Below are positions 1 through 64,000 of a stretch of 64,000 bases of DNA, piece by piece. Both the position numbers and the translations under genes were made by a program. The stretch's first letter is position 1. Each line of letters opens with the position of its first letter. Origin of the DNA: Phycisphaerae bacterium. GTDB lineage: Bacteria; Planctomycetota; Phycisphaerae; UBA1845; Fen-1342. The DNA is taken from contig JAGNKU010000005.1 in the NCBI GenBank assembly GCA_017999985.1, positions 124,001 to 188,000 on the forward strand, in the 5' to 3' direction. A model generated the notes under the pieces. It saw nothing but the letters and a program-made list of their open reading frames with translations, was not told where the DNA came from and did no database searches.

Positions 1-1630
1 GGTGCGCGCAGCGCTCCGAGACGATCTTCACCTGCAGGCCCGGCGCGACGTGCAGCAGTTGCGAGAAGCGGTGCTTCCGCGCGTCCCTGGCCACCAACTG
101 ATCGCGGATCTCGACGGCCCGGGGCGGCACGAAGTAGAACGCCCGCGTGTGCACCGCATTCGGCAGTTGATGCTGCGCCTTGACGAAGTCGTGCCTGGCG
201 GTCCGGCCTGAGTCCATCAACCGGACCGGCCCCAGCTCGAAGTCCGCCTCGTCCACCAGCACCAGGTTGTGCGCCCGCGCGCTGCGCATGTACGTCCGCT
301 CCGGGTGCGTCTCCATGTAGTCATACAGTCCGGAGTCCACCAGCCAGTCGCGGCCCAGACCGTACAGCACGAACGACAGCGCGTCGCGGTGATAGTGCGC
401 GTACTCGAACGCGTTGCACTTGAACAGCGCGTAGGTGTCCGGCTCCGGTCGCACCGCGTCGCGCGCGTACGCCGTGAAGATCGCGTACCCGGCCGCGAAG
501 CTCAGCACGAACTCGCCCGGCTCCGGCCGCGGATTGCGGACGGTGGAGCCCGCGGGCGGCGGCACGTTCCCCGCGCCCCACCAGTGCTCCCAGAGCTCCC
601 GGTCCGAACCCGCCGCCACCGCGTGCGTGTCGCCGATGTTCACCACCTCGTTGTTGGGCTTGATCAGGTAGGGCCACACGCTCGCCGCGCGGCGGGCGGT
701 CTCATCGACGCCCGGGACTGGAGGCAGCCCGTTGGCGCGCAGAAAGCCCGCCAGGGAGCCCAGTCCTCGCAGGACGAACCAGTGATAGCCCGGTGACTGC
801 TCCAGGTGAAAGCCCTCGCGGCTGAAGTTCTCGGCGACGTACTTGCGAAGGCGGCTCCTGGCCACGTCGCGCCAGCGCGGCGCGTTCGCCAGTTCCGGCA
901 CGACCGACGCCGCCTCCACCAGCGCCAGGTTCTGTTCGAGGCCATGATTGGCCCGCGGGCGGTACTCGGCCCCGCCGGCGATGAAGTCCGCGTGGCCGCT
1001 GATCAGCTCGAGCAGCTCGCGGGCGAAGCGCTCTTCCAGGTCGTCACTGGTGCGGTACAGTTCCCAGAACCAGCAGAGCAGGCGCAGGCGGTTGGCCGGC
1101 GCGTGCGAGGCCCAGACCATGGGGGTCGCGCCCGGACGCCGCTCGTTGTGCGCCCGCCAGTCGCGGATGACCCGCTGCGCCAGCGCCAGGCACTCCGGAT
1201 CACCGGTGCTGCGCCAGACCTCCACCAGTGGCTTCAACCACCGCAGCGAATGCCGATTGAGGTCCCAGGTGCTGTTGCCACTGGGGTTCCGGTCCCACGG
1301 GGGCGGCACGCCCAGCGGTAACTCCTCGAACGCGTCGGTCGGGCGAAACCAGCCGGCACGCATGCGCTCCACCGCCGCGCGGTCCTCGGGCCCGGCCTTG
1401 GCGTCCAGGTTGTGGGTCAGCAGCTCCCTGGGCAGCGGCTTGCTGCTCCAGTACTCCAGCGTTGGCGCCGCGGATTTGCGGAAGAGCTTCTCATACCGCC
1501 CGTCACGCTTGCGGGCCGGCTGGTCTTCCGGAGCGGTGGCGCGACCCGGCCCCGCGCAGCCGGCGGTAACCGCGAGCAGCCCCAGGACCAGCCCCCGCAC
1601 CGCCCAGGTCCGGACGATCTGTCCACGCAC
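1..1630 (-). CDS. Heparinase II/III-like lipoprotein (3' end outside window)
   Basis: The minus-strand frame is open from a GTG at 1630 to the window edge (543 codons), so the C-terminus is missing. The N-terminus is a lipoprotein signal (LVLGLLAVTAGC), predicting attachment to a membrane facing the periplasm. An all-helical region follows with WASHAPANRLRLL and NHGLEQNLALVEAA, as in the alpha/alpha toroid of heparinase II/III and alginate-lyase-like polysaccharide lyases. Then comes the family's beta-rich domain signature AHYHRDALSFVLYGLGRDW followed by VDSGLYDY. Family knowledge suggests cleavage of an acidic polysaccharide by beta-elimination; the substrate cannot be read from sequence. 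A GGAG lies about 8 nt before the GTG, and the start is 14 nt after the stop of the ABC ATPase gene, so the two are probably co-transcribed. Confidence 0.85.
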   Translation of the reverse strand, partial: MRGQIVRTWAVRGLVLGLLAVTAGCAGPGRATAPEDQPARKRDGRYEKLFRKSAAPTLEYWSSKPLPRELLTHNLDAKAGPEDRAAVERMRAGWFRPTDAFEELPLGVPPPWDRNPSGNSTWDLNRHSLRWLKPLVEVWRSTGDPECLALAQRVIRDWRAHNERRPGATPMVWASHAPANRLRLLCWFWELYRTSDDLEERFARELLELISGHADFIAGGAEYRPRANHGLEQNLALVEAASVVPELANAPRWRDVARSRLRKYVAENFSREGFHLEQSPGYHWFVLRGLGSLAGFLRANGLPPVPGVDETARRAASVWPYLIKPNNEVVNIGDTHAVAAGSDRELWEHWWGAGNVPPPAGSTVRNPRPEPGEFVLSFAAGYAIFTAYARDAVRPEPDTYALFKCNAFEYAHYHRDALSFVLYGLGRDWLVDSGLYDYMETHPERTYMRSARAHNLVLVDEADFELGPVRLMDSGRTARHDFVKAQHQLPNAVHTRAFYFVPPRAVEIRDQLVARDARKHRFSQLLHVAPGLQVKIVSERCAH

Positions 1631-1644
1631 TGTCTGTCTCCAGG

Positions 1645-2430
1645 TCACGCGCCGTCCGTCGGCGCGGTCTCATTCGAGGGCTCGTCGGTCAGCCGCAGGA
1701 AGATGTCCTCCAGCCGGCCGTTCATCCGCGCGTGGTCGCGCAGCTCGGTCAGCGTGCCCAGCGCGACCAGCCGGCCGTGGTGGATGATGCCGATGCGATC
1801 CGCGACCTGCTCCGCGACGTCGAGCGTGTGCGTGCTCATGAACACGGTCCCGCCCGCGTTGGCCAGCTCGCGAAAGATGTCCTTGATGATCCGCGCCGTC
1901 CGCGGATCGAGACCGATCATCGGCTCGTCCACGACCAGCACGCGCGGCGCGTGAATCAGCGCCGCCGCCAGCGCGACTTTCTGCTTCATGCCGTGGCTGA
2001 ACGTCTCGCAGAGCTGGTCGAGGAAGCCGTCCATCGCCAGCCGACCGGAAAGCGCAGCCAGCCGCTGCCCCGCCACGTCCTCCGGCACACCGTACATCTC
2101 CTGCGTGAAGCGGATGAACTCGCGGCCGGTGAGCTTGTCGTAGACGAAGGGCTGGTCGGGAACGTAGGCCAAGTGCTCCTTGGCCGCGCGCGCCGCGCGG
2201 GTCATCAGGTGCCCGCACACATGGATCGTGCCGCGATCGGGCCGCAGCAGCCCGGTGGTCGCCTTCAGCGTCGTGGTCTTGCCCGCGCCGTTCGGGCCGA
2301 GGAACGCGAACACCTCGCCACCGTAGAGCGTCAGCGACAGATCGCGCACGGCGACCTGCGTTCCAAAAGACTTGGTGATGCCCTGGATCTGCACGGTGAT
2401 GTCGCGGCCCGCGGGCTCAACTGCGCTCAT
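1645..2430 (-). CDS. ABC transporter ATP-binding protein (ABC-2 type)
   Basis: This 261-residue cytoplasmic ATPase has Walker A GPNGAGKT, a Walker B RVLVVDEPMIGLD and a switch histidine in FMSTHTLD. The signature loop is FSHGMKQKVALAAAL rather than LSGGQ, a variant seen in exporter-type (CcmA/NatA-like) ATPases. A C-terminal extension of about 40 residues follows the nucleotide-binding domain. The ATG overlaps the stop of the upstream gene (ATGA), implying translational coupling. No permease gene is visible; it may lie beyond the left edge after the heparinase-like gene. Transport direction and cargo are unknown, although the neighbours suggest envelope or polysaccharide work. Confidence 0.9.
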   Translation of the reverse strand: MSAVEPAGRDITVQIQGITKSFGTQVAVRDLSLTLYGGEVFAFLGPNGAGKTTTLKATTGLLRPDRGTIHVCGHLMTRAARAAKEHLAYVPDQPFVYDKLTGREFIRFTQEMYGVPEDVAGQRLAALSGRLAMDGFLDQLCETFSHGMKQKVALAAALIHAPRVLVVDEPMIGLDPRTARIIKDIFRELANAGGTVFMSTHTLDVAEQVADRIGIIHHGRLVALGTLTELRDHARMNGRLEDIFLRLTDEPSNETAPTDGA

Positions 2431-3323
2431 GGGTGGTCGGACTCCTGCGGCGCGTCGTGGCGCTGCGCTTCGGGCTTGCCCGGCACGGAGCGCACCGCCT
2501 GGAGGCGCGCCTCCTCGTCGAAGGGCTCGTCAAGCAACACCAACTGGCCGAGCAGCGGCACGTTGACCTCCTGCCGCAGCACGCGCCCGTCGGGGTGGAC
2601 CCAGGCGGTCGCCCCGCCGTTCTCGACCTGGACGACGAACGCATCCACCAGGCCGGCCGGGGTCTCGATCCGCTCCCGCCCGGTGACTTCGATCAGCGGC
2701 TCTTCGAGCGTCATGCCAACCTGCTTCAGCTGCGGCACCATCTGGGCCAGCGGATCGAGCAGCTTCAGCCGCCAGCGCCGGCCCACGTACAGGTCCGGCA
2801 GACGGTCGAACGGCCGGATCACATCGCCCAGCGCGGCCGGCACGCGTGAATCCATCGTGATCTCACCGTGTTCCGTACCGACCTTCCAGGCGCAGGGGAA
2901 ATCGCCCGTCGGCAGCGCCACGCAGTCGAGTTCGATCGGCATTCCCAGGCCATACATGTGAAACTCGAGCTGGTCGACCGTGGACGCTGCGGCGAGGTAC
3001 GTGATTTCGGTCTGGATGCAGACCCGCGGCGTGGTGACCCCGCCCGGCAGAGGCAGCGGCCCGAGCACGGTCGTCGTGGTGACCAGCGCAATGTCGCCGC
3101 CGCCCAGCGCGCTGCTGACCGTCCAGCTCGTGCCCACGGCGCGACCCGCGCTATCATAAATACCGACCTGCGCCTGGCGCTTCTCGCCGGGCGCCAGCAG
3201 GTCGATCTCGGTTGGCGGTGGATCGCCGATCAGCCAGCCGGGCAGGACGTCGCGCCAGAAGACCGCGGCGACGGCGAGAATCATGAGGCAGCCGGACACA
3301 ATGCCGATCCAGCGGTTCAGCAT
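2427..3323 (-). CDS. Membrane-anchored secreted protein of unknown function
   Basis: The 298-residue product starts with one hydrophobic segment (MLNRWIGIVSGCLMILAVAA) and is otherwise soluble, so it should face the periplasm. The C-terminal part (ETPAGLVDAFVVQVENGG, then AWVHPDGRVLRQEV) looks like a beta-rich domain of the kind found in DUF3108-like proteins, but this is a weak resemblance and no function is claimed. The ATG at 3323 has AGGA 8 nt upstream; another in-frame ATG at 3332 has no room for a ribosome binding site. The stop overlaps the ABC ATPase start, making this the first gene of a three-gene operon transcribed divergently from the respiratory operon. Confidence 0.75.
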   Translation of the reverse strand: MLNRWIGIVSGCLMILAVAAVFWRDVLPGWLIGDPPPTEIDLLAPGEKRQAQVGIYDSAGRAVGTSWTVSSALGGGDIALVTTTTVLGPLPLPGGVTTPRVCIQTEITYLAAASTVDQLEFHMYGLGMPIELDCVALPTGDFPCAWKVGTEHGEITMDSRVPAALGDVIRPFDRLPDLYVGRRWRLKLLDPLAQMVPQLKQVGMTLEEPLIEVTGRERIETPAGLVDAFVVQVENGGATAWVHPDGRVLRQEVNVPLLGQLVLLDEPFDEEARLQAVRSVPGKPEAQRHDAPQESDHP

Positions 3324-3500
3324 GCCCCCCATCCTAAGATATCCGCGGCCCCGCTGCACGGGACCCCGACGCCCCCGGCGGGCGGGGCGGGGCGAGCTTT
3401 CAATGATGGCGAAAAGCCCGGGCGTGTCCGGGCCCCCTTGACCCGGGGACATGAGCCCCCGATTATCACGCTGTTCGGACACGTAGCGAGGAACCAGGTC

Positions 3501-4193
3501 ATCAGTACCTTCATTTTTCCAGGATGGACGAACCGCCTGCGCGTCCTGATCGCGGCGGCGGCAGCGATCGGCCCCGTCTACGTGGTGCTGCTGGTCGCGT
3601 ATGGGGCTTCGACCACCACCACCGACGTCGGCTATGCCCCCCTGCAGCCGATCCCCTACAGCCACGCGCTGCACGCCGGCGACCTGGGCCTGGTTTGCCG
3701 CTACTGCCACACGTCCGTGGAGGTCGCGGCGGCGGCCACGGTGCCCCCGACGCAGACCTGCATGAACTGCCACACGCGCGAGCACGGGCTGCGGCCGGAG
3801 AGCGCGAAGCTCGTGCTGCTCCGCGAGGCGTTCTACGGCAGTGAGCGGACGCCGGCCGGGCTGCCGATCCCCTGGGTCCGCGTGCACGACCTGCCGGACT
3901 ACGTATATTTCGACCACAGCGCGCACGTCCGCCGCGGCGTGGGCTGTGTGTCGTGCCATGGGCGGATCGACCGCATGGAGGTGGTCTACCAGGCGCAGCC
4001 GCTCAGCATGAGTTGGTGCCTGGAATGCCACCGCGACCCGGCGCCGAACCTGCGGCCGCTGGACGCGATCACCGACATGACTTGGACACCGCCCGGCGGC
4101 GCGCAGGCCGCGGAGTACGGCCGGACACTCATGCGGGAATACAACATCCGGGACGTGGAGTACCTGACAAGCTGCTCCCTGTGCCACCGGTGA
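3501..4193 (+). CDS. actA: Alternative Complex III pentaheme cytochrome c subunit ActA
   Basis: ActA is the multiheme electron-transfer subunit of Alternative Complex III, which oxidises quinol and passes electrons towards the terminal oxidase. Five CxxCH heme c motifs are visible: CRYCH, CMNCH, CVSCH, CLECH and CSLCH, at about residues 66, 87, 149, 173 and 225. An N-terminal anchor (FIFPGWTNRLRVLI onward) precedes them. The start is uncertain. The family-like N-terminus begins at ISTFIFPGW, where no ATG, GTG or TTG is in frame; an ATC at 3501 has GAGGA 8 nt upstream. The nearest usual in-frame starts are a TTG at 3438 without a ribosome binding site and a GTG near 3579, which would delete the anchor. 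First gene of the ACIII-oxidase operon. Confidence 0.88.
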   Translation: MSTFIFPGWTNRLRVLIAAAAAIGPVYVVLLVAYGASTTTTDVGYAPLQPIPYSHALHAGDLGLVCRYCHTSVEVAAAATVPPTQTCMNCHTREHGLRPESAKLVLLREAFYGSERTPAGLPIPWVRVHDLPDYVYFDHSAHVRRGVGCVSCHGRIDRMEVVYQAQPLSMSWCLECHRDPAPNLRPLDAITDMTWTPPGGAQAAEYGRTLMREYNIRDVEYLTSCSLCHR

Positions 4194-4227
4194 CGGCCGG
4201 CATGGAGCACGCCGCGAACGCGAACGC

Positions 4228-7200
4228 ATGACCCATTCTGACAGACACACCGGACCGGCGTACTGGCGCAGCCTGGACGAGTTCGCCCAGACGCCGGATT
4301 TTCGCCGCTTCGTCGAGGCGGAATTCCCCAGCCTGGCGCCGGAGCTGCTGCACCCGGCCACGCGCCGGCAATTTCTGAAGCTGATGGGGGCGTCGCTGGC
4401 GCTGGCCGGTCTGGCGGGCTGCCGCTGGCCGCGGGAGACGATCGTCCCCGCCGGCCGACAACCGGCCGGCCGCATTCCCGGCGTGCCGGTGCAGTACGCG
4501 ACGGCGTTCGAGCTGGACGGCGTGGCGACCGGGCTGCTGGTCACGAGCTACGACGGTCGGCCGATCAAAATCGAGGGGAACGACAAGCACCCGTTCAGCC
4601 GCGGCAAGACCAACACCTGGATGCAGGCGTCGATTCTGGACCTGTACGATCCCGACCGTAGCCGGCATCCGGTCGGGCGGAGTGATCCGGGCGGACGCCT
4701 CACCCGTACGTGGGACGAGTTCGTTGCGTTCGCCAGGCCGCACTGCGCGCAGCTGCGCGCGGCGGGCGGGGCGGGGCTGGCGGTGCTGAGCGAAACCTCG
4801 TCGTCGCCGAGCCTGACGGACATGAAGGGCCGGTTCTCGCAGGCGTTCCCGCAGGCGCAGTGGTTTGAATACGAGCCCGTCTCGCGCGATAACGAACGCG
4901 CGGGCGCACGCCTGGCGTTCGGCCGGCCGTACCGTACGCACCTGCACCTCGACAAGGCCGACGTGATCGTCAGCTTCGATAGCGATTTCCTGATGACGCA
5001 TCCGGCGGCGGTGAAATATGCGGGTGATTTTGCCGCGCGCCGGCGCGCGGACGACGGCACGATGAACCGGCTGTACGTGCTGGAGAACCGGCCAACGGTG
5101 ACGGGCAGCATGGCCGACCATCGCTACGCCGTGCGGTCGAGCCAGATACGTCGCGCATTGGAGCACATCGCCAGCGCCGTCGCAGACAAACTGGGGCGCG
5201 GCCAGGACAGCCCGATTCCGCCGCCCGGTGGTAGCACGCCGCTCTCGCCGGCGGAAGCCGACGCAATTGCGGCGGACCTGGTGGCGCATCAAGGGCGCTG
5301 CGTAGTGATCGTCGGGCCGCAGCAGCCGCCGGAAGCGCATGCCGCAGCGCACGTGCTGAACGCGTGGCTCGGCGCGCCGGGCCAGACCGTCACATTCACG
5401 GGTGAACCGGATGCCGACCGCCCGTCGCACGCGGAATCCATCGTGAAGCTGACCGCGCAGATGTCCGCGGGCCAGATCAGCACGTTGGTGATCCTGGGCG
5501 GGAATCCAGTGTACAATGCACCGGCGGACGTGCCGTTCGCTGACGCACTCGCGAAGGTCGTAAACTCGATTCACCTGAGTACGTACGTCGATGAGACTTC
5601 GCAGCGCTGCACATGGCACCTGCCCCGCGCGCATTACCTCGAATCCTGGGGCGACGCGCTGGCGTGGGACGGCTCGCTGAGCATCGTGCAGCCGCTGATC
5701 GAGCCGCTGTACGGCGGCCGCACGCCGCTCGAACTGCTCGCGCTGCTTTGCGATGACAAGCTGACGAGCGGCTACGACATCGTCCGGCGGACATTCGGCA
5801 ACGCGTTTGACTTCGGTGTGGACCGCGCGCGCCTGTGGGAAGATGCGCTGCACGATGGCCTGGTAGCGAACAGCGCGTGGCCGTTGGAAAAACCGACGCC
5901 GACGGTCGGCCGCATCCCCGAGTACGCCGGCGGCGGCACCGAAGAGATCGTCTTCGCCCCCGACTACAGCGTCCACGATGGGCGCTTCGCGAACAACGCC
6001 TGGCTGCAGGAATGGCCCGACCCGATCACCAAGCTCACGTGGGACAACGCCGCGCTGGTTTCGCCGGCCCAGGCGAAGAACCTGGGTGTCAAAGACGGCG
6101 ATATCGTGCGGATCGAGCTGGCCACGATCGGCCAACGGCAGACACCACTCGCGCTCGAACTGCCGGTGTACGTCCTGCCCGGACACGCCGAGGGCTCGCT
6201 CACAGTGCCGCTGGGCTATGGGCGCGGGCGCGACGCGGGCGTGGTGGGTGCAGGGGCTGGGTTCAATGCCTATGCGCTGCGCTGCGCCGCCGAGCCGGAC
6301 GTCGCCCTCACGTTCAAGCTCAGCAAGACGGGCCGCAAGCACGCGCTCGTCACCACCCAGGACCATCACGCGATCGACTCGCAGGTCGGCCGCGCGGAAA
6401 CACAACGCCGCATCGGCGTCCTCGTCCGTGAGGGCACGCTCGCCGAGTACCAGCACGAACCCGACTTCGCGCAGCACGTCGTCCACCTGCCGCAACTGAA
6501 GTCCCTCTGGCAGGAAAGGGAGTACCCCGACCACAAGTGGGGCCTGGCGATCGACCTGTCCGCGTGCATCGGCTGCAGCGCGTGCGTCGTCGCCTGCCAG
6601 GCGGAGAACAACATCCCCGTCGTCGGCAAGGACGAGGTCGCGCTCGGCCGCGAGATGCACTGGATCCGCATCGACCGCTACTTCAAGGGCGAGCCGCACG
6701 CGGCGCCGGCGAACGTCGAAATCGTGCATCAGCCCGTGACGTGCACGCACTGCGAAAACGCCCCCTGCGAGCAGGTCTGCCCCGTCGCCGCGACCGTCCA
6801 CGACGAGGAGGGCCTCAACGCGATGGTCTACAACCGCTGCATCGGCACGCGCTACTGCTCCAACAACTGCCCGTTCAAGGTGCGGCGCTTCAACTGGTTC
6901 TACAACCACCACGGCCCGCACCACCCGCGCTCGGTAAACGGCAACGCCCCCGCCCTGCCCGGCAAACTCAACCAGCAGGACCTGACCGACATCGAGAAGC
7001 TGCTGAACAACCCCGCCGTGACTGTGCGCAGCCGCGGCGTCATGGAGAAATGCACCTTCTGCGTGCAGCGGATCATGGCGGCGAAGATCAAGGCCCGCAA
7101 CGAGCGCTGGGACAGCATTCCCGATGGGCTGATCACGCCGGCCTGCGCGCAGGCCTGCCCCACGGATGCGATCGTCTTTGGCGACCTGAACGACCCCAAC

Positions 7201-7320
7201 AGCCGCGTGCGCACGCTGCACGCGCACAACCGCGCGTACGAGATGCTGGCCGAGCTGAACATCAAGGCCCGCACGCGCTACCTGGCGAAACTGCGTAACC
7301 CGGCACAGACCGAGACGTAA
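4228..7320 (+). CDS. actB: Alternative Complex III subunit ActB (molybdopterin-oxidoreductase-like domain fused to iron-sulfur domain)
   Basis: The 1030-residue product has a short N-terminal region typical of ActB ([15 protein letters not shown]), then a twin-arginine signal [11 protein letters not shown] at residues 46-56, predicting folded export. The large middle resembles complex iron-sulfur molybdoenzyme catalytic subunits; in ActB this domain is known to lack the cofactor. The C-terminal quarter is a ferredoxin-like domain with cysteine clusters [11 protein letters not shown] (from residue 780), [13 protein letters not shown] (from 839), then YCSNNCP, CTFC (942) and CAQACP. Length matches fused ActB proteins. 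It lies 34 nt after actA and 17 nt before actC. Confidence 0.95.
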
Positions 7321-7337
7321 CGAGGATCACGGCACCG

Positions 7338-8795
7338 ATGGCCTCCACGGTCGGCGAAATCGACAACACGCTCGAAGTCCCGGGCCAGCGCCCGACGCTG
7401 ATCACCGGCGGGCACGACTTCGGCTCGCTGACCGACCGCGTGGCCGCCGTCTGGGAAGCGCCGCGCCCGCCCCGCGCCTGGTACATCGCCTTCACCATCT
7501 CGGTGGTGCTGCTGGCCATCCTCGGGGCGATGATCGGCTACCTGGTCTTCAACGGCGTGGGCGTGTGGGGGCTGAACAACCCCGTGAGCTGGGGTTTCGA
7601 CATCACCAACTTCGTGTTCTGGGTCGGGATCGGCCACGCCGGCACGCTGATTTCCGCGATCCTGTTCCTCTTCCGCCAGAAATGGCGCACCAGCATCAAC
7701 CGCTTCGCCGAGGCGATGACGATCTTCGCGGTGATGTGCGCCGGCATCTTCCCCGGCATTCACGTCGGACGCGTCTGGCTGGCGTACTGGCTGGGGCCCA
7801 TCCCCAACCAGATGGGCATGTGGCCGAATTTCCGCAGCCCGCTGCTGTGGGACGTCTTCGCCGTCAGCACGTACTTCACCGTGTCGCTGCTGTTCTGGTA
7901 CGTGGGCATGATCCCGGACCTGGCGACGTTCCGCGACCGCGCCACCAGCCGGTTCAAGCAGATCATGTACGGTCTGTTCGCGCTCGGCTGGACCGGCTCC
8001 TCGCGCAACTGGCACCGCTTCGAGCGCGCCTACCTGATTCTCGCCGCCCTGGCGACGCCGCTGGTGCTCAGCGTGCACTCGGTCGTCAGCTTCGACTTCG
8101 CCGTCTCGCAGCTCCCCGGCTGGCACACCACGATCTTCCCACCGTACTTCGTGGCCGGGGCCATCTTCGGCGGCTTCGCGATGGTGACGACGCTGGCCAT
8201 TCCGGCCCGACAGCTCTTCGGGCTCAAAGACATCATCACGCCACGCCACCTGGAGAACATGTGCAAGATCATCCTGCTCACCGGCAGCATGGTCGGCTAC
8301 GCGTACATGCTCGAGTTTTTCATCGCCTGGTACAGCGGCTCGCCGTACGAGGGCTTCATCTTCCGCGCCCGCGCGCTCGGCCCGTATGCCTGGGCCTACT
8401 GGACCATGATCGCCTGCAACGTGCTCATGCCGCAGCTCTTCTGGTTCAAGAAGGCTCGCACGCACCCGGGGCTCATGTTCCTCGTTGTCATGGCGGTGAA
8501 CGTGGGCATGTGGTTCGAGCGCTTCGTGATCGTTGTGTCGTCGCTGGCGCAGGACTTCCTGCCGTCGAGCTGGGACTACTACCGGCCAACCTGGGTCGAG
8601 TTGCTCACGCTCGCCGGCAGCTTCGGCCTGTTCTTCACCCTCTTCCTGCTGTTCTGCCGGTTCCTGCCGATGGTCGCGATGGCCGAGGTGAAGACGGTCA
8701 TGCCACACGCTGACGCGCACGCACATCCGCACGAGCACGTGCCGGCGACGCGGCGTTTCGATTACAACCCGGACGAGTACGAACCGCCGAAATAA
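7338..8795 (+). CDS. actC: Alternative Complex III membrane subunit ActC (NrfD/PsrC family)
   Basis: This 485-residue polytopic protein has about ten hydrophobic helices and belongs to the NrfD/PsrC-like quinol-interacting family; in ACIII ActC and ActF form the membrane core that binds quinol. Recognisable stretches include [19 protein letters not shown], the Arg/His-containing [14 protein letters not shown] and [13 protein letters not shown]. The C-terminus ends in a soluble His-rich tail ([13 protein letters not shown]). ATG at 7338, 17 nt after actB and 6 nt before the next gene, inside the same operon. Confidence 0.95.
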
Positions 8796-8804
8796 GGAGT
8801 CGTG

Positions 8805-10079
8805 TTGAGCACCGCCACGCCGCACAATTCGCCCCCGCCACAGCAGCCGCATCTCGCCGGCCTGCTGGCCGAGTTCGACTCGCCCGGGGCGCTGGTCACG
8901 GCCGCCGAGCGCGTGCGCGACGCCGGCTACCAGCGGTGGGACACGCATTCGCCGTTCCCGGTGCACGGGATCGACGAGGCCATGGGCATCCGCCCGACGC
9001 GGCTGCCGTGGATCGTGCTGGCACTGGGCATCGCGGGCTGCACGGCGGGGCTGCTACTGCAATGGTGGACCAACGCGACCGATGTGCGGCAATTCGGGTT
9101 CGTGCCGACGCACTTCCAGGGCTACGCCTTCGTCGTCAGCGGCAAGCCGCTGTTCAGCCTGCCGGCGAACATCCCGGTCATTTTCGAGACGACCGTGCTG
9201 CTGGCCGCACTCGGCGCGGTCATCGGCATGCTGGCGATGAACAACCTGCCGCGGCACCACCGCCCCCTGCTCGCCCACCCGCGGTTCAAACGCGCCACCA
9301 CCGATCGTTTCTACGTCGTCATCGACGCGGCGGACCCGCGCTTCGACGCGACCACGACGCGCGCGTTCCTCGGCACGCTGGGCGGCACGGCGGTCGAAGC
9401 TGTCGAAACACTGGTTTCATCGGCGAAGCTGCCGCGCGCGTTCGTGATCGGCGGCCTGATCGTCGCGTGCCTGGCCCTGCTGCCACCGCTGTTCATCGCC
9501 CGGGCCCGCGTGGTCCAGACCGACCGACCGCGCATCCAGATCATCCAGGACATGGACAACCAGGAGCGCTTCAAGACGCAGCAGGCCGCGGCAATCTTCG
9601 CAGACGGCCGCGCGATGCGTCCACAGGTGATCGGCACACTTGCACGCGGCGACCTGCGCCGGGACACGCACTTCTACGCGGGCACGCGGGACGGCGATTT
9701 CGCGACGACGTTCCCGCCGCAGATCGAAATCGACACGGCGTTCGTCCGCCGGGGCCAGCAGCGGTTCAACATCTACTGTGCCCCGTGCCACGGCCTGGGC
9801 GGTGCCGGCGACGGCATCGTCGCGCAGCGGGCCATCAACCTCGGCACGCCCGGCTGGGTGCCGCCGACGAACCTCGCGACCGACCCCACGGTCATCGAAC
9901 GCCCCGTTGGTCACCTCTTCAATTCAATCACGAACGGCATTCGCACGATGCCGCCGTACGGCGACCAGATTCCCGAGTCCGACCGCTGGGCGATCATCGC
10001 CTATGTGCGTGCCCTGGAGCGCAGCCAGAACGCGCGGCTGGAGGACGTGCCGCCCGAGTTGCAGCCGGAATTGCGGTGA
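8805..10079 (+). CDS. ActD-ActE fusion: DUF3341 membrane protein joined to monoheme cytochrome c
   Basis: Two ACIII subunits that are separate genes in many bacteria appear here as one 424-residue chain. Residues 1 to about 170 match ActD (DUF3341): a soluble N-terminus (LAEFDSPGALVTAAERVR, PFPVHGIDEAMG) and two membrane helices flanking FGFVPTHFQGYAFVVSGKP. A further membrane helix at about 205-230 leads to a periplasmic cytochrome c domain with heme motif CAPCH (residue 325) and a probable distal Met in IRTMPPYG. AAGGAG at 8794-8799 favours the TTG at 8805 over a GTG at 8802 that lies only 2 nt from it. The heme domain probably relays electrons from ActA/ActB. Confidence 0.9.
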   Translation: MSTATPHNSPPPQQPHLAGLLAEFDSPGALVTAAERVRDAGYQRWDTHSPFPVHGIDEAMGIRPTRLPWIVLALGIAGCTAGLLLQWWTNATDVRQFGFVPTHFQGYAFVVSGKPLFSLPANIPVIFETTVLLAALGAVIGMLAMNNLPRHHRPLLAHPRFKRATTDRFYVVIDAADPRFDATTTRAFLGTLGGTAVEAVETLVSSAKLPRAFVIGGLIVACLALLPPLFIARARVVQTDRPRIQIIQDMDNQERFKTQQAAAIFADGRAMRPQVIGTLARGDLRRDTHFYAGTRDGDFATTFPPQIEIDTAFVRRGQQRFNIYCAPCHGLGGAGDGIVAQRAINLGTPGWVPPTNLATDPTVIERPVGHLFNSITNGIRTMPPYGDQIPESDRWAIIAYVRALERSQNARLEDVPPELQPELR

Positions 10080-10087
10080 GCAGATCG

Positions 10088-11311
10088 ATGAGCACAGGCA
10101 GCAAGAACGTGAGTGAAGTCCGGCGGATCGGCGAGCCCGCGCGGCGCGCGGCCCGGATCGCCGCCGCGCTCGGCGTGCTCGGGCTGGCCGGCGGCGCGGC
10201 ACTCGGCTTCGTCAGCGGGTGGGACGTGTTTTTCCGCTCGTATTTGCTCAACTACTGCTACATCCTGAGCCTCGCGCTCGGCGCGCTGTTCTTCGTGCTG
10301 CTCCAGCACCTCGTGCGCGCTGGCTGGAGCGTCTCCGTTCGCCGGCTGGCCGAATTCACCGCGCAGACCCTGCCGCTGCTGGCCATCCTGTTTCTCCCGC
10401 TGCTGGTGCCGGTGCTGACCGGCATGCGCGGCGTGTGGGAATGGACCGATCCGCACGCGGTGGCCGCGGATGCCCTGCTGCAACACAAGCGGCCGTACCT
10501 GAACGTCCCGTTCTTCATCATCCGGGCGGCGTTCTACTTCACCGTGTGGGTGGCCCTGGCGCGCTTCTTTTACCGCCAGTCCGTCGCGCAGGACACGACC
10601 GGCGATCCGCGGCTGACGCTCCGCATGCAGTGGTGGAGCGGCCCCGGCATGGTGCTCTTCGCCCTGACGGTCACGTTCTTCGCGTTCGACGCGCTGATGT
10701 CGCTCAACCCGCACTGGTTCAGCACGATCTTCGGCGTGTACTTCTTCAGCGGCTGCGCCGTGGGGTTCTTCGCGCTGCTGGCGATCCTCGTCAGCGCCGT
10801 GCAGCGCGGCGGCTGGCTGAAACGCTCCATCACCGTCGAGCACTACCACGACATCGGCAAGCTCGCCTTCGGCTTCGTCGTGTTCTGGGCCTACATCGCC
10901 TTCTCGCAGTACCTGCTCATCTGGTACGCGAATCTGCCGGAAGAGACCGTCTGGTACCTGCCCCGGCAGGGCGACACGTGGTGGATCGGCGTGAGCCTGC
11001 TGCTGCTGGGCGGGCACTTCGTGGCCCCGTTCCTGGCGCTGCTGTCGCGCTGGCCGAAGCGCCGCCCGGGCACGCTCGCCCTGGCCGGCGCGTGGCTGCT
11101 GTTGATGCACTGGCTGGACCTGTACTACCTCGTGGCACCGCGGCCGCACGCCGGCGAACACACGGCCCCTCTGCACGCCACGGACGGACTATTGCTGCTC
11201 GGCCTGGGCAGCCTGTTTGTCGCCGCGCTGGTCCGGCCGATGGTGCATACGTCATTGATCCCCGAGCGCGACCCGCGGCTGCCCGAGTCCCTGGCGTTCC
11301 AGAACGTGTGA
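10088..11311 (+). CDS. actF: Alternative Complex III membrane subunit ActF (NrfD/PsrC-like)
   Basis: The 407-residue product has about ten predicted transmembrane helices and is the second NrfD-like membrane subunit of ACIII. Characteristic segments include RSYLLNYCYILSLALGALFF, HKRPYLNVPFFIIRAAFYF, FFAFDALMSLNPHWFSTIFG and FWAYIAFSQYLLIWYANLPE. The ATG at 10088 lies 8 nt after the stop of the actD-actE fusion. The open frame extends far upstream over that gene, but only the part from 10088 has protein-like composition and membrane helices. It is 10 nt before the next gene. Confidence 0.93.
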   Translation: MSTGSKNVSEVRRIGEPARRAARIAAALGVLGLAGGAALGFVSGWDVFFRSYLLNYCYILSLALGALFFVLLQHLVRAGWSVSVRRLAEFTAQTLPLLAILFLPLLVPVLTGMRGVWEWTDPHAVAADALLQHKRPYLNVPFFIIRAAFYFTVWVALARFFYRQSVAQDTTGDPRLTLRMQWWSGPGMVLFALTVTFFAFDALMSLNPHWFSTIFGVYFFSGCAVGFFALLAILVSAVQRGGWLKRSITVEHYHDIGKLAFGFVVFWAYIAFSQYLLIWYANLPEETVWYLPRQGDTWWIGVSLLLLGGHFVAPFLALLSRWPKRRPGTLALAGAWLLLMHWLDLYYLVAPRPHAGEHTAPLHATDGLLLLGLGSLFVAALVRPMVHTSLIPERDPRLPESLAFQNV

Positions 11312-11321
11312 GGCTGCAAGC

Positions 11322-11681
11322 ATGAGCACCGGCGGCGACCCACCCGCGGCAACGACCATCCTCGTCGGCATCGTCGGCGGCATCCTGCTGCTGGCTGTCG
11401 TGCTCGTCGCGCAGGTGCTTTTCTACAACGTGCAGCGCAGCGAAGACGAGGTCAAGCTCTACGCCGTCCGCCCGCAGGAACTGGCCGATCTCCAGGCCAA
11501 GCAGCTCGCCGAGATCAGCAGCTACCGCTACGTCGACCGCGCGCAAGGCGTCGTCGCCGTGCCCATCGATCGCGCGATCGAACTCTACGTCGCCGAGCAG
11601 AAAGCGCCCGCCGCACCCGCTAGAATGCAGGCGCCGGAGCGCCCGCCGGCGACCGCCCCAGGTCAGGGACAAGCGCCGTGA
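11322..11681 (+). CDS. Small single-helix membrane protein of the ACIII-oxidase operon
   Basis: The 119-residue protein has one transmembrane helix (residues about 12-32) followed by a soluble periplasmic segment containing YRYVDRAQGVVAVPIDRAIE and a Pro/Ala-rich tail. The VPIDRAIEL-type motif recurs in small proteins found between ActF and SCO1 in similar operons. Its role is not established; accessory or assembly function for ACIII or the oxidase is an inference from position. Its stop overlaps the start of the SCO gene (GTGA). Confidence 0.8.
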   Translation: MSTGGDPPAATTILVGIVGGILLLAVVLVAQVLFYNVQRSEDEVKLYAVRPQELADLQAKQLAEISSYRYVDRAQGVVAVPIDRAIELYVAEQKAPAAPARMQAPERPPATAPGQGQAP

Positions 11682-12544
11682 GATGCAGGACTTTCAACAG
11701 CCCCGTCCGCGCCCTGCTCATCGTGCTGCTCGCCGGCACGAGCGCGTTCGCGCAGGCGCCCGCGAATTCGCCGCCGACGTCCGCCCCCGACCGCGCGGAA
11801 GCCCTGCCGCCCGAGCTCGAAGGCGTCGGCATCGATGAGCACCCCGGCGACAAACTGCCGCTCGACCTCGAATTCGTCGACCACACCGGCCGGACCGTGA
11901 AGCTGGGCGATTACTTCGACGGGCAGCGCCCCGTCATCCTCACGCTGAACTACTACAAGTGCCCGATGCTCTGCGGGCTCATGCTCAACGGCCTGCTCGA
12001 CAGCCTGCGCGAAATCGACTGGACCGCCGGCGAGCAGTTCCAGGTCGTCACGGTCAGCTTCGACCCGCTCGAAACGCACCAGCTCGGCTTCATCAAGCGA
12101 CAGAACTACCTGAAGCAGTATGACCGCCCCGCCTCCGCCACCGGCTGGCCGTTCCTCACCGGCCGCAAGCCGAGCATCGACGCCCTGCTGCAGGCGACAG
12201 GCTTTCGCATCCGCTGGAGCGAGAAACGCCAGGAATGGATGCACCTCGCGGCGCCGATCATCTGCACGCCGGACGGCCGCATCTCGCGCTACCTCTACGG
12301 CGTGATGTTCGCGCCGAAGACGGTGCGCCTCTCGCTGGTCGAGGCCTCCGAGGGCAAGATCGGCACGACGTTCGACCGCATTCTCCTCTACTGCTATCAC
12401 TACGAAGGTGGCGAGTACACGCTCGCCGCCCTGAACATCGTCCGCGCCGGCGGCGTGCTTTCGCTGCTCGTCGTCGGCGTCCTGCTGCTGGTCCTCTGGC
12501 GCCGCGAACGCCGGCGCGGAAAGGCGGTCGCGGCCCAGCCATGA
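11678..12544 (+). CDS. SCO1/SenC-family copper chaperone
   Basis: SCO proteins deliver copper to, or reduce, the CuA site of cytochrome oxidase subunit II. The 288-residue product has a signal peptide ending near SAFAQA, a thioredoxin fold with the copper-binding CPMLC motif in LNYYKCPMLCGLML, and the later conserved segment EWMHLAAPIICTPDGRISRY containing the histidine region. A C-terminal membrane helix (GVLSLLVVGVLLLVLW) anchors it. It starts with GTG overlapping the previous stop and overlaps the coxB ATG by 4 nt, so copper loading is genetically coupled to the subunit it serves. Confidence 0.93.
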   Translation: MRCRTFNSPVRALLIVLLAGTSAFAQAPANSPPTSAPDRAEALPPELEGVGIDEHPGDKLPLDLEFVDHTGRTVKLGDYFDGQRPVILTLNYYKCPMLCGLMLNGLLDSLREIDWTAGEQFQVVTVSFDPLETHQLGFIKRQNYLKQYDRPASATGWPFLTGRKPSIDALLQATGFRIRWSEKRQEWMHLAAPIICTPDGRISRYLYGVMFAPKTVRLSLVEASEGKIGTTFDRILLYCYHYEGGEYTLAALNIVRAGGVLSLLVVGVLLLVLWRRERRRGKAVAAQP

Positions 12545-13542
12545 ACCCGCAAGCGATGTCCGCGCTGCTCGCCCAGGCCCCGACCTCACTGCCGGCCGTC
12601 GCGCCGGAAGGCGGCACGTTCTGGATGCCGCCCGCCGCGTCCACCGGCGCCGTCGCGACCGACGCCGTCTTCTATTTCATCTACGCCGTCTCGCTGTTCT
12701 TTTTCGCCCTCATCGTCCTGCTGATGGCGTATTTCGTCATCCGCTATCGCCGACGGGTCGAGGGCGCGCGCGGCCCGGGTCGCGCCACGCACAACACGGC
12801 CCTCGAGCTGACCTGGACCGCGATCCCGCTGGTGCTGGTCGTGATCATGTTCTACATGGGTTTTCGCGGGTTCATGAACATGATCAACGCACCCGCCGGC
12901 GCGCTCGACATCCGCGTGCTGGGCCAGAAGTGGTTCTGGTCGTTCACCTATCCCAACGGGCACATCGACACCGAGCTGCACGTACCGGTGGACATGCCCG
13001 TCCGGCTGATCCTCGAATCCAACGACGTGATTCACAGCTTCTTCGTGCCGGCGTTTCGCATCAAGCGCGATGCCGTCCCGGGGCGCTACAATAAAATCTG
13101 GTTCAAAGCGACCCGGCCGGGCGAGTACCTGGCTCTCTGCGCGGAGTACTGCGGCACGCAGCATTCGGACATGTTGGCGCGCGTGGTCGTGCACGAGCCG
13201 GGCCTGTACGAAAAGTGGCTCGACGAGGCCTCCGACCCGTTCAAGACGCGCACCCTGGCCGAGGTGGGCGCGCTGCTGGTCACGCGGCGCTGCGGCGGCT
13301 GCCATTCCACCGATGGCAGCGCCAACATCGGGCCGACGTTCAAGGGCCTGTACGAGCACGATGTGGCCCTGGCCGACGGCACCACGGTCCAGGCCGAGGA
13401 CAACTACATCCGCGAGTCGATCCTTGAGCCGCGGGCCAAGATCGTGCGCGGCTACGACCCCGTGATGCCGACCTTCAAGGGCCAGCTCACGGACAAGGAA
13501 ATCACGGCGATCATCGAATACTTGAAGGAACTAGGCAAATGA
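12541..13542 (+). CDS. coxB: Cytochrome c oxidase subunit II with C-terminal heme c domain (caa3 type)
   Basis: The 333-residue subunit has two N-terminal membrane helices, then a cupredoxin domain carrying the binuclear CuA centre: H in DVIHSFFVPAF and the cluster CAEYCGTQHSDM with Cys200, Cys204, His208 and Met211. A fused cytochrome c domain follows with CGGCH (residue 251) and a Met ligand candidate in VMPTFKG. The fused heme defines a caa3-type oxidase, which can take electrons without a separate soluble cytochrome c and fits direct docking to ACIII. ATG at 12541 overlaps the SCO stop. Confidence 0.96.
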   Translation: MNPQAMSALLAQAPTSLPAVAPEGGTFWMPPAASTGAVATDAVFYFIYAVSLFFFALIVLLMAYFVIRYRRRVEGARGPGRATHNTALELTWTAIPLVLVVIMFYMGFRGFMNMINAPAGALDIRVLGQKWFWSFTYPNGHIDTELHVPVDMPVRLILESNDVIHSFFVPAFRIKRDAVPGRYNKIWFKATRPGEYLALCAEYCGTQHSDMLARVVVHEPGLYEKWLDEASDPFKTRTLAEVGALLVTRRCGGCHSTDGSANIGPTFKGLYEHDVALADGTTVQAEDNYIRESILEPRAKIVRGYDPVMPTFKGQLTDKEITAIIEYLKELGK

Positions 13543-13560
13543 CCGGGGCTGGTGGCCGAT

Positions 13561-15258
13561 ATGAGCGCGATTGATCCGGGCATTTCGCTCCCCGCCGGAC
13601 AGCCGCAGGCCGCGGCGGGCGACAACTACCTCACGCGGACCCGGGGCATCCGGTCCTGGCTCTTCACCGTCGACCACAAGCGCATCGGCATCATGTACCT
13701 CGTGTCGATCCTGGCGGCGTTCCTGCTGGGCGGCATTTTCGCCATCCTCATCCGCACCGAGCTGCTCACGCCGCAGCGCACGATCATGAGCGCGGACAAC
13801 TACAACCGCGTGTTCACGCTGCACGGCGCGATCATGACCTTCCTGGTCATCATCCCCGGCATCCCTGCGGCCCTCGGCAATTTCGTCCTGCCGATCATGC
13901 TGGGCGCGAAAGACCTCGCCTTTCCGCGCCTTAACCTGTTCAGCTACCACCTGTGGGTGCTCGGCGCGCTGCTGTCCGTCGTGGCCATCCTCATGGGCAG
14001 CGTCGACACCGGCTGGACCTTCTACGTGCCCTACGCCACCGACACCAGCATGGGCGGCGTCATCCCCGTGCTCCTCGGCGTGTTCGTGCTCGGCTTCAGC
14101 TCGATCTTCACCGGGCTCAATTTCGTCGTGACGATCCACAAGCTCCGCCCGCCGGGCATGACCTGGTTCCGCCTGCCGCTGTTCCTGTGGGCGCTCTACG
14201 CGACCGCCATCATCCAGATCCTCGCGACGCCGGTGCTGGGCATCACCGTGCTGCTGCTGATCGTGGAGCGCGCCTTCGAGCTGGGCATCTTCCAGCCCGG
14301 CTTGGGTGGCGACCCCCTCCTTTACCAGCACTTCTTCTGGTTCTACTCGCACCCCGCCGTCTACATCATGATCCTGCCCGCGATGGGCATCGCCAGCGAG
14401 GTGATCTCGATCTTCAGCCGCAAGCACATCTTCGGCTACCACTTCATCGCCTTCAGCAGCATCGCCATCGCGATCTTCGGCTTCTTCGTCTGGGGCCACC
14501 ACATGTTCGTCAGCGGCCAGTCCGCGCTGGTAACCACCATCTTCAGCCTGTTGACGTACAGCGTCTCCATCCCGTCGGCGGTCAAGGTCTTCAACTGGCT
14601 CGCCACGCTGCACGGCGGCTCGATCTCGCTGAAAACGCCCATGCTTTACATGCTGGGCTTCATCTTCATCTTCGGCATCGGTGGCCTCACCGGCCTGTTC
14701 CTCGGCGCGCTGGCCACCGACTACCACCTGACCGACACGTACTTCGTCGTCGCCCACTTCCACTACGTCATGATGGGCAGCACGCTCCTGGCGATGATCG
14801 GCGGCATTCACCACTGGTGGCCAAAGATGACCGGCCGCATGTACTCCGAGCTGTGGGGGCGCGTGGCCTTCGTCGTCGTCTTCATCGGCTTCAACCTGAC
14901 CTTCTTCCCGCAGTTCATCATGGGCACGCACGGCATGCCCCGCCGCTACTACAACTACCCGCCCCAGTTCGAGTTCCTGCACGTGCTTTCCAGCATCGGC
15001 TCGTACCTGATGGCGGTCGGTTTCGTGATCACGGCGATTTACCTGCTGCATTCGCTCTTCGCCGGCCGGCGCGCCCCCGCCAATCCGTGGGGCGGCGCCA
15101 CACTTGAATGGCAATGCCCTTCGCCGCCGCCCACGCAGAACTTCGACACGCCACCCGTCGCCGGCGACCCGTATGACTTCAGCGACCTGGAATACGACGC
15201 CCGCACCGGCGGGTACGTCCGCGTGAACCGTCCGGGTGCCAGCGTGCCCGGGCATTAG
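13561..15258 (+). CDS. coxA: Cytochrome c oxidase subunit I, A2-type heme-copper oxidase
   Basis: This 565-residue subunit holds the low-spin heme and the heme-copper O2-reducing centre. The CuB region reads [13 protein letters not shown]: Tyr262-Ser263 precede CuB ligand His264, Ala266 replaces the usual Glu, and Tyr268 is the cross-linked tyrosine. This YS motif is the hallmark of the A2 oxidase subfamily. Further CuB ligands are in VWGHHMF and heme ligands in [19 protein letters not shown] near the N-terminus holds another heme ligand. An in-frame GTG at 13552 is an alternative start; ATG 13561 follows GGTGG-rich sequence. Confidence 0.96.
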
Positions 15259-15272
15259 CGAGCCAGAACCCG

Positions 15273-16121
<849 letters not shown>

Positions 16122-16151
16122 CGGCGCCCCGCGCGCCGGCGAGGATCGCCG

Positions 16152-16541
16152 ATGACCGCTCCCGAGTCCCCCACCACCGCCCACCGCCAGGTCGGCCACC
16201 ATGTGCCCTTGTGGGTGCTCGCGGCCACGCTCGCCGCCCTGCTCGTGCTGACGTTCATCACGGTCGCGGTCACGCGCGTGGCGTGGCTCGACTTCGGCCC
16301 GACCATCAACCTCTGGATTGCCCTGCTGATCGCGACCGTCAAGGCCACCCTCGTGGCCCTGTACTTCATGCACCTGCGCTATGACAAGCCCTTCAACGGC
16401 GTCATCCTGATCGGCGCACTCCTGTTCGTCATGCTCTTCTGCGGCCTGGCGCTCATGGACTCCCTCGCCTATCGCCCGGACGTGCAGGAATATCGCGACG
16501 TCGATCCGGCGCGCTACGCGCCGGCCCTGCAGCAGCCGTGA
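16152..16541 (+). CDS. Cytochrome c oxidase subunit IV family protein
   Basis: The 129-residue product has three hydrophobic helices and the diagnostic prokaryotic subunit IV segment NLWIALLIATVKATLVALYF followed by MHLRYDKPFNG. Subunit IV is a small accessory subunit of caa3-type oxidases, thought to aid assembly or stability. The tail (RDVDPARYAPALQQP) is soluble. It lies 30 nt after coxC and overlaps the next gene by 4 nt. Confidence 0.92.
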   Translation: MTAPESPTTAHRQVGHHVPLWVLAATLAALLVLTFITVAVTRVAWLDFGPTINLWIALLIATVKATLVALYFMHLRYDKPFNGVILIGALLFVMLFCGLALMDSLAYRPDVQEYRDVDPARYAPALQQP

Positions 16542-17119
16542 ACACGCCCCGGCCGCCCGCAACCCCCGCCGGCCTCAGCGCCGGCCGCCTCATCATGCTG
16601 CTCTTCCTGGCGTCGCTCGGCATGGGCTTCGCCGCCGTGCTGGTCTTCTATTTCGTCATGCGCAGCCGTGCCACCGCCTGGCCGCCACCCGGCACACCGC
16701 CGCTGCCGGCCGGGCTGTGGCTCAGCACCGTGCTGCTGATCGGAACCAGTGCGAGCCTGCTCGTGGCCCGCCACAGCCTGCGCCAGGAACGCGCCCCCGC
16801 GGCTGCACGCGCCCTGCTGATCGCGCTGCTCGCCGGCCTCGCCTTTCTCTTCAGCCAAATCGCGAACTGGTGGCTGGCCTGGGCGGCGAACCTGCCGCCC
16901 GGCCGCAACATGTTCTCCATCACTTTCTACCTGCTCACCGGCCTGCACGCGGCGCACATCATCGGCGGGCTCGTCCCGCTCGCCGTCGTCACCGCGCGGG
17001 CCCTGCGCGGGCGCTACAGCGCCGCACACCACGCCGGCGTCACGTACTGCGCCATGTACTGGCACTTCCTCGACGCCGTCTGGCTGGTCATCTTCGCGGC
17101 GCTTCTGCTGAGCACTTGA
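16538..17119 (+). CDS. Second COX3-like heme-copper oxidase subunit
   Basis: The 193-residue polytopic protein carries the short, CyoC/NorE-like form of the subunit III fold, with conserved segments NMFSITFYLLTGLHAAHIIG and GVTYCAMYWHFLDAVWLVIF. The N-terminal half is less conserved. Presence beside a full-length coxC gives the operon two subunit III-like proteins; whether both enter one complex is unknown. The GTG start overlaps the previous stop (GTGA), so it is translationally coupled and is the last gene of the respiratory operon. Confidence 0.88.
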   Translation: MNTPRPPATPAGLSAGRLIMLLFLASLGMGFAAVLVFYFVMRSRATAWPPPGTPPLPAGLWLSTVLLIGTSASLLVARHSLRQERAPAAARALLIALLAGLAFLFSQIANWWLAWAANLPPGRNMFSITFYLLTGLHAAHIIGGLVPLAVVTARALRGRYSAAHHAGVTYCAMYWHFLDAVWLVIFAALLLST

Positions 17120-17150
17120 CCCGTGCCCGCCGCCGCGTGCTAATCCGCAT

Positions 17151-18488
17151 ATGCGCATCGCCGTCGCCCAAATGCCCGGCGCCTCCCTGGACCGGTGGGC
17201 GGAAACGCTGGCGCTGCTCGAGGCCCTGGTTACGCAGGCCGCCGAGCGCGGCGCGCAACTCGTCGTGCTGCCCGAATGCGCCTGGCCGGCCTATTGCCTG
17301 GGCAGCATCGCGGAGTATCGCGCCGCGCGAAACGCCGGCCTGCCCGCCCCCGCCACCTTCCTCGCCCGACTGCAACAGCTCGCCCGCAACCAGCACATCG
17401 CGCTCTGTGCCGGCTTCGTCGCCGAAGATCACGACCGGCTCTACAACGCCGCCGCATTCGTCGCCGCCAACGGCGCGCTGCTCGGCATGCGCCACAAGTG
17501 CTTCCTGTGGGCGTTCGACCGCAACTACTTCTCGCCGGGCACGCGCATCGAGCCGCTGGACACCGACTTCGGTCGCATCGGACTGATGATCTGCGCCGAC
17601 GCCCGCCTCCCCGAAATCGCCGCGACGCTGGCCGCCCGCGGCGCGGAGCTCATCCTGCAACCCACCGCCTGGGTGAACGCCGGCGCCACCGACGCGCTTT
17701 GGAACCCGCAGCCGGATTTCCTCATCGCGGCGCGGGCCACGGAGTTCGGCGTGCCGATCGCGTCCGCCAGCAAGTGGGGCCGCGAACGCGACACTACCTT
17801 CGTCGGATCGAGCCTCATCTGCGCTGCCGACGGAACGATCCGCGCCCAGTGCGGGTCAGCCGAAACCACCGTGGCCGTCGCCGAGGTAACTCCCGCCCCG
17901 CCCCGCCGCCCCGTCATTACGCCCGCGGAGCGCAGCGCACTGCTGTCGCCCGCTCCACCGGACCCGCCGCGCGGCGATGTCCGTCCCGTGACGGTGTGGC
18001 CCGTCGCGCACACCATCAACGACCACGCCGTGGCCGCACAACTGGACACCCGTGCACCGGTTCCAGAGCACTTGCTCGTGTTACGCGACGGCCCGTCGTC
18101 TGATCCCGTGCGGGGCGACCGCTATACGCTGTTGAGTGGACCGACGCCCGCGCCGCTGGACATCGCTGGCGTGCGCATCGGCTCGGTGCGTGCCCCCGCT
18201 GCCGCCCGCTTCGCCCCGCTCCGCTGTCTTGCGCTGCGCGGCGTGCACGCCGTCGTCGTCTTCGGCGCCGACTGTCCGCGCTGCGCGCTCCAGGCACGGG
18301 CGTGTGAGAACCGTATCTTCGTCGTCCAGGTGACCGCTGCGCACGGACAGATCATCGACCCGCACGGCCACGTCGTGCCCGCCACCGACGCCCCGGTCAC
18401 GCTCGCCGCGGCGCTCGCCGCGCGCAAGACCGTGGCCCCCGGGACCGACGTGCTCGCCGGCCGCTGCCCCGCGCAGTACGAGTTCTGA
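17151..18488 (+). CDS. Carbon-nitrogen hydrolase (nitrilase superfamily) with a degenerate second domain
   Basis: Nitrilase-superfamily enzymes hydrolyse amides or nitriles through a Glu-Lys-Cys triad. All three are visible in the first half of this 445-residue protein: Glu42 in VLPECAWP, Lys115 in RHKCFLW and Cys148 in LMICADARLPE. Residues from about 285 on resemble the C-terminal half of another nitrilase domain (RACENRIFVVQVTAAHGQII, then DPHGHVVPATD) without an evident triad, so it looks like a second, inactive copy or a structural lobe. The substrate is not recognisable. It starts 31 nt after the oxidase operon on the same strand and may be read through from it, but no functional link is apparent. 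Confidence 0.88.
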   Translation: MRIAVAQMPGASLDRWAETLALLEALVTQAAERGAQLVVLPECAWPAYCLGSIAEYRAARNAGLPAPATFLARLQQLARNQHIALCAGFVAEDHDRLYNAAAFVAANGALLGMRHKCFLWAFDRNYFSPGTRIEPLDTDFGRIGLMICADARLPEIAATLAARGAELILQPTAWVNAGATDALWNPQPDFLIAARATEFGVPIASASKWGRERDTTFVGSSLICAADGTIRAQCGSAETTVAVAEVTPAPPRRPVITPAERSALLSPAPPDPPRGDVRPVTVWPVAHTINDHAVAAQLDTRAPVPEHLLVLRDGPSSDPVRGDRYTLLSGPTPAPLDIAGVRIGSVRAPAAARFAPLRCLALRGVHAVVVFGADCPRCALQARACENRIFVVQVTAAHGQIIDPHGHVVPATDAPVTLAAALAARKTVAPGTDVLAGRCPAQYEF

Positions 18489-18507
18489 CTCGCCGCCCCA
18501 CCCCGTG

Positions 18508-20343
18508 TCACGGATTCTCGAAATACGGCTTGCCGGCCTCAAAGAGCGCCTGGTGTGCCTGGTAATCCCGGACATCGTCCGGCCGATTGGCCGCCTGAGC
18601 GATCTTGAGCGCCTCGCCGACCCACTTGCGGGCATCCTCGAACCGACCGGCCGCCGCGTACGCCGCGGCCAGCGTGTCCAGCATCGTGTCATCCCGGTGA
18701 TTCGTCGCCGCGCAGGCCTTCTCCGCCCACTGGATCGCTTCCTCCGGCTTGCGGCGCGTCGCATCCGCGCAGGTCGCCAGCAGCCACGCGAGCGAGTTCG
18801 CCAGCTCCGGCCGGTCCGGCATGACCTGCAGCCCGTCGCGCAGCAACTGCTCGAGGGCGGCGTAGTCCTTCGCGATGGTCAGCAGATCACGCAGCGCCAA
18901 ACGAGCCGCCAGGTACTTGGGGTCGGTGCGCAGCGCCGCGGCAAACTGCTCGCGCGCGCCGGCCACGTCGCCGGCGCGGAAGAGGTAGAGCCCCAGCGCG
19001 TGGCGGGCGGCCACGAGTTCCGGATCCAGCTCGACTGCCTTGGTCAGCGCGGCACGCGCCTCCGCTTCCTGGTCCAACTGCTGCAGCCAGCCGCTGGCCG
19101 CCAGATACAGGTCGCCGCTTTGCGGCTGCGCGGCCAGCGCGGCTTTGATCACCGCGACGCCGGCGTCCGGCGTGCCCCGGGCCATGGCCAGCGTGCAGAA
19201 CCGTCGCAAGGCCTCTTCGTCCGCCGGGTTCTTATCCAGCACACTGCGCAGCAACTGCTCCGCCCGGTCGAAGTCCTTCTTGAGCAGCATGGCAAACGCG
19301 AGCTTGCACTTCGCCGGCGCGTAATCCTTGCCGTCCGGCAGGCTCAGCACACGCTCGAACTCGCGGACGGCGTCATCGAGTCGGCCTTGCTGCGCCAGCA
19401 CGTCGGCCAGTTGCGTGCGAGCGCGCACGCCCGAGGTGTCCACGTCGATCGCTTCGTTCAGCAGCCGTTCCGCGAGCGAGAACTGCTTCCGCTCCGCCTG
19501 GGCCGCCGCGGCTTCCAGGAGCGCCTCCAGATCGTACCCCCGCACCAGCAGCGTGCCTTCCATCGGGTCGATCAGTGGGCGGATGTGCGTATCCTGGCCG
19601 GCCCGGCGGCGCCGCGCGGCCGCTTCCGTGGTCTCACCGCGCGCCTCGAAAACGGCCGCAAGCCCCAAGTGAGCCGGCCCGTAGTGCGGCGCTGTCTTGA
19701 GGGCCCGGAGGAAATGACCCTGCGCCTCGTCCAGCTTGTTTTCGGCTACTAGACACAGTCCAAGACCGGCGTGCCCCACGACGTCGGCCGCGTCCGCCGC
19801 CAGCGCCGCTTCGAAGAACTCGCGCGCCCGGGCTGGATCGGTTTCCATCAGCAGGGCCGCCAGGCGCGTGCGCGCCGGCTTGTAGTCGGCGTTCAGGGCC
19901 AGGGTCTTTTCATAGGCGGCCTTGGCCTGGGCGGGATTACCCGCCCGCGCGTGCGCCAACCCGAGCGCGTACAGCCACTGCGACTCCTGCGGAGCCAACT
20001 GGGCCACTCGCTCGAAGCACACCACCGCCGCCTGCGGGAACCCGTGCACGTAGCACAGCGCCCCCAGGTCGGCCACCTTGCCGATGTCGTTGGGCACCCG
20101 GAGCGCTTCGCGCCGCGCCGCCCCCAGCTTTGTTTCGAGCACCAGCGGCAGCGTGCCCAAGTCCAGTTCCGGCAGCGGCAGCTCCGCCGCCCCGGCCATC
20201 GGCGCGGTGCCCGGCTCCGTTCCCGGGGCCGCGCTGGCGCCCTCGGGGGCAGCGGACTCGCGCTTGCACGCGCCGCCGGCCAACAGCCAGCCGCCGATCG
20301 CCAGCCCCACCAGACACGTACCCGCATACCGTCGTGTAATCAT
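18508..20343 (-). CDS. TPR-repeat lipoprotein
   Basis: The 611-residue product starts with a lipoprotein signal (GLAIGGWLLAGGAC), followed by a low-complexity Ala/Pro/Glu linker and then repeated TPR units from about residue 90 to the end (for example ALGLAHARAGNPAQAKAAYE and ALGLYLFRAGDVAGAREQF). It should sit in the periplasm, tethered to a membrane, as a protein-interaction scaffold. ATG at 20343 has AGGA about 8 nt upstream; an earlier in-frame start at 20409 would add a non-signal-like leader. Convergent with the nitrilase-like gene, with 19 nt between their ends. Partner unknown. Confidence 0.85.
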   Translation of the reverse strand: MITRRYAGTCLVGLAIGGWLLAGGACKRESAAPEGASAAPGTEPGTAPMAGAAELPLPELDLGTLPLVLETKLGAARREALRVPNDIGKVADLGALCYVHGFPQAAVVCFERVAQLAPQESQWLYALGLAHARAGNPAQAKAAYEKTLALNADYKPARTRLAALLMETDPARAREFFEAALAADAADVVGHAGLGLCLVAENKLDEAQGHFLRALKTAPHYGPAHLGLAAVFEARGETTEAAARRRRAGQDTHIRPLIDPMEGTLLVRGYDLEALLEAAAAQAERKQFSLAERLLNEAIDVDTSGVRARTQLADVLAQQGRLDDAVREFERVLSLPDGKDYAPAKCKLAFAMLLKKDFDRAEQLLRSVLDKNPADEEALRRFCTLAMARGTPDAGVAVIKAALAAQPQSGDLYLAASGWLQQLDQEAEARAALTKAVELDPELVAARHALGLYLFRAGDVAGAREQFAAALRTDPKYLAARLALRDLLTIAKDYAALEQLLRDGLQVMPDRPELANSLAWLLATCADATRRKPEEAIQWAEKACAATNHRDDTMLDTLAAAYAAAGRFEDARKWVGEALKIAQAANRPDDVRDYQAHQALFEAGKPYFENP

Positions 20344-20499
20344 CGCCCGTTCCTGTCCAACAGGCCGTGAACCAGGGCACGGCACGCCCACCGGGGACCC
20401 GCGCCGCATCCTTTTGCCAGCATACCGTGCCGTCCGCGCGCCGCCAACGCGCGGCGTCGCGCCGTCACCGCCGGCCCCCGTAGACGCCAGAGCCGTTCT

Positions 20500-20973
20500 T
20501 CACTCGTGCACAAAATCCGTCGCGGGATTCTTCACCACCAGCACCGGGCACGGCGCATGCTGCACAATGCGCTCGGCCGTGCTGCCAATCAACACATGCC
20601 GCAGCCCGGTACGCCCGTGCGTCGCGACGATGATCAGGTCGATCTGCGCGCTCTCAGCATACTTGCAGATGCCATGCCAGGCGTTGCCGAAGATGATGTC
20701 GCTGACCACCGGCGGGTCGCTGCCGAACTGCTCGGGCACCACGCTCGCCAGCCGCGCCCGGCAGGCCTCGATCAGCTCCTGGTCGGAGAACGTCACCGGC
20801 ACCTCGGTCGGCAGGGTCACCGCCAGGTCCGCGGTGAGCGGTGGCGGAATCACGTGAATCACGTGCAACTCCGCGTTGAAGGACTCGCGGAAGGCCCGCG
20901 CGTAGCGCGCCCCGTGCAGCGACAGCGCGGAGAAGTCCGTCGGCCACAAAATCCGCTTGGGCTTCACGACCAT
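20500..20973 (-). CDS. Universal stress protein (UspA family)
   Basis: The 157-residue protein has the Usp fold signature: N-terminal RILWPTDFSALS with Asp for ATP binding, and a C-terminal ATHGRTGLRHVLIGSTAE loop followed by CPVLVVK. The second loop fits the G-2x-G-9x-G-S/T nucleotide-binding pattern except that the first Gly is Ala. Such proteins bind ATP and accumulate in starvation or stress. The ATG at 20973 has GAGGTG upstream; a longer frame to 21039 adds residues lacking the Usp pattern. It lies downstream of the carbamate kinase gene on the same strand (84 nt gap). Confidence 0.92.
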   Translation of the reverse strand: MVVKPKRILWPTDFSALSLHGARYARAFRESFNAELHVIHVIPPPLTADLAVTLPTEVPVTFSDQELIEACRARLASVVPEQFGSDPPVVSDIIFGNAWHGICKYAESAQIDLIIVATHGRTGLRHVLIGSTAERIVQHAPCPVLVVKNPATDFVHE

Positions 20974-21057
20974 AAGGCACCTCGTTGGATTGTACGCCGC
21001 GACCCGACTCGACCTGCCCCCCGGACACCCCTCTGACAACTCCGACTTGGCCCGCGC

Positions 21058-22035
21058 TCAGGCGTCCGGCTCGATCCGCGTCCCGCTGCGGCCCGCCAGC
21101 GCGTCCGCCATCCGCTCGATACTGCAGATGATCACGCGCGCATCCCCTGGTCTGCAACCCCGCACGAACTCAATTGCCGCCTCGATCTTGGGCCCCATCG
21201 ACCCCGGCGGAAACTGCCCTTCGTCCAGGTAGCGCTGGGCCTCGGACGCTGTCAGCCTGTCCAGCGTCTTTTCCTGCGGCGTGCCATAGTTCAGCGCCAC
21301 GCGCTCCACGCTCGTCACGATCAGGAGCACCGGCGCATCCAGCGCGCGACCCAGCAGCGCCGCCGTGCGATCCTTGTCGATCACGGCCTCCACGCCGTGC
21401 AACTCGCCATTGGCGTCGCGCGCGACCGGGATCCCACCGCCTCCCGCCGCCACGACCAGCTCCCCCGCGCTCACGAGCCGCTTGATCAAGTCAATCTCGA
21501 CGATCGCCTTCGGCGGCGGCGACGGCACGACGCGGCGCCAACCCTGCTGTGGCACCGAGATCATGTCCCAGCCTTGTTCGCGCTGCAGCTCCAGGGCCTT
21601 GTCCTTGCGGTAGAAATTGCCGATCGGCTTCGTCGGCCGCTTGAACGCCGGGTCGTCGCGGTCGACCTCGACGCTCGTCACGATCGCGGTCGCGGTCCGA
21701 GGGATGTTGCGGCGATGCAGGGCATTGTTGAAACACTGTGCGATCATGAAGCCCATGCCGCCCTGCGTGTGCGCGCCGCAGATGTGCAGCGGCAGGCGGT
21801 ACAACTCGCGGGCCGCCAGCTCGACGCGCCGCAGCACGTTGCCCACCTGAGGACCATTGCCGTGCGTGACCACGAGCTGATACCCCGCCTCGACCAGGCC
21901 GGCCAGGTACTCGGCGGTGTAGCTGGTGTTCTCGAACTGCTGAGCGACGTTGCCTTCCTGGTTGGGGCGTGAAATCGCGTTCCCGCCCAACGCGACCATG
22001 ATCAGCTCTTTGCGATACGTGTATTCCGCAGGCAC
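21058..22035 (-). CDS. arcC: Carbamate kinase
   Basis: Carbamate kinase interconverts carbamoyl phosphate plus ADP with ATP, carbamate and ammonia. The 325-residue sequence shows the amino-acid-kinase family marks MVALGGNAI, VVTHGNGPQVGN, AAGGGGIPVA and FPPGSMGPKIEAAIEFV, with VIDKDRTAALLG as another conserved stretch. Length is close to typical (about 310). No arginine deiminase or ornithine carbamoyltransferase gene is nearby, so it may serve purine/allantoin-type carbamoyl phosphate disposal or general ATP generation; this is inference. Flanked by a universal stress gene downstream and the S-adenosylhomocysteine hydrolase gene upstream. Confidence 0.93.
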   Translation of the reverse strand: MPAEYTYRKELIMVALGGNAISRPNQEGNVAQQFENTSYTAEYLAGLVEAGYQLVVTHGNGPQVGNVLRRVELAARELYRLPLHICGAHTQGGMGFMIAQCFNNALHRRNIPRTATAIVTSVEVDRDDPAFKRPTKPIGNFYRKDKALELQREQGWDMISVPQQGWRRVVPSPPPKAIVEIDLIKRLVSAGELVVAAGGGGIPVARDANGELHGVEAVIDKDRTAALLGRALDAPVLLIVTSVERVALNYGTPQEKTLDRLTASEAQRYLDEGQFPPGSMGPKIEAAIEFVRGCRPGDARVIICSIERMADALAGRSGTRIEPDA

Positions 22036-22136
22036 GGCGTTCAGTCCCGGCTGAGGGATTCAGATAAGCCAATTATCGGCCGTGCGCGCCCGCCGGCTGT
22101 AGGCCCGGGCGCGCTCCCGAATCTCATGGCTGGCGA

Positions 22137-23405
22137 CTACGTTCCTTCGCCCGACGACGACAGGTAGTGCACCTGTTCGCGCGTGAGCCGGTCAATGCTG
22201 ATCCCCATCGCCTGCAGCTTGAGCTTGGCCACCTGCTCCTCGATCGCCTTCGGCACCTCGTGGACCGCCACGCCGAGCTTGCGCCCCTTCTTCACGATCC
22301 ACTCGGCGGTCAGCGCCTGCGTCGCGAAGCTCATGTCCATCACGCTCGCCGGGTGCCCGGTCGCCGCGCTGAGGTTCACCAGCCGGCCATCGGCCAGCAG
22401 GTGAATGCTCTTGTTCCGCCCGAGTTGGTACTCGGTCACCAGCGGCCGGACGTCCTTGATGACCTTCTTCGACATCTTGCGCAGCGCCGGGATGTCGATC
22501 TCGACGTCGAAGTGCCCGCTGTTGCAGATGACCGCCCCGTCACGCATCTTGCGGAAGTGCTCGGCCCGCAGCACGTGCTTGTTGCCGGTGACCGTGATGA
22601 ACACCTCCCCGAACTCGACGGCCTTGGCCATCGGCCGGACGTCAAAACCGTCCATGGCCGCTTCGAGCGCCTTGAGCGGGTCGATCTCGGTGACGGTGAC
22701 AATCGCACCGGCACCGCGCGCCCGCATCGCCACCCCGCGCCCGCACCAGCCGTAGCCGACCACCACGACGTGCTTGCCGGCCAGCAGCACGTCCGTCGCC
22801 CGTACCACGCCGTCGAGCGTGCTCTGCCCCGTGCCGTAACGGTTGTCGAACATGTGCTTCGTGTCGGCGTCGTTCACCGCCACCACGGGGAACTTGAGGA
22901 TGCCTGCCTGCGCCATGGCCCGCAGCCGGATGACGCCGGTGGTCGTCTCTTCCATGCTGGCCAGAATCCCGCGTGCCTCGCGCTGGCGGCGCGTATGCAG
23001 CGTGTTCACCAGGTCCGCACCGTCGTCCATCGTGATCTGCGGTCGAGTGTTGATGACCGCGTTCAGGTGGTCGTAGAACACCGGCACGCTCTCGCCACGG
23101 CGGGCATACACGGCGACGCCAAAATCCTTGACGATGCTCGCTGCCGTAGGGTCCTGCGTACTGAGGGGATTCGACGCGCACAGCGCGACCTCGGCCCCGC
23201 CGGCCTTCAGCGTGCGCATCAGGTTGGCGGTCTCGCTGGTCACGTGCATGCAGCAGCCCATGTGGATGCCCTTCAGCGGCTTCTGCTTCTCGAAGCGCTG
23301 GCGAATCAGGGCCAGCACGGGCATATCGCGATCGGCCCAGAGGATCTTCTTGCGCCCCTCGGCCGCCAGATTCAGGTTCGTCACGTCACAGCGCGTCTTC
23401 GCCAT
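22137..23405 (-). CDS. ahcY: Adenosylhomocysteinase
   Basis: This cytoplasmic NAD-dependent enzyme splits S-adenosylhomocysteine into adenosine and homocysteine, clearing the inhibitor left by methyltransferases. The 422-residue form shows CMHVTSETANLMRTL, the NAD-binding VVVGYGWCGRGVAMRARG, the substrate/catalytic stretch NRYGTGQSTLDGVVRATD, and ICNSGHFDVEID. It lacks the roughly 40-residue insertion of the long bacterial form. The ATG at 23405 has GAGGAG 9 nt upstream. No SAH riboswitch pattern was recognised in the 5' region. Confidence 0.95.
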   Translation of the reverse strand: MAKTRCDVTNLNLAAEGRKKILWADRDMPVLALIRQRFEKQKPLKGIHMGCCMHVTSETANLMRTLKAGGAEVALCASNPLSTQDPTAASIVKDFGVAVYARRGESVPVFYDHLNAVINTRPQITMDDGADLVNTLHTRRQREARGILASMEETTTGVIRLRAMAQAGILKFPVVAVNDADTKHMFDNRYGTGQSTLDGVVRATDVLLAGKHVVVVGYGWCGRGVAMRARGAGAIVTVTEIDPLKALEAAMDGFDVRPMAKAVEFGEVFITVTGNKHVLRAEHFRKMRDGAVICNSGHFDVEIDIPALRKMSKKVIKDVRPLVTEYQLGRNKSIHLLADGRLVNLSAATGHPASVMDMSFATQALTAEWIVKKGRKLGVAVHEVPKAIEEQVAKLKLQAMGISIDRLTREQVHYLSSSGEGT

Positions 23406-23554
23406 GCCAGTCTGCTCCTCACAGCAACCCTGCCCCCGCGGCCGCTGCAACCGGCCGAATCGCGAAGCTTATCGGCTCGCCGGCGATTGCACAACGCCTG
23501 CGCGCAGGGACGAAGGCTCCGTTGTGGGGATGGAGTAGCCCCCGCACGATCGCG

Positions 23555-25615
23555 CTAAGCCGGGCTGGGCAGCGGGCCGGCTTCGGTGTCGGGCGGGCGT
23601 TGCACGGGGCGCGCCACCGGCGTCTCGGCGCGGCGGCCCTGCTCGGCCGCGATCAGGTCCGCGACCGTCGGCTTGTTGAGGCTCTCGCCGGCCATGACGG
23701 CGCGGACTTCCTCGCCACTCAGCGTTTCGTATTTGAGCAGCGCCTGCGCGACCGCCTCGAGCTGCGGGCGATGTGCCTCGATCAGGCGGCGCGTGTCTGC
23801 ATAGGCGGCGTCGACAATCCGCTTCACCTCTTCGTCAATCATCCGCGCGGTCTGGTCGGAAAACTCCTTCGTCAAGCCAAAGTCCGGCCGCATCTGCCGG
23901 CCGACCGGGTCGTCTCCGTAGTAGACGAATCCCAGTCGATCGCTCATGCCCCACTCGGTGACCATCTCACGCGCGAGCTGCGTCACCTGGCGGATGTCGC
24001 CGCCGGCACCGGAATTCACGTCTTGACCGAGAATCTCTTCCGCCAGGCGCCCGGCGCACGCGACGCGCATCTGGGCCTCGATCCACTTGCGGCTGTAGTA
24101 GCTGCGGTCCTTCTCCGGCAGCGCAAACGTCGCCCCGCCGTACGGGCCGCGCGGAATGATGCTCACCTTGTGGACCGGGTCGGCGTCCTTCAGAACGGTC
24201 TGCACGACCGCGTGCCCGGCCTCGTGATACGCGGTCAGCAGGCGGTCCTTGTCATCCACGACCCGGCTGCGCTTCGCCCGGCCCCAGCGCACCTTGTCGC
24301 GGGCCTCTTCGAGGTCTTCGAGCTCGACCGCGTCCTTGCCGGCCAGCGTCGCCAGCAGCGCGGCTTCATTGATGATGGCCGCCAGGTCCGCCCCGCTGAA
24401 CATCGGCGTGCCCCGCGCGATGCGCGACAGCTTCGGCTCGAGCGGCGGCTGCACCTTCACCTTCTGCGCGTGGACGCGCAGGATGTCGATGCGCCCCTTC
24501 ACGTCGGGCAGCGGCACATACACCTGGCGATCGAAACGCCCCGGGCGGATCAGCGCCGGATCGAGCACGTCGGCCCGGTTCGTCGCCGCAACGACGATGA
24601 CCTGGTCATTGCTGTCAAAGCCGTCCATCTCGACGAGGATCGCATTCAGCGTCTGCTCGCGCTCGTCGTGCCCGCCGCCATTGTAGCCCATGCCCCGCCG
24701 CCGCCCGACCGCATCGATCTCATCGAGGAAAACGATGCAGGGCGAGTTTTCCTTCGCCTGACGGAACAGGTCGCGCACGCGCGACGCGCCCACGCCGACG
24801 AACATCTCGACGAAGTCGGAGCCGCTGATCGAGAAGAACGGCACCTCGGCCTCGCCGGCAATCGCCTTGGCCAGCAGCGTTTTGCCGCACCCCGGCTCGC
24901 CCACCAGCAGCACGCCGCGCGGGATGCGCCCGCCCAGCCGCTGAAACCGCTTCGGGTTCTTCAGGAACTCGACGATCTCGAGCACTTCCTCCTTGGCCTC
25001 CTCGACGCCGGCGACGTCGGCGAAAGTCACGCTGGTGTGCTCCTTGGTGAGGATACGGTGGCGGCTGCGGCCGAAATTGCCAAGCATGCCGGCGCCGCCG
25101 CCCGTCTGGCGCAACTGCCGGAAGAGCAGGAACCAGATAATCGCGAACAGCAGGAGCCAGGGTATGATCGAGAGCAGGATGTTGACGAAGAGATTGTTGC
25201 TGGCCTGGCTGCCGAAGTCGACCGGCTTGGCGCTCCGGGCGCTTTTCGCCTCAACTTCCTTGCGGATCTCCTCGATCTTCTGAACGACGCCCAGGTACTC
25301 GCACTCGAAGAGCTTCGTCTCCGGGGTCACGTTGGCCGGGATGCGGTCAGGCCGGAATTCGCCGGTGATCGCATTCTCCTTGACGACCACCTTGGCGATA
25401 TCGCCGTTCTCGATGTGCGTCCAGAATTCGCTGATGGAGAGCTTGTGCACCTTGTTCATGCTCTGACTGAGCATGACGAAGAACATCAACCCCAGGCCGA
25501 CGATGACGATCCAACTGAACAGCCCGCGGGACATGCGCACGGGCGGCTTCGGGGGTCCACCGTCCCCATCGCCGCCGCCGCGCGGGCGTTGAGGTTGTCG
25601 TTGCTCATCGGGCAT
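23555..25615 (-). CDS. ftsH: ATP-dependent zinc metalloprotease FtsH
   Basis: FtsH is a membrane-anchored AAA+ protease that degrades unfolded or regulated membrane and cytoplasmic proteins. The 686-residue sequence shows a basic N-terminus, helix one ([18 protein letters not shown]), an extracytoplasmic domain, helix two ([16 protein letters not shown]), then the AAA module with Walker A GEPGCGKT, Walker [13 protein letters not shown], pore motif [17 protein letters not shown] and second region of homology [16 protein letters not shown]. The peptidase domain has the zinc motif HEAGH and a third ligand region SGAGGDI. Length and order are standard. Followed upstream by the lptE-like gene. Confidence 0.97.
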
Positions 25616-25688
25616 CGGTTCACCGTCCGGTGGCCGCGGGCCAACGCGCTCCGGCTGGCGGCGCGACTGCCCGGCCGGGGCGGCGCGC

Positions 25689-26186
25689 TCACCAGTCCTC
25701 GTACATCAGAGCCACAATCCGGGCGGCCAGGCGGTCGATGGCCCGCTCCTGGGCGAACTTCTCGCTCTCGCCGGTGGGGTTCAGATAGTCCACCGTCTGG
25801 AGCATGGCCGGCTGATCCACCAGCAGGCGTCCGGTGCGGATGTCCTTCCACTGAACCCGGACCGTGAGGTTCAGGTGCTTCTCGCGCGGCTGCCGGGTCT
25901 GGTAGTCGGGCGCGAACGCCGCCTGCCGCTCTTCCAGTACTTCCGCTACCAATATGGTATCGGCCTTTTCACGCGGGGCCAGCCGATAAGGCGTGTCCAT
26001 CCCGATTCGCTTCTTCAGGGCTTCCGTGAGCGTGAATTCCAGGTCCCGGCGAAATTCCTTCGACCCGACCATGTCCACATACACGGTCCGCACGTCCGTC
26101 CGATACGGACCACCGGCCCGATATCCGCACCCGGAAACGGACACCAGCACGAGCAGCAGGCCGGCCACGAGGTGGGGTCTGGTCAC
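25689..26186 (-). CDS. LptE-like lipopolysaccharide-assembly lipoprotein
   Basis: The 165-residue product has a lipoprotein signal (GLLLVLVSVSGC) directly followed by GYRAGGPY, then a compact alpha/beta domain (TVYVDMVGSKEFRRDLEFTL, VAEVLEERQ) in the style of LptE, the outer-membrane lipoprotein that plugs LptD during LPS insertion. Sequence conservation in this family is low, so the call rests on signal, length and the GYR start. Its GTG overlaps the stop of the BamD-like gene (GTGA), grouping two outer-membrane assembly functions in one operon upstream of ftsH. Confidence 0.75.
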   Translation of the reverse strand: MTRPHLVAGLLLVLVSVSGCGYRAGGPYRTDVRTVYVDMVGSKEFRRDLEFTLTEALKKRIGMDTPYRLAPREKADTILVAEVLEERQAAFAPDYQTRQPREKHLNLTVRVQWKDIRTGRLLVDQPAMLQTVDYLNPTGESEKFAQERAIDRLAARIVALMYEDW

Positions 26187-27193
26187 GGCGCGACGTCCTC
26201 CGCCGGAGTCTCCCCGGTCGCGGCCCCCATGGCCCGCAGGCGCGTGTGTGCCTGCCCGGCGGCCAGCGTGTCCGGCCAGTCCTTCAGAATCTGCCGGTAA
26301 TAAAACTCCGCCGCGCTGGGCTGACGCGTCCGTTCGTACCAGCGGGCGATGTCGAGGTCTTTCTCCGCCCGCTGCTGCCGGATGCCTTCCAGGCGCTGCG
26401 CGACGTTCTCGCGCTCGGCATACCCGGGAAACGCTGCCATCAACTGCCGATAGCGCTCGTCCGCCTCGACCAGCGGCGTGGCGTCGAAACGGATGCCGGG
26501 GAAAGCAGCCTCGGCGGACTCTGCCGTGCGCAGCATCGCAAACTGCACGTAGCGCCCGCTGGCATACTGCTGGGCCAGGTTGGCGTACTCATCCTGAGCC
26601 AGATCGAGATCGCCGTGCGAGAAGTAGTAATCCGCCTTCAGCTTCAGCGCCAACTCGCCCAGCCGCGAGCCGGGGACGCGCTCCCAGACGCGATCGAGAA
26701 TCTCAACGCCCTCGGCGTACGCGGGCAGGCGCAGGACGCGCCAGACGATGCGCTTCTGTCCGGACAGAAACGCGCGGGCCACGTCGACACACCGCTGGTT
26801 GGCCAGTTCGAAAATCTCGCCGGACGCATCGTCCGCGACGCTGGTGTAGCGCTTCACCGCCTGCCAGAAATCGCGGCCTTCAAAGTATGTATCGCCGAGC
26901 AAGAGCGTCGCCTCATAGCTGCGCTCATCGTCGGGGTTGGCCTTGATCCAGCGCTTCAGCAGCGTGCGGGCCTTGCCGGGTTTGCCCTCTGCGAGATAGG
27001 CACGGGCCTGCCCCAGCTCGTCGGTCGGCTCACCTTCAATGGGCGCCTCTTCGGCAACCCACTCATCCGTGTCCGGGTCGAGTACTTGGCGTTCGCGGTA
27101 ACGTTGCTCCTGCGAGAGCAACGAGAACTCCGTCAGCACCGCCACCAGGCTGGTGAGTGCGATCACGCGAAAATCCATGCCGAGGTTGATCAT
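26183..27193 (-). CDS. BamD-like TPR protein
   Basis: The 336-residue protein has an N-terminal hydrophobic segment (FRVIALTSLVAVLTEFSLL) without a clear lipobox, then TPR-like helix pairs (ARAYLAEGKPGKARTLLKRW, YEATLLLGDTYFEGRDFWQA, FYYRQILKDWPDTLAAGQAH). The pattern of short repeats with Y-x-x-L-x-x-x-P-D resembles BamD/YfiO outer-membrane assembly factors, but the missing lipid-attachment cysteine and atypical length leave room for another envelope TPR role. It is co-transcribed with the lptE-like gene. A strong promoter lies immediately upstream with almost no leader. Confidence 0.7.
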   Translation of the reverse strand: MINLGMDFRVIALTSLVAVLTEFSLLSQEQRYRERQVLDPDTDEWVAEEAPIEGEPTDELGQARAYLAEGKPGKARTLLKRWIKANPDDERSYEATLLLGDTYFEGRDFWQAVKRYTSVADDASGEIFELANQRCVDVARAFLSGQKRIVWRVLRLPAYAEGVEILDRVWERVPGSRLGELALKLKADYYFSHGDLDLAQDEYANLAQQYASGRYVQFAMLRTAESAEAAFPGIRFDATPLVEADERYRQLMAAFPGYAERENVAQRLEGIRQQRAEKDLDIARWYERTRQPSAAEFYYRQILKDWPDTLAAGQAHTRLRAMGAATGETPAEDVAP

Positions 27194-27201
27194 GCGGGCC
27201 C

Positions 27202-27230
27202 ATTATAGGCCGTGAGCGCGCAGCCAACAA
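27202..27230 (-). promoter_or_regulatory. Sigma-70-type promoter for the BamD-like/lptE-like operon
   Basis: On the minus strand, TTGTTG (27230-27225) and TATAAT (27207-27202) are separated by exactly 17 nt. The ATG at 27193 begins only 8 nt after the -10 box, so transcription would start at or within 1-3 nt of the start codon, predicting a leaderless or nearly leaderless mRNA. No ribosome binding site precedes the ATG, which agrees. Confidence 0.7.
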
Positions 27231-27312
27231 TCGGGCGCCCCGCCATTCACGGGCCACAGCAACACAACTCAGCCCCGCGGTCGCCGTGCCGCCGCGACTT
27301 GGCCCCCGTACC

Positions 27313-27341
27313 CCCCCGCGATATCCTGCCGCCCGCGGGGG
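27313..27341. repeat. GC-rich inverted repeat (8-bp stem) before the TMTC-like gene
   Basis: CCCCCGCG at 27313-27320 is complementary to CGCGGGGG at 27334-27341 with a 13-nt loop. It lies 37 nt before the ATG of the plus-strand gene, within its likely leader, and 120 nt from the divergent gene. It has no T-tract. It may be an attenuating hairpin or just GC-rich noise. Confidence 0.35.
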
Positions 27342-27377
27342 TGTCTCGTCCGGCACAGCGACCGTTGCGGAGTGCCG

Positions 27378-29264
27378 ATGGTCGGGCGCAAGTGGCGTAC
27401 ATGGGTGGTGCTGGTCGTCGTCGGCGTCGCCGCCGCGGCCGCGCTGCGCCCCACCCTCCAGAGCCCGTTTTCCCGTGGCGCACACCGGGAAACGGCAAGC
27501 GCACTGCACCCGGGGGCTGAGCCGCGCCAGCCCGCGCAGTGGCCGTTTCACAGCTTTGGAGTTCAGGCGCTGACCCGCTGGTCATGGCGGTTGGACGACA
27601 TCGTCTGGGGTCCGGTCGCGGGCGGGCCGGGGTGGACGAACCTCGCGCTGCATGTCGTCAGCGGATGGCTGGTTGCCGCCCTGGCGCTGATCCTGCTGCG
27701 GAGTGGCGCCGCGCGGGACGCGCGCCCCACCGTCACGCATTACGGGGCAGCCCTCCTCGCCGGGCTGCTCTTCGCGCTCCACCCGTTGCGCGTCGAGCCC
27801 GTAGTGTGGGTGGCACAGCGCGCCACGCTGCTCAGCGGAATGTGGGCACTGGCCGCGACGCTGTGCTACTTGCACGGGGCCACGCGGGCCCACCGCGCGT
27901 GGCTCGGCGTAGCGCTCGCGTGCGGCACGTTGAGTTTCGCCGCCGGCAGCGCCGGCCTGACGCTGCCACTCGTCTTCGTCGTGCTCGACTGGTATCCGCT
28001 GCGACGTCTGGGCCTCACTGCGGGCTGGTTCAGCCGGCGCACACGTGGCGTGTGGCTGGAGAAGCTGCCGTTCGTGGTGTTGGCGGCCGGCGCCCTTGCG
28101 CTGGGACTGGCCGCGCAGCGGGCGGCGGACACTTCACCGGCGCTCGGCGCGCTGGAACGCATCGCGGTGGCGGGCCGGAGCGCGACCTTCTACGCCTGGA
28201 AGACCGTCTGGCCACACGGGCTCGCGCCGCTGTATGAACTACACCGCCCGGTCCCCTGGCTATCGTGGCAGTTCGGCGGCGCCGCCGTCGCGGTGCTCGT
28301 CGCGCTGGCTGTGGCCGTTGTCGTGGCCCGCAAGGCGCCCGCTGTGACGGCTGCGGCACTGGCCTATGTCTTGCTGCTCGCCCCCGACGCAATGCTGTTT
28401 CCGAATGGGCTGCTGGCGGCGGCCGACCGTCACGGCTACCTGCCCGGCGTGATCATCGCGCTCGCGCTGGGGGCGGCGCTCGCGCGGCTTTGGGCGGAGC
28501 ACGACGCACTCAGTCGCATCTTAGCGACGGGCGCGACGCTGGCCGGCTGCGTAGCGGTCGGCGCCCTCGGCATGCTGACCTGGCAGCAAGCCCAGCTCTG
28601 GCGCGACCCGCGCACACTCTGGCGCTACACTGTGGATCAATACCCGGGCAGCGGGCTGGCCGCCTGGGAGCTGGCCCGGGCGCGCGAACGCGTGGGCGAG
28701 ACTCAGCCGGCCATGCAACTGTACAGCGCCGCGGTGCGGCTCAGTCCGCAGGTCCTTGAGCTGCGGCTCACCCTGGGCGCCGCGCTGCTCCGCGAGTCCA
28801 ACACCAAAGCGGCGATCGCGGCCTACCAGGGCGCCGTCCAGCTCGCCCCGCAATCCGCCGCGGCCCACTTCGGACTCGGCGCGGCCCTGGCGGCGGGTAA
28901 CGACCTGGCCGCGGCGGAGGAGCACCTGCGCCGCGCGCAGAGCCTGGCCCCGGATGACCCGCGCCCGCCGAGCAGTCTCGGCCACCTGTTCATGCTGCAA
29001 GCCCGCTGGTCGGAAGCCGCGGTGGCTTTTCAGGCCGCGCTGCGAATGGTGCCCGACGACGCCGACCTGCACTACGACCTGGGACACGCCCTGGATCGCG
29101 CCGGCGCCCGCGAAACCGCCGCTGCCATGTTCCGGCGCTGTCTGGAATTGTCCCCCAACCATGGCCTGGCGCGCGCGGCGCTGGCCGCGCCGACGGACCC
29201 GCCTACCGAGCCGCCCCCGCCTCCGGCTGCAACTCAAACCAGTCGTCCTTCCGGCAGACCGTGA
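27378..29264 (+). CDS. Polytopic membrane protein with C-terminal TPR repeats (TMTC-like)
   Basis: The 628-residue protein has about eight to ten hydrophobic helices in residues 1-390, then at least four TPR units (about 410-600) such as GAALAAGNDLAAAEEHLRRA. Between helices it carries LFALHPLRVEPVVWVAQR, the signature of TMTC-like proteins (usually HPVHVESVAWV..R). Eukaryotic TMTCs are O-mannosyltransferases; the bacterial relatives are uncharacterised, so a glycosyl-transfer role is only suggested. ATG 27378 follows GCGGAG by 5 nt; GTG 27372 is an alternative. Its 3' end overlaps the convergent MBL hydrolase gene by 62 bp. Confidence 0.8.
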   Translation: MVGRKWRTWVVLVVVGVAAAAALRPTLQSPFSRGAHRETASALHPGAEPRQPAQWPFHSFGVQALTRWSWRLDDIVWGPVAGGPGWTNLALHVVSGWLVAALALILLRSGAARDARPTVTHYGAALLAGLLFALHPLRVEPVVWVAQRATLLSGMWALAATLCYLHGATRAHRAWLGVALACGTLSFAAGSAGLTLPLVFVVLDWYPLRRLGLTAGWFSRRTRGVWLEKLPFVVLAAGALALGLAAQRAADTSPALGALERIAVAGRSATFYAWKTVWPHGLAPLYELHRPVPWLSWQFGGAAVAVLVALAVAVVVARKAPAVTAAALAYVLLLAPDAMLFPNGLLAAADRHGYLPGVIIALALGAALARLWAEHDALSRILATGATLAGCVAVGALGMLTWQQAQLWRDPRTLWRYTVDQYPGSGLAAWELARARERVGETQPAMQLYSAAVRLSPQVLELRLTLGAALLRESNTKAAIAAYQGAVQLAPQSAAAHFGLGAALAAGNDLAAAEEHLRRAQSLAPDDPRPPSSLGHLFMLQARWSEAAVAFQAALRMVPDDADLHYDLGHALDRAGARETAAAMFRRCLELSPNHGLARAALAAPTDPPTEPPPPPAATQTSRPSGRP

Positions 29265-30081
29265 GCACCGGCGTCTCCACTTCGTGGTCCAGCACGAGCA
29301 GGCCGTGGTCGGCGGCGAGCCACGCCAGCAGCGCCTGCTTCGACGCCCGGTTCTCGAGCGGGAACAGGTCATACGCCATGTTGTACGGCGCCCCCAGGTG
29401 GTGCCGTGTCGGCATGAGGTCGCCGGCGAAGACCAGCCGCCGGTCCCGGCCGGCGACGACGATCGAGTGATGGCCGCGGGTGTGGCCCGGGGTCGGCCGC
29501 GCCTGAATCCCCGGGACGATCTCGCCGGCTCCCTCGAGCGGGCGCCAGGCGCCGGCACGCTCGAGCGCGGCGTAATTCTCCTCGCGGTACGTCGCGGTCA
29601 TGATGCCGAAGTTCGCGCGGGCATCGTCCAGCTCGGCCCGCTGCACGTGCACGCGGGCGCGCGGGAACGTGGGCCGCACCTCTCCATTGCGCTCGTACGT
29701 CAATCCGCCGGCGTGGTCAAAATGCAGGTGCGAGACGATCACATCGGTGATCGTGTCCGGGTCGACGCCCAGGTCGACCAGCGCCGGCAGCAGCCAGTGC
29801 GCCGGATCGATCGCGAAAATGCGCTGCTCTTTGTCGCCGTACTTCGGCCCGTGCCCGGTCTCGATGATCGCGCGGCGCTCACTCGGGCCGGGCCATTCGA
29901 CCAGCAGGCAGTTGCAGTGCAGTGGAATGCGGTTTTGCTCGTCCGCCGGGCAGGCCCGCGACCAGAGCGGCTTCGGAATCAGCCCGAACATGGCGCCGCC
30001 GTCCAGCCGCAGGCGCCCGCCGTTGACGAGCGTGACCGTGCAGCCACCGAGGTCATAGCGTGGGGGTGACGCAGTATGCAT
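29203..30081 (-). CDS. MBL-fold metallo-hydrolase
   Basis: The 292-residue protein has the metallo-beta-lactamase zinc signature SHLHFDHAGG, a later zinc histidine in PTPGHTRGHHSIV, the bridging Asp in LVFAGDLMPTRHH and a final His in LLVLDHEVE. This places it with the lactonase/AttM-like or general MBL hydrolases that cleave esters, lactones or thioesters. The substrate cannot be told. The ATG at 30081 starts MHTASPPRYDLG; earlier starts add arginine-rich sequence lacking conservation. It is divergent from the kdsC-like gene and overlaps the preceding plus-strand gene tail to tail. Confidence 0.9.
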   Translation of the reverse strand: MHTASPPRYDLGGCTVTLVNGGRLRLDGGAMFGLIPKPLWSRACPADEQNRIPLHCNCLLVEWPGPSERRAIIETGHGPKYGDKEQRIFAIDPAHWLLPALVDLGVDPDTITDVIVSHLHFDHAGGLTYERNGEVRPTFPRARVHVQRAELDDARANFGIMTATYREENYAALERAGAWRPLEGAGEIVPGIQARPTPGHTRGHHSIVVAGRDRRLVFAGDLMPTRHHLGAPYNMAYDLFPLENRASKQALLAWLAADHGLLVLDHEVETPVLTVCRKDDWFELQPEAGAAR

Positions 30082-30165
30082 GGCGCCCAAGTTCCCGGTC
30101 GCGCTCCAGCCCGACGAAAGAAGTATAGGCCACCCACGCGCTGCTGCACGCGGGGCCGGGTCGGT

Positions 30166-30171
30166 TATGAT
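30166..30171 (+). promoter_or_regulatory. Possible -10 box (TATGAT) of the kdsC-like operon
   Basis: TATGAT lies 50 nt before the TTG start, with no convincing -35 at 16-18 nt. A TATACT on the opposite strand (30127-30122) could serve the divergent MBL gene. Both are unconfirmed. Confidence 0.3.
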
Positions 30172-30221
30172 ACCCGCACGCTGGCGGAACGCCTCCGCCG
30201 CCCCGAGCAAGGACCCACGCT

Positions 30222-30764
30222 TTGGCCCTCGACGCCCGATTGCGAGCCATCCGCGCCGTATGCCTGGACGTGGACGGCGTGCTCACCGACGGCCGGTTGT
30301 ACATCGACGACACCGGCCGCGGCGCGCGGCTGTTCGACGTTCACGACGGCTTCGCGCTCTATTGGTACCAGCGGCTCGGCGGCATCGTCGTGATCTGCTC
30401 CGGCAAGCACTCGGAGGCCGTCGCGGTGCGGGCCGCTGAGCTCGGGATCACCCACGTGGTCCAGGGCAGTCGCGACAAGCCCGCCGACCTGGCGCCGCGG
30501 CTGGCGGAAATCGGGCTCGGCTGGTCTGAGCTGGCAGTCATCGGCGACGACCTGCCCGACGTGCCGCTGCTGCACCGCTGCGGTTTCCCGATCGCGGTCG
30601 CGAACGCGGTGGACGAGGTCAAGGCCGTCGCGCAACTGGTGACGCGGCGCGCCGGCGGGCGCGGCGCCGTCCGCGAGGCGCTCGAACATCTGATGCGGGC
30701 GACCGGACGCTGGGCGGAAGTGCAGGCCCATTACGGTCTCGCGCGAACCGCGCGGCCCGACTGA
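30222..30764 (+). CDS. KdsC-like HAD phosphatase (3-deoxy-D-manno-octulosonate 8-phosphate phosphatase family)
   Basis: The 180-residue HAD-superfamily protein has the nucleophile motif CLDVDGVLTDGRLYI (Asp16 and Asp18), motif II Ser in VVICSGKHSEAV, motif III Lys in GSRDKPADL and motif IV GDDLPDVPLL. Length and lack of a cap domain match KdsC, which makes free Kdo for lipopolysaccharide; YrbI-type sugar-acid phosphatases are an alternative. The TTG start is preceded by AAGGA about 10 nt upstream. It lies 14 nt before the LptC/LptA-like gene, an order (kdsC then lptC, lptA) also found in Gram-negative LPS operons, which supports the call. Confidence 0.87.
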   Translation: MALDARLRAIRAVCLDVDGVLTDGRLYIDDTGRGARLFDVHDGFALYWYQRLGGIVVICSGKHSEAVAVRAAELGITHVVQGSRDKPADLAPRLAEIGLGWSELAVIGDDLPDVPLLHRCGFPIAVANAVDEVKAVAQLVTRRAGGRGAVREALEHLMRATGRWAEVQAHYGLARTARPD

Positions 30765-30778
30765 CAGGATCCGGAACC

Positions 30779-33700
30779 ATGGTGCGCAACATCGTCCTTG
30801 CCGTTTCTTCGCTGGCCGTCCTCGGGCTGCTCTTCGCGGCGTACTGGCTGCTTCTGGGAACGCCCGCCAGCGCGCCGGTCGAGCGCCCGGTCACGGAGAC
30901 TCTGCAGACGCCCCAGGTGCCCACGACGCAGCCGCTCAAGATCGGCGACGCGATCGAAGTGCCCGCCGGCGGCAAGATCATCTTCCGCCGCTTCGACGAG
31001 AAGACCGGCCGCCCGCGGGATATGTTCGCGTGCCAGGACTGGCAGCCCGTGCCCGACGCACGGAACGAGATTCGCGTGACGGCCCCCGAGCTGGCCATGC
31101 TGCTGCCCAGCGGGATGATCGCCACGATCACGGCGGACGCGGGCCAGATCACGGTGGACCGCGTCGAACAGTCGCAGATGCGGCCCAAGAACGGCCATCT
31201 CGCGGGCCACGTGCGCATCGTCGTCGATCGCGACACCGCGCCCGAGCGCACGCCGGCGGCCGAACGGCCGGAAGACCTGATCACCATCAGCGTCGACCGC
31301 CTCGAGTTCGACCTGGAGCTGGGCGAACTGCAGACCAACGAGCGGCTGACCGTGGCCAGCGAGGATTTCGAGATCGCCGGCAGCGGGCTGCACCTGATCT
31401 GGAACCAGGCCGACAACCGGATCGAGACGCTCTCGATTGCCCATGGCGAGGAGTTCGTGCTCTACCCCGCCGCCGGCCTGTTCGGCATGGTGACGAACGA
31501 CGAGCAAGCCGGGCCACCCCCTACGCCACCCCTGCAGGCCGGCGAGCCGCCGCGCCGGCGCCCGCGGCCGCGGCGCGCGACGGCGTACCAGTGCATCCTC
31601 GACGGCGGGCTGGTGGCGGAGCAGTTCCGGGGCGCGGAGCGCGTCGGCGGCCTGGAGGCCGACGAAGTGAAGCTGTTGTTCGACGTGGGCGGCGGCGCCG
31701 ACAAGTTCCTCCGGTCGCGCCCGACGTCCGCCCCCGCCACGCGCCCGGCGCGCGAGGAGCGCGAACGGCTCGTCCTGCGCTGGAACGGGCGGCTGCAACT
31801 GACGCCCACGGCCGCGGCGCCGGCCGGCGAGCCCAACCGTCGGCGGTTCGAGGCCCGCGGCCACCCCGTGGTGCTGTCGCGCGGCGACGGCCACGTGCGC
31901 TGCGGGCAGGTCGCGTTTCACGATGACACGCAGCGCGTCTGGCTGTATCCGATGGAAGGCGGCACCGTCGAGTTCGGCCTGGGAGCGAAGCTGGCCGCCG
32001 CGGCCCAGAGCATCTACATCGACCGCCTGGCGCGCATCGTCAAGCTGATCGGCAACGTCGAGCTGCGCTCCCAGCGCGGCACGGGCACGACGGCCCGGCT
32101 GTCTGCGATCCGCTGCGCGTACTGGGGCGAATTGCACATCGCCGCGGGCGCGGCGACGACGCAGCCCACCGCGACCGACGACGCATTGCTGACCGCCGAG
32201 CGGCTCGAATCGGCCGTGTTCGTCGGCGACGTGCAGGTGGACCTGGGGGCGCAGCAACTCACCGGGCACCGCCTCGATGTCGGCTTCCGCGCCGACGCCG
32301 GCGGGCAGACGCTCGAGGAACTGCTCGACACGGCGCAGGCCTCGGGCAACGTGCGGCTGACGAGCGGCAACGGCCGGCTGGAGTGCGGCGATCTGCGGTT
32401 GGTGTTCGACCTGACGCCCGCGCACGAGTTGTACCCGTACCAGATGGACGCCACCGGCGCGGTGCTCATCTCGCGCGGTGCGACCAGCATTCGGGGCCAC
32501 CGCGTCACCGCCGATCTCGCGCCGCCGCCGGAACAACCCGGCGCCAAGGCGGTGTTCGTGATCCGCGCGCTGCGCGTGCTGGGGGCGGCGGAGCTGATCG
32601 ATCCGGACAACCGGGTCGCGGCCCGCGGGCATGAGATCGCGGCCGCGTTCGCAGGCGTCAACGAGCTGACCACGGCCACGGTCCGCGGCGGCGAGGGCGA
32701 GTTCGGCGTCGTCCACGCGCGGCCGTACACCGTGCGGGGCGAGCTGATCAGCCTCGACCGCGCCGCCCAGACGGTGCACGTCGACGGCCTCGCGCGCCTC
32801 TCGTTCAAGACGCAGCGCAGCCTGCAGGGCGAGTCGCGCAGCCAGCCCACGCCGATCGTCGTGCACAGCCGCCGGCTGCTGCACATCGACGGGTTGCGCA
32901 ACACGGTGCGCTTCGAGGGCGACGTGCGCGCGGACAGCGGCGACGAGCAGTTGCAGGGCGACACGCTGACGCTGCTGCTCGAAGACATCACGGCGCCGCC
33001 CGCGCCTGCGCCGACCACGCTCTCGCTGCGCGATGTGTGGCGGACGGCGCGGCGCCTGCTCGGCGGCCAGGGCGATTTGCCGTCAAAGGATGACCTCTTC
33101 GCGCTGCGCGTCAGCGGCCCCACCGAGCGCTTCCGCAAGGAACCCGTGCGCCTGACCGCGGACCACGCGCTGGTCGCCAGCGAGAGCTACGCCCCCGGCG
33201 AAGACCTGCCCGTCGTGCACACCAGCATCTCGGCACCGCTGCTCGAAGTGGACATCATCAACCGGCAGATCACCACGACCGGCGAGACGGAACTCCTGAT
33301 GACGGATCGGCGCGGCCTCAACGACGTCGAGCCCGCGCGCGACGCGCTGGGCGTCCCGTCGGCGCTGCTCAGCCGCGGGGCCAGCCAGACCGCGATGGGC
33401 TGCCTCGGCCGCATGACGTACACCCTGGGCGTGGACGGCCCCGACCGGCGTGACACGGTCGTGTTCGAGGACCGCGTGGTCTTCGTGCACCGCACCGGCA
33501 AGGAAATGGTGGACGTGGAGCAGATGCTGCCACGCGGCACCGACCGGACCGTCGCGGTGGAGAATCTCAAGAGCCGCAACGCCACGCTCGACTGCGATCG
33601 GCTGGAATGCTGGTTCAGCGTGGACTCGGCCGCGCCGCGCGCCGCGCGCGGCGGCGTGCTCACGCGGGCCCCGCTGCGCCTGGCCTCGCTGATCGCGTCC

Positions 33701-33943
33701 GGCGGCGTGTACCTGCGCGATCAGGAGGAGGCCCGCGTCCGCGAAGTGAACGCGGCGTGGATCGAGTTCAATCGCGAACTCGGCCGCATCCACGTGCGCG
33801 GCGCGCCCCAGGCCGACGCCCGCGTCTACTTCGAGAACCTGCAATCCGGTCAGTTCGACGTGCACGCCGGCCCGGAACTGGTCATCAATCTCAACGACGG
33901 AACGATCCGCACCGACACGCTGACGGGTGAAATCCGGCGGTGA
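30779..33943 (+). CDS. Very large LptC/LptA-like (OstA-fold) envelope protein
   Basis: The 1054-residue protein has one N-terminal membrane helix (IVLAVSSLAVLGLLFAAYWL) and a long exported region made of repeated beta-rich segments of LptA/OstA type: for example ITADAGQITVDR, IYIDRLARIVKLIGNVELRS, LEELLDTAQASGNVRLTSGN and RFEGDVRADSGDEQLQGDTL, where 'GNV' or 'GDV' strands are followed by polar turns. LptC and LptA are each about 180-200 residues and form the beta-jellyroll bridge that carries LPS across the periplasm. Here one chain could build several units of that bridge. The position directly after a kdsC-like gene supports this. Substrate and partners are inferred. Confidence 0.7.
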   Translation: MVRNIVLAVSSLAVLGLLFAAYWLLLGTPASAPVERPVTETLQTPQVPTTQPLKIGDAIEVPAGGKIIFRRFDEKTGRPRDMFACQDWQPVPDARNEIRVTAPELAMLLPSGMIATITADAGQITVDRVEQSQMRPKNGHLAGHVRIVVDRDTAPERTPAAERPEDLITISVDRLEFDLELGELQTNERLTVASEDFEIAGSGLHLIWNQADNRIETLSIAHGEEFVLYPAAGLFGMVTNDEQAGPPPTPPLQAGEPPRRRPRPRRATAYQCILDGGLVAEQFRGAERVGGLEADEVKLLFDVGGGADKFLRSRPTSAPATRPAREERERLVLRWNGRLQLTPTAAAPAGEPNRRRFEARGHPVVLSRGDGHVRCGQVAFHDDTQRVWLYPMEGGTVEFGLGAKLAAAAQSIYIDRLARIVKLIGNVELRSQRGTGTTARLSAIRCAYWGELHIAAGAATTQPTATDDALLTAERLESAVFVGDVQVDLGAQQLTGHRLDVGFRADAGGQTLEELLDTAQASGNVRLTSGNGRLECGDLRLVFDLTPAHELYPYQMDATGAVLISRGATSIRGHRVTADLAPPPEQPGAKAVFVIRALRVLGAAELIDPDNRVAARGHEIAAAFAGVNELTTATVRGGEGEFGVVHARPYTVRGELISLDRAAQTVHVDGLARLSFKTQRSLQGESRSQPTPIVVHSRRLLHIDGLRNTVRFEGDVRADSGDEQLQGDTLTLLLEDITAPPAPAPTTLSLRDVWRTARRLLGGQGDLPSKDDLFALRVSGPTERFRKEPVRLTADHALVASESYAPGEDLPVVHTSISAPLLEVDIINRQITTTGETELLMTDRRGLNDVEPARDALGVPSALLSRGASQTAMGCLGRMTYTLGVDGPDRRDTVVFEDRVVFVHRTGKEMVDVEQMLPRGTDRTVAVENLKSRNATLDCDRLECWFSVDSAAPRAARGGVLTRAPLRLASLIASGGVYLRDQEEARVREVNAAWIEFNRELGRIHVRGAPQADARVYFENLQSGQFDVHAGPELVINLNDGTIRTDTLTGEIRR

Positions 33944-33983
33944 CGCCGGCGGTTCGGACGGCGGTTGGACGGCGAGCACAGCC

Positions 33984-35510
33984 ATGGCCAGAACAGAAGT
34001 CGGCGCCAGCATCCCCCGCCGCTCCGCCCTCGCCACGGACGCCGCGGAATACGGCCTCGTCTGGCCGGGCCGGCGCGCGGCCCTGGCCGCGGCCCATGCG
34101 TCCGGCGCCGACCGTTTTCTCGCCGCTTCGGGCTCGTTGGTGCGCCCCGCGGCGGTCGGCCACCTGCTCATCGAGGGCGACAACCTCGCCGCGCTGCGCC
34201 TGCTCCAGCCCACCCACGCCGGGCGCATCAAGGCAATCTACATCGACCCGCCCTACAACACCGGCGCGGACCGACTCTACGCCGACCGTTTCCGCGGTCG
34301 GCGCGGCCTGGCCCCGTCCGCCCGCCTCCATGCCCGCTGGCTTTCCATGATGGCGCCGCGCCTGCTGCTGGCGCGCGACCTGCTCCGCCTCGACGGCATG
34401 ATCTTCATATCCATCGACGACAACGAAGTGCACAACCTGCGGCTGCTGATGAACGCGCTCTTCGGCGAGGAAAACTTCATCAACACCATCGTCGTCAAGA
34501 CCAAGGAATCCAGCGGCGCCAGCGGCGGCGGCGCCGACAAGAAGCTGAAGAAGAACTGCGAATACCTGCTGCTCTACGCGCGCTGCCTGGCCCACTTCCG
34601 CCGCACGGAAGTCTTCCAGCGCCGCCCGCTCAGCGCCCTGCTCGACGAAAAACGCGCCGCCGGCAAGCCCTACGAATATCGCCACGTGCTGCTCGACTCC
34701 GGTCGCCGCACCCACGTGGCGACGCTGCGCGACGGCCGCGGCCAGGCCCTCGAGCTGTACCGCCACGCCGGGCACGTGGTCGCCACGATCGAGCAGCTCG
34801 CCAACGACGAGCGCCTGCCCCTCGCCGCCGCTTACGCCCGCCACCACGCCCGGGTCTTCCGCACCACCAACGCGCAGACCTCCATCCGCACGCGCGTCCG
34901 GGCCGCGCTGCGCGGCGCCGACGGCCTCTACTCGCTCGATTACGTGCCTGCGTCTGGTCGCGACCGGGGCCAGCCCGTTACGAAGTACTTCACCGGCGGC
35001 CGCGCCGATCTCCTCGTCTGGCTCAAAGACACCTCCGAGCTGCAGGACGGCCAGGTCATCAAGCGCGTCAAGGCCGGCACACTCTGGGACGACCTCGCCT
35101 GGACCGGCATCGCCCGCGAGGGCGGCGTCGATTTCCCGCACGGCAAGAAACCCGTGCGCTTCGTTCGCCGAATCCTGGAAATCGCCACCGGCGACGACCC
35201 GGCAGCCCTCGTGCTCGACTTCTTCGCCGGCTCCGGCACCACCGCCCAGGCCACGCTCGAGCTGAATCGCGCGGACAGCGGCCACCGCCGGTTCATCCTC
35301 ATCCAGAGCCCCGAGCCCACCGATCACCCCGCCGGCCCCACCATCGCGGCGATCTGCCAGACACGTGTGCAGCGCGTGCTCGCGGAGTTCCGCGCCGCGC
35401 GCCCCGACACGCCCGCGGACGACCTGCGCCTGCAGGTGCTCAAGATCGGCACAGCGCCCGCGCCCGCGCGAAAATCGCGTCCAGCATCGGCTCCGTCAGC
35501 CGTTTCGTGA
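33984..35510 (+). CDS. Orphan beta-class DNA methyltransferase (Type III Mod-like)
   Basis: The 508-residue protein carries catalytic motif IV as DPPYNTG (Asp88) and, later in the chain, the S-adenosylmethionine-binding motif I in [18 protein letters not shown] (about residue 411). Motif IV before motif I defines the beta class of N6-adenine/N4-cytosine methyltransferases, as in Type III Mod and EcoP15I-like subunits. A long region between them (about 150-400) is the likely target-recognition part. No Res helicase-nuclease or other restriction gene lies nearby, so it is an orphan methylase in this window. An ATG at 33984 is preferred to GTG 33927, which overlaps the previous gene. Its 3' end overlaps the glycosylase gene by 71 bp. 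Confidence 0.88.
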
Positions 35511-36114
35511 ATGTGTTCTGCTGGCTGGGGTGAAAGCTCGCGAGGACCACGCGACCATCCGCCAGCACGTACTCGGCGCCGTGCGCGAATTTTGGCAGCC
35601 TTACACCCAGCACCCGGCCACTCTCATCCCACGCCAGCCGCCCCAGCGCCACCAGCACCCGCCACGGCATACACGCCAGCGTCTCGGTCAGATACCCCGC
35701 GCAATTGCGGATCTCCGCCGGCGTCGGCTTGTTCCCCGGCGGCGCGCAGCGACACACCGCCGTGATGAGGCAATCGGTGAGCACCAGCCCGTCTGTGCGG
35801 TGCTCGGAGCGCGGCTGGCTGGCGTACCCCGCCTTGTGCAGCGCGCGGAACAGCCATTCGCCACTGCGGTCACCCGTGAACATCCGCCCCGTGCGGTTCG
35901 CCCCATGCGCCCCCGGCGCGAGCCCCACGAGCAACAACCGGCCCGCCGGGTCGCCGCAATTCGGCACCGGCCGCCCCCAGTATTCCTCGTTCCGGTACGC
36001 CGCGCGCCGTGTCCGGGCGATCAACCGGCAATGGGCGCGCAGCCGCGGGCAGCGCATGCACCGCACCACCCGCGCATCCTGACCAGCCAGCCAGCCGTCG
36101 TCGCCAACCGCCAT
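35440..36114 (-). CDS. Family 5 uracil-DNA glycosylase (UDGb type)
   Basis: The 224-residue protein has the family-5 motif [19 protein letters not shown] and the second motif ASFHPSQQN, with Cys pairs (RCMRCPRL, and [10 protein letters not shown]) suited to a 4Fe-4S cluster as in UDGb. These enzymes remove uracil and other deaminated bases from DNA; this family lacks the polar catalytic Asp in motif 1, as here. The ATG at 36114 gives the usual N-terminus before the first Cys pair; an in-frame start near 36216 adds about 34 residues. It overlaps the convergent methylase gene. Confidence 0.9.
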
Positions 36115-36329
36115 CACCAGCCCCAACTCCCACTGCGCCGCGCAGATTCCAGGATCATACTGCGTGATCGGCGGCGGCCAGCCCTGATGACAACGCATTC
36201 TCAGCAAGCCCGCCAACGCCGGTGACTTCCGGCGGGACCGGCCATCCGCTATACTTCATTTTCCGGCTGCCGGGCATGTGCCGGAAGGTGGGTTGGCGGG
36301 CTCGGAGGACGCCTGTCCGCCTTTGCCGA

Positions 36330-36335
36330 TAGAAT
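36330..36335 (+). promoter_or_regulatory. Possible -10 box TAGAAT
   Basis: TAGAAT sits 31 nt before the ATG of the secreted Cys-tailed gene. There is no clear -35. The same hexamer recurs before other genes in the window (39518 and 42544). Confidence 0.3.
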
Positions 36336-36366
36336 CCTGTAATCCCCAATCCGCAAGGAGCGAACG

Positions 36367-37296
36367 ATGCGCATCCGTAACCTCGTAGTCGGGCTGACGT
36401 TGGTCACCATCCTGGGCAGCACCGTGGCGTGGGCCGACGACACGGCCATCACCTTCGCGAACGGCCGAACCCTGCTCGCCAAGGCTGATTTCGAGGGCGC
36501 CCTGCAGGCGTTCAAGATCGCCGTCACGGCGCAGCCGGAGAACAGCGAATACTTCCAGGAGTACACGCTTCTCCGCCGCGTCATCAACCTGCGGGCGCAG
36601 CTCAAGGATGAGCAGGATCCCGAGACGTGGCAGAAGATGAGCCAGGCGCTTTATAACTACTACCACTCCCGCAAGATCAACGGCGAGGCCCTGGCGACCG
36701 CCGGCGCCCTGTACGAGAAGGTCAAGACCGGCGAAACCGCCGCCCTGCTGGCCGAAGCCCAGTTGACCGCCGGCGACAGCAAGGCCGCGGCCGAGCTCCT
36801 CGCGGGCCTGGACCAGGAGCAGCGCACGCCGCGGACCGATATCCTGCAGGGTATTGCGCTGGCCTATCAGAGCGACGCCGCGGGCGCGAAAACCATCGCC
36901 ACCCGGCTCGAACTGCCGAAGGACTGCGAAGGCCCGGTGTGCTACGACGCCGCCCGCCTCTATGCCCTGGTCGGTGACACGGAGAAGGCGCTCGGCACGC
37001 TGAAGTGCGCGTTCGAGTGCACGCCGCCGAACCAGCTCGACGTCGTCAAGGCCGACGCGAAGGAGTGCAAGGACTTTGCGGCGCTCGTGTCCAACCCGGC
37101 GTTCGCGCAGGCCCTGGAGGCGAAGTCGAAGGTCGCGGCCGGCTGCGGCAGCCAGGCCGGTTGCGGCAAGTGCCCGAGCAAGGCCGGCTGCGCCGGCGCG
37201 GGTGACAAGGACAAGCCGCCCGCCGAGTGCAAAGGCCACGAGAAGGCAGGCGAGAAGCCGGCCGGCTGCGAGCACGAGAAGAAGACCGAGAAGTAA
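36367..37296 (+). CDS. Secreted TPR-like protein with Cys-rich C-terminal tail
   Basis: The 309-residue product starts with a signal peptide (MRIRNLVVGLTLVTILGSTVAWA), followed by helical TPR-like repeats (GRTLLAKADFEGALQAFKIA, LYALVGDTEKALGTLKCAFE). From about residue 260 it turns into a Cys/Lys/Glu-rich tail with AAGCGSQAGCGKCPSKAGC and EKPAGCEHEKKTEK, spacing suggestive of metal binding or disulfides; no known domain was recognised. AAGGAG about 7 nt before the ATG fixes the start. Function unknown; the tail could chelate metal in the periplasm, which is inference. Confidence 0.78.
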   Translation: MRIRNLVVGLTLVTILGSTVAWADDTAITFANGRTLLAKADFEGALQAFKIAVTAQPENSEYFQEYTLLRRVINLRAQLKDEQDPETWQKMSQALYNYYHSRKINGEALATAGALYEKVKTGETAALLAEAQLTAGDSKAAAELLAGLDQEQRTPRTDILQGIALAYQSDAAGAKTIATRLELPKDCEGPVCYDAARLYALVGDTEKALGTLKCAFECTPPNQLDVVKADAKECKDFAALVSNPAFAQALEAKSKVAAGCGSQAGCGKCPSKAGCAGAGDKDKPPAECKGHEKAGEKPAGCEHEKKTEK

Positions 37297-37506
37297 CGCG
37301 CCCGGCGACCCGCTGGCGTTTACCGATGCTAGAGCAAACGGTCTGGCGCAGCCAGGCCATGGCCGCAGTCCCAACAAGCACCCACATTGCCGAGACCGCC
37401 CCCACCGGGTAGAACCGCACCCCGGCGGCCCGTGCGCGGCGCGCTACGATCAGTGGATTGGTGCGCCGCTTCATCCGCCAATTCGCGAGTGGTCTGTTCG
37501 ATCCCG

Positions 37507-38865
37507 ATGCACGACACTGCCGCTCACGTTCCGCCCGCGCCGCCTGCCGCCCCACCCGTCCGCGTCGGCGTCGTGCTCACCGCGCACATCCTCTACACGC
37601 TGCTGAACGCGCTGCTCTTCACCAACATGTTCTGGCTCATGCCCATGCTCGTCCGGCTGCGCTTCGGCTCCGACGATCCGACCTGGCGCGACTGGCAGAC
37701 CACGCTCGTCACCGCGGCCGTCCCGATCTTCATGATGCTCTCGATCTTCTGGCATGAGCTGCTGCGCCGCACGACTTTCCGCACATACCTGATCGTGTTC
37801 TGGCTTGTCGGCGTGCTGCCGCTGGGCTGCGTCGCCCTCGCCCAAAGCTTCTGGCAGATGTTCGCGTGCCACGTCGTGGCGACCATCGGCCTCGGCGGCC
37901 AGGCGCCGGTCAACGGCAAGCTGCTCAAGCATTTCTATGCCGACGCCGTCCGCGGCCGCGTCTACGCCCTGCTGAACGTCGTCGCGCTCGCCAGCAGCAT
38001 CGCGTCGATCTACCTCTTCGGCGTGTGGGTCGAGGCCGATCACGACGCGTTTCGCGTGTACTTCCCCGTCGCCGCCGGGCTGCAACTCGTCGGCATCGCC
38101 CTGCTGCTCTGGCTCGCGCAGCACACACGCCTGGACGCCGAGCGTCCGGCGTCGCAGCCGCCGGCGTGGAGCGACCTGCTGAAGCCGATCCTGCACATGG
38201 GCGCGGTGCTGCGTGCCGATCGCACGTTCCTGCGCTACGAACGCGCGTTCATGACCTACGGGGCGGCGTACATGCTGTGCGATGCGCTGCTGCCGGTGCT
38301 CGGCACCGAACTCGGCCTGCGCTACGAGGACTACGCCCACTCGACGCAGGTCGTCACCAAGCTCGTCACGCTGGTCGCCACGCTGCCGATGGGCTGGCTC
38401 ATGGATCGCGTCGGCGCGGTCCGCACGTCCGGCATCGCCTTTGCCGTGCTCGCGCTGTATCCCGCGCTGCTGCTCACCGCCCGCGGCACCGTCGGCATCG
38501 GCGTCGCCAGCGTCGCGTACGGCCTGGGGCTCGCCGGCGTCCAGATGGGCTGGATGCTAGGCCCCGTTAATCTGGCTGGCACGCCGGACAAAGTGCCGCA
38601 ATACGTCGCAATCCACGCCACGCTCGTCGGTGTCCGCGGCGTGATCTTTCAGGGCCTGGGGATGCTGCTGTACAAGCTGACCGGGAGCTTCACCTGGCCG
38701 CTGATCGCCGCCGCCGCCGCCTTCCTGTGGGCCGCCATCCAGATGGACCGGCTGCAAGGCGCGCTCCGCCAACAGGCCGCCACGGCGACGCCCCCATCCC
38801 CGCCGCGCCCGGTCGCGACCACAATCCGCGCCGCGAGCGGCAGTGAGCGAATCGAGGGGGCGTAA
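37507..38865 (+). CDS. Major facilitator superfamily transporter
   Basis: The 452-residue protein shows about twelve hydrophobic helices in two bundles with a central cytoplasmic loop (LAQHTRLDAERPASQPPAWS). Between helices, GWLMDRVGAVRTSGIAF resembles the MFS loop 2-3 motif (GxLaDrxGxR). Substrate unknown. The ATG at 37507 (MHDTAAHVPP) precedes the first helix; upstream in-frame sequence is Arg-rich and non-conserved. The stop codon lies in the first copy of a short intergenic repeat that continues downstream. Confidence 0.85.
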   Translation: MHDTAAHVPPAPPAAPPVRVGVVLTAHILYTLLNALLFTNMFWLMPMLVRLRFGSDDPTWRDWQTTLVTAAVPIFMMLSIFWHELLRRTTFRTYLIVFWLVGVLPLGCVALAQSFWQMFACHVVATIGLGGQAPVNGKLLKHFYADAVRGRVYALLNVVALASSIASIYLFGVWVEADHDAFRVYFPVAAGLQLVGIALLLWLAQHTRLDAERPASQPPAWSDLLKPILHMGAVLRADRTFLRYERAFMTYGAAYMLCDALLPVLGTELGLRYEDYAHSTQVVTKLVTLVATLPMGWLMDRVGAVRTSGIAFAVLALYPALLLTARGTVGIGVASVAYGLGLAGVQMGWMLGPVNLAGTPDKVPQYVAIHATLVGVRGVIFQGLGMLLYKLTGSFTWPLIAAAAAFLWAAIQMDRLQGALRQQAATATPPSPPRPVATTIRAASGSERIEGA

Positions 38866-38944
38866 CAAGGTGCCCAGGTAACAAGGTGACAACGTGAGCC
38901 GCATGGGGGTGATCAGGTGACAACGTGATCGGGTGACAAAGGTA
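38862..38944. repeat. Short degenerate direct repeats (GGTGACAACGTGA type)
   Basis: Copies: GTAACAAGGTG at 38862, GTAACAAGGTGACAACGTGA at 38878-38897, AGGTGACAACGTGA at 38915-38928 and GGTGACAAAGGTA at 38932-38944. The first copy includes the MFS stop codon. Spacing is irregular, so it is not a CRISPR array. Confidence 0.6.
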
Positions 38945-38990
38945 CGCCGCGCCCGCCACGGTTTACAATCCCAACACGCGTGACCCGCAT

Positions 38991-39034
38991 GGTCGGCTTC
39001 AGCCGACCGGCGTTTGCCACCGACTTCAGTCGGT
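38991..39034. repeat. Two adjacent REP-like palindromes with a TTCA centre
   Basis: Palindrome 1 is GGTCGGC-TTCA-GCCGACC (38991-39008, 7-bp perfect stem). Palindrome 2 is ACCGAC-TTCA-GTCGGT (39019-39034, 6-bp perfect stem). Both keep the same TTCA centre although their stems differ. Confidence 0.65.
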
Positions 39035-39096
39035 CGGACTAAGACCGGCGGCCCTCCCATTCCTCGTCTCCCCGCCCGCAGGGCGCACGCCGGTTG

Positions 39097-39116
39097 CCAG
39101 GGATTTCAATCCCTGG
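39097..39116. repeat. Third REP-like palindrome
   Basis: CCAGGGATT-TC-AATCCCTGG forms a 9-bp perfect stem (39097-39105 with 39108-39116). Its centre again contains TTCA. It lies 62 bp after the first two palindromes. Confidence 0.65.
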
Positions 39117-39517
39117 AAGACCAGACCTCACCCCCTCCTCTTCCTCGTTCAGCCCAACCGGCTGACGGAGCACCCGTCGTCGCCCCACGTGCCCATCCCC
39201 GTTCCCACGTCCCCACCTTCCCACATTCCCCCGCATTCCCGCGCCCACCCCGCCGAGATCTAGCAATCCTAGCATTTTCGGCGCCCGCGGCGTTCTCCGC
39301 GGCTATCTTCCTTCAGGAGGCGCGGATGCGCATCTGGCTAAATGCCGAGTGCTGAATGCTGACCACTTCAACGTCCGAATAACGAAGTGTGCCAATTAGG
39401 CCGCGCAAAAAGATTCTCTCTTGCACCCCTGAGCCGACCGGCAACTGGCACCGGCTCGCGCCGCGTGCCCGGCCCCGTTCCGACATTCCCACGCCCCACC
39501 CCCATTGCCGCAGCCAG

Positions 39518-39523
39518 TAGAAT
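39518..39523 (+). promoter_or_regulatory. Possible -10 box TAGAAT
   Basis: TAGAAT lies 42 nt before the ATG of the secreted dockerin-like gene; no -35 box is evident. Confidence 0.3.
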
Positions 39524-39565
39524 GTTGGGCGCAGGTGAGTGGAACCGGGGGTCGGAGAAATCGTG

Positions 39566-40834
39566 ATGCGCTGCATTCCGGCACTGGCGCTGCTGCTGTT
39601 CACCCTCCCAGCACGCGCCGACGCGCCCGCCGACGTCGACCGCAACGGCTACGTGGATCTGGCGGATTTTGCCCTGCTGCAAACGTGCTTCACCGGCCCC
39701 GGCGTGCCGCAGCCTGCACCCGAATGCCAGGTCTGCCGCCTCACCCCCGATGTCGCCGTCGATTTCGCGGACTTCTGCTCCTGGACCGGCTGCTTCCACG
39801 GCCCCGGCGTCTCAGTGCCGGCGAACTGCACGCCGCAGGGCACGCAGTACTTCCCGCGCGAGTCCACCTGGTACCAGGACATCTCATTCTGGCCGGAGGA
39901 CACGCAGTCCGATGCGGTGATCCAGTGGCTTACGGCCGCCGGCGGTTGGGGCCTGGGGCACATGCAGATCGACTTTTCGATCGAAGTCCTGCAGGCGGAC
40001 GCGACCACGCCACTGCTGCCGTTCATCCAGACGGATGACTGGTACTACCCGGATTGCGATTTCGCGCCGGTGCCGGTGCCGCCGGGCGGAGCACTCGAGG
40101 GCGAGGAAGGCTACGAGTGCCTCAGCGACGGCGACTGTCACCTGCTCGTCGTGCACCCACCGACGCAGAAGCTGTACGAGATGTGGCGCGCGAACATCGT
40201 GGGCGGCACGTTCTACGGTGGTTGCCTGGCGATCTGGGACATGACGCGTGTCTACCCGCCGCAGGGCCGCGGCGAGAACTGCACGAGCGCCGACGCCGCC
40301 GGCTACCCCATCGCCCCGCTGCTGTTCAACGCCGACGAGGTGCAGGCCGGCTGGATCGACCACGCGATTCGCTTCATCCTGCCGAACAGCCGCATTCGCC
40401 ACGGCGTGTATCTGCATCCGGCAACACATTCGACCTCCGCAACCAGCGGCGGCACGAACGCGCCGCCGTACGGCGTGCGTCTGCGGCTGCGCGCGGACTT
40501 CCCGATGGAGACACTGCCGAACGACGGCGCGCGGGTCGTCGCCCGCGCGATGCAACGCTATGGCATCCTGCTGGCGGATGGCGGCAGTGTTGCGCTGACC
40601 GCACAAAGCGACCGCTTCACGGCGGCCAAGTGGGCTGACCTGCTGGATTCGCACGACCTGGTCGCGATCCAGGTGAGCGATTTCGTCATGGTGAACGGCG
40701 GCGCGCGGCTGCCCTACACCGGCGATTGCGTGCGTGAGCCGCTGGCAAGGCAGCTCGCCCGCGGCGCGTTGGTCCTGGGCCGTCGCCTGGCAGACTGGGG
40801 ACAGCAGGCGCTATGCAGCGCCTTCGGGAAATGA
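39566..40834 (+). CDS. Secreted protein with N-terminal dockerin-like EF-hand region
   Basis: The 422-residue product has a signal peptide (CIPALALLLFTLPARA) followed at once by a dockerin-like calcium loop DVDRNGYVDLADFALL and a second degenerate one around DVAVDFADF. The rest is Trp/Tyr-rich (TWYQDISFWPEDTQSDAVIQ; HPPTQKLYEMWRANI; VYLHPATHSTSATSGGT; ARAMQRYGILLADGGSVALT) and is not a family I can name; it has the look of a secreted carbohydrate- or polymer-active protein. GGAG about 9 nt before ATG 39566 supports the start. The gene stands alone between the repeat-rich interval and the gdh gene. Confidence 0.75.
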   Translation: MRCIPALALLLFTLPARADAPADVDRNGYVDLADFALLQTCFTGPGVPQPAPECQVCRLTPDVAVDFADFCSWTGCFHGPGVSVPANCTPQGTQYFPRESTWYQDISFWPEDTQSDAVIQWLTAAGGWGLGHMQIDFSIEVLQADATTPLLPFIQTDDWYYPDCDFAPVPVPPGGALEGEEGYECLSDGDCHLLVVHPPTQKLYEMWRANIVGGTFYGGCLAIWDMTRVYPPQGRGENCTSADAAGYPIAPLLFNADEVQAGWIDHAIRFILPNSRIRHGVYLHPATHSTSATSGGTNAPPYGVRLRLRADFPMETLPNDGARVVARAMQRYGILLADGGSVALTAQSDRFTAAKWADLLDSHDLVAIQVSDFVMVNGGARLPYTGDCVREPLARQLARGALVLGRRLADWGQQALCSAFGK

Positions 40835-40940
40835 ATGGATTGGCGTGTGTAACCGCCTTCCTCTCCTTTTCAGGGAGGGCGAAGCTCCTGCTGAGCCGCG
40901 GCTCGCCAGGAGACTCGCTCTCCCCGGATCGCGCGGGCGT

Positions 40941-42227
40941 CTACACCCAGCCGCGATCCTTGCAGGCCTGGGCCACGCGCGCGATCGCGATCGTGTACGC
41001 CGCGTCGCGCATGTACAGCTTGCGCTTCTTGGCCAGCTCGTACACGTCCCGGAACGCCGTCGTCATCATCACGTCCAGCTTGCCGAGCACCTCGTCCTTT
41101 TCCCAGAAGTAGTTCATGTTGCTCTGGACCTGCTCGAGGTAGCTGCACGTCACGCCGCCGGCGTTCGCCAGGAAATCCGGAATCACGAAGATGCCGCGCT
41201 CCTGGATGACATGGTCCGCGTCCGGCGTGGTCGGGCCGTTGGCGCCTTCGGCGACCAGCTTCACGCGCTTCGAGATGCGGTCCGCGTTCTCGCCGGTGAT
41301 CGAATGCTCGAGCGCCGCCGGGATGAGGATGTCCACGTCCTGCTCGATCCACGCGTCGCCGGGGAGCTTTTCGTAGCCGAGCGCCGCGGCCTTCTTCTGA
41401 TCGAGCCCGCCGAAACGGTCGGTGATGCCACGCAGCGCGTTGAGATCGATGCCATCCTGCTTGCGATATGTGTAGGCCTGCTGGTCGCCCTGGTCCCAGC
41501 ACGCCACGCAGATGACCTTGCCGCCGAGCTGCTGGTAAAGCTGGATCGCGTACTGCGCGACGTTGCCGAAGCCCTGTACGGCGGCGATCGTGTCCTGCGC
41601 GCGGATGCCCAGCTCCTTCATCGCCTCGCGCATGGTAAAGACCACGCCGAAGCCGGTCGCCTCGGTGCGGCCGAGCGAGCCGCCCATGCCGACGGGCTTG
41701 CCGGTGATGAAGCCGGGGTAGCGGCCGCCGTGGATGCGCTCGAACTCATCGAGCATCCACAGCATGTGCTGGGCGTTGGTCATCACATCGGGGGCGGGCA
41801 CATCCTGCACGGGGCCGACGTTGTTGGCCACGGCCCGGACCCACGCGCGGCAGAGCTGCTCCTGCTCACGCTGGCTGAGGCTGTGCGGCGAACAGACCAC
41901 GCCGCCCTTGCTGCCGCCTAGGGGAATGTTGACGACGGCGCATTTCCAGGTCATCCACATGGACAGCGCCCGGACGGTGTCGATCGTCTCCTGCGGGTGA
42001 AAGCGAATGCCGCCCTTGCCCGGGCCGCGCGCGTCGTTGTGCTGCACGCGGAAGCCGCGGAACACCTTGAACGTGCCGTCATCCATGCGGATCGGCAGGC
42101 TGAAATGATATTCGCGGAGCGGGTAGCGCAGCAGGTCTTTGGTCGCCTGGTCGAGACCGAGTTGGTCCGCGACCTTGTCGAACTGGGCTTGAGCCATCTG
42201 GAACGGATTGAACGGCTTACTGCTCAT
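40941..42227 (-). CDS. gdhA: Glu/Leu/Phe/Val family dehydrogenase, probable glutamate dehydrogenase
   Basis: The 428-residue cytoplasmic enzyme reversibly aminates 2-oxoglutarate to glutamate with NAD(P). It has the glutamate-binding stretch GPGKGGIRFHP with catalytic-site Lys in MTWKCAVVNIPLGGSKGGV, the Asp of VPAPDVMT, and a Rossmann dinucleotide loop in AAVQGFGNVAQYA. The C-terminal FLANAGGVTCSYLEQVQ is typical. ATG 42227 has AGGA 9 nt upstream; the in-frame ATG at 42236 lacks spacing for it. It is transcribed divergently from the PEP-synthase-like pair across a 413-bp gap. Confidence 0.94.
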   Translation of the reverse strand: MSSKPFNPFQMAQAQFDKVADQLGLDQATKDLLRYPLREYHFSLPIRMDDGTFKVFRGFRVQHNDARGPGKGGIRFHPQETIDTVRALSMWMTWKCAVVNIPLGGSKGGVVCSPHSLSQREQEQLCRAWVRAVANNVGPVQDVPAPDVMTNAQHMLWMLDEFERIHGGRYPGFITGKPVGMGGSLGRTEATGFGVVFTMREAMKELGIRAQDTIAAVQGFGNVAQYAIQLYQQLGGKVICVACWDQGDQQAYTYRKQDGIDLNALRGITDRFGGLDQKKAAALGYEKLPGDAWIEQDVDILIPAALEHSITGENADRISKRVKLVAEGANGPTTPDADHVIQERGIFVIPDFLANAGGVTCSYLEQVQSNMNYFWEKDEVLGKLDVMMTTAFRDVYELAKKRKLYMRDAAYTIAIARVAQACKDRGWV

Positions 42228-42640
42228 GGAGATCATCCTTCGTCCCGCCGTCCGGCGCGGGAGCCACGCCGCGCAAGGCAGAGCGCCCCCGGGGCGTGCT
42301 TGTAGCGTGGAAAACCCTGTCACGAGAACGCATGATGCGTGAAGTCCGATCCGTTCCCGTCCGTCGCAGGCCGGGCTGCGTCCGTCGAGAACGATCGGTG
42401 TGCATGTCGAGATCCGCTCCTGCCGCGCTGTCGCTGCAACCGACAGCCGAGCCCTGAAGGATAGCCGAACGGGGGCCGGAGTGTCAAACCGGCCGCGCTG
42501 GCGTGCGCCACACCCAGGCTGGTGAGCCTCCCGCCTGCGGGCTAGAATACGACGGGCGGTCGGTTCCGACCCGCCATGACAGCCGGCGCCCACGTCCAAG
42601 GCGGCGGTGGGCCATGGGCGCACGATCCAGCGAGGAACAC
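42228..42640. other. Divergent intergenic region between gdhA and the ATP-grasp pair
   Basis: 413 bp without a credible gene. It carries the leaders of both operons. A TAGAAT hexamer at 42544-42549 on the plus strand could be the -10 of the ATP-grasp pair, 91 nt before its ATG. No repressor-like palindrome stood out. Confidence 0.5.
42544..42549 (+). promoter_or_regulatory. Possible -10 box TAGAAT of the ATP-grasp pair
   Basis: The sequence GGGCTAGAATACGAC is 91 nt upstream of the ATG. There is no good -35 match at 16-18 nt. Confidence 0.3.
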
Positions 42641-44389
42641 ATGCCCGATTCCGCCGCACACGGCAGCTACCCCGCGTTTGACCGCCGGTTCCTCGGATCC
42701 GACGAGAACTTTACCGTCATCGGCAGCGGCGAGCTCGGGGGCAAGGCCACGGGGCTGGCGTCGATCAAGCGCATCCTCGCGGAGCATTGCCCGCCCGGCA
42801 CGTTCCCGGACGTGGACATCTCAATCCCAACTCTGACGGTGATCGGCACCGACGTGTTCGAGCAGTTCCTGGCACTGAATGACCTGCACGCGCTCGCGCT
42901 GAGCGACGAGCCGGACGGGCACATCGCCCATCGGTTTCAGCGCGCCGAGCTGCCACCCACGATCGTGGGCGATCTGCGGGCCCTGGTAGAGCGCTCGCAC
43001 ACGCCGCTCGCCATTCGCTCATCGAGCCTGCTCGAGGACGCGCTGCAACACCCCTTCGCCGGCACGTACGCCACCAAGATGATCCCCAACAACCAGCCCC
43101 GGGTTGACGTCCGCTTCCAACGGTTGACCGAGGCCATCAAGTTCGTCTGGGCGTCCACCTTCTTCCGTGACGCCAAGAGCTATATGCGTGCGATCCGCGT
43201 GCCGCCGGAGCGCGAACGGATGGCGGTCATCATCCAGGAGATCGTCGGGCAGCGGCTCAACGAGCGGTTCTACCCGACGCTGTCCGGCGTGGTCCGCACG
43301 CACAACTTCTATCCCAGCGGGCCGGCGCGGCCGGAGGACGGCGTCGCAAACCTGGCCCTGGGGCTGGGCAAGACAATCGTGGACGGCGGCGTCTGCTGGA
43401 CGTATTCGCCGGCGCACCCGCGGCACAGCGCTCCGTACGGATCCGTGGCGGACCTGCTGAAGAACTCGCAGACGCGTTTCTGGGCGGTGAACATGGGACC
43501 GCCTCCGCCGTACGATCCGATCAATGAGGCCGAGTACCTCGTGGAAAGCGGTCTGGATGACGCCGAGTGGGACGGCGTGCTGGGTCCGCTGGTCTCGACG
43601 TACGACGCGCAGGCCGACCGGCTGGTGATGGGCATGGGGCGGCCCGGACCACGTGTGCTGACCTTCGCGCCGCTGCTCGATCTGGAGGACGTCCCACTCA
43701 ATGCGATCATCGTGCATCTGGCCGAGTGCTGCAAATCGGCCCTGGCGGCCGACGTGGAAATCGAGTTCGCCATGACGCTGGGGCCAGGCCGGGGGCTGCC
43801 GGCGCGGTTCGGCTTCCTGCAACTGCGCCCCATGCTGGTCTCGGGCGAATGTGTCGACGTGGCCGAGGACGAACTCGACGGCCCACGCGTGCTGGTGAGC
43901 AGTAACCGTGTGCTGGGCAACGGCGTGCGCGACGGGCTGACGGACGTTGTCTATGTGAAACCCGGGACGTTCGAGGCGCGGCACACGCGCGCGATCGCGC
44001 AGGAGCTCGATATCCTGAACCGGCGCCTGGCAGAGGCCGGTCGCAATTACGTGCTAATCGGGTTCGGGCGGTGGGGCAGCAGCGACCCGTGGCTGGGCAT
44101 ACCGGTGACCTGGCCGCAGATCTCGGCGGCGCGCGTGATCGTGGAAGCAACGCGCCCGGACATGAACGTCGAGGCCAGCCAGGGCACGCACTTCTTCCAC
44201 AACATGACCAGCTTCCAGGTGGCGTACTTCACCGTGCGGCACGACGGGCGACAGCGCATCGCGTGGCCCTGGCTCGACGGTTTGCCGACGGCAAGCGAGA
44301 CGGACTTCGTGCGACACGTGCAGGCCCCGGGGCCGCTGCACGTGCGCGTCGACGGGCGGGTCGGACGGGGGGTCATACTGCACGCATGA
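42641..44389 (+). CDS. PEP-synthase/PPDK-like ATP-grasp protein without phosphohistidine or PEP domains
   Basis: The 582-residue protein has the nucleotide-binding half of pyruvate phosphate dikinase/PEP synthase: Gly-rich loop GELGGKATGLASI, AIRSSSLLEDALQHPFAGTY, VIIQEIVGQRLNERFYPTLS and VEIEFAM...FGFLQLRP. The TSH-type phosphohistidine swivel and the PEP/pyruvate barrel of true PEP synthase are absent. Instead a C-terminal module carries FGRWGSSDPWLGIPVTW and GTHFFHNMTSF, shared with the next gene. It likely binds ATP; the acceptor is unknown. GAGGA about 5 nt before ATG 42641 sets the start, rather than ATG 42614. The next gene starts 24 nt downstream. Confidence 0.8.
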   Translation: MPDSAAHGSYPAFDRRFLGSDENFTVIGSGELGGKATGLASIKRILAEHCPPGTFPDVDISIPTLTVIGTDVFEQFLALNDLHALALSDEPDGHIAHRFQRAELPPTIVGDLRALVERSHTPLAIRSSSLLEDALQHPFAGTYATKMIPNNQPRVDVRFQRLTEAIKFVWASTFFRDAKSYMRAIRVPPERERMAVIIQEIVGQRLNERFYPTLSGVVRTHNFYPSGPARPEDGVANLALGLGKTIVDGGVCWTYSPAHPRHSAPYGSVADLLKNSQTRFWAVNMGPPPPYDPINEAEYLVESGLDDAEWDGVLGPLVSTYDAQADRLVMGMGRPGPRVLTFAPLLDLEDVPLNAIIVHLAECCKSALAADVEIEFAMTLGPGRGLPARFGFLQLRPMLVSGECVDVAEDELDGPRVLVSSNRVLGNGVRDGLTDVVYVKPGTFEARHTRAIAQELDILNRRLAEAGRNYVLIGFGRWGSSDPWLGIPVTWPQISAARVIVEATRPDMNVEASQGTHFFHNMTSFQVAYFTVRHDGRQRIAWPWLDGLPTASETDFVRHVQAPGPLHVRVDGRVGRGVILHA

Positions 44390-44413
44390 GTAGAGCGTGC
44401 GGGAGCAGTAGTC

Positions 44414-47400
44414 ATGGCGGAACACGGCGACAAGATCGACAGCATCATGCGCGACCTGCACGAACGGGCCAAGGAACTGAACTGCCTCTACACCGTGGAG
44501 GAGCTGGCGAACGACGCGGATTCATCACTGGACGACGTCTTTCGCGGTGTGATCAAGGCCCTGCCGAACGGCTGGCAGTACCCGGACATGTGCCAGGTGC
44601 GCATCATGTTCAACGGCACGACCTACCAACCCCCGGATTACGTGGAGTCGCCGTGGAGCCAGAGCGCCACCATCTGGGTGCGGGGCCAGCCGGTTGGCAC
44701 GCTCGAAGTGTCTTACAGGCGCATGATGCCGCCGGAAGACGAAGGCCCCTTTCTGAAAGAAGAGCGGAGGCTGATCGACTTCATCGCCGACCGGCTCGGC
44801 AACTGCGTGACGCACCGGCAGCTCATGGAAGGGATGCGCGACTGGCGCTCCACCGAGCACGCCCTGACGCACAACACCATGCAGGATTGGACGGTGATCA
44901 TCGACCTGCTGCGGCGGACGGACCAGGCCCTGCTGCTCCGCATCGCGCGCAAGATGATCAATCACCTGTGCTGGAGCGGCGTGAAGGACGCGGACGTGCT
45001 GCTCCAGAACTTCGGCGGTCCGGGGCAGCCCGCCCAGCCGGATCCCCTGCTGGAGATCAACCGGCCACGCCGCGTAGACAACGGTCCGCGGGCCGAGACG
45101 CTGGTGGACGAGGCCTTTCGCCTCGCGGCGGTGCACCTCAGCGACGCGGAGATCGTGGCCTGCATCCACAAGTGGATGAAGCAGGACCGCGCGAGCTTCC
45201 TGGTCAACACGCTCGAGAACTACCACACGTCGCTTGCCGAGGTCGGCGACGCGCTGCAACGCTACGAGCACGCGACGCACGGCGAGGTCGAGCTGTCGCC
45301 CTCCACCATGAGCGGGCTGCGCGTCTCGCTGATCCGCCGGCTGCTCACCGGGCAGCTCGAGTTCATCAACGTCGCCAAGCGCTACCTGGACATCCGCGAC
45401 TTCCACGAGCTGATGCACCGGATGATCTACCCCGGCGAGGGCCACGGCAAGATCGGGGGCAAGAGCTCGGGCTTGCTGCTGGCCGGGCATATCGTCCGGC
45501 AACACGCGGCCACGAACGAGGTGCTGGCCGGCCTGAAGGTGCCGAAGACCTGGTACGTGACGTCCGACGGACTCTATGATTTCGTGTACACCAACCACCT
45601 GGAAGATGTCTTCACGCAGAAGTACAAGGACATCGACCAGATTCGCCAGGAATACCCCGACATCGTGCAGGTCTTCAAGCACTCGCATTTCTCGCCCGAG
45701 ATCATCCGCGGCCTGTCGCTGGCCCTCGACGAGTTCGGCGAGCAGCCGCTGATCGTCCGCAGCTCCAGCCTGCTCGAGGACCGTTTCGGGGCGGCATTCT
45801 CCGGCAAGTACAAGAGCCTGTTCCTGGCCAACCAGGGCCACAAGCGCGAACGCATGGCCGCGCTGCTCGACGCCATCGCCGAGGTCTACGCGTCCACCTT
45901 CAGCCCCGACCCGATCCTCTACCGCACCGAGCGCAACCTGCTCGATTTCCAGGAGGGTATGGGGATCATGATCCAGGAGGTCGTGGGGACGCGGGCCGGC
46001 GATTATTTCGCCCCAGCGTTCGCCGGCGTCGCCTTCAGCCACAACGAGTTCCGCTGGTCGCCGCGCATCAAGCGCGAAGACGGCCTGGTGCGGCTGGTCC
46101 CCGGCCTCGGCACACGGGCGGTCGACCGGCTCGGCGACGACTACCCCATCCTGGTGTCGCCCGGACAGCCTGGCCTGCGCGTCAACGCCACGGTCGAGGA
46201 AGTGGTGCGCTACTCGCCCAAGTACATCGACGTGATCAACCTGCGCACGAACAGTTTCGAGACGGTCGAGATCGCGCAGTTCCTGCGCGCCTGCGGAGGA
46301 CAGTGGCCCGGTGTCGAGCAGCTGGTTTCCGTCTACGACCACGGCAACCTGCGCCAGCCGCTGCTCGGGCAAGTGGACTTCGAGCGTGACGACCTGGTCG
46401 TGACCTTCGAGGGTCTGCTCGCGCGCACGACATTCCTGAAGCAGATGCGCACCGTGCTCACGTTGCTCGAGACCGAGATCAAGTCGCCGGTGGACATCGA
46501 GTTCGCCTCCAACGGCCGCGACCTGTACCTGCTGCAATGCCGGGCGCAGACGCCCGCCCGTCACTGCACGCCGGCGCCGATCCCGCGCGACATACCACGC
46601 GACCGACTGCTCTTCTCCGCCCATCGCCACGTGTCGAACGGCAGCGTGCCCGACATCACGCACATCGTCTACGTCGACCCGGAGCAGTACAGCTGCATCG
46701 GGAGCCTCGAACGCCTGACCGCAGTCGGCCGGGCCGTCGGCAAGCTCAACAAGCTCCTGCCTAAGCGGCAGTTCATCTTGATGGGCCCGGGGCGCTGGGG
46801 CAGTCGCGGCGACATCAAGCTTGGCGTGCGCGTCACTTATTCCGACATCAACAACACGGCGATGCTGATCGAGATCGCGCGCAAGAAGGGCGACTACACG
46901 CCGGACCTCTCCTTCGGCACGCACTTCTTCCAGGACCTCGTGGAGGCCTCGATCCGCTATTTGCCGCTGTACCCGGACGAGGACGGCGCGGTGTTCAACG
47001 AGCGCTTTCTGACTGGCTCCGGGAACATGCTGGCCGACCTGGCACCCGAGTTCGCCGCGCTGTCCGATGTGGTCTACGTCATCGACGTGGCGCGCGCCAC
47101 CGACGGCCGCGCGCTGCGCGTCCTGATGAACGCCGATCTCGACGAGGCCGTCGGCGTGCTGGCGGCCCCGACCACCACGATCGAACCCGCCGTCACCGAC
47201 GAGGCCGTGGACCGGCCCCAGCGCGAGCAATACTGGCGCTGGCGCCTGCGCATGGCGGAGCGCATCGCCAGCCAGATCGACCCCACCCGCTTCGGCGTGC
47301 AGGGCGCGTACGTGTTCGGCAGCGTGAAGAACGGCACCGCCGGCCCGGCCAGCGACATCGACCTGCTCGTGCATTTCCGCGGCAGCGCCGACCAGCGCGC

Positions 47401-47620
47401 GGCCCTGGAACGCTGGCTCGAGGGCTGGAGCCTGTGCCTGAGCGAGATGAACTACCTTCGCACCGGGTACAAGACCGACGGTCTGCTCGACGTTCACATC
47501 GTCACCGATGCGGACATCGCCAGCCGCACCAGCTTCGCCCTCAAGATCGACGCGGTCACCGACGCCGCCCGGCCCCTGGCCTTGAAGCACGCGCCGTCCG
47601 ACGATATCAAGGCTGAATAA
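44414..47620 (+). CDS. GAF-like + PEP-synthase-like ATP-grasp + nucleotidyltransferase fusion protein
   Basis: This 1068-residue cytoplasmic protein shows four parts. Residues about 20-135 look GAF-like (SYRRMMPPEDEGPFLKEERR, then LIDFIADRLG). Residues 140-320 are helical. Residues 340-715 form the PPDK/PEP-synthase ATP-grasp: GGKSSGLLLAG (348), IVRSSSLLEDRFGAAFSGKY (449), IMIQEVVG (about 518) and LYLLQCRAQTP (about 708). Then the module shared with the previous gene: GPGRWGSRGDIKLGVRVTYS and SFGTHFFQDL. Residues about 950-1060 are a minimal nucleotidyltransferase with GS at 969-970 and DID at 981-983. No phosphohistidine TSH or PEP barrel is present. A GAF domain suggests small-molecule sensing and the NTase suggests nucleotidylation; both roles are inferred. 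Confidence 0.8.
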   Translation: MAEHGDKIDSIMRDLHERAKELNCLYTVEELANDADSSLDDVFRGVIKALPNGWQYPDMCQVRIMFNGTTYQPPDYVESPWSQSATIWVRGQPVGTLEVSYRRMMPPEDEGPFLKEERRLIDFIADRLGNCVTHRQLMEGMRDWRSTEHALTHNTMQDWTVIIDLLRRTDQALLLRIARKMINHLCWSGVKDADVLLQNFGGPGQPAQPDPLLEINRPRRVDNGPRAETLVDEAFRLAAVHLSDAEIVACIHKWMKQDRASFLVNTLENYHTSLAEVGDALQRYEHATHGEVELSPSTMSGLRVSLIRRLLTGQLEFINVAKRYLDIRDFHELMHRMIYPGEGHGKIGGKSSGLLLAGHIVRQHAATNEVLAGLKVPKTWYVTSDGLYDFVYTNHLEDVFTQKYKDIDQIRQEYPDIVQVFKHSHFSPEIIRGLSLALDEFGEQPLIVRSSSLLEDRFGAAFSGKYKSLFLANQGHKRERMAALLDAIAEVYASTFSPDPILYRTERNLLDFQEGMGIMIQEVVGTRAGDYFAPAFAGVAFSHNEFRWSPRIKREDGLVRLVPGLGTRAVDRLGDDYPILVSPGQPGLRVNATVEEVVRYSPKYIDVINLRTNSFETVEIAQFLRACGGQWPGVEQLVSVYDHGNLRQPLLGQVDFERDDLVVTFEGLLARTTFLKQMRTVLTLLETEIKSPVDIEFASNGRDLYLLQCRAQTPARHCTPAPIPRDIPRDRLLFSAHRHVSNGSVPDITHIVYVDPEQYSCIGSLERLTAVGRAVGKLNKLLPKRQFILMGPGRWGSRGDIKLGVRVTYSDINNTAMLIEIARKKGDYTPDLSFGTHFFQDLVEASIRYLPLYPDEDGAVFNERFLTGSGNMLADLAPEFAALSDVVYVIDVARATDGRALRVLMNADLDEAVGVLAAPTTTIEPAVTDEAVDRPQREQYWRWRLRMAERIASQIDPTRFGVQGAYVFGSVKNGTAGPASDIDLLVHFRGSADQRAALERWLEGWSLCLSEMNYLRTGYKTDGLLDVHIVTDADIASRTSFALKIDAVTDAARPLALKHAPSDDIKAE

Positions 47621-47677
47621 TCGGGCCGCTGAGCCGGCGTCCGTCAGCCGCCGCGGTGACCCGCCGAGGCTCGGACC

Positions 47678-50600
47678 GTGGACGACATCGAACTGCAACG
47701 CGCCCTGCGCGAGCTCGCCGCTCGCTTAAGTCGCCTCGAACGCCTGGCCGGGATCACCCCCCCCATCGAAAGCACGCCCAGCGCACCTGTACCGCCGCCC
47801 CCGCCGCCGCCCGCGCCTAGGGACGCGGAGCCACCACCGGCGCCAGCGCCGGTGCCGGAACCGGCCATCATCGAGTTGATTCGCACGCCAGCGCCACCGG
47901 CGGCGCCACCCATCAAGCTGCAGGCGGCCGTTCCAGTGATCCAGGGTTCTCCGCCGGCCAAGCCGCCGCGTCCCGCGCGCCAGATCTCGCTGGAGCAGCT
48001 CATCGGCGAGCGCTGGATGGCCTGGGTCGGCGCGCTGGTCGTCGTGCTGGCCGCCGGTTTCTTCGTCAAGCTGGCCTACGATCTCGGCTGGTGGGGCCGG
48101 TTGCCGCCGCTGGCCAAGTGCCTGATCAGCGCCGCGTTCGGCGCAGCGCTGGTCGCCGGCGGTGAGATCGCCCTGCGTCGCGTGGGGCGCATCGCCGCCG
48201 TCAGCCTGTTCGGGGCCGGGCTCGGCACGCTCTACCTCACCGCCTACGCGACCTTCCGCTATTTCAACCTGCTGTCGCAGTCGGGCGCGTTCTGGCTCAT
48301 GCTGCTGGTGGCCCTGCTCGGCTTCGCGCTCACGCTGCGCGGCCACCTGGTGGCCATCGGCATCCTCTCGCTCATCGGCGGTTACCTGAGCCCGATCCTC
48401 CTGTCAGAGCAAGTCACCTTCGCCGCCGCCCTGCCGCTCTACATCACCATGCTGCTCGCCGTCGCGCTCGCGCTGTCGGCGGTCCTCCCCGAGCCGTTCC
48501 GGTTGCTGCGCTACGTGGGCATCGCGCTCCACCTGATCGTCGCGACACTCTGGGCCTACCGCGAAGGCAGCGGCCACTGGCTCATCGCCGTGTCGTTCGC
48601 CACGCTGTGGTGGGCACTGGTAACGGCGGAAACGCTCTGGGCGGCTTTTCGCGGTCAGTCGCCGCGTGGCAACCCGACCGTCAGCCTGCTTTTCACGTTC
48701 TGGTATGTCTCGCTCGGCTGTGGCGTGCTGGCCGCCGCCAACCCCGGCGAGCGCAACTGGCTGGGGCTGTTCACCGGCTGCGTGGCGGCAGTGTGTGCCT
48801 GGCTGGCGTTGCCGCTGGGTCCGGGCGTGTCGGTGCTGCGCATCCGACCCCGCCGGGCCATCGAGCGGATGATCGCCGCCCTCTGGGCGCAAGTCGGCAT
48901 CCTGTGCGCTGCCGCCATCGCCGTGCAGTTTCGCGAGGGGTCGCAATCGTACGGCATGACGATCGGCTGGCTGGTGATGGCCGTGGCGTGCATCGAGCTA
49001 GGCCGGCGGCTGCCGTCGCGCGCGGTGGATGTGTTCGGCCTGCTCATCGGCCTGCTTGCCCTGGTCCGCGTCTGGGGCGTCGACTCGTTCCACCCTGCGC
49101 TCCCCACGCCGAGATGGTCGTACGGCAATCTAAGCGTCAGTTACTGGGCCGTGCTCGTGCTCGGCGCTATCACCGCCACGCAATTCGCCGCGCGGCGGCT
49201 GCGGCTGCATGGCGACTGCGCCTGGCTGTGGCTCACGCAGTGGCTGACCTGGCTCAGCGCCTTGCAATGGCTCGTGCTGTGCGTCTTCACGTGCCGCGGC
49301 CTGGCGCTGACAACCGGGTGGCTCGTCGGGGCCGCCGCGCTGCTCGCGGCATCGTCCTGGAAGCCCAGCCCGGCGTGCCGGCCGGCGGCCGTGTTCCTAC
49401 TGGTCTGCGCGGCCGCGAAATGGCTGCTCGGTGACGCCCTGGGCACGCGGACGTCCGGCGCGTGGGATCCGAACGCCACGCAGCCATTCGCGAACTGGCA
49501 AATGGGCGTCGCGCTGCTGCTCTTCGCCGGTGCGTGCGGCGTCTACCGGGTCTACACCCGGCGCCGCGCGACCGCCCCGCTGGACGAGTCGCCGGCGGAT
49601 GAAGTCGCGCCGGTGCGCCCCTCCGCCTTCGCGGGCGGCGTGCTCGTCGTCGCCGTATGTTTCCTCATCACCGCGCTGAGCTTTGAGGTGGAGCACCTGA
49701 TTGGCCAGCTCGAAACCACCCGGCCCACCGGCGCGCCGCGCCCGGCCGAGGACCCGTCCCAGACCCGTCTGCTCTGGTTCGCCTTACTGTGGGCCGGCGG
49801 CGGACTGGCGGCGCTGATCTACGGTCGCGCGCGGGGGATCAGCGCGCTCGCCGCCGCAGGCACGGCGATCATCACCCTCGCCGGCCTGACCTGGCTGATT
49901 CCGGGCACACTCTCCTGGCGCATCGTGCACGGCGTCACACTGTGCCCCGTCTTGGTCAACATCACGTTCGGCATCGGACTGGCCACCGCGGCCGCCGTGT
50001 TCGTGACCGGCATGCTACTGAGACGAGACGCGCAGCCGGGATGCGCCGACGTCATGCCACGCGCCGCACAAACCGCGTTCACGGCCGTGCTTTCGTTGGT
50101 GCTGATCGCGCTCGCCTTCGAGATCGATCGCTGGCTGGGACACCGCGCAGCCGCGCGGCCGGAAGGTGTGACGCCGCTGTGGACAGGCTGGCACGAACGT
50201 GCGCTCTGGGGCACACTGCTCGCCGCGGCGGGCGGACTGCTCGGGCTTGTGCTGGGACGCTGGCGCCGCGTCCCGCAACTGGTCGTCACGGGCTGGGCCC
50301 TCCTTATCGCCGCCGGCGTGGCCTGGTTGAGCGTCGGCACGCTTCTGCCGCGGCTCCATCACGGCGTCACGCTCAGTCCCGTGGTGTTGAACCTGCAGTG
50401 CGGCGTCGGCGTGCTGGCCGCCGTGCTCCTGGCCGCGGCGACCTGGTTCACGGCCCGCGACCAGACCGAGTGCGAGTCCCGACTGGTCGGCGTCTGGCTC
50501 GTCGCGCTCATCGGCTTGTGGCTCGGCAGCCTGGAGCTCGACCGCTTCTTCGCCCCGGCCGCGGCGCGCGTCAGCAACCCGGCGATGGCGCGGCAGACGG

Positions 50601-50881
50601 CATGGAGCGTCTACTGGGCCCTGTACGCGATCGGCTTCGTGGCCGTCGGGTTCTGGAAACACTCCGCCGCCACACGCTACGCGGGCCTGGGCCTGCTGGC
50701 AATCACGCTGGCCAAGGTGCTGATCGTCGATTTGGCGCATGTGCAGTACGCGTATCGCGTGCTGTCGCTGCTTGTCGTGGGTCTGTTGCTCATCGGTACT
50801 TCGATCGCGTACTCGCGCCTGGCATCGGTGCTCTTGCGGCCGCAGACGCCGACCACCAATCCGACGCAGCGCAAGGAGTAA
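47678..50881 (+). CDS. DUF2339-family polytopic membrane protein
   Basis: The 1067-residue protein has an N-terminal coiled-coil-like segment (LQRALRELAARLSRLERLAG), a Pro-rich linker (residues about 35-100), the anchor-proximal motif LEQLIGERWMAWVGALVVVL, and then some 25 hydrophobic helices to the C-terminus. The GERWMAWVG start of the membrane region is typical of DUF2339, a family of unknown function. It begins 57 nt after the nucleotidyltransferase fusion and may be co-transcribed. No enzymatic motif was found. Confidence 0.85.
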   Translation: MDDIELQRALRELAARLSRLERLAGITPPIESTPSAPVPPPPPPPAPRDAEPPPAPAPVPEPAIIELIRTPAPPAAPPIKLQAAVPVIQGSPPAKPPRPARQISLEQLIGERWMAWVGALVVVLAAGFFVKLAYDLGWWGRLPPLAKCLISAAFGAALVAGGEIALRRVGRIAAVSLFGAGLGTLYLTAYATFRYFNLLSQSGAFWLMLLVALLGFALTLRGHLVAIGILSLIGGYLSPILLSEQVTFAAALPLYITMLLAVALALSAVLPEPFRLLRYVGIALHLIVATLWAYREGSGHWLIAVSFATLWWALVTAETLWAAFRGQSPRGNPTVSLLFTFWYVSLGCGVLAAANPGERNWLGLFTGCVAAVCAWLALPLGPGVSVLRIRPRRAIERMIAALWAQVGILCAAAIAVQFREGSQSYGMTIGWLVMAVACIELGRRLPSRAVDVFGLLIGLLALVRVWGVDSFHPALPTPRWSYGNLSVSYWAVLVLGAITATQFAARRLRLHGDCAWLWLTQWLTWLSALQWLVLCVFTCRGLALTTGWLVGAAALLAASSWKPSPACRPAAVFLLVCAAAKWLLGDALGTRTSGAWDPNATQPFANWQMGVALLLFAGACGVYRVYTRRRATAPLDESPADEVAPVRPSAFAGGVLVVAVCFLITALSFEVEHLIGQLETTRPTGAPRPAEDPSQTRLLWFALLWAGGGLAALIYGRARGISALAAAGTAIITLAGLTWLIPGTLSWRIVHGVTLCPVLVNITFGIGLATAAAVFVTGMLLRRDAQPGCADVMPRAAQTAFTAVLSLVLIALAFEIDRWLGHRAAARPEGVTPLWTGWHERALWGTLLAAAGGLLGLVLGRWRRVPQLVVTGWALLIAAGVAWLSVGTLLPRLHHGVTLSPVVLNLQCGVGVLAAVLLAAATWFTARDQTECESRLVGVWLVALIGLWLGSLELDRFFAPAAARVSNPAMARQTAWSVYWALYAIGFVAVGFWKHSAATRYAGLGLLAITLAKVLIVDLAHVQYAYRVLSLLVVGLLLIGTSIAYSRLASVLLRPQTPTTNPTQRKE

Positions 50882-50898
50882 GCCGCGGTCGCCGGCCG

Positions 50899-51762
50899 CT
50901 ACAGCAGTGTCCGCGTGGCCCGCGCGGGGTCGGCGGGATCGAACCGCACGAGGGCCAGCTCCGGGCCGTCGTGGGCCGCCGAGAAGCAATACGTGTCGCC
51001 GATGCGGTCCTGCCAGGCCCCCGTGAGCCGCGCGGACTCATGCACGTGCCCGTGCAGCGTGATCCGCGGCTGGCGCGTCTCGATGAACCGCCGGATCGCG
51101 ACGCTCCCCACATGCACATCCAGCGGCGCATGGTCCACGCTGCGACCATCGAGCGCCGCCCGGTCCAGCTTCGTCTGGTAGGGCGGTGAATGGAACAGGA
51201 AGATCGCCCGCGTCAGAGCGTGCACACCGGTGAGCTCATCCAGGTCCGCCTGGATCGTCCCGCACTGCAGCTCGTGCTCCGGCACCAGCACAGTGTGCAG
51301 CCCCTCCTCCGGCGCCAGGCAGCCCGGCTCGACAAAACGCGATACGTCGTAGCGCTCCCAGTCCTTCAGTCTAAACGGCGTGGGTGGTACGCAGGCGTAA
51401 CCATAGACGTCGAACCCGCCCAGCGTGACGTGACGGGCGTGGACGTGCTCCCAGACGCCCGCCACCTCCCCCACCGTGAGCGCCGGCTCGGCGGCCCGCG
51501 GATCGTCATTGCCCAGGATCGCGAACACGCGCGGATACGCCGGCCCGAGAAACGCCTGCAATTGGCGCAGTGACGCCTGGACGAAGTCCTGCAGGAAGTC
51601 GTCGAAATCGGCAGCGTGAGTCCACAACGACCGGCCGCCGCTCGGCAGCAAGTCGCCCCCGAGAAACACGGCCTGGGGTCGCTCGCGTGCCAGTGCGTCG
51701 AACAACTTGCGATACCGGTCCAGCCGGCCGTGCAGGTCGCTCACAAAGAAGCAGATGCCCAT
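50899..51762 (-). CDS. Calcineurin-like metallophosphoesterase
   Basis: The 287-residue cytoplasmic protein has the five metal-binding blocks of calcineurin-like phosphoesterases: FVSDLHG, FLGGDLLPSGG, ILGNDDPR, the His in LFHSPPYQT and TLHGHVHES. The substrate could be a nucleotide, phosphodiester or phosphoprotein; unknown. ATG 51762 has GGGAG 6 nt upstream; a longer frame to 51861 is less likely. It is convergent with the DUF2339 gene (17 nt apart) and divergent from the coiled-coil gene. A TACACT at 51805-51800 could be its -10. Confidence 0.9.
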   Translation of the reverse strand: MGICFFVSDLHGRLDRYRKLFDALARERPQAVFLGGDLLPSGGRSLWTHAADFDDFLQDFVQASLRQLQAFLGPAYPRVFAILGNDDPRAAEPALTVGEVAGVWEHVHARHVTLGGFDVYGYACVPPTPFRLKDWERYDVSRFVEPGCLAPEEGLHTVLVPEHELQCGTIQADLDELTGVHALTRAIFLFHSPPYQTKLDRAALDGRSVDHAPLDVHVGSVAIRRFIETRQPRITLHGHVHESARLTGAWQDRIGDTYCFSAAHDGPELALVRFDPADPARATRTLL

Positions 51763-51870
51763 GTGGCACTCCCGGGCCGCCGCCGCGGCCGTCCATATGA
51801 GTGTATCACGCCGCGGTGCCCCGCGTGCGGGATCACTCGCAAGTGGGTTTCGCGCCCGCAAAAAAACCCC

Positions 51871-51876
51871 TATAGT
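51871..51876 (+). promoter_or_regulatory. Possible -10 box TATAGT after an A-tract
   Basis: TATAGT at 51871 follows seven A residues and lies 59 nt before the ATG of the coiled-coil gene. No -35 match was found. Confidence 0.35.
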
Positions 51877-51935
51877 GTGCCTGCCGCCCCACGCGCCGTT
51901 TGGTGGCCGCGGGCGCGTCCAGCGGAGTGCTGCCC

Positions 51936-52772
51936 ATGCTCACTGCCTTCAGGCCTACCAGAGTTCTCGTGGTCTTGGTTACAGGACTTGCCCTGTGCGG
52001 CGCATGGGCTTCCGCGGCGCGCACGCCCATCCCGGAGCCGCCCGCCGCAGCGCAGGTCGCGGACACTCAGCCAGCGGTGCCAGCGACCCAGCCCGCAGCC
52101 GACGCGCAGCCTGCCGCAACGCAACCGGCGTCCGACGCTGCCCGCGACGCGGACAAGCAGGCCCGCGAACGCGAGCGCAAGCTGGCGCGCCTGCGCCGGC
52201 AACTGGAGATCGCCCAACTGGGCGTGGCCAAGGCCCGGACCGCCATCGAGCACGGCGACCTCAAGTACAACGACGCGCTGGCCGCCGCCGAGACGGAATT
52301 CGAGCTCGCCAAGAAACGGTTGCAGATCTTCCAGAAGATGACGGTGCCCAACCGCCTCGCCCGCGCCGAGCTCGAGCTCCGCCAAGTCGAGGACGGCGTC
52401 ACCGAGTCGCAGGAGGAGCTCTACCAGCTGGAGCTCATGTACAGCGACGAGCAGCTCGCCGACCAGACGCGCGAGATCGTCATTGAGCGGGCCAAGCGCC
52501 GGCTGGAGCGCGCCCAGCGCGACCTGGAGCTGCGCCGCGAGGAATTCCGCGTGCTGAAGGAAGTCAACCTGCCGCTCGAAGAGCAGGAGCTGGACCACGC
52601 CGCCGAGCTGAAAAAACGCGCCGTGCTCCAGACCCAGCGCGACAACGAGCCAGAGATCATCGACCGCCAGGTGGCCGTCATCAACGCCGAGCTCGAAGTG
52701 ACCCGGCTGGAGGAGGAGATCGCTGATCTGGTCTCCGAGGCCCAGGCGGCCGCCTCGCAGCCGGCCCGGTAG
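51936..52772 (+). CDS. Secreted coiled-coil protein
   Basis: The 278-residue product has a signal peptide (VLVVLVTGLALCGAWASA), a low-complexity Ala/Gln/Pro linker (residues about 30-90) and a long charged heptad-type coiled coil to the end (ARLRRQLEIAQLGVAKART, then ERAKRRLERAQRDLELRREE). No catalytic motif is seen. The ATG at 51936 is preferred over GTG 51900 because the signal peptide begins there. It lies 21 nt before the squalene-cyclase-like gene, so they probably act together or share a transcript. Function unknown. Confidence 0.75.
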   Translation: MLTAFRPTRVLVVLVTGLALCGAWASAARTPIPEPPAAAQVADTQPAVPATQPAADAQPAATQPASDAARDADKQARERERKLARLRRQLEIAQLGVAKARTAIEHGDLKYNDALAAAETEFELAKKRLQIFQKMTVPNRLARAELELRQVEDGVTESQEELYQLELMYSDEQLADQTREIVIERAKRRLERAQRDLELRREEFRVLKEVNLPLEEQELDHAAELKKRAVLQTQRDNEPEIIDRQVAVINAELEVTRLEEEIADLVSEAQAAASQPAR

Positions 52773-52793
52773 GCCCGCCCCGCGGAGCACGCC

Positions 52794-54014
52794 ATGACCG
52801 TCGCGATCCGATGCGGACTGCTGCTGCTTGCGGGGGGCGCTGGCCTCGCCGCCGCCGACCGCCTGAAGCCGACCGACATCACGCCGGCCGTCGTGCAGGC
52901 GGGCGTACAACGGGGGGTGACGTTCCTGCTCGGCGCGCAGAACCCCGACGGCTCATGGGGCGGGGCCGCGCGCTCGATCACCACGTGGAGCGGCGACATG
53001 TGGACGTCGCCCGAGTCGCACCGCAGTTGGCGCGTCGCGACCACTGGCCTGTGCTGCCTGGCGCTGCTCCAGGTCGGCGACTCCGACGCCGCTTACGCCG
53101 CCCTGGACCGCGGCCTCGACTACCTCGTCGCGAATGCCTGTGTGAAACGCCCCAACGACTGGGACACGATGAACTGCTGGGCCGACGTGTACGGCCTGCA
53201 GGCGCTCGCCGCCGCGCTGCAGCACCCGCGCCATGCCGCGTCGCCGCGCCGGGCGGACCTCTGCCGCGCCGCCGAGACGCACCTGCGCCAGATGGCGTAC
53301 AGCCAGTCGCTCAGCGGCGGCTGGGGCTACCTGGAGTTCAACACGCCGCGCACCGCGCGCCCGCAATGGGCCACCAGCTTCACCACGGCCTCGGCGATCA
53401 TCGCGCTGCTCGAGGCTCGCGCCGCCGGCCTGCCCGTTGACGCCGATGTCGTACGTCGCGCGGTCCGCGCCGTGCGGCGGTGCCGGCTGCCCAACGGCGC
53501 GTACGACTACTCGGTCTCGGCAATACCCAATCCGGGCTGGACGGGCTCCGTCAACGGCGTGAAGGGCTCGCTGGCCCGCATCCAGTCCTGCAATCTGGCG
53601 CTCTTCCGGGCGGGCGAACGCGTGCCCCGCGAATGGCTGCAGACCGGTCTCGAGCAGTTCTTCCGCGAGCACCGCTTCCTGGACATCGCCCTGCACAAGC
53701 CGGTCCCGCATGAGGCGTTCTACCAGAACTCCGGGTACTTCTACCTCTACGGGCACTACTACGCGGCCGAGGTCATCGCCTGTCTGCCACCCGCGCAGCG
53801 CGACCCGTACTGGCCGCGACTGCAGTACGAAGTGCTCAAGCTTCAGCAGGCCGACGGATCGGTGTGGGACTACGACCATCATGCGTACGCCAAGCCCTAC
53901 GGTACGGCGTACGCGCTATTGGCGCTGGGCCGCTCAATCGACGCGGGACAGCGCGCCGGTGACCTCGATCACGATCGTGACCGTGACGCCGGTGTCGGTG
54001 GTCAGCGCGAGTGA
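52794..54014 (+). CDS. Prenyltransferase/squalene-cyclase-like alpha-toroid protein (secreted)
   Basis: The 406-residue protein begins with a signal-like segment (GLLLLAGGAGLAAA) and then shows repeated QNPDGSWGG/GGWGYLEF-type motifs (AQNPDGSWGG, LSGGWGYLEF, CRLPNGAYDYSV, QQADGSVWDY) typical of the alpha/alpha six-barrel of terpene cyclases and prenyltransferases. The DxDD catalytic acid motif of squalene-hopene cyclases was not found, so it is probably not a cyclase; such secreted barrels occur in planctomycetes with unknown role. The last 27 residues are encoded in an 81-bp tail-to-tail overlap with the next minus-strand gene, so the true C-terminus is less sure. Confidence 0.75.
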   Translation: MTVAIRCGLLLLAGGAGLAAADRLKPTDITPAVVQAGVQRGVTFLLGAQNPDGSWGGAARSITTWSGDMWTSPESHRSWRVATTGLCCLALLQVGDSDAAYAALDRGLDYLVANACVKRPNDWDTMNCWADVYGLQALAAALQHPRHAASPRRADLCRAAETHLRQMAYSQSLSGGWGYLEFNTPRTARPQWATSFTTASAIIALLEARAAGLPVDADVVRRAVRAVRRCRLPNGAYDYSVSAIPNPGWTGSVNGVKGSLARIQSCNLALFRAGERVPREWLQTGLEQFFREHRFLDIALHKPVPHEAFYQNSGYFYLYGHYYAAEVIACLPPAQRDPYWPRLQYEVLKLQQADGSVWDYDHHAYAKPYGTAYALLALGRSIDAGQRAGDLDHDRDRDAGVGGQRE

Positions 54015-55139
54015 GTCGTACAGGTAGGCGTTCAGCCGCCCGTCCTCGAGGAGCGCGTACACGGCGGACTCGATGCCCGTGCCGGTGACTGGCGCCGCGC
54101 CGACCTGCCCGTCCTCCACGCTCAGCTCCATGTCGTAGCGCGTCGCGGTGTCGTCAAACGTCGCGGCCGTGGTCGTGCTGACGATGTCCAGGTCCAGCCG
54201 GCTCGTCTCCACTGGGATGATCCGCTGCTCGCCGACGTCCGGCAGCGGCCCGTTGCCGGCGTCGTCCGTCACCTTCCCATTGTCGTCGATCGTGACCGTG
54301 TAGTCGTACGGCACGTTCTTGGTAACGGCGATTTCGCCGGACTCGATGACGGTCACGCGCATGGTCATCTCGCCGGCCCAGCCGCCGGCCATCGGCGCCG
54401 GGGCGCCGGGGCTGGAGACCGCGCCGCGGCCGACGGTCGCGGTGCTGATTGCCTGGTTGAAGCCGTTGATGACGGCGTTGGCGCGCTGCTCGCAGGTGCC
54501 GTGGGCGCCCTCGGCAAACCAGGGCACGCTGTCCGGGTCGCCGGTGGTGCAGGCAAACTCCTTCAGCAGTTCGGCGATCTCGCTGACGTTCGCCGAACCG
54601 TCCTGCTGCGCCAGCGTGCCCATGTAGTAGCCACCGCGCACGTCCGCGTCCTGCTCATACTCGAACGACGTGGAATACCGGATGTTGTTGGCGTACTGCA
54701 CCTGGTGCCCCCACTCGTGCGCCACAATCAACATCGTCGGCAGCTCGCTGTCCCACTCCTGCACAAAGCGCTCGAACAGGCCCGGATCGTACACCACGCT
54801 CGGCGGCAGGCTGTAGGAGATGGCGTTCTGCCGGACCAGCGTGTAGGCCGACGCGTCCGCCCGGAACACGCACGTGCTGAGTTTCCAGAAGTCGTTCAGC
54901 TTGTTGCCGTACCGCGCGATCTTGTCTTCAGCCTCGGCGAGCGCGTCGATCGGAACACCCACGGGCGTGTAGTCGCTGTCCACGCTGCACTTGGCAACCG
55001 AGCCCCCCGGCGTGTTCCCGTCCTGGGTGTCGTTGCTGTCCCCATCCGTCGTGCCATCCGTCGGACAGCCGCCCAGGACCGCCGCCAACACCATGACCAG
55101 CCCCGCCCGCACCATCCGTCCCCAAGCCACGCCCGTCAT
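53934..55139 (-). CDS. Zinc-metallopeptidase-like lipoprotein (YpfJ-like)
   Basis: The 401-residue product has a lipoprotein signal (AGLVMVLAAVLGGCP) followed by an Asp/Thr/Gly-rich linker. The zinc motif HEWGHQVQ and a downstream third-ligand candidate in EYEQDADVRGGYYMG resemble the neutral zinc metallopeptidase (YpfJ/zinicin-like) family: H-E-x-x-H plus a later E/D. A catalytic role is likely but unproven. The C-terminal half (residues about 255-400) is beta-rich and unrecognised. The ATG at 55139 has weak GGAG spacing; ATG 55115 is an alternative. It overlaps the squalene-cyclase-like gene. Confidence 0.78.
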   Translation of the reverse strand: MTGVAWGRMVRAGLVMVLAAVLGGCPTDGTTDGDSNDTQDGNTPGGSVAKCSVDSDYTPVGVPIDALAEAEDKIARYGNKLNDFWKLSTCVFRADASAYTLVRQNAISYSLPPSVVYDPGLFERFVQEWDSELPTMLIVAHEWGHQVQYANNIRYSTSFEYEQDADVRGGYYMGTLAQQDGSANVSEIAELLKEFACTTGDPDSVPWFAEGAHGTCEQRANAVINGFNQAISTATVGRGAVSSPGAPAPMAGGWAGEMTMRVTVIESGEIAVTKNVPYDYTVTIDDNGKVTDDAGNGPLPDVGEQRIIPVETSRLDLDIVSTTTAATFDDTATRYDMELSVEDGQVGAAPVTGTGIESAVYALLEDGRLNAYLYDSLALTTDTGVTVTIVIEVTGALSRVD

Positions 55140-55253
55140 CTCCAGCTCCGATCGAATCTTGTCTGCCCCCACTCGTGAACTAGCCTGTCCACGGCCCAAT
55201 CTATCAAAAAATGCAACTGAAAATCAAGTAGATCGGCCGGGTCGCCGCCCCGC

Positions 55254-56843
55254 TCACTCGAGGCGGATAATCCGCCGCCCCAGGGATGTCTGCCCGTACA
55301 CATCCGTCGTGCGCACCTCGATCAGGTGGGTGCCGGCGGAGAGGCCCGCGGGCAGCACGCCGCGCCAGATGTGCTTCGTCTTGTCCGGTTTCGGCAACTT
55401 GCGCCCCTTCGGCGGCGGCGTGGCCTTTTCCGATTCCTTCAACTCCACATAGTACGGATCCTCGCGCTCGACGCGTTCCAGCGGCGTCCACGCCCCGTCT
55501 ACACAGCGCATCTCGACGGTCGAGCGCTCCGAGCCCGCAAACACGTTCACGAGGACTTCCGTCTGCCCCGCCTGCGCGGCCGGCACGGCGTCGGGCGCGT
55601 AGATGTTCATCTGGTAATCGGCCGGGCGCCGGGCCGCGCGATACTCCACGGCGTGGTCGTGGCCGGCAAACGTCACCATACACCAGTTGTTTGGCACACC
55701 GTCCGCCATCGTCGCGTGCGGGATTCCCACCTCGTCCAGCGCGCCATTCCACCAGCTTCCGCACGTCGCGCCGACCGTCGTGTGATGATGCGGCGTCGCG
55801 CCGGGCCAGCCGTCGCGCGCATCGATGAACCAGTGTCGGTAGTCGTGCGTGTGCCCGGAGAAGGACACCGTGTGCGGGTGCTCCGCCAGCAGCGCGTACA
55901 ACTCCTTGCGCTCCGCGATCTGCACCATCGGAATGTGCATCGTCAGTACGACGAGCTGCTCACGCGGCACCAGCTCCAGGTCGTTGCGCAGGAACTCGAG
56001 CTGCGCCGCCCCCAGGCCCGCCGTGTAATGCCCCTTCTTCTCCGCTGTCGCGCCGTGCCAGATCACATCATCCAGCACGATGAAATGCACCGGGCCGTAG
56101 TCGAACGAGTAATACGCCGGCCCGTAGGTCCGCTCAAAATTGGCGTCCGAGTGCTGGTCGTCCGGGGCGGCGTAGTCCATGTCGTGATTACCGAGCACGT
56201 TGTACCAGGGAATACCGAGCTGCGCGATGGCGCCACTCAGCGGCGCCCGCAGCGCCGGCTTCTCGTGCACCAGGTCGCCCAGCGAAATACCCAGCCCGGC
56301 CGGCGTCCCGCTCGCCGGCTCCACGATGTCGTGCGCAAAGTCGTTCACATCCTCGATCGAAGCCGTCTGCGTATCGCCGAACAAGAGCACCTGGAAACGG
56401 TCCGGTTCCGCTTGTCGCCGCAGCGCAAAATCGACGCTGGCCGGCAGTGGCCCGGTGGGCGCGACACCCGGATAATTCAACGCCGGCGTGCCCTGGGGCT
56501 TATGAATATAGTAGAACCGTGGCTGGTTGAACGGATCGACCGGCGTCATCCAGCCGCGCGGCTTGATCACGAAGAGAATCGTGTCGTCGTCGATCGGCAG
56601 CCGGTACGCACCGTGCCCGTCGGTCAGCACCACGTCGCGCCCGTTCGAGACGCGCATGCGTGCCAGGCCCTTCTCGCCGGCATCACGTACGCCGTTGCCG
56701 TTCGCATCATCGAATACAAAACCCGTAGCCACGGGGCCGGCGGGCGTCTCGGCCGCGGCGGGCGTCGGCCGGCCCGGCGTGGCGCAACCGCAAAGCCACC
56801 CGCTCCCCGCCACCAGACCCAGTACGCTCACAATCCGCCGCAT
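55254..56843 (-). CDS. Calcineurin-like phosphoesterase lipoprotein with N- and C-terminal beta domains
   Basis: The 529-residue product has a lipoprotein signal (SVLGLVAGSGWLCGC), then a SdrD-B-like beta domain (GFVFDDANGNGVRDAGEKGL; residues about 40-145). The metallophosphoesterase core carries LLFGDTQT, ISLGDLVHE, NVLGNHDMDY, TMHIPMV and SFSGHTHDYRH, the five metal-binding blocks. The end forms a third beta domain (about 400-529). This order is that of the planctomycete/Bacteroidetes 'MetallophosN-Metallophos-MetallophosC' proteins, secreted enzymes with unknown phosphoester substrates. It lies 114 nt downstream of the metallopeptidase-like gene start on the opposite side of an AT-richer gap. 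Confidence 0.9.
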   Translation of the reverse strand: MRRIVSVLGLVAGSGWLCGCATPGRPTPAAAETPAGPVATGFVFDDANGNGVRDAGEKGLARMRVSNGRDVVLTDGHGAYRLPIDDDTILFVIKPRGWMTPVDPFNQPRFYYIHKPQGTPALNYPGVAPTGPLPASVDFALRRQAEPDRFQVLLFGDTQTASIEDVNDFAHDIVEPASGTPAGLGISLGDLVHEKPALRAPLSGAIAQLGIPWYNVLGNHDMDYAAPDDQHSDANFERTYGPAYYSFDYGPVHFIVLDDVIWHGATAEKKGHYTAGLGAAQLEFLRNDLELVPREQLVVLTMHIPMVQIAERKELYALLAEHPHTVSFSGHTHDYRHWFIDARDGWPGATPHHHTTVGATCGSWWNGALDEVGIPHATMADGVPNNWCMVTFAGHDHAVEYRAARRPADYQMNIYAPDAVPAAQAGQTEVLVNVFAGSERSTVEMRCVDGAWTPLERVEREDPYYVELKESEKATPPPKGRKLPKPDKTKHIWRGVLPAGLSAGTHLIEVRTTDVYGQTSLGRRIIRLE

Positions 56844-56940
56844 CAGGGCACCTCACTCCACCCGGAACTCAATTCCCCCGGCGAGGACTGTACGGAGCGA
56901 TCCGGTTTCGTTCAACTGTGCGGTCGTCAAGGAGTGTCAC

Positions 56941-57513
56941 GTGTCCATGGACGCGGATTCAGCGCGCGACGGCCCGCGCCTGCGGACCGCCCGTCTGGAA
57001 CTTGTCGCCAGCACGGGCGCGCTGGCCTGCGCGGACGCCGCCCGCGACTACGCGACCCTGTCCCGGCTCCTGACGGCGACCATCCCGGCCGACTGGCCGC
57101 CGGCGTTGACGCTCGATGTGCTGGATTTCTTCGCGCAGACGCTGACGGCGCACCCGGAGCAGGTCGGCTGGTGGGGCTGGTTCATCGTTCGGACGGGTAC
57201 CACGCCGGCCGAGCGTGTCCTCATCGGCGGCATCGGCTTCAAGGGGCCGCCGACACCGGAGGGGACGGTCGAGATGGGCTATTCGGTGCTGCCGGCGTTC
57301 GAGCGGCACGGCTATGCAACGGAGGCGGCGCGGGCCCTCATGGGCTGGGTGTTCGCCGATACCCGTGTGGCGCGCGTCGTGGCCGAGACGCTGCCGGACG
57401 GCATCGCCTCGCAGCGCGTGCTCGTCAAGCTCGGCCTCCAGCTGGCCGGCCCGGGCTGCGAGGCGGGGACACTGCAGTTCAAGCTCGACCGTGCGGACTA
57501 CCGCACGCAGTAA
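56941..57513 (+). CDS. GNAT-family N-acetyltransferase (RimJ/RimL-like)
   Basis: The 190-residue cytoplasmic protein has the acetyl-CoA-binding pattern of GNAT enzymes: GGIGFKGPPTPEGTVEMGYS, then the Q/RxxGxG/A equivalent FERHGYATEAARALMGWVF and a final SQRVLVKLGLQLAG. The RimJ/RimL-type EIGY-like core (VEMGYSVLPAFE) suggests acetylation of a small molecule or protein N-terminus; the substrate is unknown. AAGGAG 6 nt before the GTG at 56941 sets the start; ATG 56947 is close. It stands between two minus-strand genes. Confidence 0.9.
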   Translation: MSMDADSARDGPRLRTARLELVASTGALACADAARDYATLSRLLTATIPADWPPALTLDVLDFFAQTLTAHPEQVGWWGWFIVRTGTTPAERVLIGGIGFKGPPTPEGTVEMGYSVLPAFERHGYATEAARALMGWVFADTRVARVVAETLPDGIASQRVLVKLGLQLAGPGCEAGTLQFKLDRADYRTQ

Positions 57514-57544
57514 GCGCTCCGGGCATCCGCCGCGCGGACGGGGA

Positions 57545-58825
57545 TTAGTCCATGCTTGACAACAGCACCACAAACGGATTGATGTCTCGGAAGGACGGAT
57601 AGGCGCCGTCGCCATTGATGTCGCCGTTCGCTGGCAGACAGTTCGGGAAACTGGCCCACCATGCTTCGAAGTTGGCCAGATACAGGACGAACAGGTTGAT
57701 GTCGCCGAAGCCGACGCAGCCGTCGCAGTTCAGGTCGCCGACGATGACCGTCGGCTCCCACCAGGTGTACTTGAGATCCTCGTGCGTCCGATCCCGATAG
57801 GCAATGTGCGGAATCCCGTCCGCATCGACCGCGATCGATGGCGTGTACCCCACATCGTCAGGCCCGGAATCGTCTGCGGTTTGGATGCACCAGGAGGAAG
57901 TCGTGCGGTGCGCATACTTCAGGCAATCCGCATACCAGCGGTAGTACGCGACGTGCGGATGGTCAAACGCATCGAGCACCGCGGCGTTCGAATTGACCAC
58001 GTCGTCCGCGATGATGTCGAATTGCCAGCCCGCGGCCGTCCGCTGGCGGTGCGACAGGACGCCGTCCAAGGTGGTAAAGACATGCGCATCGCCGGATGAA
58101 TCCAGAGCCAGCGCCGGCGCCAAGCCCGAGGCGCAGAGGCCGCACTCCGCGACGTACTCGTTGGACCAAACGCCGGCGTCGAATGAGTAGTAGAACAAAG
58201 AGCAACCCATACTCCACTCCCAGGCCCAAGCGATCCGTGGATTGTCATTCGCGTCCAGAGCGAGCGCCGGGCGGCAGCCGGAGAGCCCGTGCCAAGCGAT
58301 GATCGTGGTCGCCCAGGCGGGTTCCGCCGGCGTCGCGTACCCGAGCCAGCAGCCGGTCCCATCGTTTATGTAGTAGGCGATGCGCGGCTCATCCGCAGTC
58401 GTCAACGCCAATGCTGGGGGCACAATAGCTCCCACCATGCCCCCGGAGACGGCCGTTTCTGTCTGCCACTGCGTTCCAGTCCAGTGCGAGTACAACAGCC
58501 CACCTGGCGTACACCAGGCAACATGCGGCCGCCCCTGCGAATCCACGGCCAGGGACGGATAGTACGGCATGCGCGTGTCGACGATCTGGGTCTCCCAGGC
58601 GTCGCCGACCCGCTTGGCGTACTTGAGACAACCCAGCGTGTAGTCGACGTACGCCACGTGTGAGTTGCCCTCGGCGTCGATCGCCAATGATGGCGATCCA
58701 CCAACCTCTCCCCCGCTCTCTACCGTCGCAACGTGCCAGTCACCCCGGGCCGTCGCCGGCAGCACGACCGTCGCCGCCAGCACCATCGTCAACAGGCGCG
58801 CTGACCCACAGAATCTGCTTTTCAC
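57545..58825 (-). CDS. Secreted seven-repeat (probable beta-propeller) protein with C-terminal dockerin
   Basis: The 426-residue product has a signal peptide (LLTMVLAATVVLPATARG) and seven repeats with the core SLA-x-D-x-x-G-x-P-H-x-A-Y (SLAIDAEGNSHVAY, SLAVDSQGRPHVAW, ALALTTADEPRIAY, ALALDANDNPRIAW, ALALDSSGDAHVF, AVLDAFDHPHVAY, SIAVDADGIPHIAY), fitting a seven-bladed propeller. The C-terminus is a dockerin-like pair: GDLNCDGCVGFGDINLFV and GDINGDGAYPSFRDINPFV. GGAGG lies 7 nt before GTG 58825; a longer frame reaching 58906 lacks a ribosome binding site. It is the first of three paralogues in tandem. Surface display is likely; the ligand is unknown. Confidence 0.85.
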   Translation of the reverse strand: MKSRFCGSARLLTMVLAATVVLPATARGDWHVATVESGGEVGGSPSLAIDAEGNSHVAYVDYTLGCLKYAKRVGDAWETQIVDTRMPYYPSLAVDSQGRPHVAWCTPGGLLYSHWTGTQWQTETAVSGGMVGAIVPPALALTTADEPRIAYYINDGTGCWLGYATPAEPAWATTIIAWHGLSGCRPALALDANDNPRIAWAWEWSMGCSLFYYSFDAGVWSNEYVAECGLCASGLAPALALDSSGDAHVFTTLDGVLSHRQRTAAGWQFDIIADDVVNSNAAVLDAFDHPHVAYYRWYADCLKYAHRTTSSWCIQTADDSGPDDVGYTPSIAVDADGIPHIAYRDRTHEDLKYTWWEPTVIVGDLNCDGCVGFGDINLFVLYLANFEAWWASFPNCLPANGDINGDGAYPSFRDINPFVVLLSSMD

Positions 58826-59033
58826 CCGTAAGCCTCCTTTGTTCAAACCTTCCATCGTGAATACCCGAAACACACCCGTGCGAGGCCCGCACCCGGGCGC
58901 CCACATTCATCAGGAGAGGAACCACCCGCCCCCAGCGCCGCAGGAATTGAGAATTGCGGCAGACAGCGGAGGAGCGGCGTTGCCGGCCAGTACACTCCGG
59001 CGCGCTCCTCCGCTGCCCAGACGGTCGCGGCAC

Positions 59034-60305
59034 CTATTGTGCGCCGGCCAGCAGCGCCACAAACGGATTGATGTCCCGGAAGGACGGATACGTGCCGTCG
59101 CCGTTGATGTCGCCGTTCGCCGGCGGGACGAAGGGGAATACCTCCTGCCAGATTTCGATATTGGACTGGTACAGGACGAACGGGTTGATGTCACCGAAGT
59201 TGACGCAGCCGTCGCCATTCAGGTCACCGGTCGTGACGGACGGATCCCACCGCGCGTACTTCAGATCCCCGTTCGTGTCATCGTAGGCCACAATGTGCGG
59301 GCAGCCGCTGGAATCGACGGCGATCGTGGGATCGACCATCCTGCCGGGGTCAAAGGTCGTCACACACCACGCAGAGGTCGTCCGGTGGGCGTAGCCGAGG
59401 CGGTCAAACCCACACCCGTAGGCAACATGGGGCTGGTCGCATGCGTCCAGTGCCAGACAAGGCCGCTGGGCGATGGGTGGCGTGATGGTCTGGTGGATCC
59501 AACCTGAGCCGCTGCGGTAGGCGTAGGTGGCCGTCAGCGAACCAGAAGACGAGTAGACGACATGCGGCTGGTCCAGTGAGTCCAGGGCCAGGGCACCCGT
59601 CGTGGTCCATTGATCCACCAAGGCAACGGCCTCGTCAGACCACTCGGCCCCGTCGAACTCCCAGTAGTAGAGGTAGCAGTCATAATAAGACATCGCGATG
59701 GCGATCCGCGGATTGTCCGCGCTGTCCAGGGCGAGCGCCGGCCGCGTCCCGGCCCAGGCGGTCTGCACGAGAACCGTCGTCATCCAGCCAGCGCCGTCAG
59801 ATTCCATGTAGCACAACCAATAGCCGGCGCCCATGATGGCGATGCGGGGCTGGTCGGTTGAGGTCAACGCCAGCGACAGGCATGGCGAACGGCCCGGCGG
59901 CTGAAACTCCTCGGCGATCCACTGCGTCCCATCCCAGCGCATATAGGCCAGTGGCTCCCAGTGCCAGGTAAACTCGTTACAGACAATGTGCGGCCGGCCT
60001 TGCGAGTCCAGCGCGAGCGACGGCGTGCCGCAGCCTGAGCCCATGTGCGGGGTCGGCACAGTCTCTGTTTGCCAGCCGTCGCCGACCCGCTTGCCGTATT
60101 TCAGGCAACCGTTCGTGGCATCGATGTACGCCACGTGCGGAATCCCGGCCGCATCGACCTTGATCGATGGGTAGCCGCCGACGTTCCCTTCGCTGTCGAT
60201 CGTCTCGAAGACCCAATCAGCACGTGCCGAGTTCGGCAGCGCGACGGCTGCCGCCAGCACAGCACTCAGAACAACAGTCACTTGTCTAAGAACTTGGCTC
60301 TTCAT
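59034..60305 (-). CDS. Second seven-repeat dockerin protein of the tandem family
   Basis: The 423-residue protein has the same plan as its neighbours: signal peptide (VTVVLSAVLAAAVALPNSARA), seven propeller-like repeats (SIKVDAAGIPHVAY, SLALDSQGRPHIVC, SLALTSTDQPRIAI, ALALDSADNPRIAI, ALALDSLDQPHVVY, CLALDACDQPHVAY, TIAVDSSGCPHIVA) and a dockerin-like pair (GDLNGDGCVNFGDINPFV, GDINGDGTYPSFRDINPFVA). The LNGDG spelling differs from the Cys-containing DLNCDG of the other two. ATG 60305 has AGGAGG about 8 nt upstream. Divergence from its paralogues is greatest in the repeats. Confidence 0.85.
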   Translation of the reverse strand: MKSQVLRQVTVVLSAVLAAAVALPNSARADWVFETIDSEGNVGGYPSIKVDAAGIPHVAYIDATNGCLKYGKRVGDGWQTETVPTPHMGSGCGTPSLALDSQGRPHIVCNEFTWHWEPLAYMRWDGTQWIAEEFQPPGRSPCLSLALTSTDQPRIAIMGAGYWLCYMESDGAGWMTTVLVQTAWAGTRPALALDSADNPRIAIAMSYYDCYLYYWEFDGAEWSDEAVALVDQWTTTGALALDSLDQPHVVYSSSGSLTATYAYRSGSGWIHQTITPPIAQRPCLALDACDQPHVAYGCGFDRLGYAHRTTSAWCVTTFDPGRMVDPTIAVDSSGCPHIVAYDDTNGDLKYARWDPSVTTGDLNGDGCVNFGDINPFVLYQSNIEIWQEVFPFVPPANGDINGDGTYPSFRDINPFVALLAGAQ

Positions 60306-60813
60306 GGGATGTCCTCCTCTGTTCGGACTGTCACCGCGACGACTATCCCGCGTTCCTTTTCCCGTTCAACGAACGACGACGACGCGCACCCACGGCGCGC
60401 GTGTCCGGCGCACATGTCAGGCTCCGCCGCTCAGTAGCATCACGAACGGGCTGATGTGGCCGAACGACGGAAATTACGCGGAAGCCCGGACCTCGCGTGG
60501 CCGCTGTGCGTGTTAAGTGGGAACCCAGGCAAGTGTGGCGGTCTTCGGACTCGGCCCGAATCACCGATCGACGTGGCTACGACGCCCTTGGCCGTCACGC
60601 TTCCTGCAATCGGCCACGTCCGCGGTCAAGCGCTATGCTACAACTTGCCGTACATACGTCAATGAGAATCTGCGCGACCCAATCTGCTCCCGGCAGGGAA
60701 ACCCTGCGCGCAAACGTAGAGCAATCCCACCCCATGCAGCACCGCAGCCTAATCCCCGCCATCGACCGCCCTCCTGCCCCCGCGGTACTTCCCGCGACGC
60801 AGTGGCTGTGCTC
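60306..60813. other. Intergenic interval with paralogue remnant
   Basis: 508 bp between the second and third paralogue genes. A decayed dockerin tail lies at 60417-60479. The rest (60480-60813) shows no credible gene, only scattered short frames with no family pattern. Confidence 0.5.
60417..60479 (-). pseudogene. Decayed C-terminal tail of a fourth dockerin paralogue
   Basis: In one minus-strand frame this stretch reads FPSFGHISPFVMLLSGGA then a stop, matching the last repeat of the intact paralogues (YPSFRDINPFVTLMSGPP then stop). A stop codon precedes FPSF in place of the expected Thr-Tyr, and no upstream dockerin or propeller sequence remains, so it is a truncated relic of a tandem copy. 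Confidence 0.7.
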
Positions 60814-62088
60814 CTACGGCGGGCCGCTCATCAGCGTCACAAACGGATTGATGTCCCGGAAGGACGGATACGTGCCGTCGCCGTTGATGTCGCCGTTCGG
60901 CGCCGGGCAGTTCGGATACGTCGCCTGCCAGGTTTCGAAGTTGGCGAGATACAGCACGAACGGATTGATGTCGCCGAACCCGACGCAACCATCGCAGTTC
61001 AGGTCGCCGGTAACGATTGACGGCACCCAGCGCGCGCACTTCAGGTGAGTCTCGGATCCGACGGAGGCGATGTAGGCGATCTGCGGGTGGCCGTCCGGAT
61101 CGACAGCGATCGCGAGGTACGAGACGTTCGCGCCGTCCACCGTCTGGATACACCAGGCACTGGTGGTCCGGTGCGCGTACTTCAACGGGCCGGCGTTCTC
61201 CCATGAGCTCTCCGCGTACGCGATGTGAGGACGGTCATTCGCGTCGAATGCCAGGCGCGACCGCGCCGCCCACGAAGTCACCGCTTCAAAGGACCACACG
61301 CCGCCGACGCGGGCGCCGTAAGTCAGCCAGCGCCCGTCCACAAGCTGCTTGACGAACACCGCGTGCGGCTGGTCCGCAGTGTCCAGCACGAGGCTCGCAG
61401 AGTACTGATCCACGTTCTGGCCGATCCACTCCGCAGGCCACGGATACGCGCGACCTGGCCAGGCATACACGAGGTAACCGCCGTAGCCCCAGCCGATCCG
61501 CGGGTCACCATTGGCATCCAAGGCGAGCGACGGAACGAACCCACAACACCCGTACCCGGACCCGCACACATGCTCCGACGACCACGACGTTCCGCTCGGA
61601 GACGCGTACCAAAGCGTGTCGCCCGAATCGCCGTGCGACATGTACGCGATTCGAGGCTCGTCTGCCGCGGTGAGCGCCAGCGCCGGGTATTCGGTGCTAA
61701 GTCCGCCCGCCGCCACGAGACTTGTCTGCCAGGTCGTGCCCGTCCAGTGCGCGTAGCACACCCCGTGGGCGCTGCCGATGTAACCAAGATACGCGATATG
61801 GGGACGACCCTCAGAGTCGAGGGCGAGAGACGGCACGCACCCACTGACAGGCAGGACTGGGACGGTTTCTGTCTGCCAGCTCCCGCCGGCATGCTCGCCG
61901 TACTTGAGCGCGCCAGCCGAGACGTAGGCCACATGCGGGTTTCCGTCGGCGTCGATCGCCAGCGACGGCGCCGCGTTCCACGAAGTGCTGTCGACAGTCT
62001 CCAAAACCCAGTCCGCACGCGCTGGTCGGGACATCGTAACAGCTACGAGAAGCACAAGAACACACGTTAGACCCATCGCCGTTTTCAT
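60814..62088 (-). CDS. Third seven-repeat dockerin protein of the tandem family
   Basis: The 424-residue protein has a signal peptide (LTCVLVLLVAVTMSRPARA), seven repeats (SLAIDADGNPHVAY, SLALDSEGRPHIAY, ALALTAADEPRIAY, SLALDANGDPRIGW, SLVLDTADQPHAVF, LAFDANDRPHIAY, AIAVDPDGHPQIAY) and the dockerin-like pair GDLNCDGCVGFGDINPFV and GDINGDGTYPSFRDINPFV. Its dockerin is closest to that of the first paralogue. AGGAG about 9 nt before ATG 62088 sets the start. The leader shares CACGGGTGT-type sequence with the first paralogue, so the duplication probably included promoter sequence. No cohesin gene is seen in the window. Confidence 0.85.
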   Translation of the reverse strand: MKTAMGLTCVLVLLVAVTMSRPARADWVLETVDSTSWNAAPSLAIDADGNPHVAYVSAGALKYGEHAGGSWQTETVPVLPVSGCVPSLALDSEGRPHIAYLGYIGSAHGVCYAHWTGTTWQTSLVAAGGLSTEYPALALTAADEPRIAYMSHGDSGDTLWYASPSGTSWSSEHVCGSGYGCCGFVPSLALDANGDPRIGWGYGGYLVYAWPGRAYPWPAEWIGQNVDQYSASLVLDTADQPHAVFVKQLVDGRWLTYGARVGGVWSFEAVTSWAARSRLAFDANDRPHIAYAESSWENAGPLKYAHRTTSAWCIQTVDGANVSYLAIAVDPDGHPQIAYIASVGSETHLKCARWVPSIVTGDLNCDGCVGFGDINPFVLYLANFETWQATYPNCPAPNGDINGDGTYPSFRDINPFVTLMSGPP

Positions 62089-62308
62089 GGCAGACTCTCC
62101 TGTTTCCGGACGGTACTCCCAAACACCCGTGAAAGATCCGCGTCAGGCCCACACGAAGTGGTCCACAGAGGGCAGGAGAGGAAAGGACTGCCCGAAGCGC
62201 CGCGGAATCTGCGAATCGTCGAGACCGCACAATGCGCGAGCCGTGGCCGGCGCCCTGACCGGCCGCGGATGGGGTGGCGACTTCTCTCGTCGGATCCGAG
62301 GTCGACCG

Positions 62309-64000
62309 CTACCCACCGCCAGTCGTCCTGGGCAGTTCAGCACGCGGCCAACCGGGCAGACCCAGCCGGCGGCCAACAGCATCCACAGCCGCCACGGTCA
62401 GCGAGCCACCGACCGGCCAAGGCGAAAGCAGCACGGTGGCATGTACGTCTTTCAGCCAGCAGGGATAAGCAGCGAACCCCCACCGTACTCCAAAGGCCGC
62501 CGGCGCCTGCAGGCCGAGGGCGATCGCGTCGAGTGAGCCTGTCTCCGGCACGGCCACGGTTTGCCTGGCCGGGGTTGGCAACATCGCGTACTGAACATAG
62601 TCCGTGAGGATCCGTGGCAGAGAACTCCGACCGTTGCGGCCCTCGGGCGATTCGTCCAGCGAAGCGCGGAGTGTCTGCCAGCGGAGATCCGGAGTCAGCC
62701 CATTCCACCAAGGCGGAGCGACGCGCTGGAAACCATTCCACGCCTGACGGTAACGACCGGCAGAGCCGGCGAAGCCGTAGGCGCGTGTTGCCCCTTCAAG
62801 GTCGCCACGCGACTCAAGGTACCGCGCGTAGTGGCACTGCGTGACCACCTGCGCATTGGCCTGCGACGTCCAGATGGCCAGGGCCAGGTCATCGCGCCCC
62901 GTGGCGGCGTAGAGGTCGGCGTCCACCCGCACCAGCCCCAACGTGGAATCCAACCGGCCCAGGCTGCGGGCCTGCCGCAACAAGGCTTCCGCTTTGGCGT
63001 AATCTCCACACTGCAGCGCCGCATCGGCGAGATTGACGCACAGAAAGCCGGCGCCGGGAAACGCGCGAAACGCGTTCCGCAGTCGCGGATATGCGCGGGC
63101 CGGCTGATCCAGCAGCAGATAAAGCTGCCCGAGCGACGCTTCCACGAGCGGATCGGGATCGGTCAGCAGGTCCATCTGCGACCAGGCCTGCAGGCAGGTG
63201 TCGACGTCGTGGCACAGGTACGCCAGCAGCCCAACGGCGCGGAGTTCCAGCGCCGCGGCGTGCTCCAACTCTTGCGGCTCCAACTGCGGAAAGGCATCGC
63301 ACGCAGACCAGCCCTGGGCATACGCGCACGCAAGCGGCGCGCTGGTCCGCAAGCTCGGTGGCCAGACCGGTGTCTGGTCCGGGTGGACACACAAGTCGCG
63401 CGCCAACTGGACGATATCGCGCTCCAGACGCAGGGCCGTGTTCGCCGGCTGAAGGCGCAGCGCTGCCCGATAGCTGGCCAGTTCGGCGCGCAGGAAGTCG
63501 CCGGCCGCCGGGGTGCGCTTCCCCGGCGCGCCCCGCCAATACACGGTGACGAAGATTGCGTCGTTGCGATTCGGATCGAGCAGGCCCAGCCGCGCTTCGC
63601 TCACGTGCCGCTCGACCCAGCGCGGCACCATGAACACATAGCCGCCGATCAGCATGGCGAGGGCCAGCGCCGCGACAACGCCGAGCACCGAGCCAATCAC
63701 CGTCCCGCGATTACGCCGCGCCAGCTTGATCGTCCGCGTGATCAGGCCCGCGGGCCGGGCCTTGATCGGCTGCAGGTGCAGCAGCCGCTCCAGATCGTCC
63801 GCCAGCTCGTCCGCCGTCGCGTAGCGCCGCGCGGGGTCGGCGTCCATCGCTTTCGCGACGATCGTCTGCAGGTCCACGGTCACGCGCGGGTTCACCTCCC
63901 GCAGCGGCGTGGCGGCGCCGGCCTCGATCTTGCGCAGCAACTCGGACCCCGTCGCACTCTCGAACGGCAGCCGCAACGCCAGCGCGTGATACAGCGTCAC
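62309..64000 (-). CDS. Ser/Thr protein kinase C-lobe fused to membrane helix and TPR-like region (5' end outside window)
   Basis: The 563 visible codons are the C-terminal part of a larger gene whose N-terminus is beyond the right edge; the GTG at the edge is an internal Val. Residues 1-80 are the end of a Hanks-type kinase C-lobe (TLYHALALRLPFESATGSEL, then MDADPARRYATADELADDLE). A Lys/Arg-rich juxtamembrane stretch precedes one membrane helix (VIGSVLGVVAALALAMLIGG). The extracytoplasmic part contains TPR-like helix pairs (LLDQPARAYPRLRNAFRAFP, ALQCGDYAKAEALLRQARSL). This order, kinase-TM-repeat domain, is common in planctomycetes. The catalytic residues lie outside the window. Confidence 0.88.
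   Translation of the reverse strand: MTLYHALALRLPFESATGSELLRKIEAGAATPLREVNPRVTVDLQTIVAKAMDADPARRYATADELADDLERLLHLQPIKARPAGLITRTIKLARRNRGTVIGSVLGVVAALALAMLIGGYVFMVPRWVERHVSEARLGLLDPNRNDAIFVTVYWRGAPGKRTPAAGDFLRAELASYRAALRLQPANTALRLERDIVQLARDLCVHPDQTPVWPPSLRTSAPLACAYAQGWSACDAFPQLEPQELEHAAALELRAVGLLAYLCHDVDTCLQAWSQMDLLTDPDPLVEASLGQLYLLLDQPARAYPRLRNAFRAFPGAGFLCVNLADAALQCGDYAKAEALLRQARSLGRLDSTLGLVRVDADLYAATGRDDLALAIWTSQANAQVVTQCHYARYLESRGDLEGATRAYGFAGSAGRYRQAWNGFQRVAPPWWNGLTPDLRWQTLRASLDESPEGRNGRSSLPRILTDYVQYAMLPTPARQTVAVPETGSLDAIALGLQAPAAFGVRWGFAAYPCWLKDVHATVLLSPWPVGGSLTVAAVDAVGRRLGLPGWPRAELPRTTGGG

Follow-up and report, generated by a model that had tools for sequence, protein, structure and literature searches.

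The window, a stretch of 64,000 nucleotides analysed as a whole, carries two adjacent genes on the same strand, in the place and order that an earlier note had given them. The first (30222..30764, +) starts with TTG and encodes a KdsC-family HAD phosphatase (3-deoxy-D-manno-octulosonate 8-phosphate phosphatase-like) of 180 aa, which exceeds the cut-off of the KdsC-subfamily model TIGR01670 (129.1 bits against 106.95) and stays under that of the stricter KdsC equivalog NF007019 (115.7 against 208). After a gap of 14 bp follows an ATG-initiated gene (30779..33943, +) for a protein of 1054 aa (about 110 kDa), which its open reading frame, profile matches and predicted model suggest is a single-chain LptC-(LptA)n protein. 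Long chance ORFs are common in this DNA, which is 68% GC and has an ORF of 717 aa on the opposite strand, but the third codon positions of the long gene are 92.6% GC. A chance origin of the 1054-aa frame was rejected, as a profile of the chain's relatives finds homologues in 59 of the 61 genomes sampled from the class Phycisphaerae. The lptE-like gene that the earlier note had seen elsewhere in the window encodes an LptE-like lipoprotein at 25689..26186 on the minus strand (PF04390, 41.8 bits, cut-off 23).

The long chain matches the Pfam family LptD_N/LptA (PF03968) with 30.2 bits against a cut-off of 20.4, the best stretch being residues 477-529. The LptA equivalog TIGR03002 (22.7 against a cut-off of 71.7, residues 689-732) and the LptC model TIGR04409 (15.7 bits against 38) match below threshold, and the Pfam search gave no match to PF06835 (LptC) in the window's chain. 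LptD_N/LptA is the only model whose curated cut-off is exceeded here, the NCBIfam LptC and LptA models being far under theirs. Orthologues in 12 of the 61 class genomes exceed the PF06835 cut-off, and a 660-aa relative (L236) passes both Pfam LptC (64.8 bits) and LptD_N/LptA (82.3 bits, in three stretches). Among 30 members of the chain family, Pfam finds LptD_N in 21 and LptC in seven; the Pfam and NCBIfam matches are independent of the long-chain profile, unlike the LptC and LptA sets used with hhalign. Searched with phmmer, the window protein alone matched no PDB sequence; a profile of the 30 sequences gave 19 matches, of which 18 are LptA or LptD. A reading of the chain as LptD itself was rejected: it lacks the outer membrane barrel (no match to PF04453) and has only the LptD_N/LptA domain, and LptD is a separate gene of the same genome.

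The earlier note had called for a structure prediction. A single-sequence AlphaFold2 model of the window protein (pLDDT 32) was discarded. The second fold, built from an alignment of 12 of 17 planctomycete chains (the window's own and those of the loci gathered through KdsC), with five poorly aligning ones from outside the class left out, has a mean pLDDT of 71 and a pTM of 0.52. It consists of an N-terminal helix (residues 2-25) and 61 strands, with low-confidence linkers at 233-265, 305-322 and 740-788, the last below pLDDT 50. Among PDB structures it most closely matches LptD, LptA/LptH and LptC. The top match is the LptD N-terminal domain, also a member of PF03968, with Z 14.6 over 156 residues. 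VIA matched residues 438-610 to 4uu4 (LptH, an LptA homologue; Z 12.0, rmsd 2.3, 122 aligned) and residues 59-220 to the LptC structure 9doq_C (Z 9.5, 136 aligned); these matches cover mostly residues 392-734, and the lack of one elsewhere carries no meaning. LptC structures align with the model at residues 59-229 with Z 9.3-10. A fold that is not jellyroll-like, which had been named beforehand as a refutation, is not what the alignment-based model shows: it contains both a helix followed by an LptC-type jellyroll and jellyrolls of the LptA type.

The domain layout was drawn with hhalign, using profiles of 20 LptC-position and 20 LptA-position proteins, all from non-planctomycete loci. These loci were chosen because they hold ORFs matching the long-chain profile, so the sets are not fully independent, and three of them (L186, L188 and L191) may not be clean lptC/lptA pairs. 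The LptC-position profile has a single confident match in the chain, at residues 64-231 (30968..31471, +; probability 98.95, E 1e-17), where 9doq_C also aligns. It follows a predicted N-terminal membrane helix (residues 2-25; 30782..30853, +), at which hydropathy in a 19-residue window peaks at 2.21 (residue 5). The LptA-position profile matches several places in the rest of the chain, four of them nearly non-overlapping (94.9-97.9%). Unit 1 occupies residues 262-426 (31562..32056, +; 96.0). Unit 2, at residues 475-683 (32201..32827, +), combines two overlapping placements, 475-584 (96.6) and 531-683 (97.9), and holds both the 4uu4 and the Pfam LptD_N matches. Unit 3 spans residues 687-909 (32837..33505, +; 94.9) and includes the sub-threshold NCBIfam LptA match; the low-confidence stretch 740-788 also falls within it. 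Unit 4 spans residues 876-1048 (33404..33922, +; 97.4), overlapping unit 3 by 34 residues. Controls stayed low: with the reversed chain the highest probabilities were 19.8% (LptC) and 3.4% (LptA), none of ten column shuffles exceeded 0.2%, and a KdsC decoy scored 0.0%. Together, profiles and model show a predicted order in which a membrane helix is followed by a single LptC-like domain and then by about four units of the LptA type. The LptC/LptA-like character that the earlier note had proposed is upheld.

Homologues in the class mostly consist of a single ORF, about 900-1280 aa long, downstream of kdsC. The fused chain is kept in 51 of the 59 class genomes with a match; one of the others (G241, locus L141) has the chain split between an ORF of 489 aa and another of 638 aa, and the remainder lie at contig ends. 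The chain profile has no match in G236, a nearly complete genome of the class in which LptF/G, LptD, LpxC and LptB are present. A KdsC-family ORF lies directly upstream on the same strand at 48 of 60 class loci. As the class-wide chain profile has no sufficiently conserved stretch, related loci were gathered through the neighbouring KdsC family. Across 80 kdsC loci, the long-chain profile matches 76 of 2358 ORFs, all 76 on the kdsC strand; relative to the end of the kdsC match, their starts range from 183 bases before it to 1706 bases after it. Most Planctomycetota examined outside the class have versions of 600-1200 aa; a few retain LptA or LptC as genes of their own, or have LptC and LptA fused in a shorter protein. 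In three genomes of the phylum (G080, G114 and G145), kdsC is followed by an LptC-LptA fusion of 343-501 aa, and a short LptA-like gene stands separately elsewhere. Loci of other phyla have two short genes at this position, first lptC and then lptA, each matching its own segment of the chain.

A search for lptD, lptB and lptF/G had been suggested as a check, and all are present in the window's genome, which also encodes LptE, LpxC and WaaA. The earlier note held that a separate standard LptA or LptC would count against it. None was detected in this genome, either with the LptA family at E<=0.001 and E<=0.1, a model that in whole-genome searches misses the window's own chain even at E 0.1, or with the LptC family at E<=0.01. 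Every one of the 17 matches to the LptC family in the class falls within the long chain.

From sequence and predicted structure, the gene very probably encodes LptC naturally fused to several units of the LptA type, forming a single-chain periplasmic bridge of LPS transport (Lpt). The covalent chain would hand LPS from LptB2FG to LptDE. LptB2FG would drive LPS out of LptF and into the LptC-like domain; lipid A would slide along a continuous hydrophobic groove of stacked units, and the last unit would dock on the N-terminal domain of LptD. With a pTM of 0.52, and with residues 740-788 below pLDDT 50, the model does not show such a groove to be continuous. Of the one-chain bridge for LPS or another glycolipid imagined in the earlier note, the fused chain is supported, together with its Lpt partners and the lack of detectable separate LptA and LptC; it may cross the periplasm by itself and may carry LPS. 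No earlier report of a single-chain LptC-(LptA)n bridge was found in the literature searched.

Other explanations have to be weighed. The anchored chain could form part of the bridge, completed by a divergent soluble LptA that the models miss; the fusions accompanied by a short LptA-like gene in G080, G114 and G145 set a precedent, and a model that does not reach the window's own chain can miss divergent members. Yet every one of the 51 LptA-family matches in the 61 class genomes (E<=0.1) sits in an open frame of at least 381 aa, and the chain has about four LptA-like units, more than those fusions have, making this unlikely. The chain might instead be a precursor that is cleaved once exported, giving an anchored LptC and soluble units of LptA that build a conventional bridge. 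The low-confidence linkers would suit cleavage, as would the two ORFs of G241, but retention of the fusion in most class genomes renders this quite improbable.

TamB, YhdP and AsmA-like bridges are single long beta-rod chains connecting two membranes, similar in length and shape to this one. A lipid transporter of that type, or an unrelated beta-rich protein merely resembling LptA, is nevertheless scarcely credible, for none of the 30 chain members has a TamB or AsmA-type Pfam match (E<=0.01), and LptD_N, LptC and the PDB sequence matches point to Lpt. Lastly, a lipid bridge of the same fold might carry another glycolipid or phospholipid rather than lipid A-type LPS. In Borrelia, a genus lacking LPS, an Lpt-like system may serve to carry glycolipids (PMC10353723). 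Against this, LpxC occurs in 59 of the 61 class genomes, including the window's, which also has WaaA, LptD and LptE; a KdsC-family gene adjoins the chain gene; and in Planctopirus limnophila, a planctomycete with genetic tools (PMC5394234), almost all lipid A genes (lpxABCDKL) are essential (PMC10632474). A different cargo therefore has very little probability.

Among known systems, the single-chain bridge so favoured is close to the LptC and LptA oligomer of Escherichia coli, with which it shares a membrane-anchored LptC before LptA, the fold, the partners LptB, F, G, D and E and, in the loci from other phyla, the order kdsC-lptC-lptA. In E. coli, however, there are two separate short proteins and an oligomer of LptA. 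Stand-alone LptC has about 190 aa, and LptA is a soluble periplasmic protein of about 160-185 aa, whereas the window has one chain of 1054 aa with its units behind an N-terminal membrane helix. Borrelia burgdorferi likewise has an Lpt-type bridge outside the proteobacteria, but its LptC and LptA genes are separate (PMC10353723).

The single-chain bridge seems to be a variant of the known Lpt system, apparently replacing a row of small separate proteins in many planctomycetes. A survey whose models were centred on E. coli sequences described the planctomycete Lpt system as largely reduced (PMC8871954); this may partly reflect both parts sitting in one divergent chain. It is slightly more likely than not that Planctomycetota mostly have one covalent LptC-(LptA)n, and no soluble LptA, as the entire periplasmic LPS bridge. 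Living lineages would then form a graded series of separate genes, LptC-LptA with a separate LptA, LptC-LptA3 and LptC-LptA4. Such graded architectures offer a route to studying the transition from oligomer to single chain. According to a 2023 review (PMC10094684), it is unknown how many LptA units make up the Lpt bridge. In a bridge of this kind, its length and its number of units would be set by one gene and not by oligomerisation of soluble LptA. A natural single chain would fix both the number and the order of the units, so that in a harmless environmental bacterium one could express and image the bridge and shorten it by one unit at a time.

A KdsC-like gene followed by a 1054-residue protein, as claimed in the earlier note, is borne out: an open reading frame (ORF) of 180 aa at 30222–30764 (+), in the position of the KdsC-family gene, directly precedes the ORF of the long chain (30779–33943, +), which starts 14 bp after it. 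Third codon positions of the long gene are 92.6% GC. The gene is real: a nine-member long-chain profile has homologues in 59 of 61 sampled Phycisphaerae genomes, the members being drawn from that same sample. The ORF of a DNA N6/N4-methylase gene (PF01555; 33927–35510, +) begins within the gene of the chain, 17 bp short of its end. Elsewhere in the window are a 1068-aa protein pairing a pyruvate phosphate dikinase ATP-binding domain with a nucleotidyltransferase domain (44414–47620, +), a combination that looks unusual; a DUF2339 membrane protein of 1067 aa (47678–50881, +); and a ferredoxin-domain protein (1030 aa) followed by an NrfD-type membrane protein (4228–8795, +), a pair that may belong to a respiratory complex resembling alternative complex III.

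Only one Pfam family, LptD_N/LptA, scores above its cut-off in the window protein (30.2 vs 20.4 bits), and the NCBIfam models for LptC (residues 96–206) and LptA (689–732) fall below theirs. Two profiles of 20 proteins each were made from the first (LptC-position) and second (LptA-position) short ORFs after kdsC at loci of other phyla with two such ORFs. The LptC-position profile has one confident placement, at residues 64–231 (98.95%, E 1e-17), its next-best on the chain reaching only 63.9%; the LptA-position profile is placed at 262–426, 475–584, 531–683, 687–909 and 876–1048 (94.9–97.9%). In a control with the long alignment reversed, the top probabilities fall to 19.8% and 3.4%, respectively, and ten column shuffles give ≤0.2%. 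Searched against all PDB sequences, a 30-member profile gives 19 matches at E ≤ 0.1 (8 LptA, 10 LptD and one unrelated enzyme); Pfam finds LptD_N in 21 of its 30 members and LptC in 7. Locus L236, from another planctomycete family, is the clearest single case: its 660-aa chain, with a KdsC-family ORF 487 bases upstream, exceeds both curated cut-offs, with LptC at 64.8 bits (cut-off 21; residues 46–192) and LptD_N at 82.3 bits (cut-off 20.4) in three stretches.

The structure prediction proposed in the earlier note points the same way. An AlphaFold2 model built on a 12-sequence alignment (mean pLDDT 71, pTM 0.52) predicts a helix at residues 2–25 and then 61 strands comprising 52% of residues. 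Its best matches, by Z-score and in a Foldseek search run alongside, are LptD (9ia0; Z 14.6, 156 aligned, residues 405–627), LptH/LptA (4uu4; Z 12.0, rmsd 2.3, 122 aligned, residues 438–610) and LptC (4b54, Z 10.0, residues 80–229; 9doq_C, Z 9.5, residues 59–220). As LptA of Escherichia coli has ∼16 strands, the predicted 61 would be equivalent to one LptC together with some three or four LptA. With strands spaced at 4.8 Å in two sheets, a continuous rod would measure roughly 150 Å and, with the jellyrolls of LptF and LptD added, would be on the order of the width of the periplasm. The model is no proof of one continuous groove, since its confidence is <50 at residues 740–788 and in shorter linkers.

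Among the 59 Phycisphaerae genomes with a match, the fetched regions show a single intact ORF of ∼900–1280 aa in 51 and a chain cut by, or at, contig ends in 7; the remaining genome (G241) shows a pair of ORFs, 489 and 638 aa long. In locus L141 (6744–10132), apparently from that genome, ORFs of these lengths lie in different frames, which reflects either a genuine split or a faulty assembly. The profile has no match in G233 (88% complete) or G236 (98% complete, one contig); the latter still has LptF/G, LptD, LpxC and LptB and is an unexplained exception in the class. Named relatives, obtained via the kdsC gene, carry the titles of Phycisphaerae and other Planctomycetota, the closest being a Phycisphaerae metagenome-assembled genome (L128) with 35% identity over the chain.

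Of 60 loci in the class, 48 have a KdsC-family ORF immediately before the chain and on its strand, and 32 have a KdsD-type isomerase; contig ends truncate 3 of the twelve loci lacking kdsC. A set of 80 kdsC loci was retained from 84,980 species genomes, 23 of them planctomycete (22 by title, L143 by match). A single long ORF of 698–1221 aa is present at fifteen of these and a split chain at L141; three run into contig ends, and at the other four nothing next to that kdsC matches the long chain. At the non-planctomycete loci the matching ORFs reach at most 305 aa, and two separate ORFs are seen at 20 of them. Of 2358 ORFs tested, 76 match the long-chain profile; every one of them shares its strand with kdsC, and their starts range from 183 bases ahead of the end of the kdsC match to 1706 bases past it. 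From proteobacteria to planctomycetes, therefore, kdsC is followed by the LptC part and then by the LptA part, and what differs is a lost gene boundary. In a record titled Streptomyces cinereus (L177) an LptA-like ORF stands separately at a kdsC locus, which is unexpected for the genus; the record is perhaps mislabelled.

Across Planctomycetota the 30-member profile, some of whose members come from the genomes searched, matches 120 of 199 genomes, weak matches possibly including LptD. Of 39 out-of-class regions, selected non-randomly from stronger matches, 36 have one ORF of 607–1190 aa, closely preceded by a KdsC-family ORF in 21 cases, and the remaining 3 have no local match. Ten further genomes were selected mainly for short LptA-family frames. 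Among these partial- or no-fusion cases (loci L262–L274), G036, G004 and G018 have LptC and LptA as separate adjacent ORFs; in G080, G114 and G145 kdsC is followed by an LptC–LptA ORF of 343–501 aa, and a short LptA-like ORF stands apart at another site; G098 and G010 have an LptA-like ORF of 167 aa; and G065 and G039 have no clear architecture. The fusion is therefore common, not universal, and the architectures grade from separate genes up to LptC with about four LptA-like units.

A separate LptA or LptC would weigh against a one-chain bridge. The search for them, also proposed earlier, finds neither in the window's genome (PF03968 at E ≤ 0.1; PF06835 at E ≤ 0.01). A divergent short LptA may nevertheless be present, because the window's own chain, too, goes undetected by PF03968 at that threshold. 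In the class as a whole, all 17 LptC-family matches fall in the long chain, and none of the 51 LptA-family matches (E ≤ 0.1) is in an open frame of <381 aa; 47 are in the long chain or an LptD frame, the exceptions being on contigs G221:C33, G223:C6, G235:C109 and G238:C84. The expected partners, lptD, lptB and lptF/G, are all found in the window's genome: neighbouring LptF/G on contig C1, LptB above cut-off on C12 (325.4 bits) and a 1001-aa LptD-type protein (27.6 bits, cut-off 22.4), together with LpxC and WaaA. LptE is encoded in the window itself, where the LptE-like gene and a BamD/YfiO-like TPR gene (together 25689–27193, −) overlap by 4 bp, so that genes for LPS and barrel assembly adjoin. 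Class-wide, LptF/G occurs in 61 of 61 genomes, LpxC in 59, LptB above cut-off in 57 and LptD in 52 at E ≤ 0.01 (41 above cut-off).

A search of open-access literature found no description of this fusion. The sole paper found to bring LptA, LptC and Planctomycetes together, seen in excerpt, speaks of a largely reduced Lpt system in planctomycetes (PMC8871954). Excerpts of others use LptD as a marker in Planctomycetes (PMC3422733) and report almost all lipid A genes (lpxABCDKL) of P. limnophila to be essential (PMC10632474; ‘Lpt’ does not occur in its text). The long chain has been filed neither as LptA nor as LptC because both of these are, by definition, short stand-alone proteins.

The reading as a single-chain LptC/LptA bridge finds support in its main point, with one LptC-like part, several LptA-like parts and Lpt partners; the evidence reaches to the parts, their order, the predicted fold class and the pathway context. 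The chain is an LptC–(LptA)n fusion, and most likely it serves as the Lpt bridge. As in E. coli, its LptC-like domain would take over LPS coming from LptF; the LptA-like units would form a slide for LPS, and the last of them would contact LptD. In E. coli, modified constructs gave a Ki of 34.9 nM for LptA–LptA and 1.8 µM for LptA–LptC (PMC10208570, in excerpt), whereas a covalent chain dispenses with both contacts. It is proposed that a bridge so tethered would also escape dilution, a point for which the source excerpts concern P. limnophila, Gemmata and Rhodopirellula rather than Phycisphaerae.
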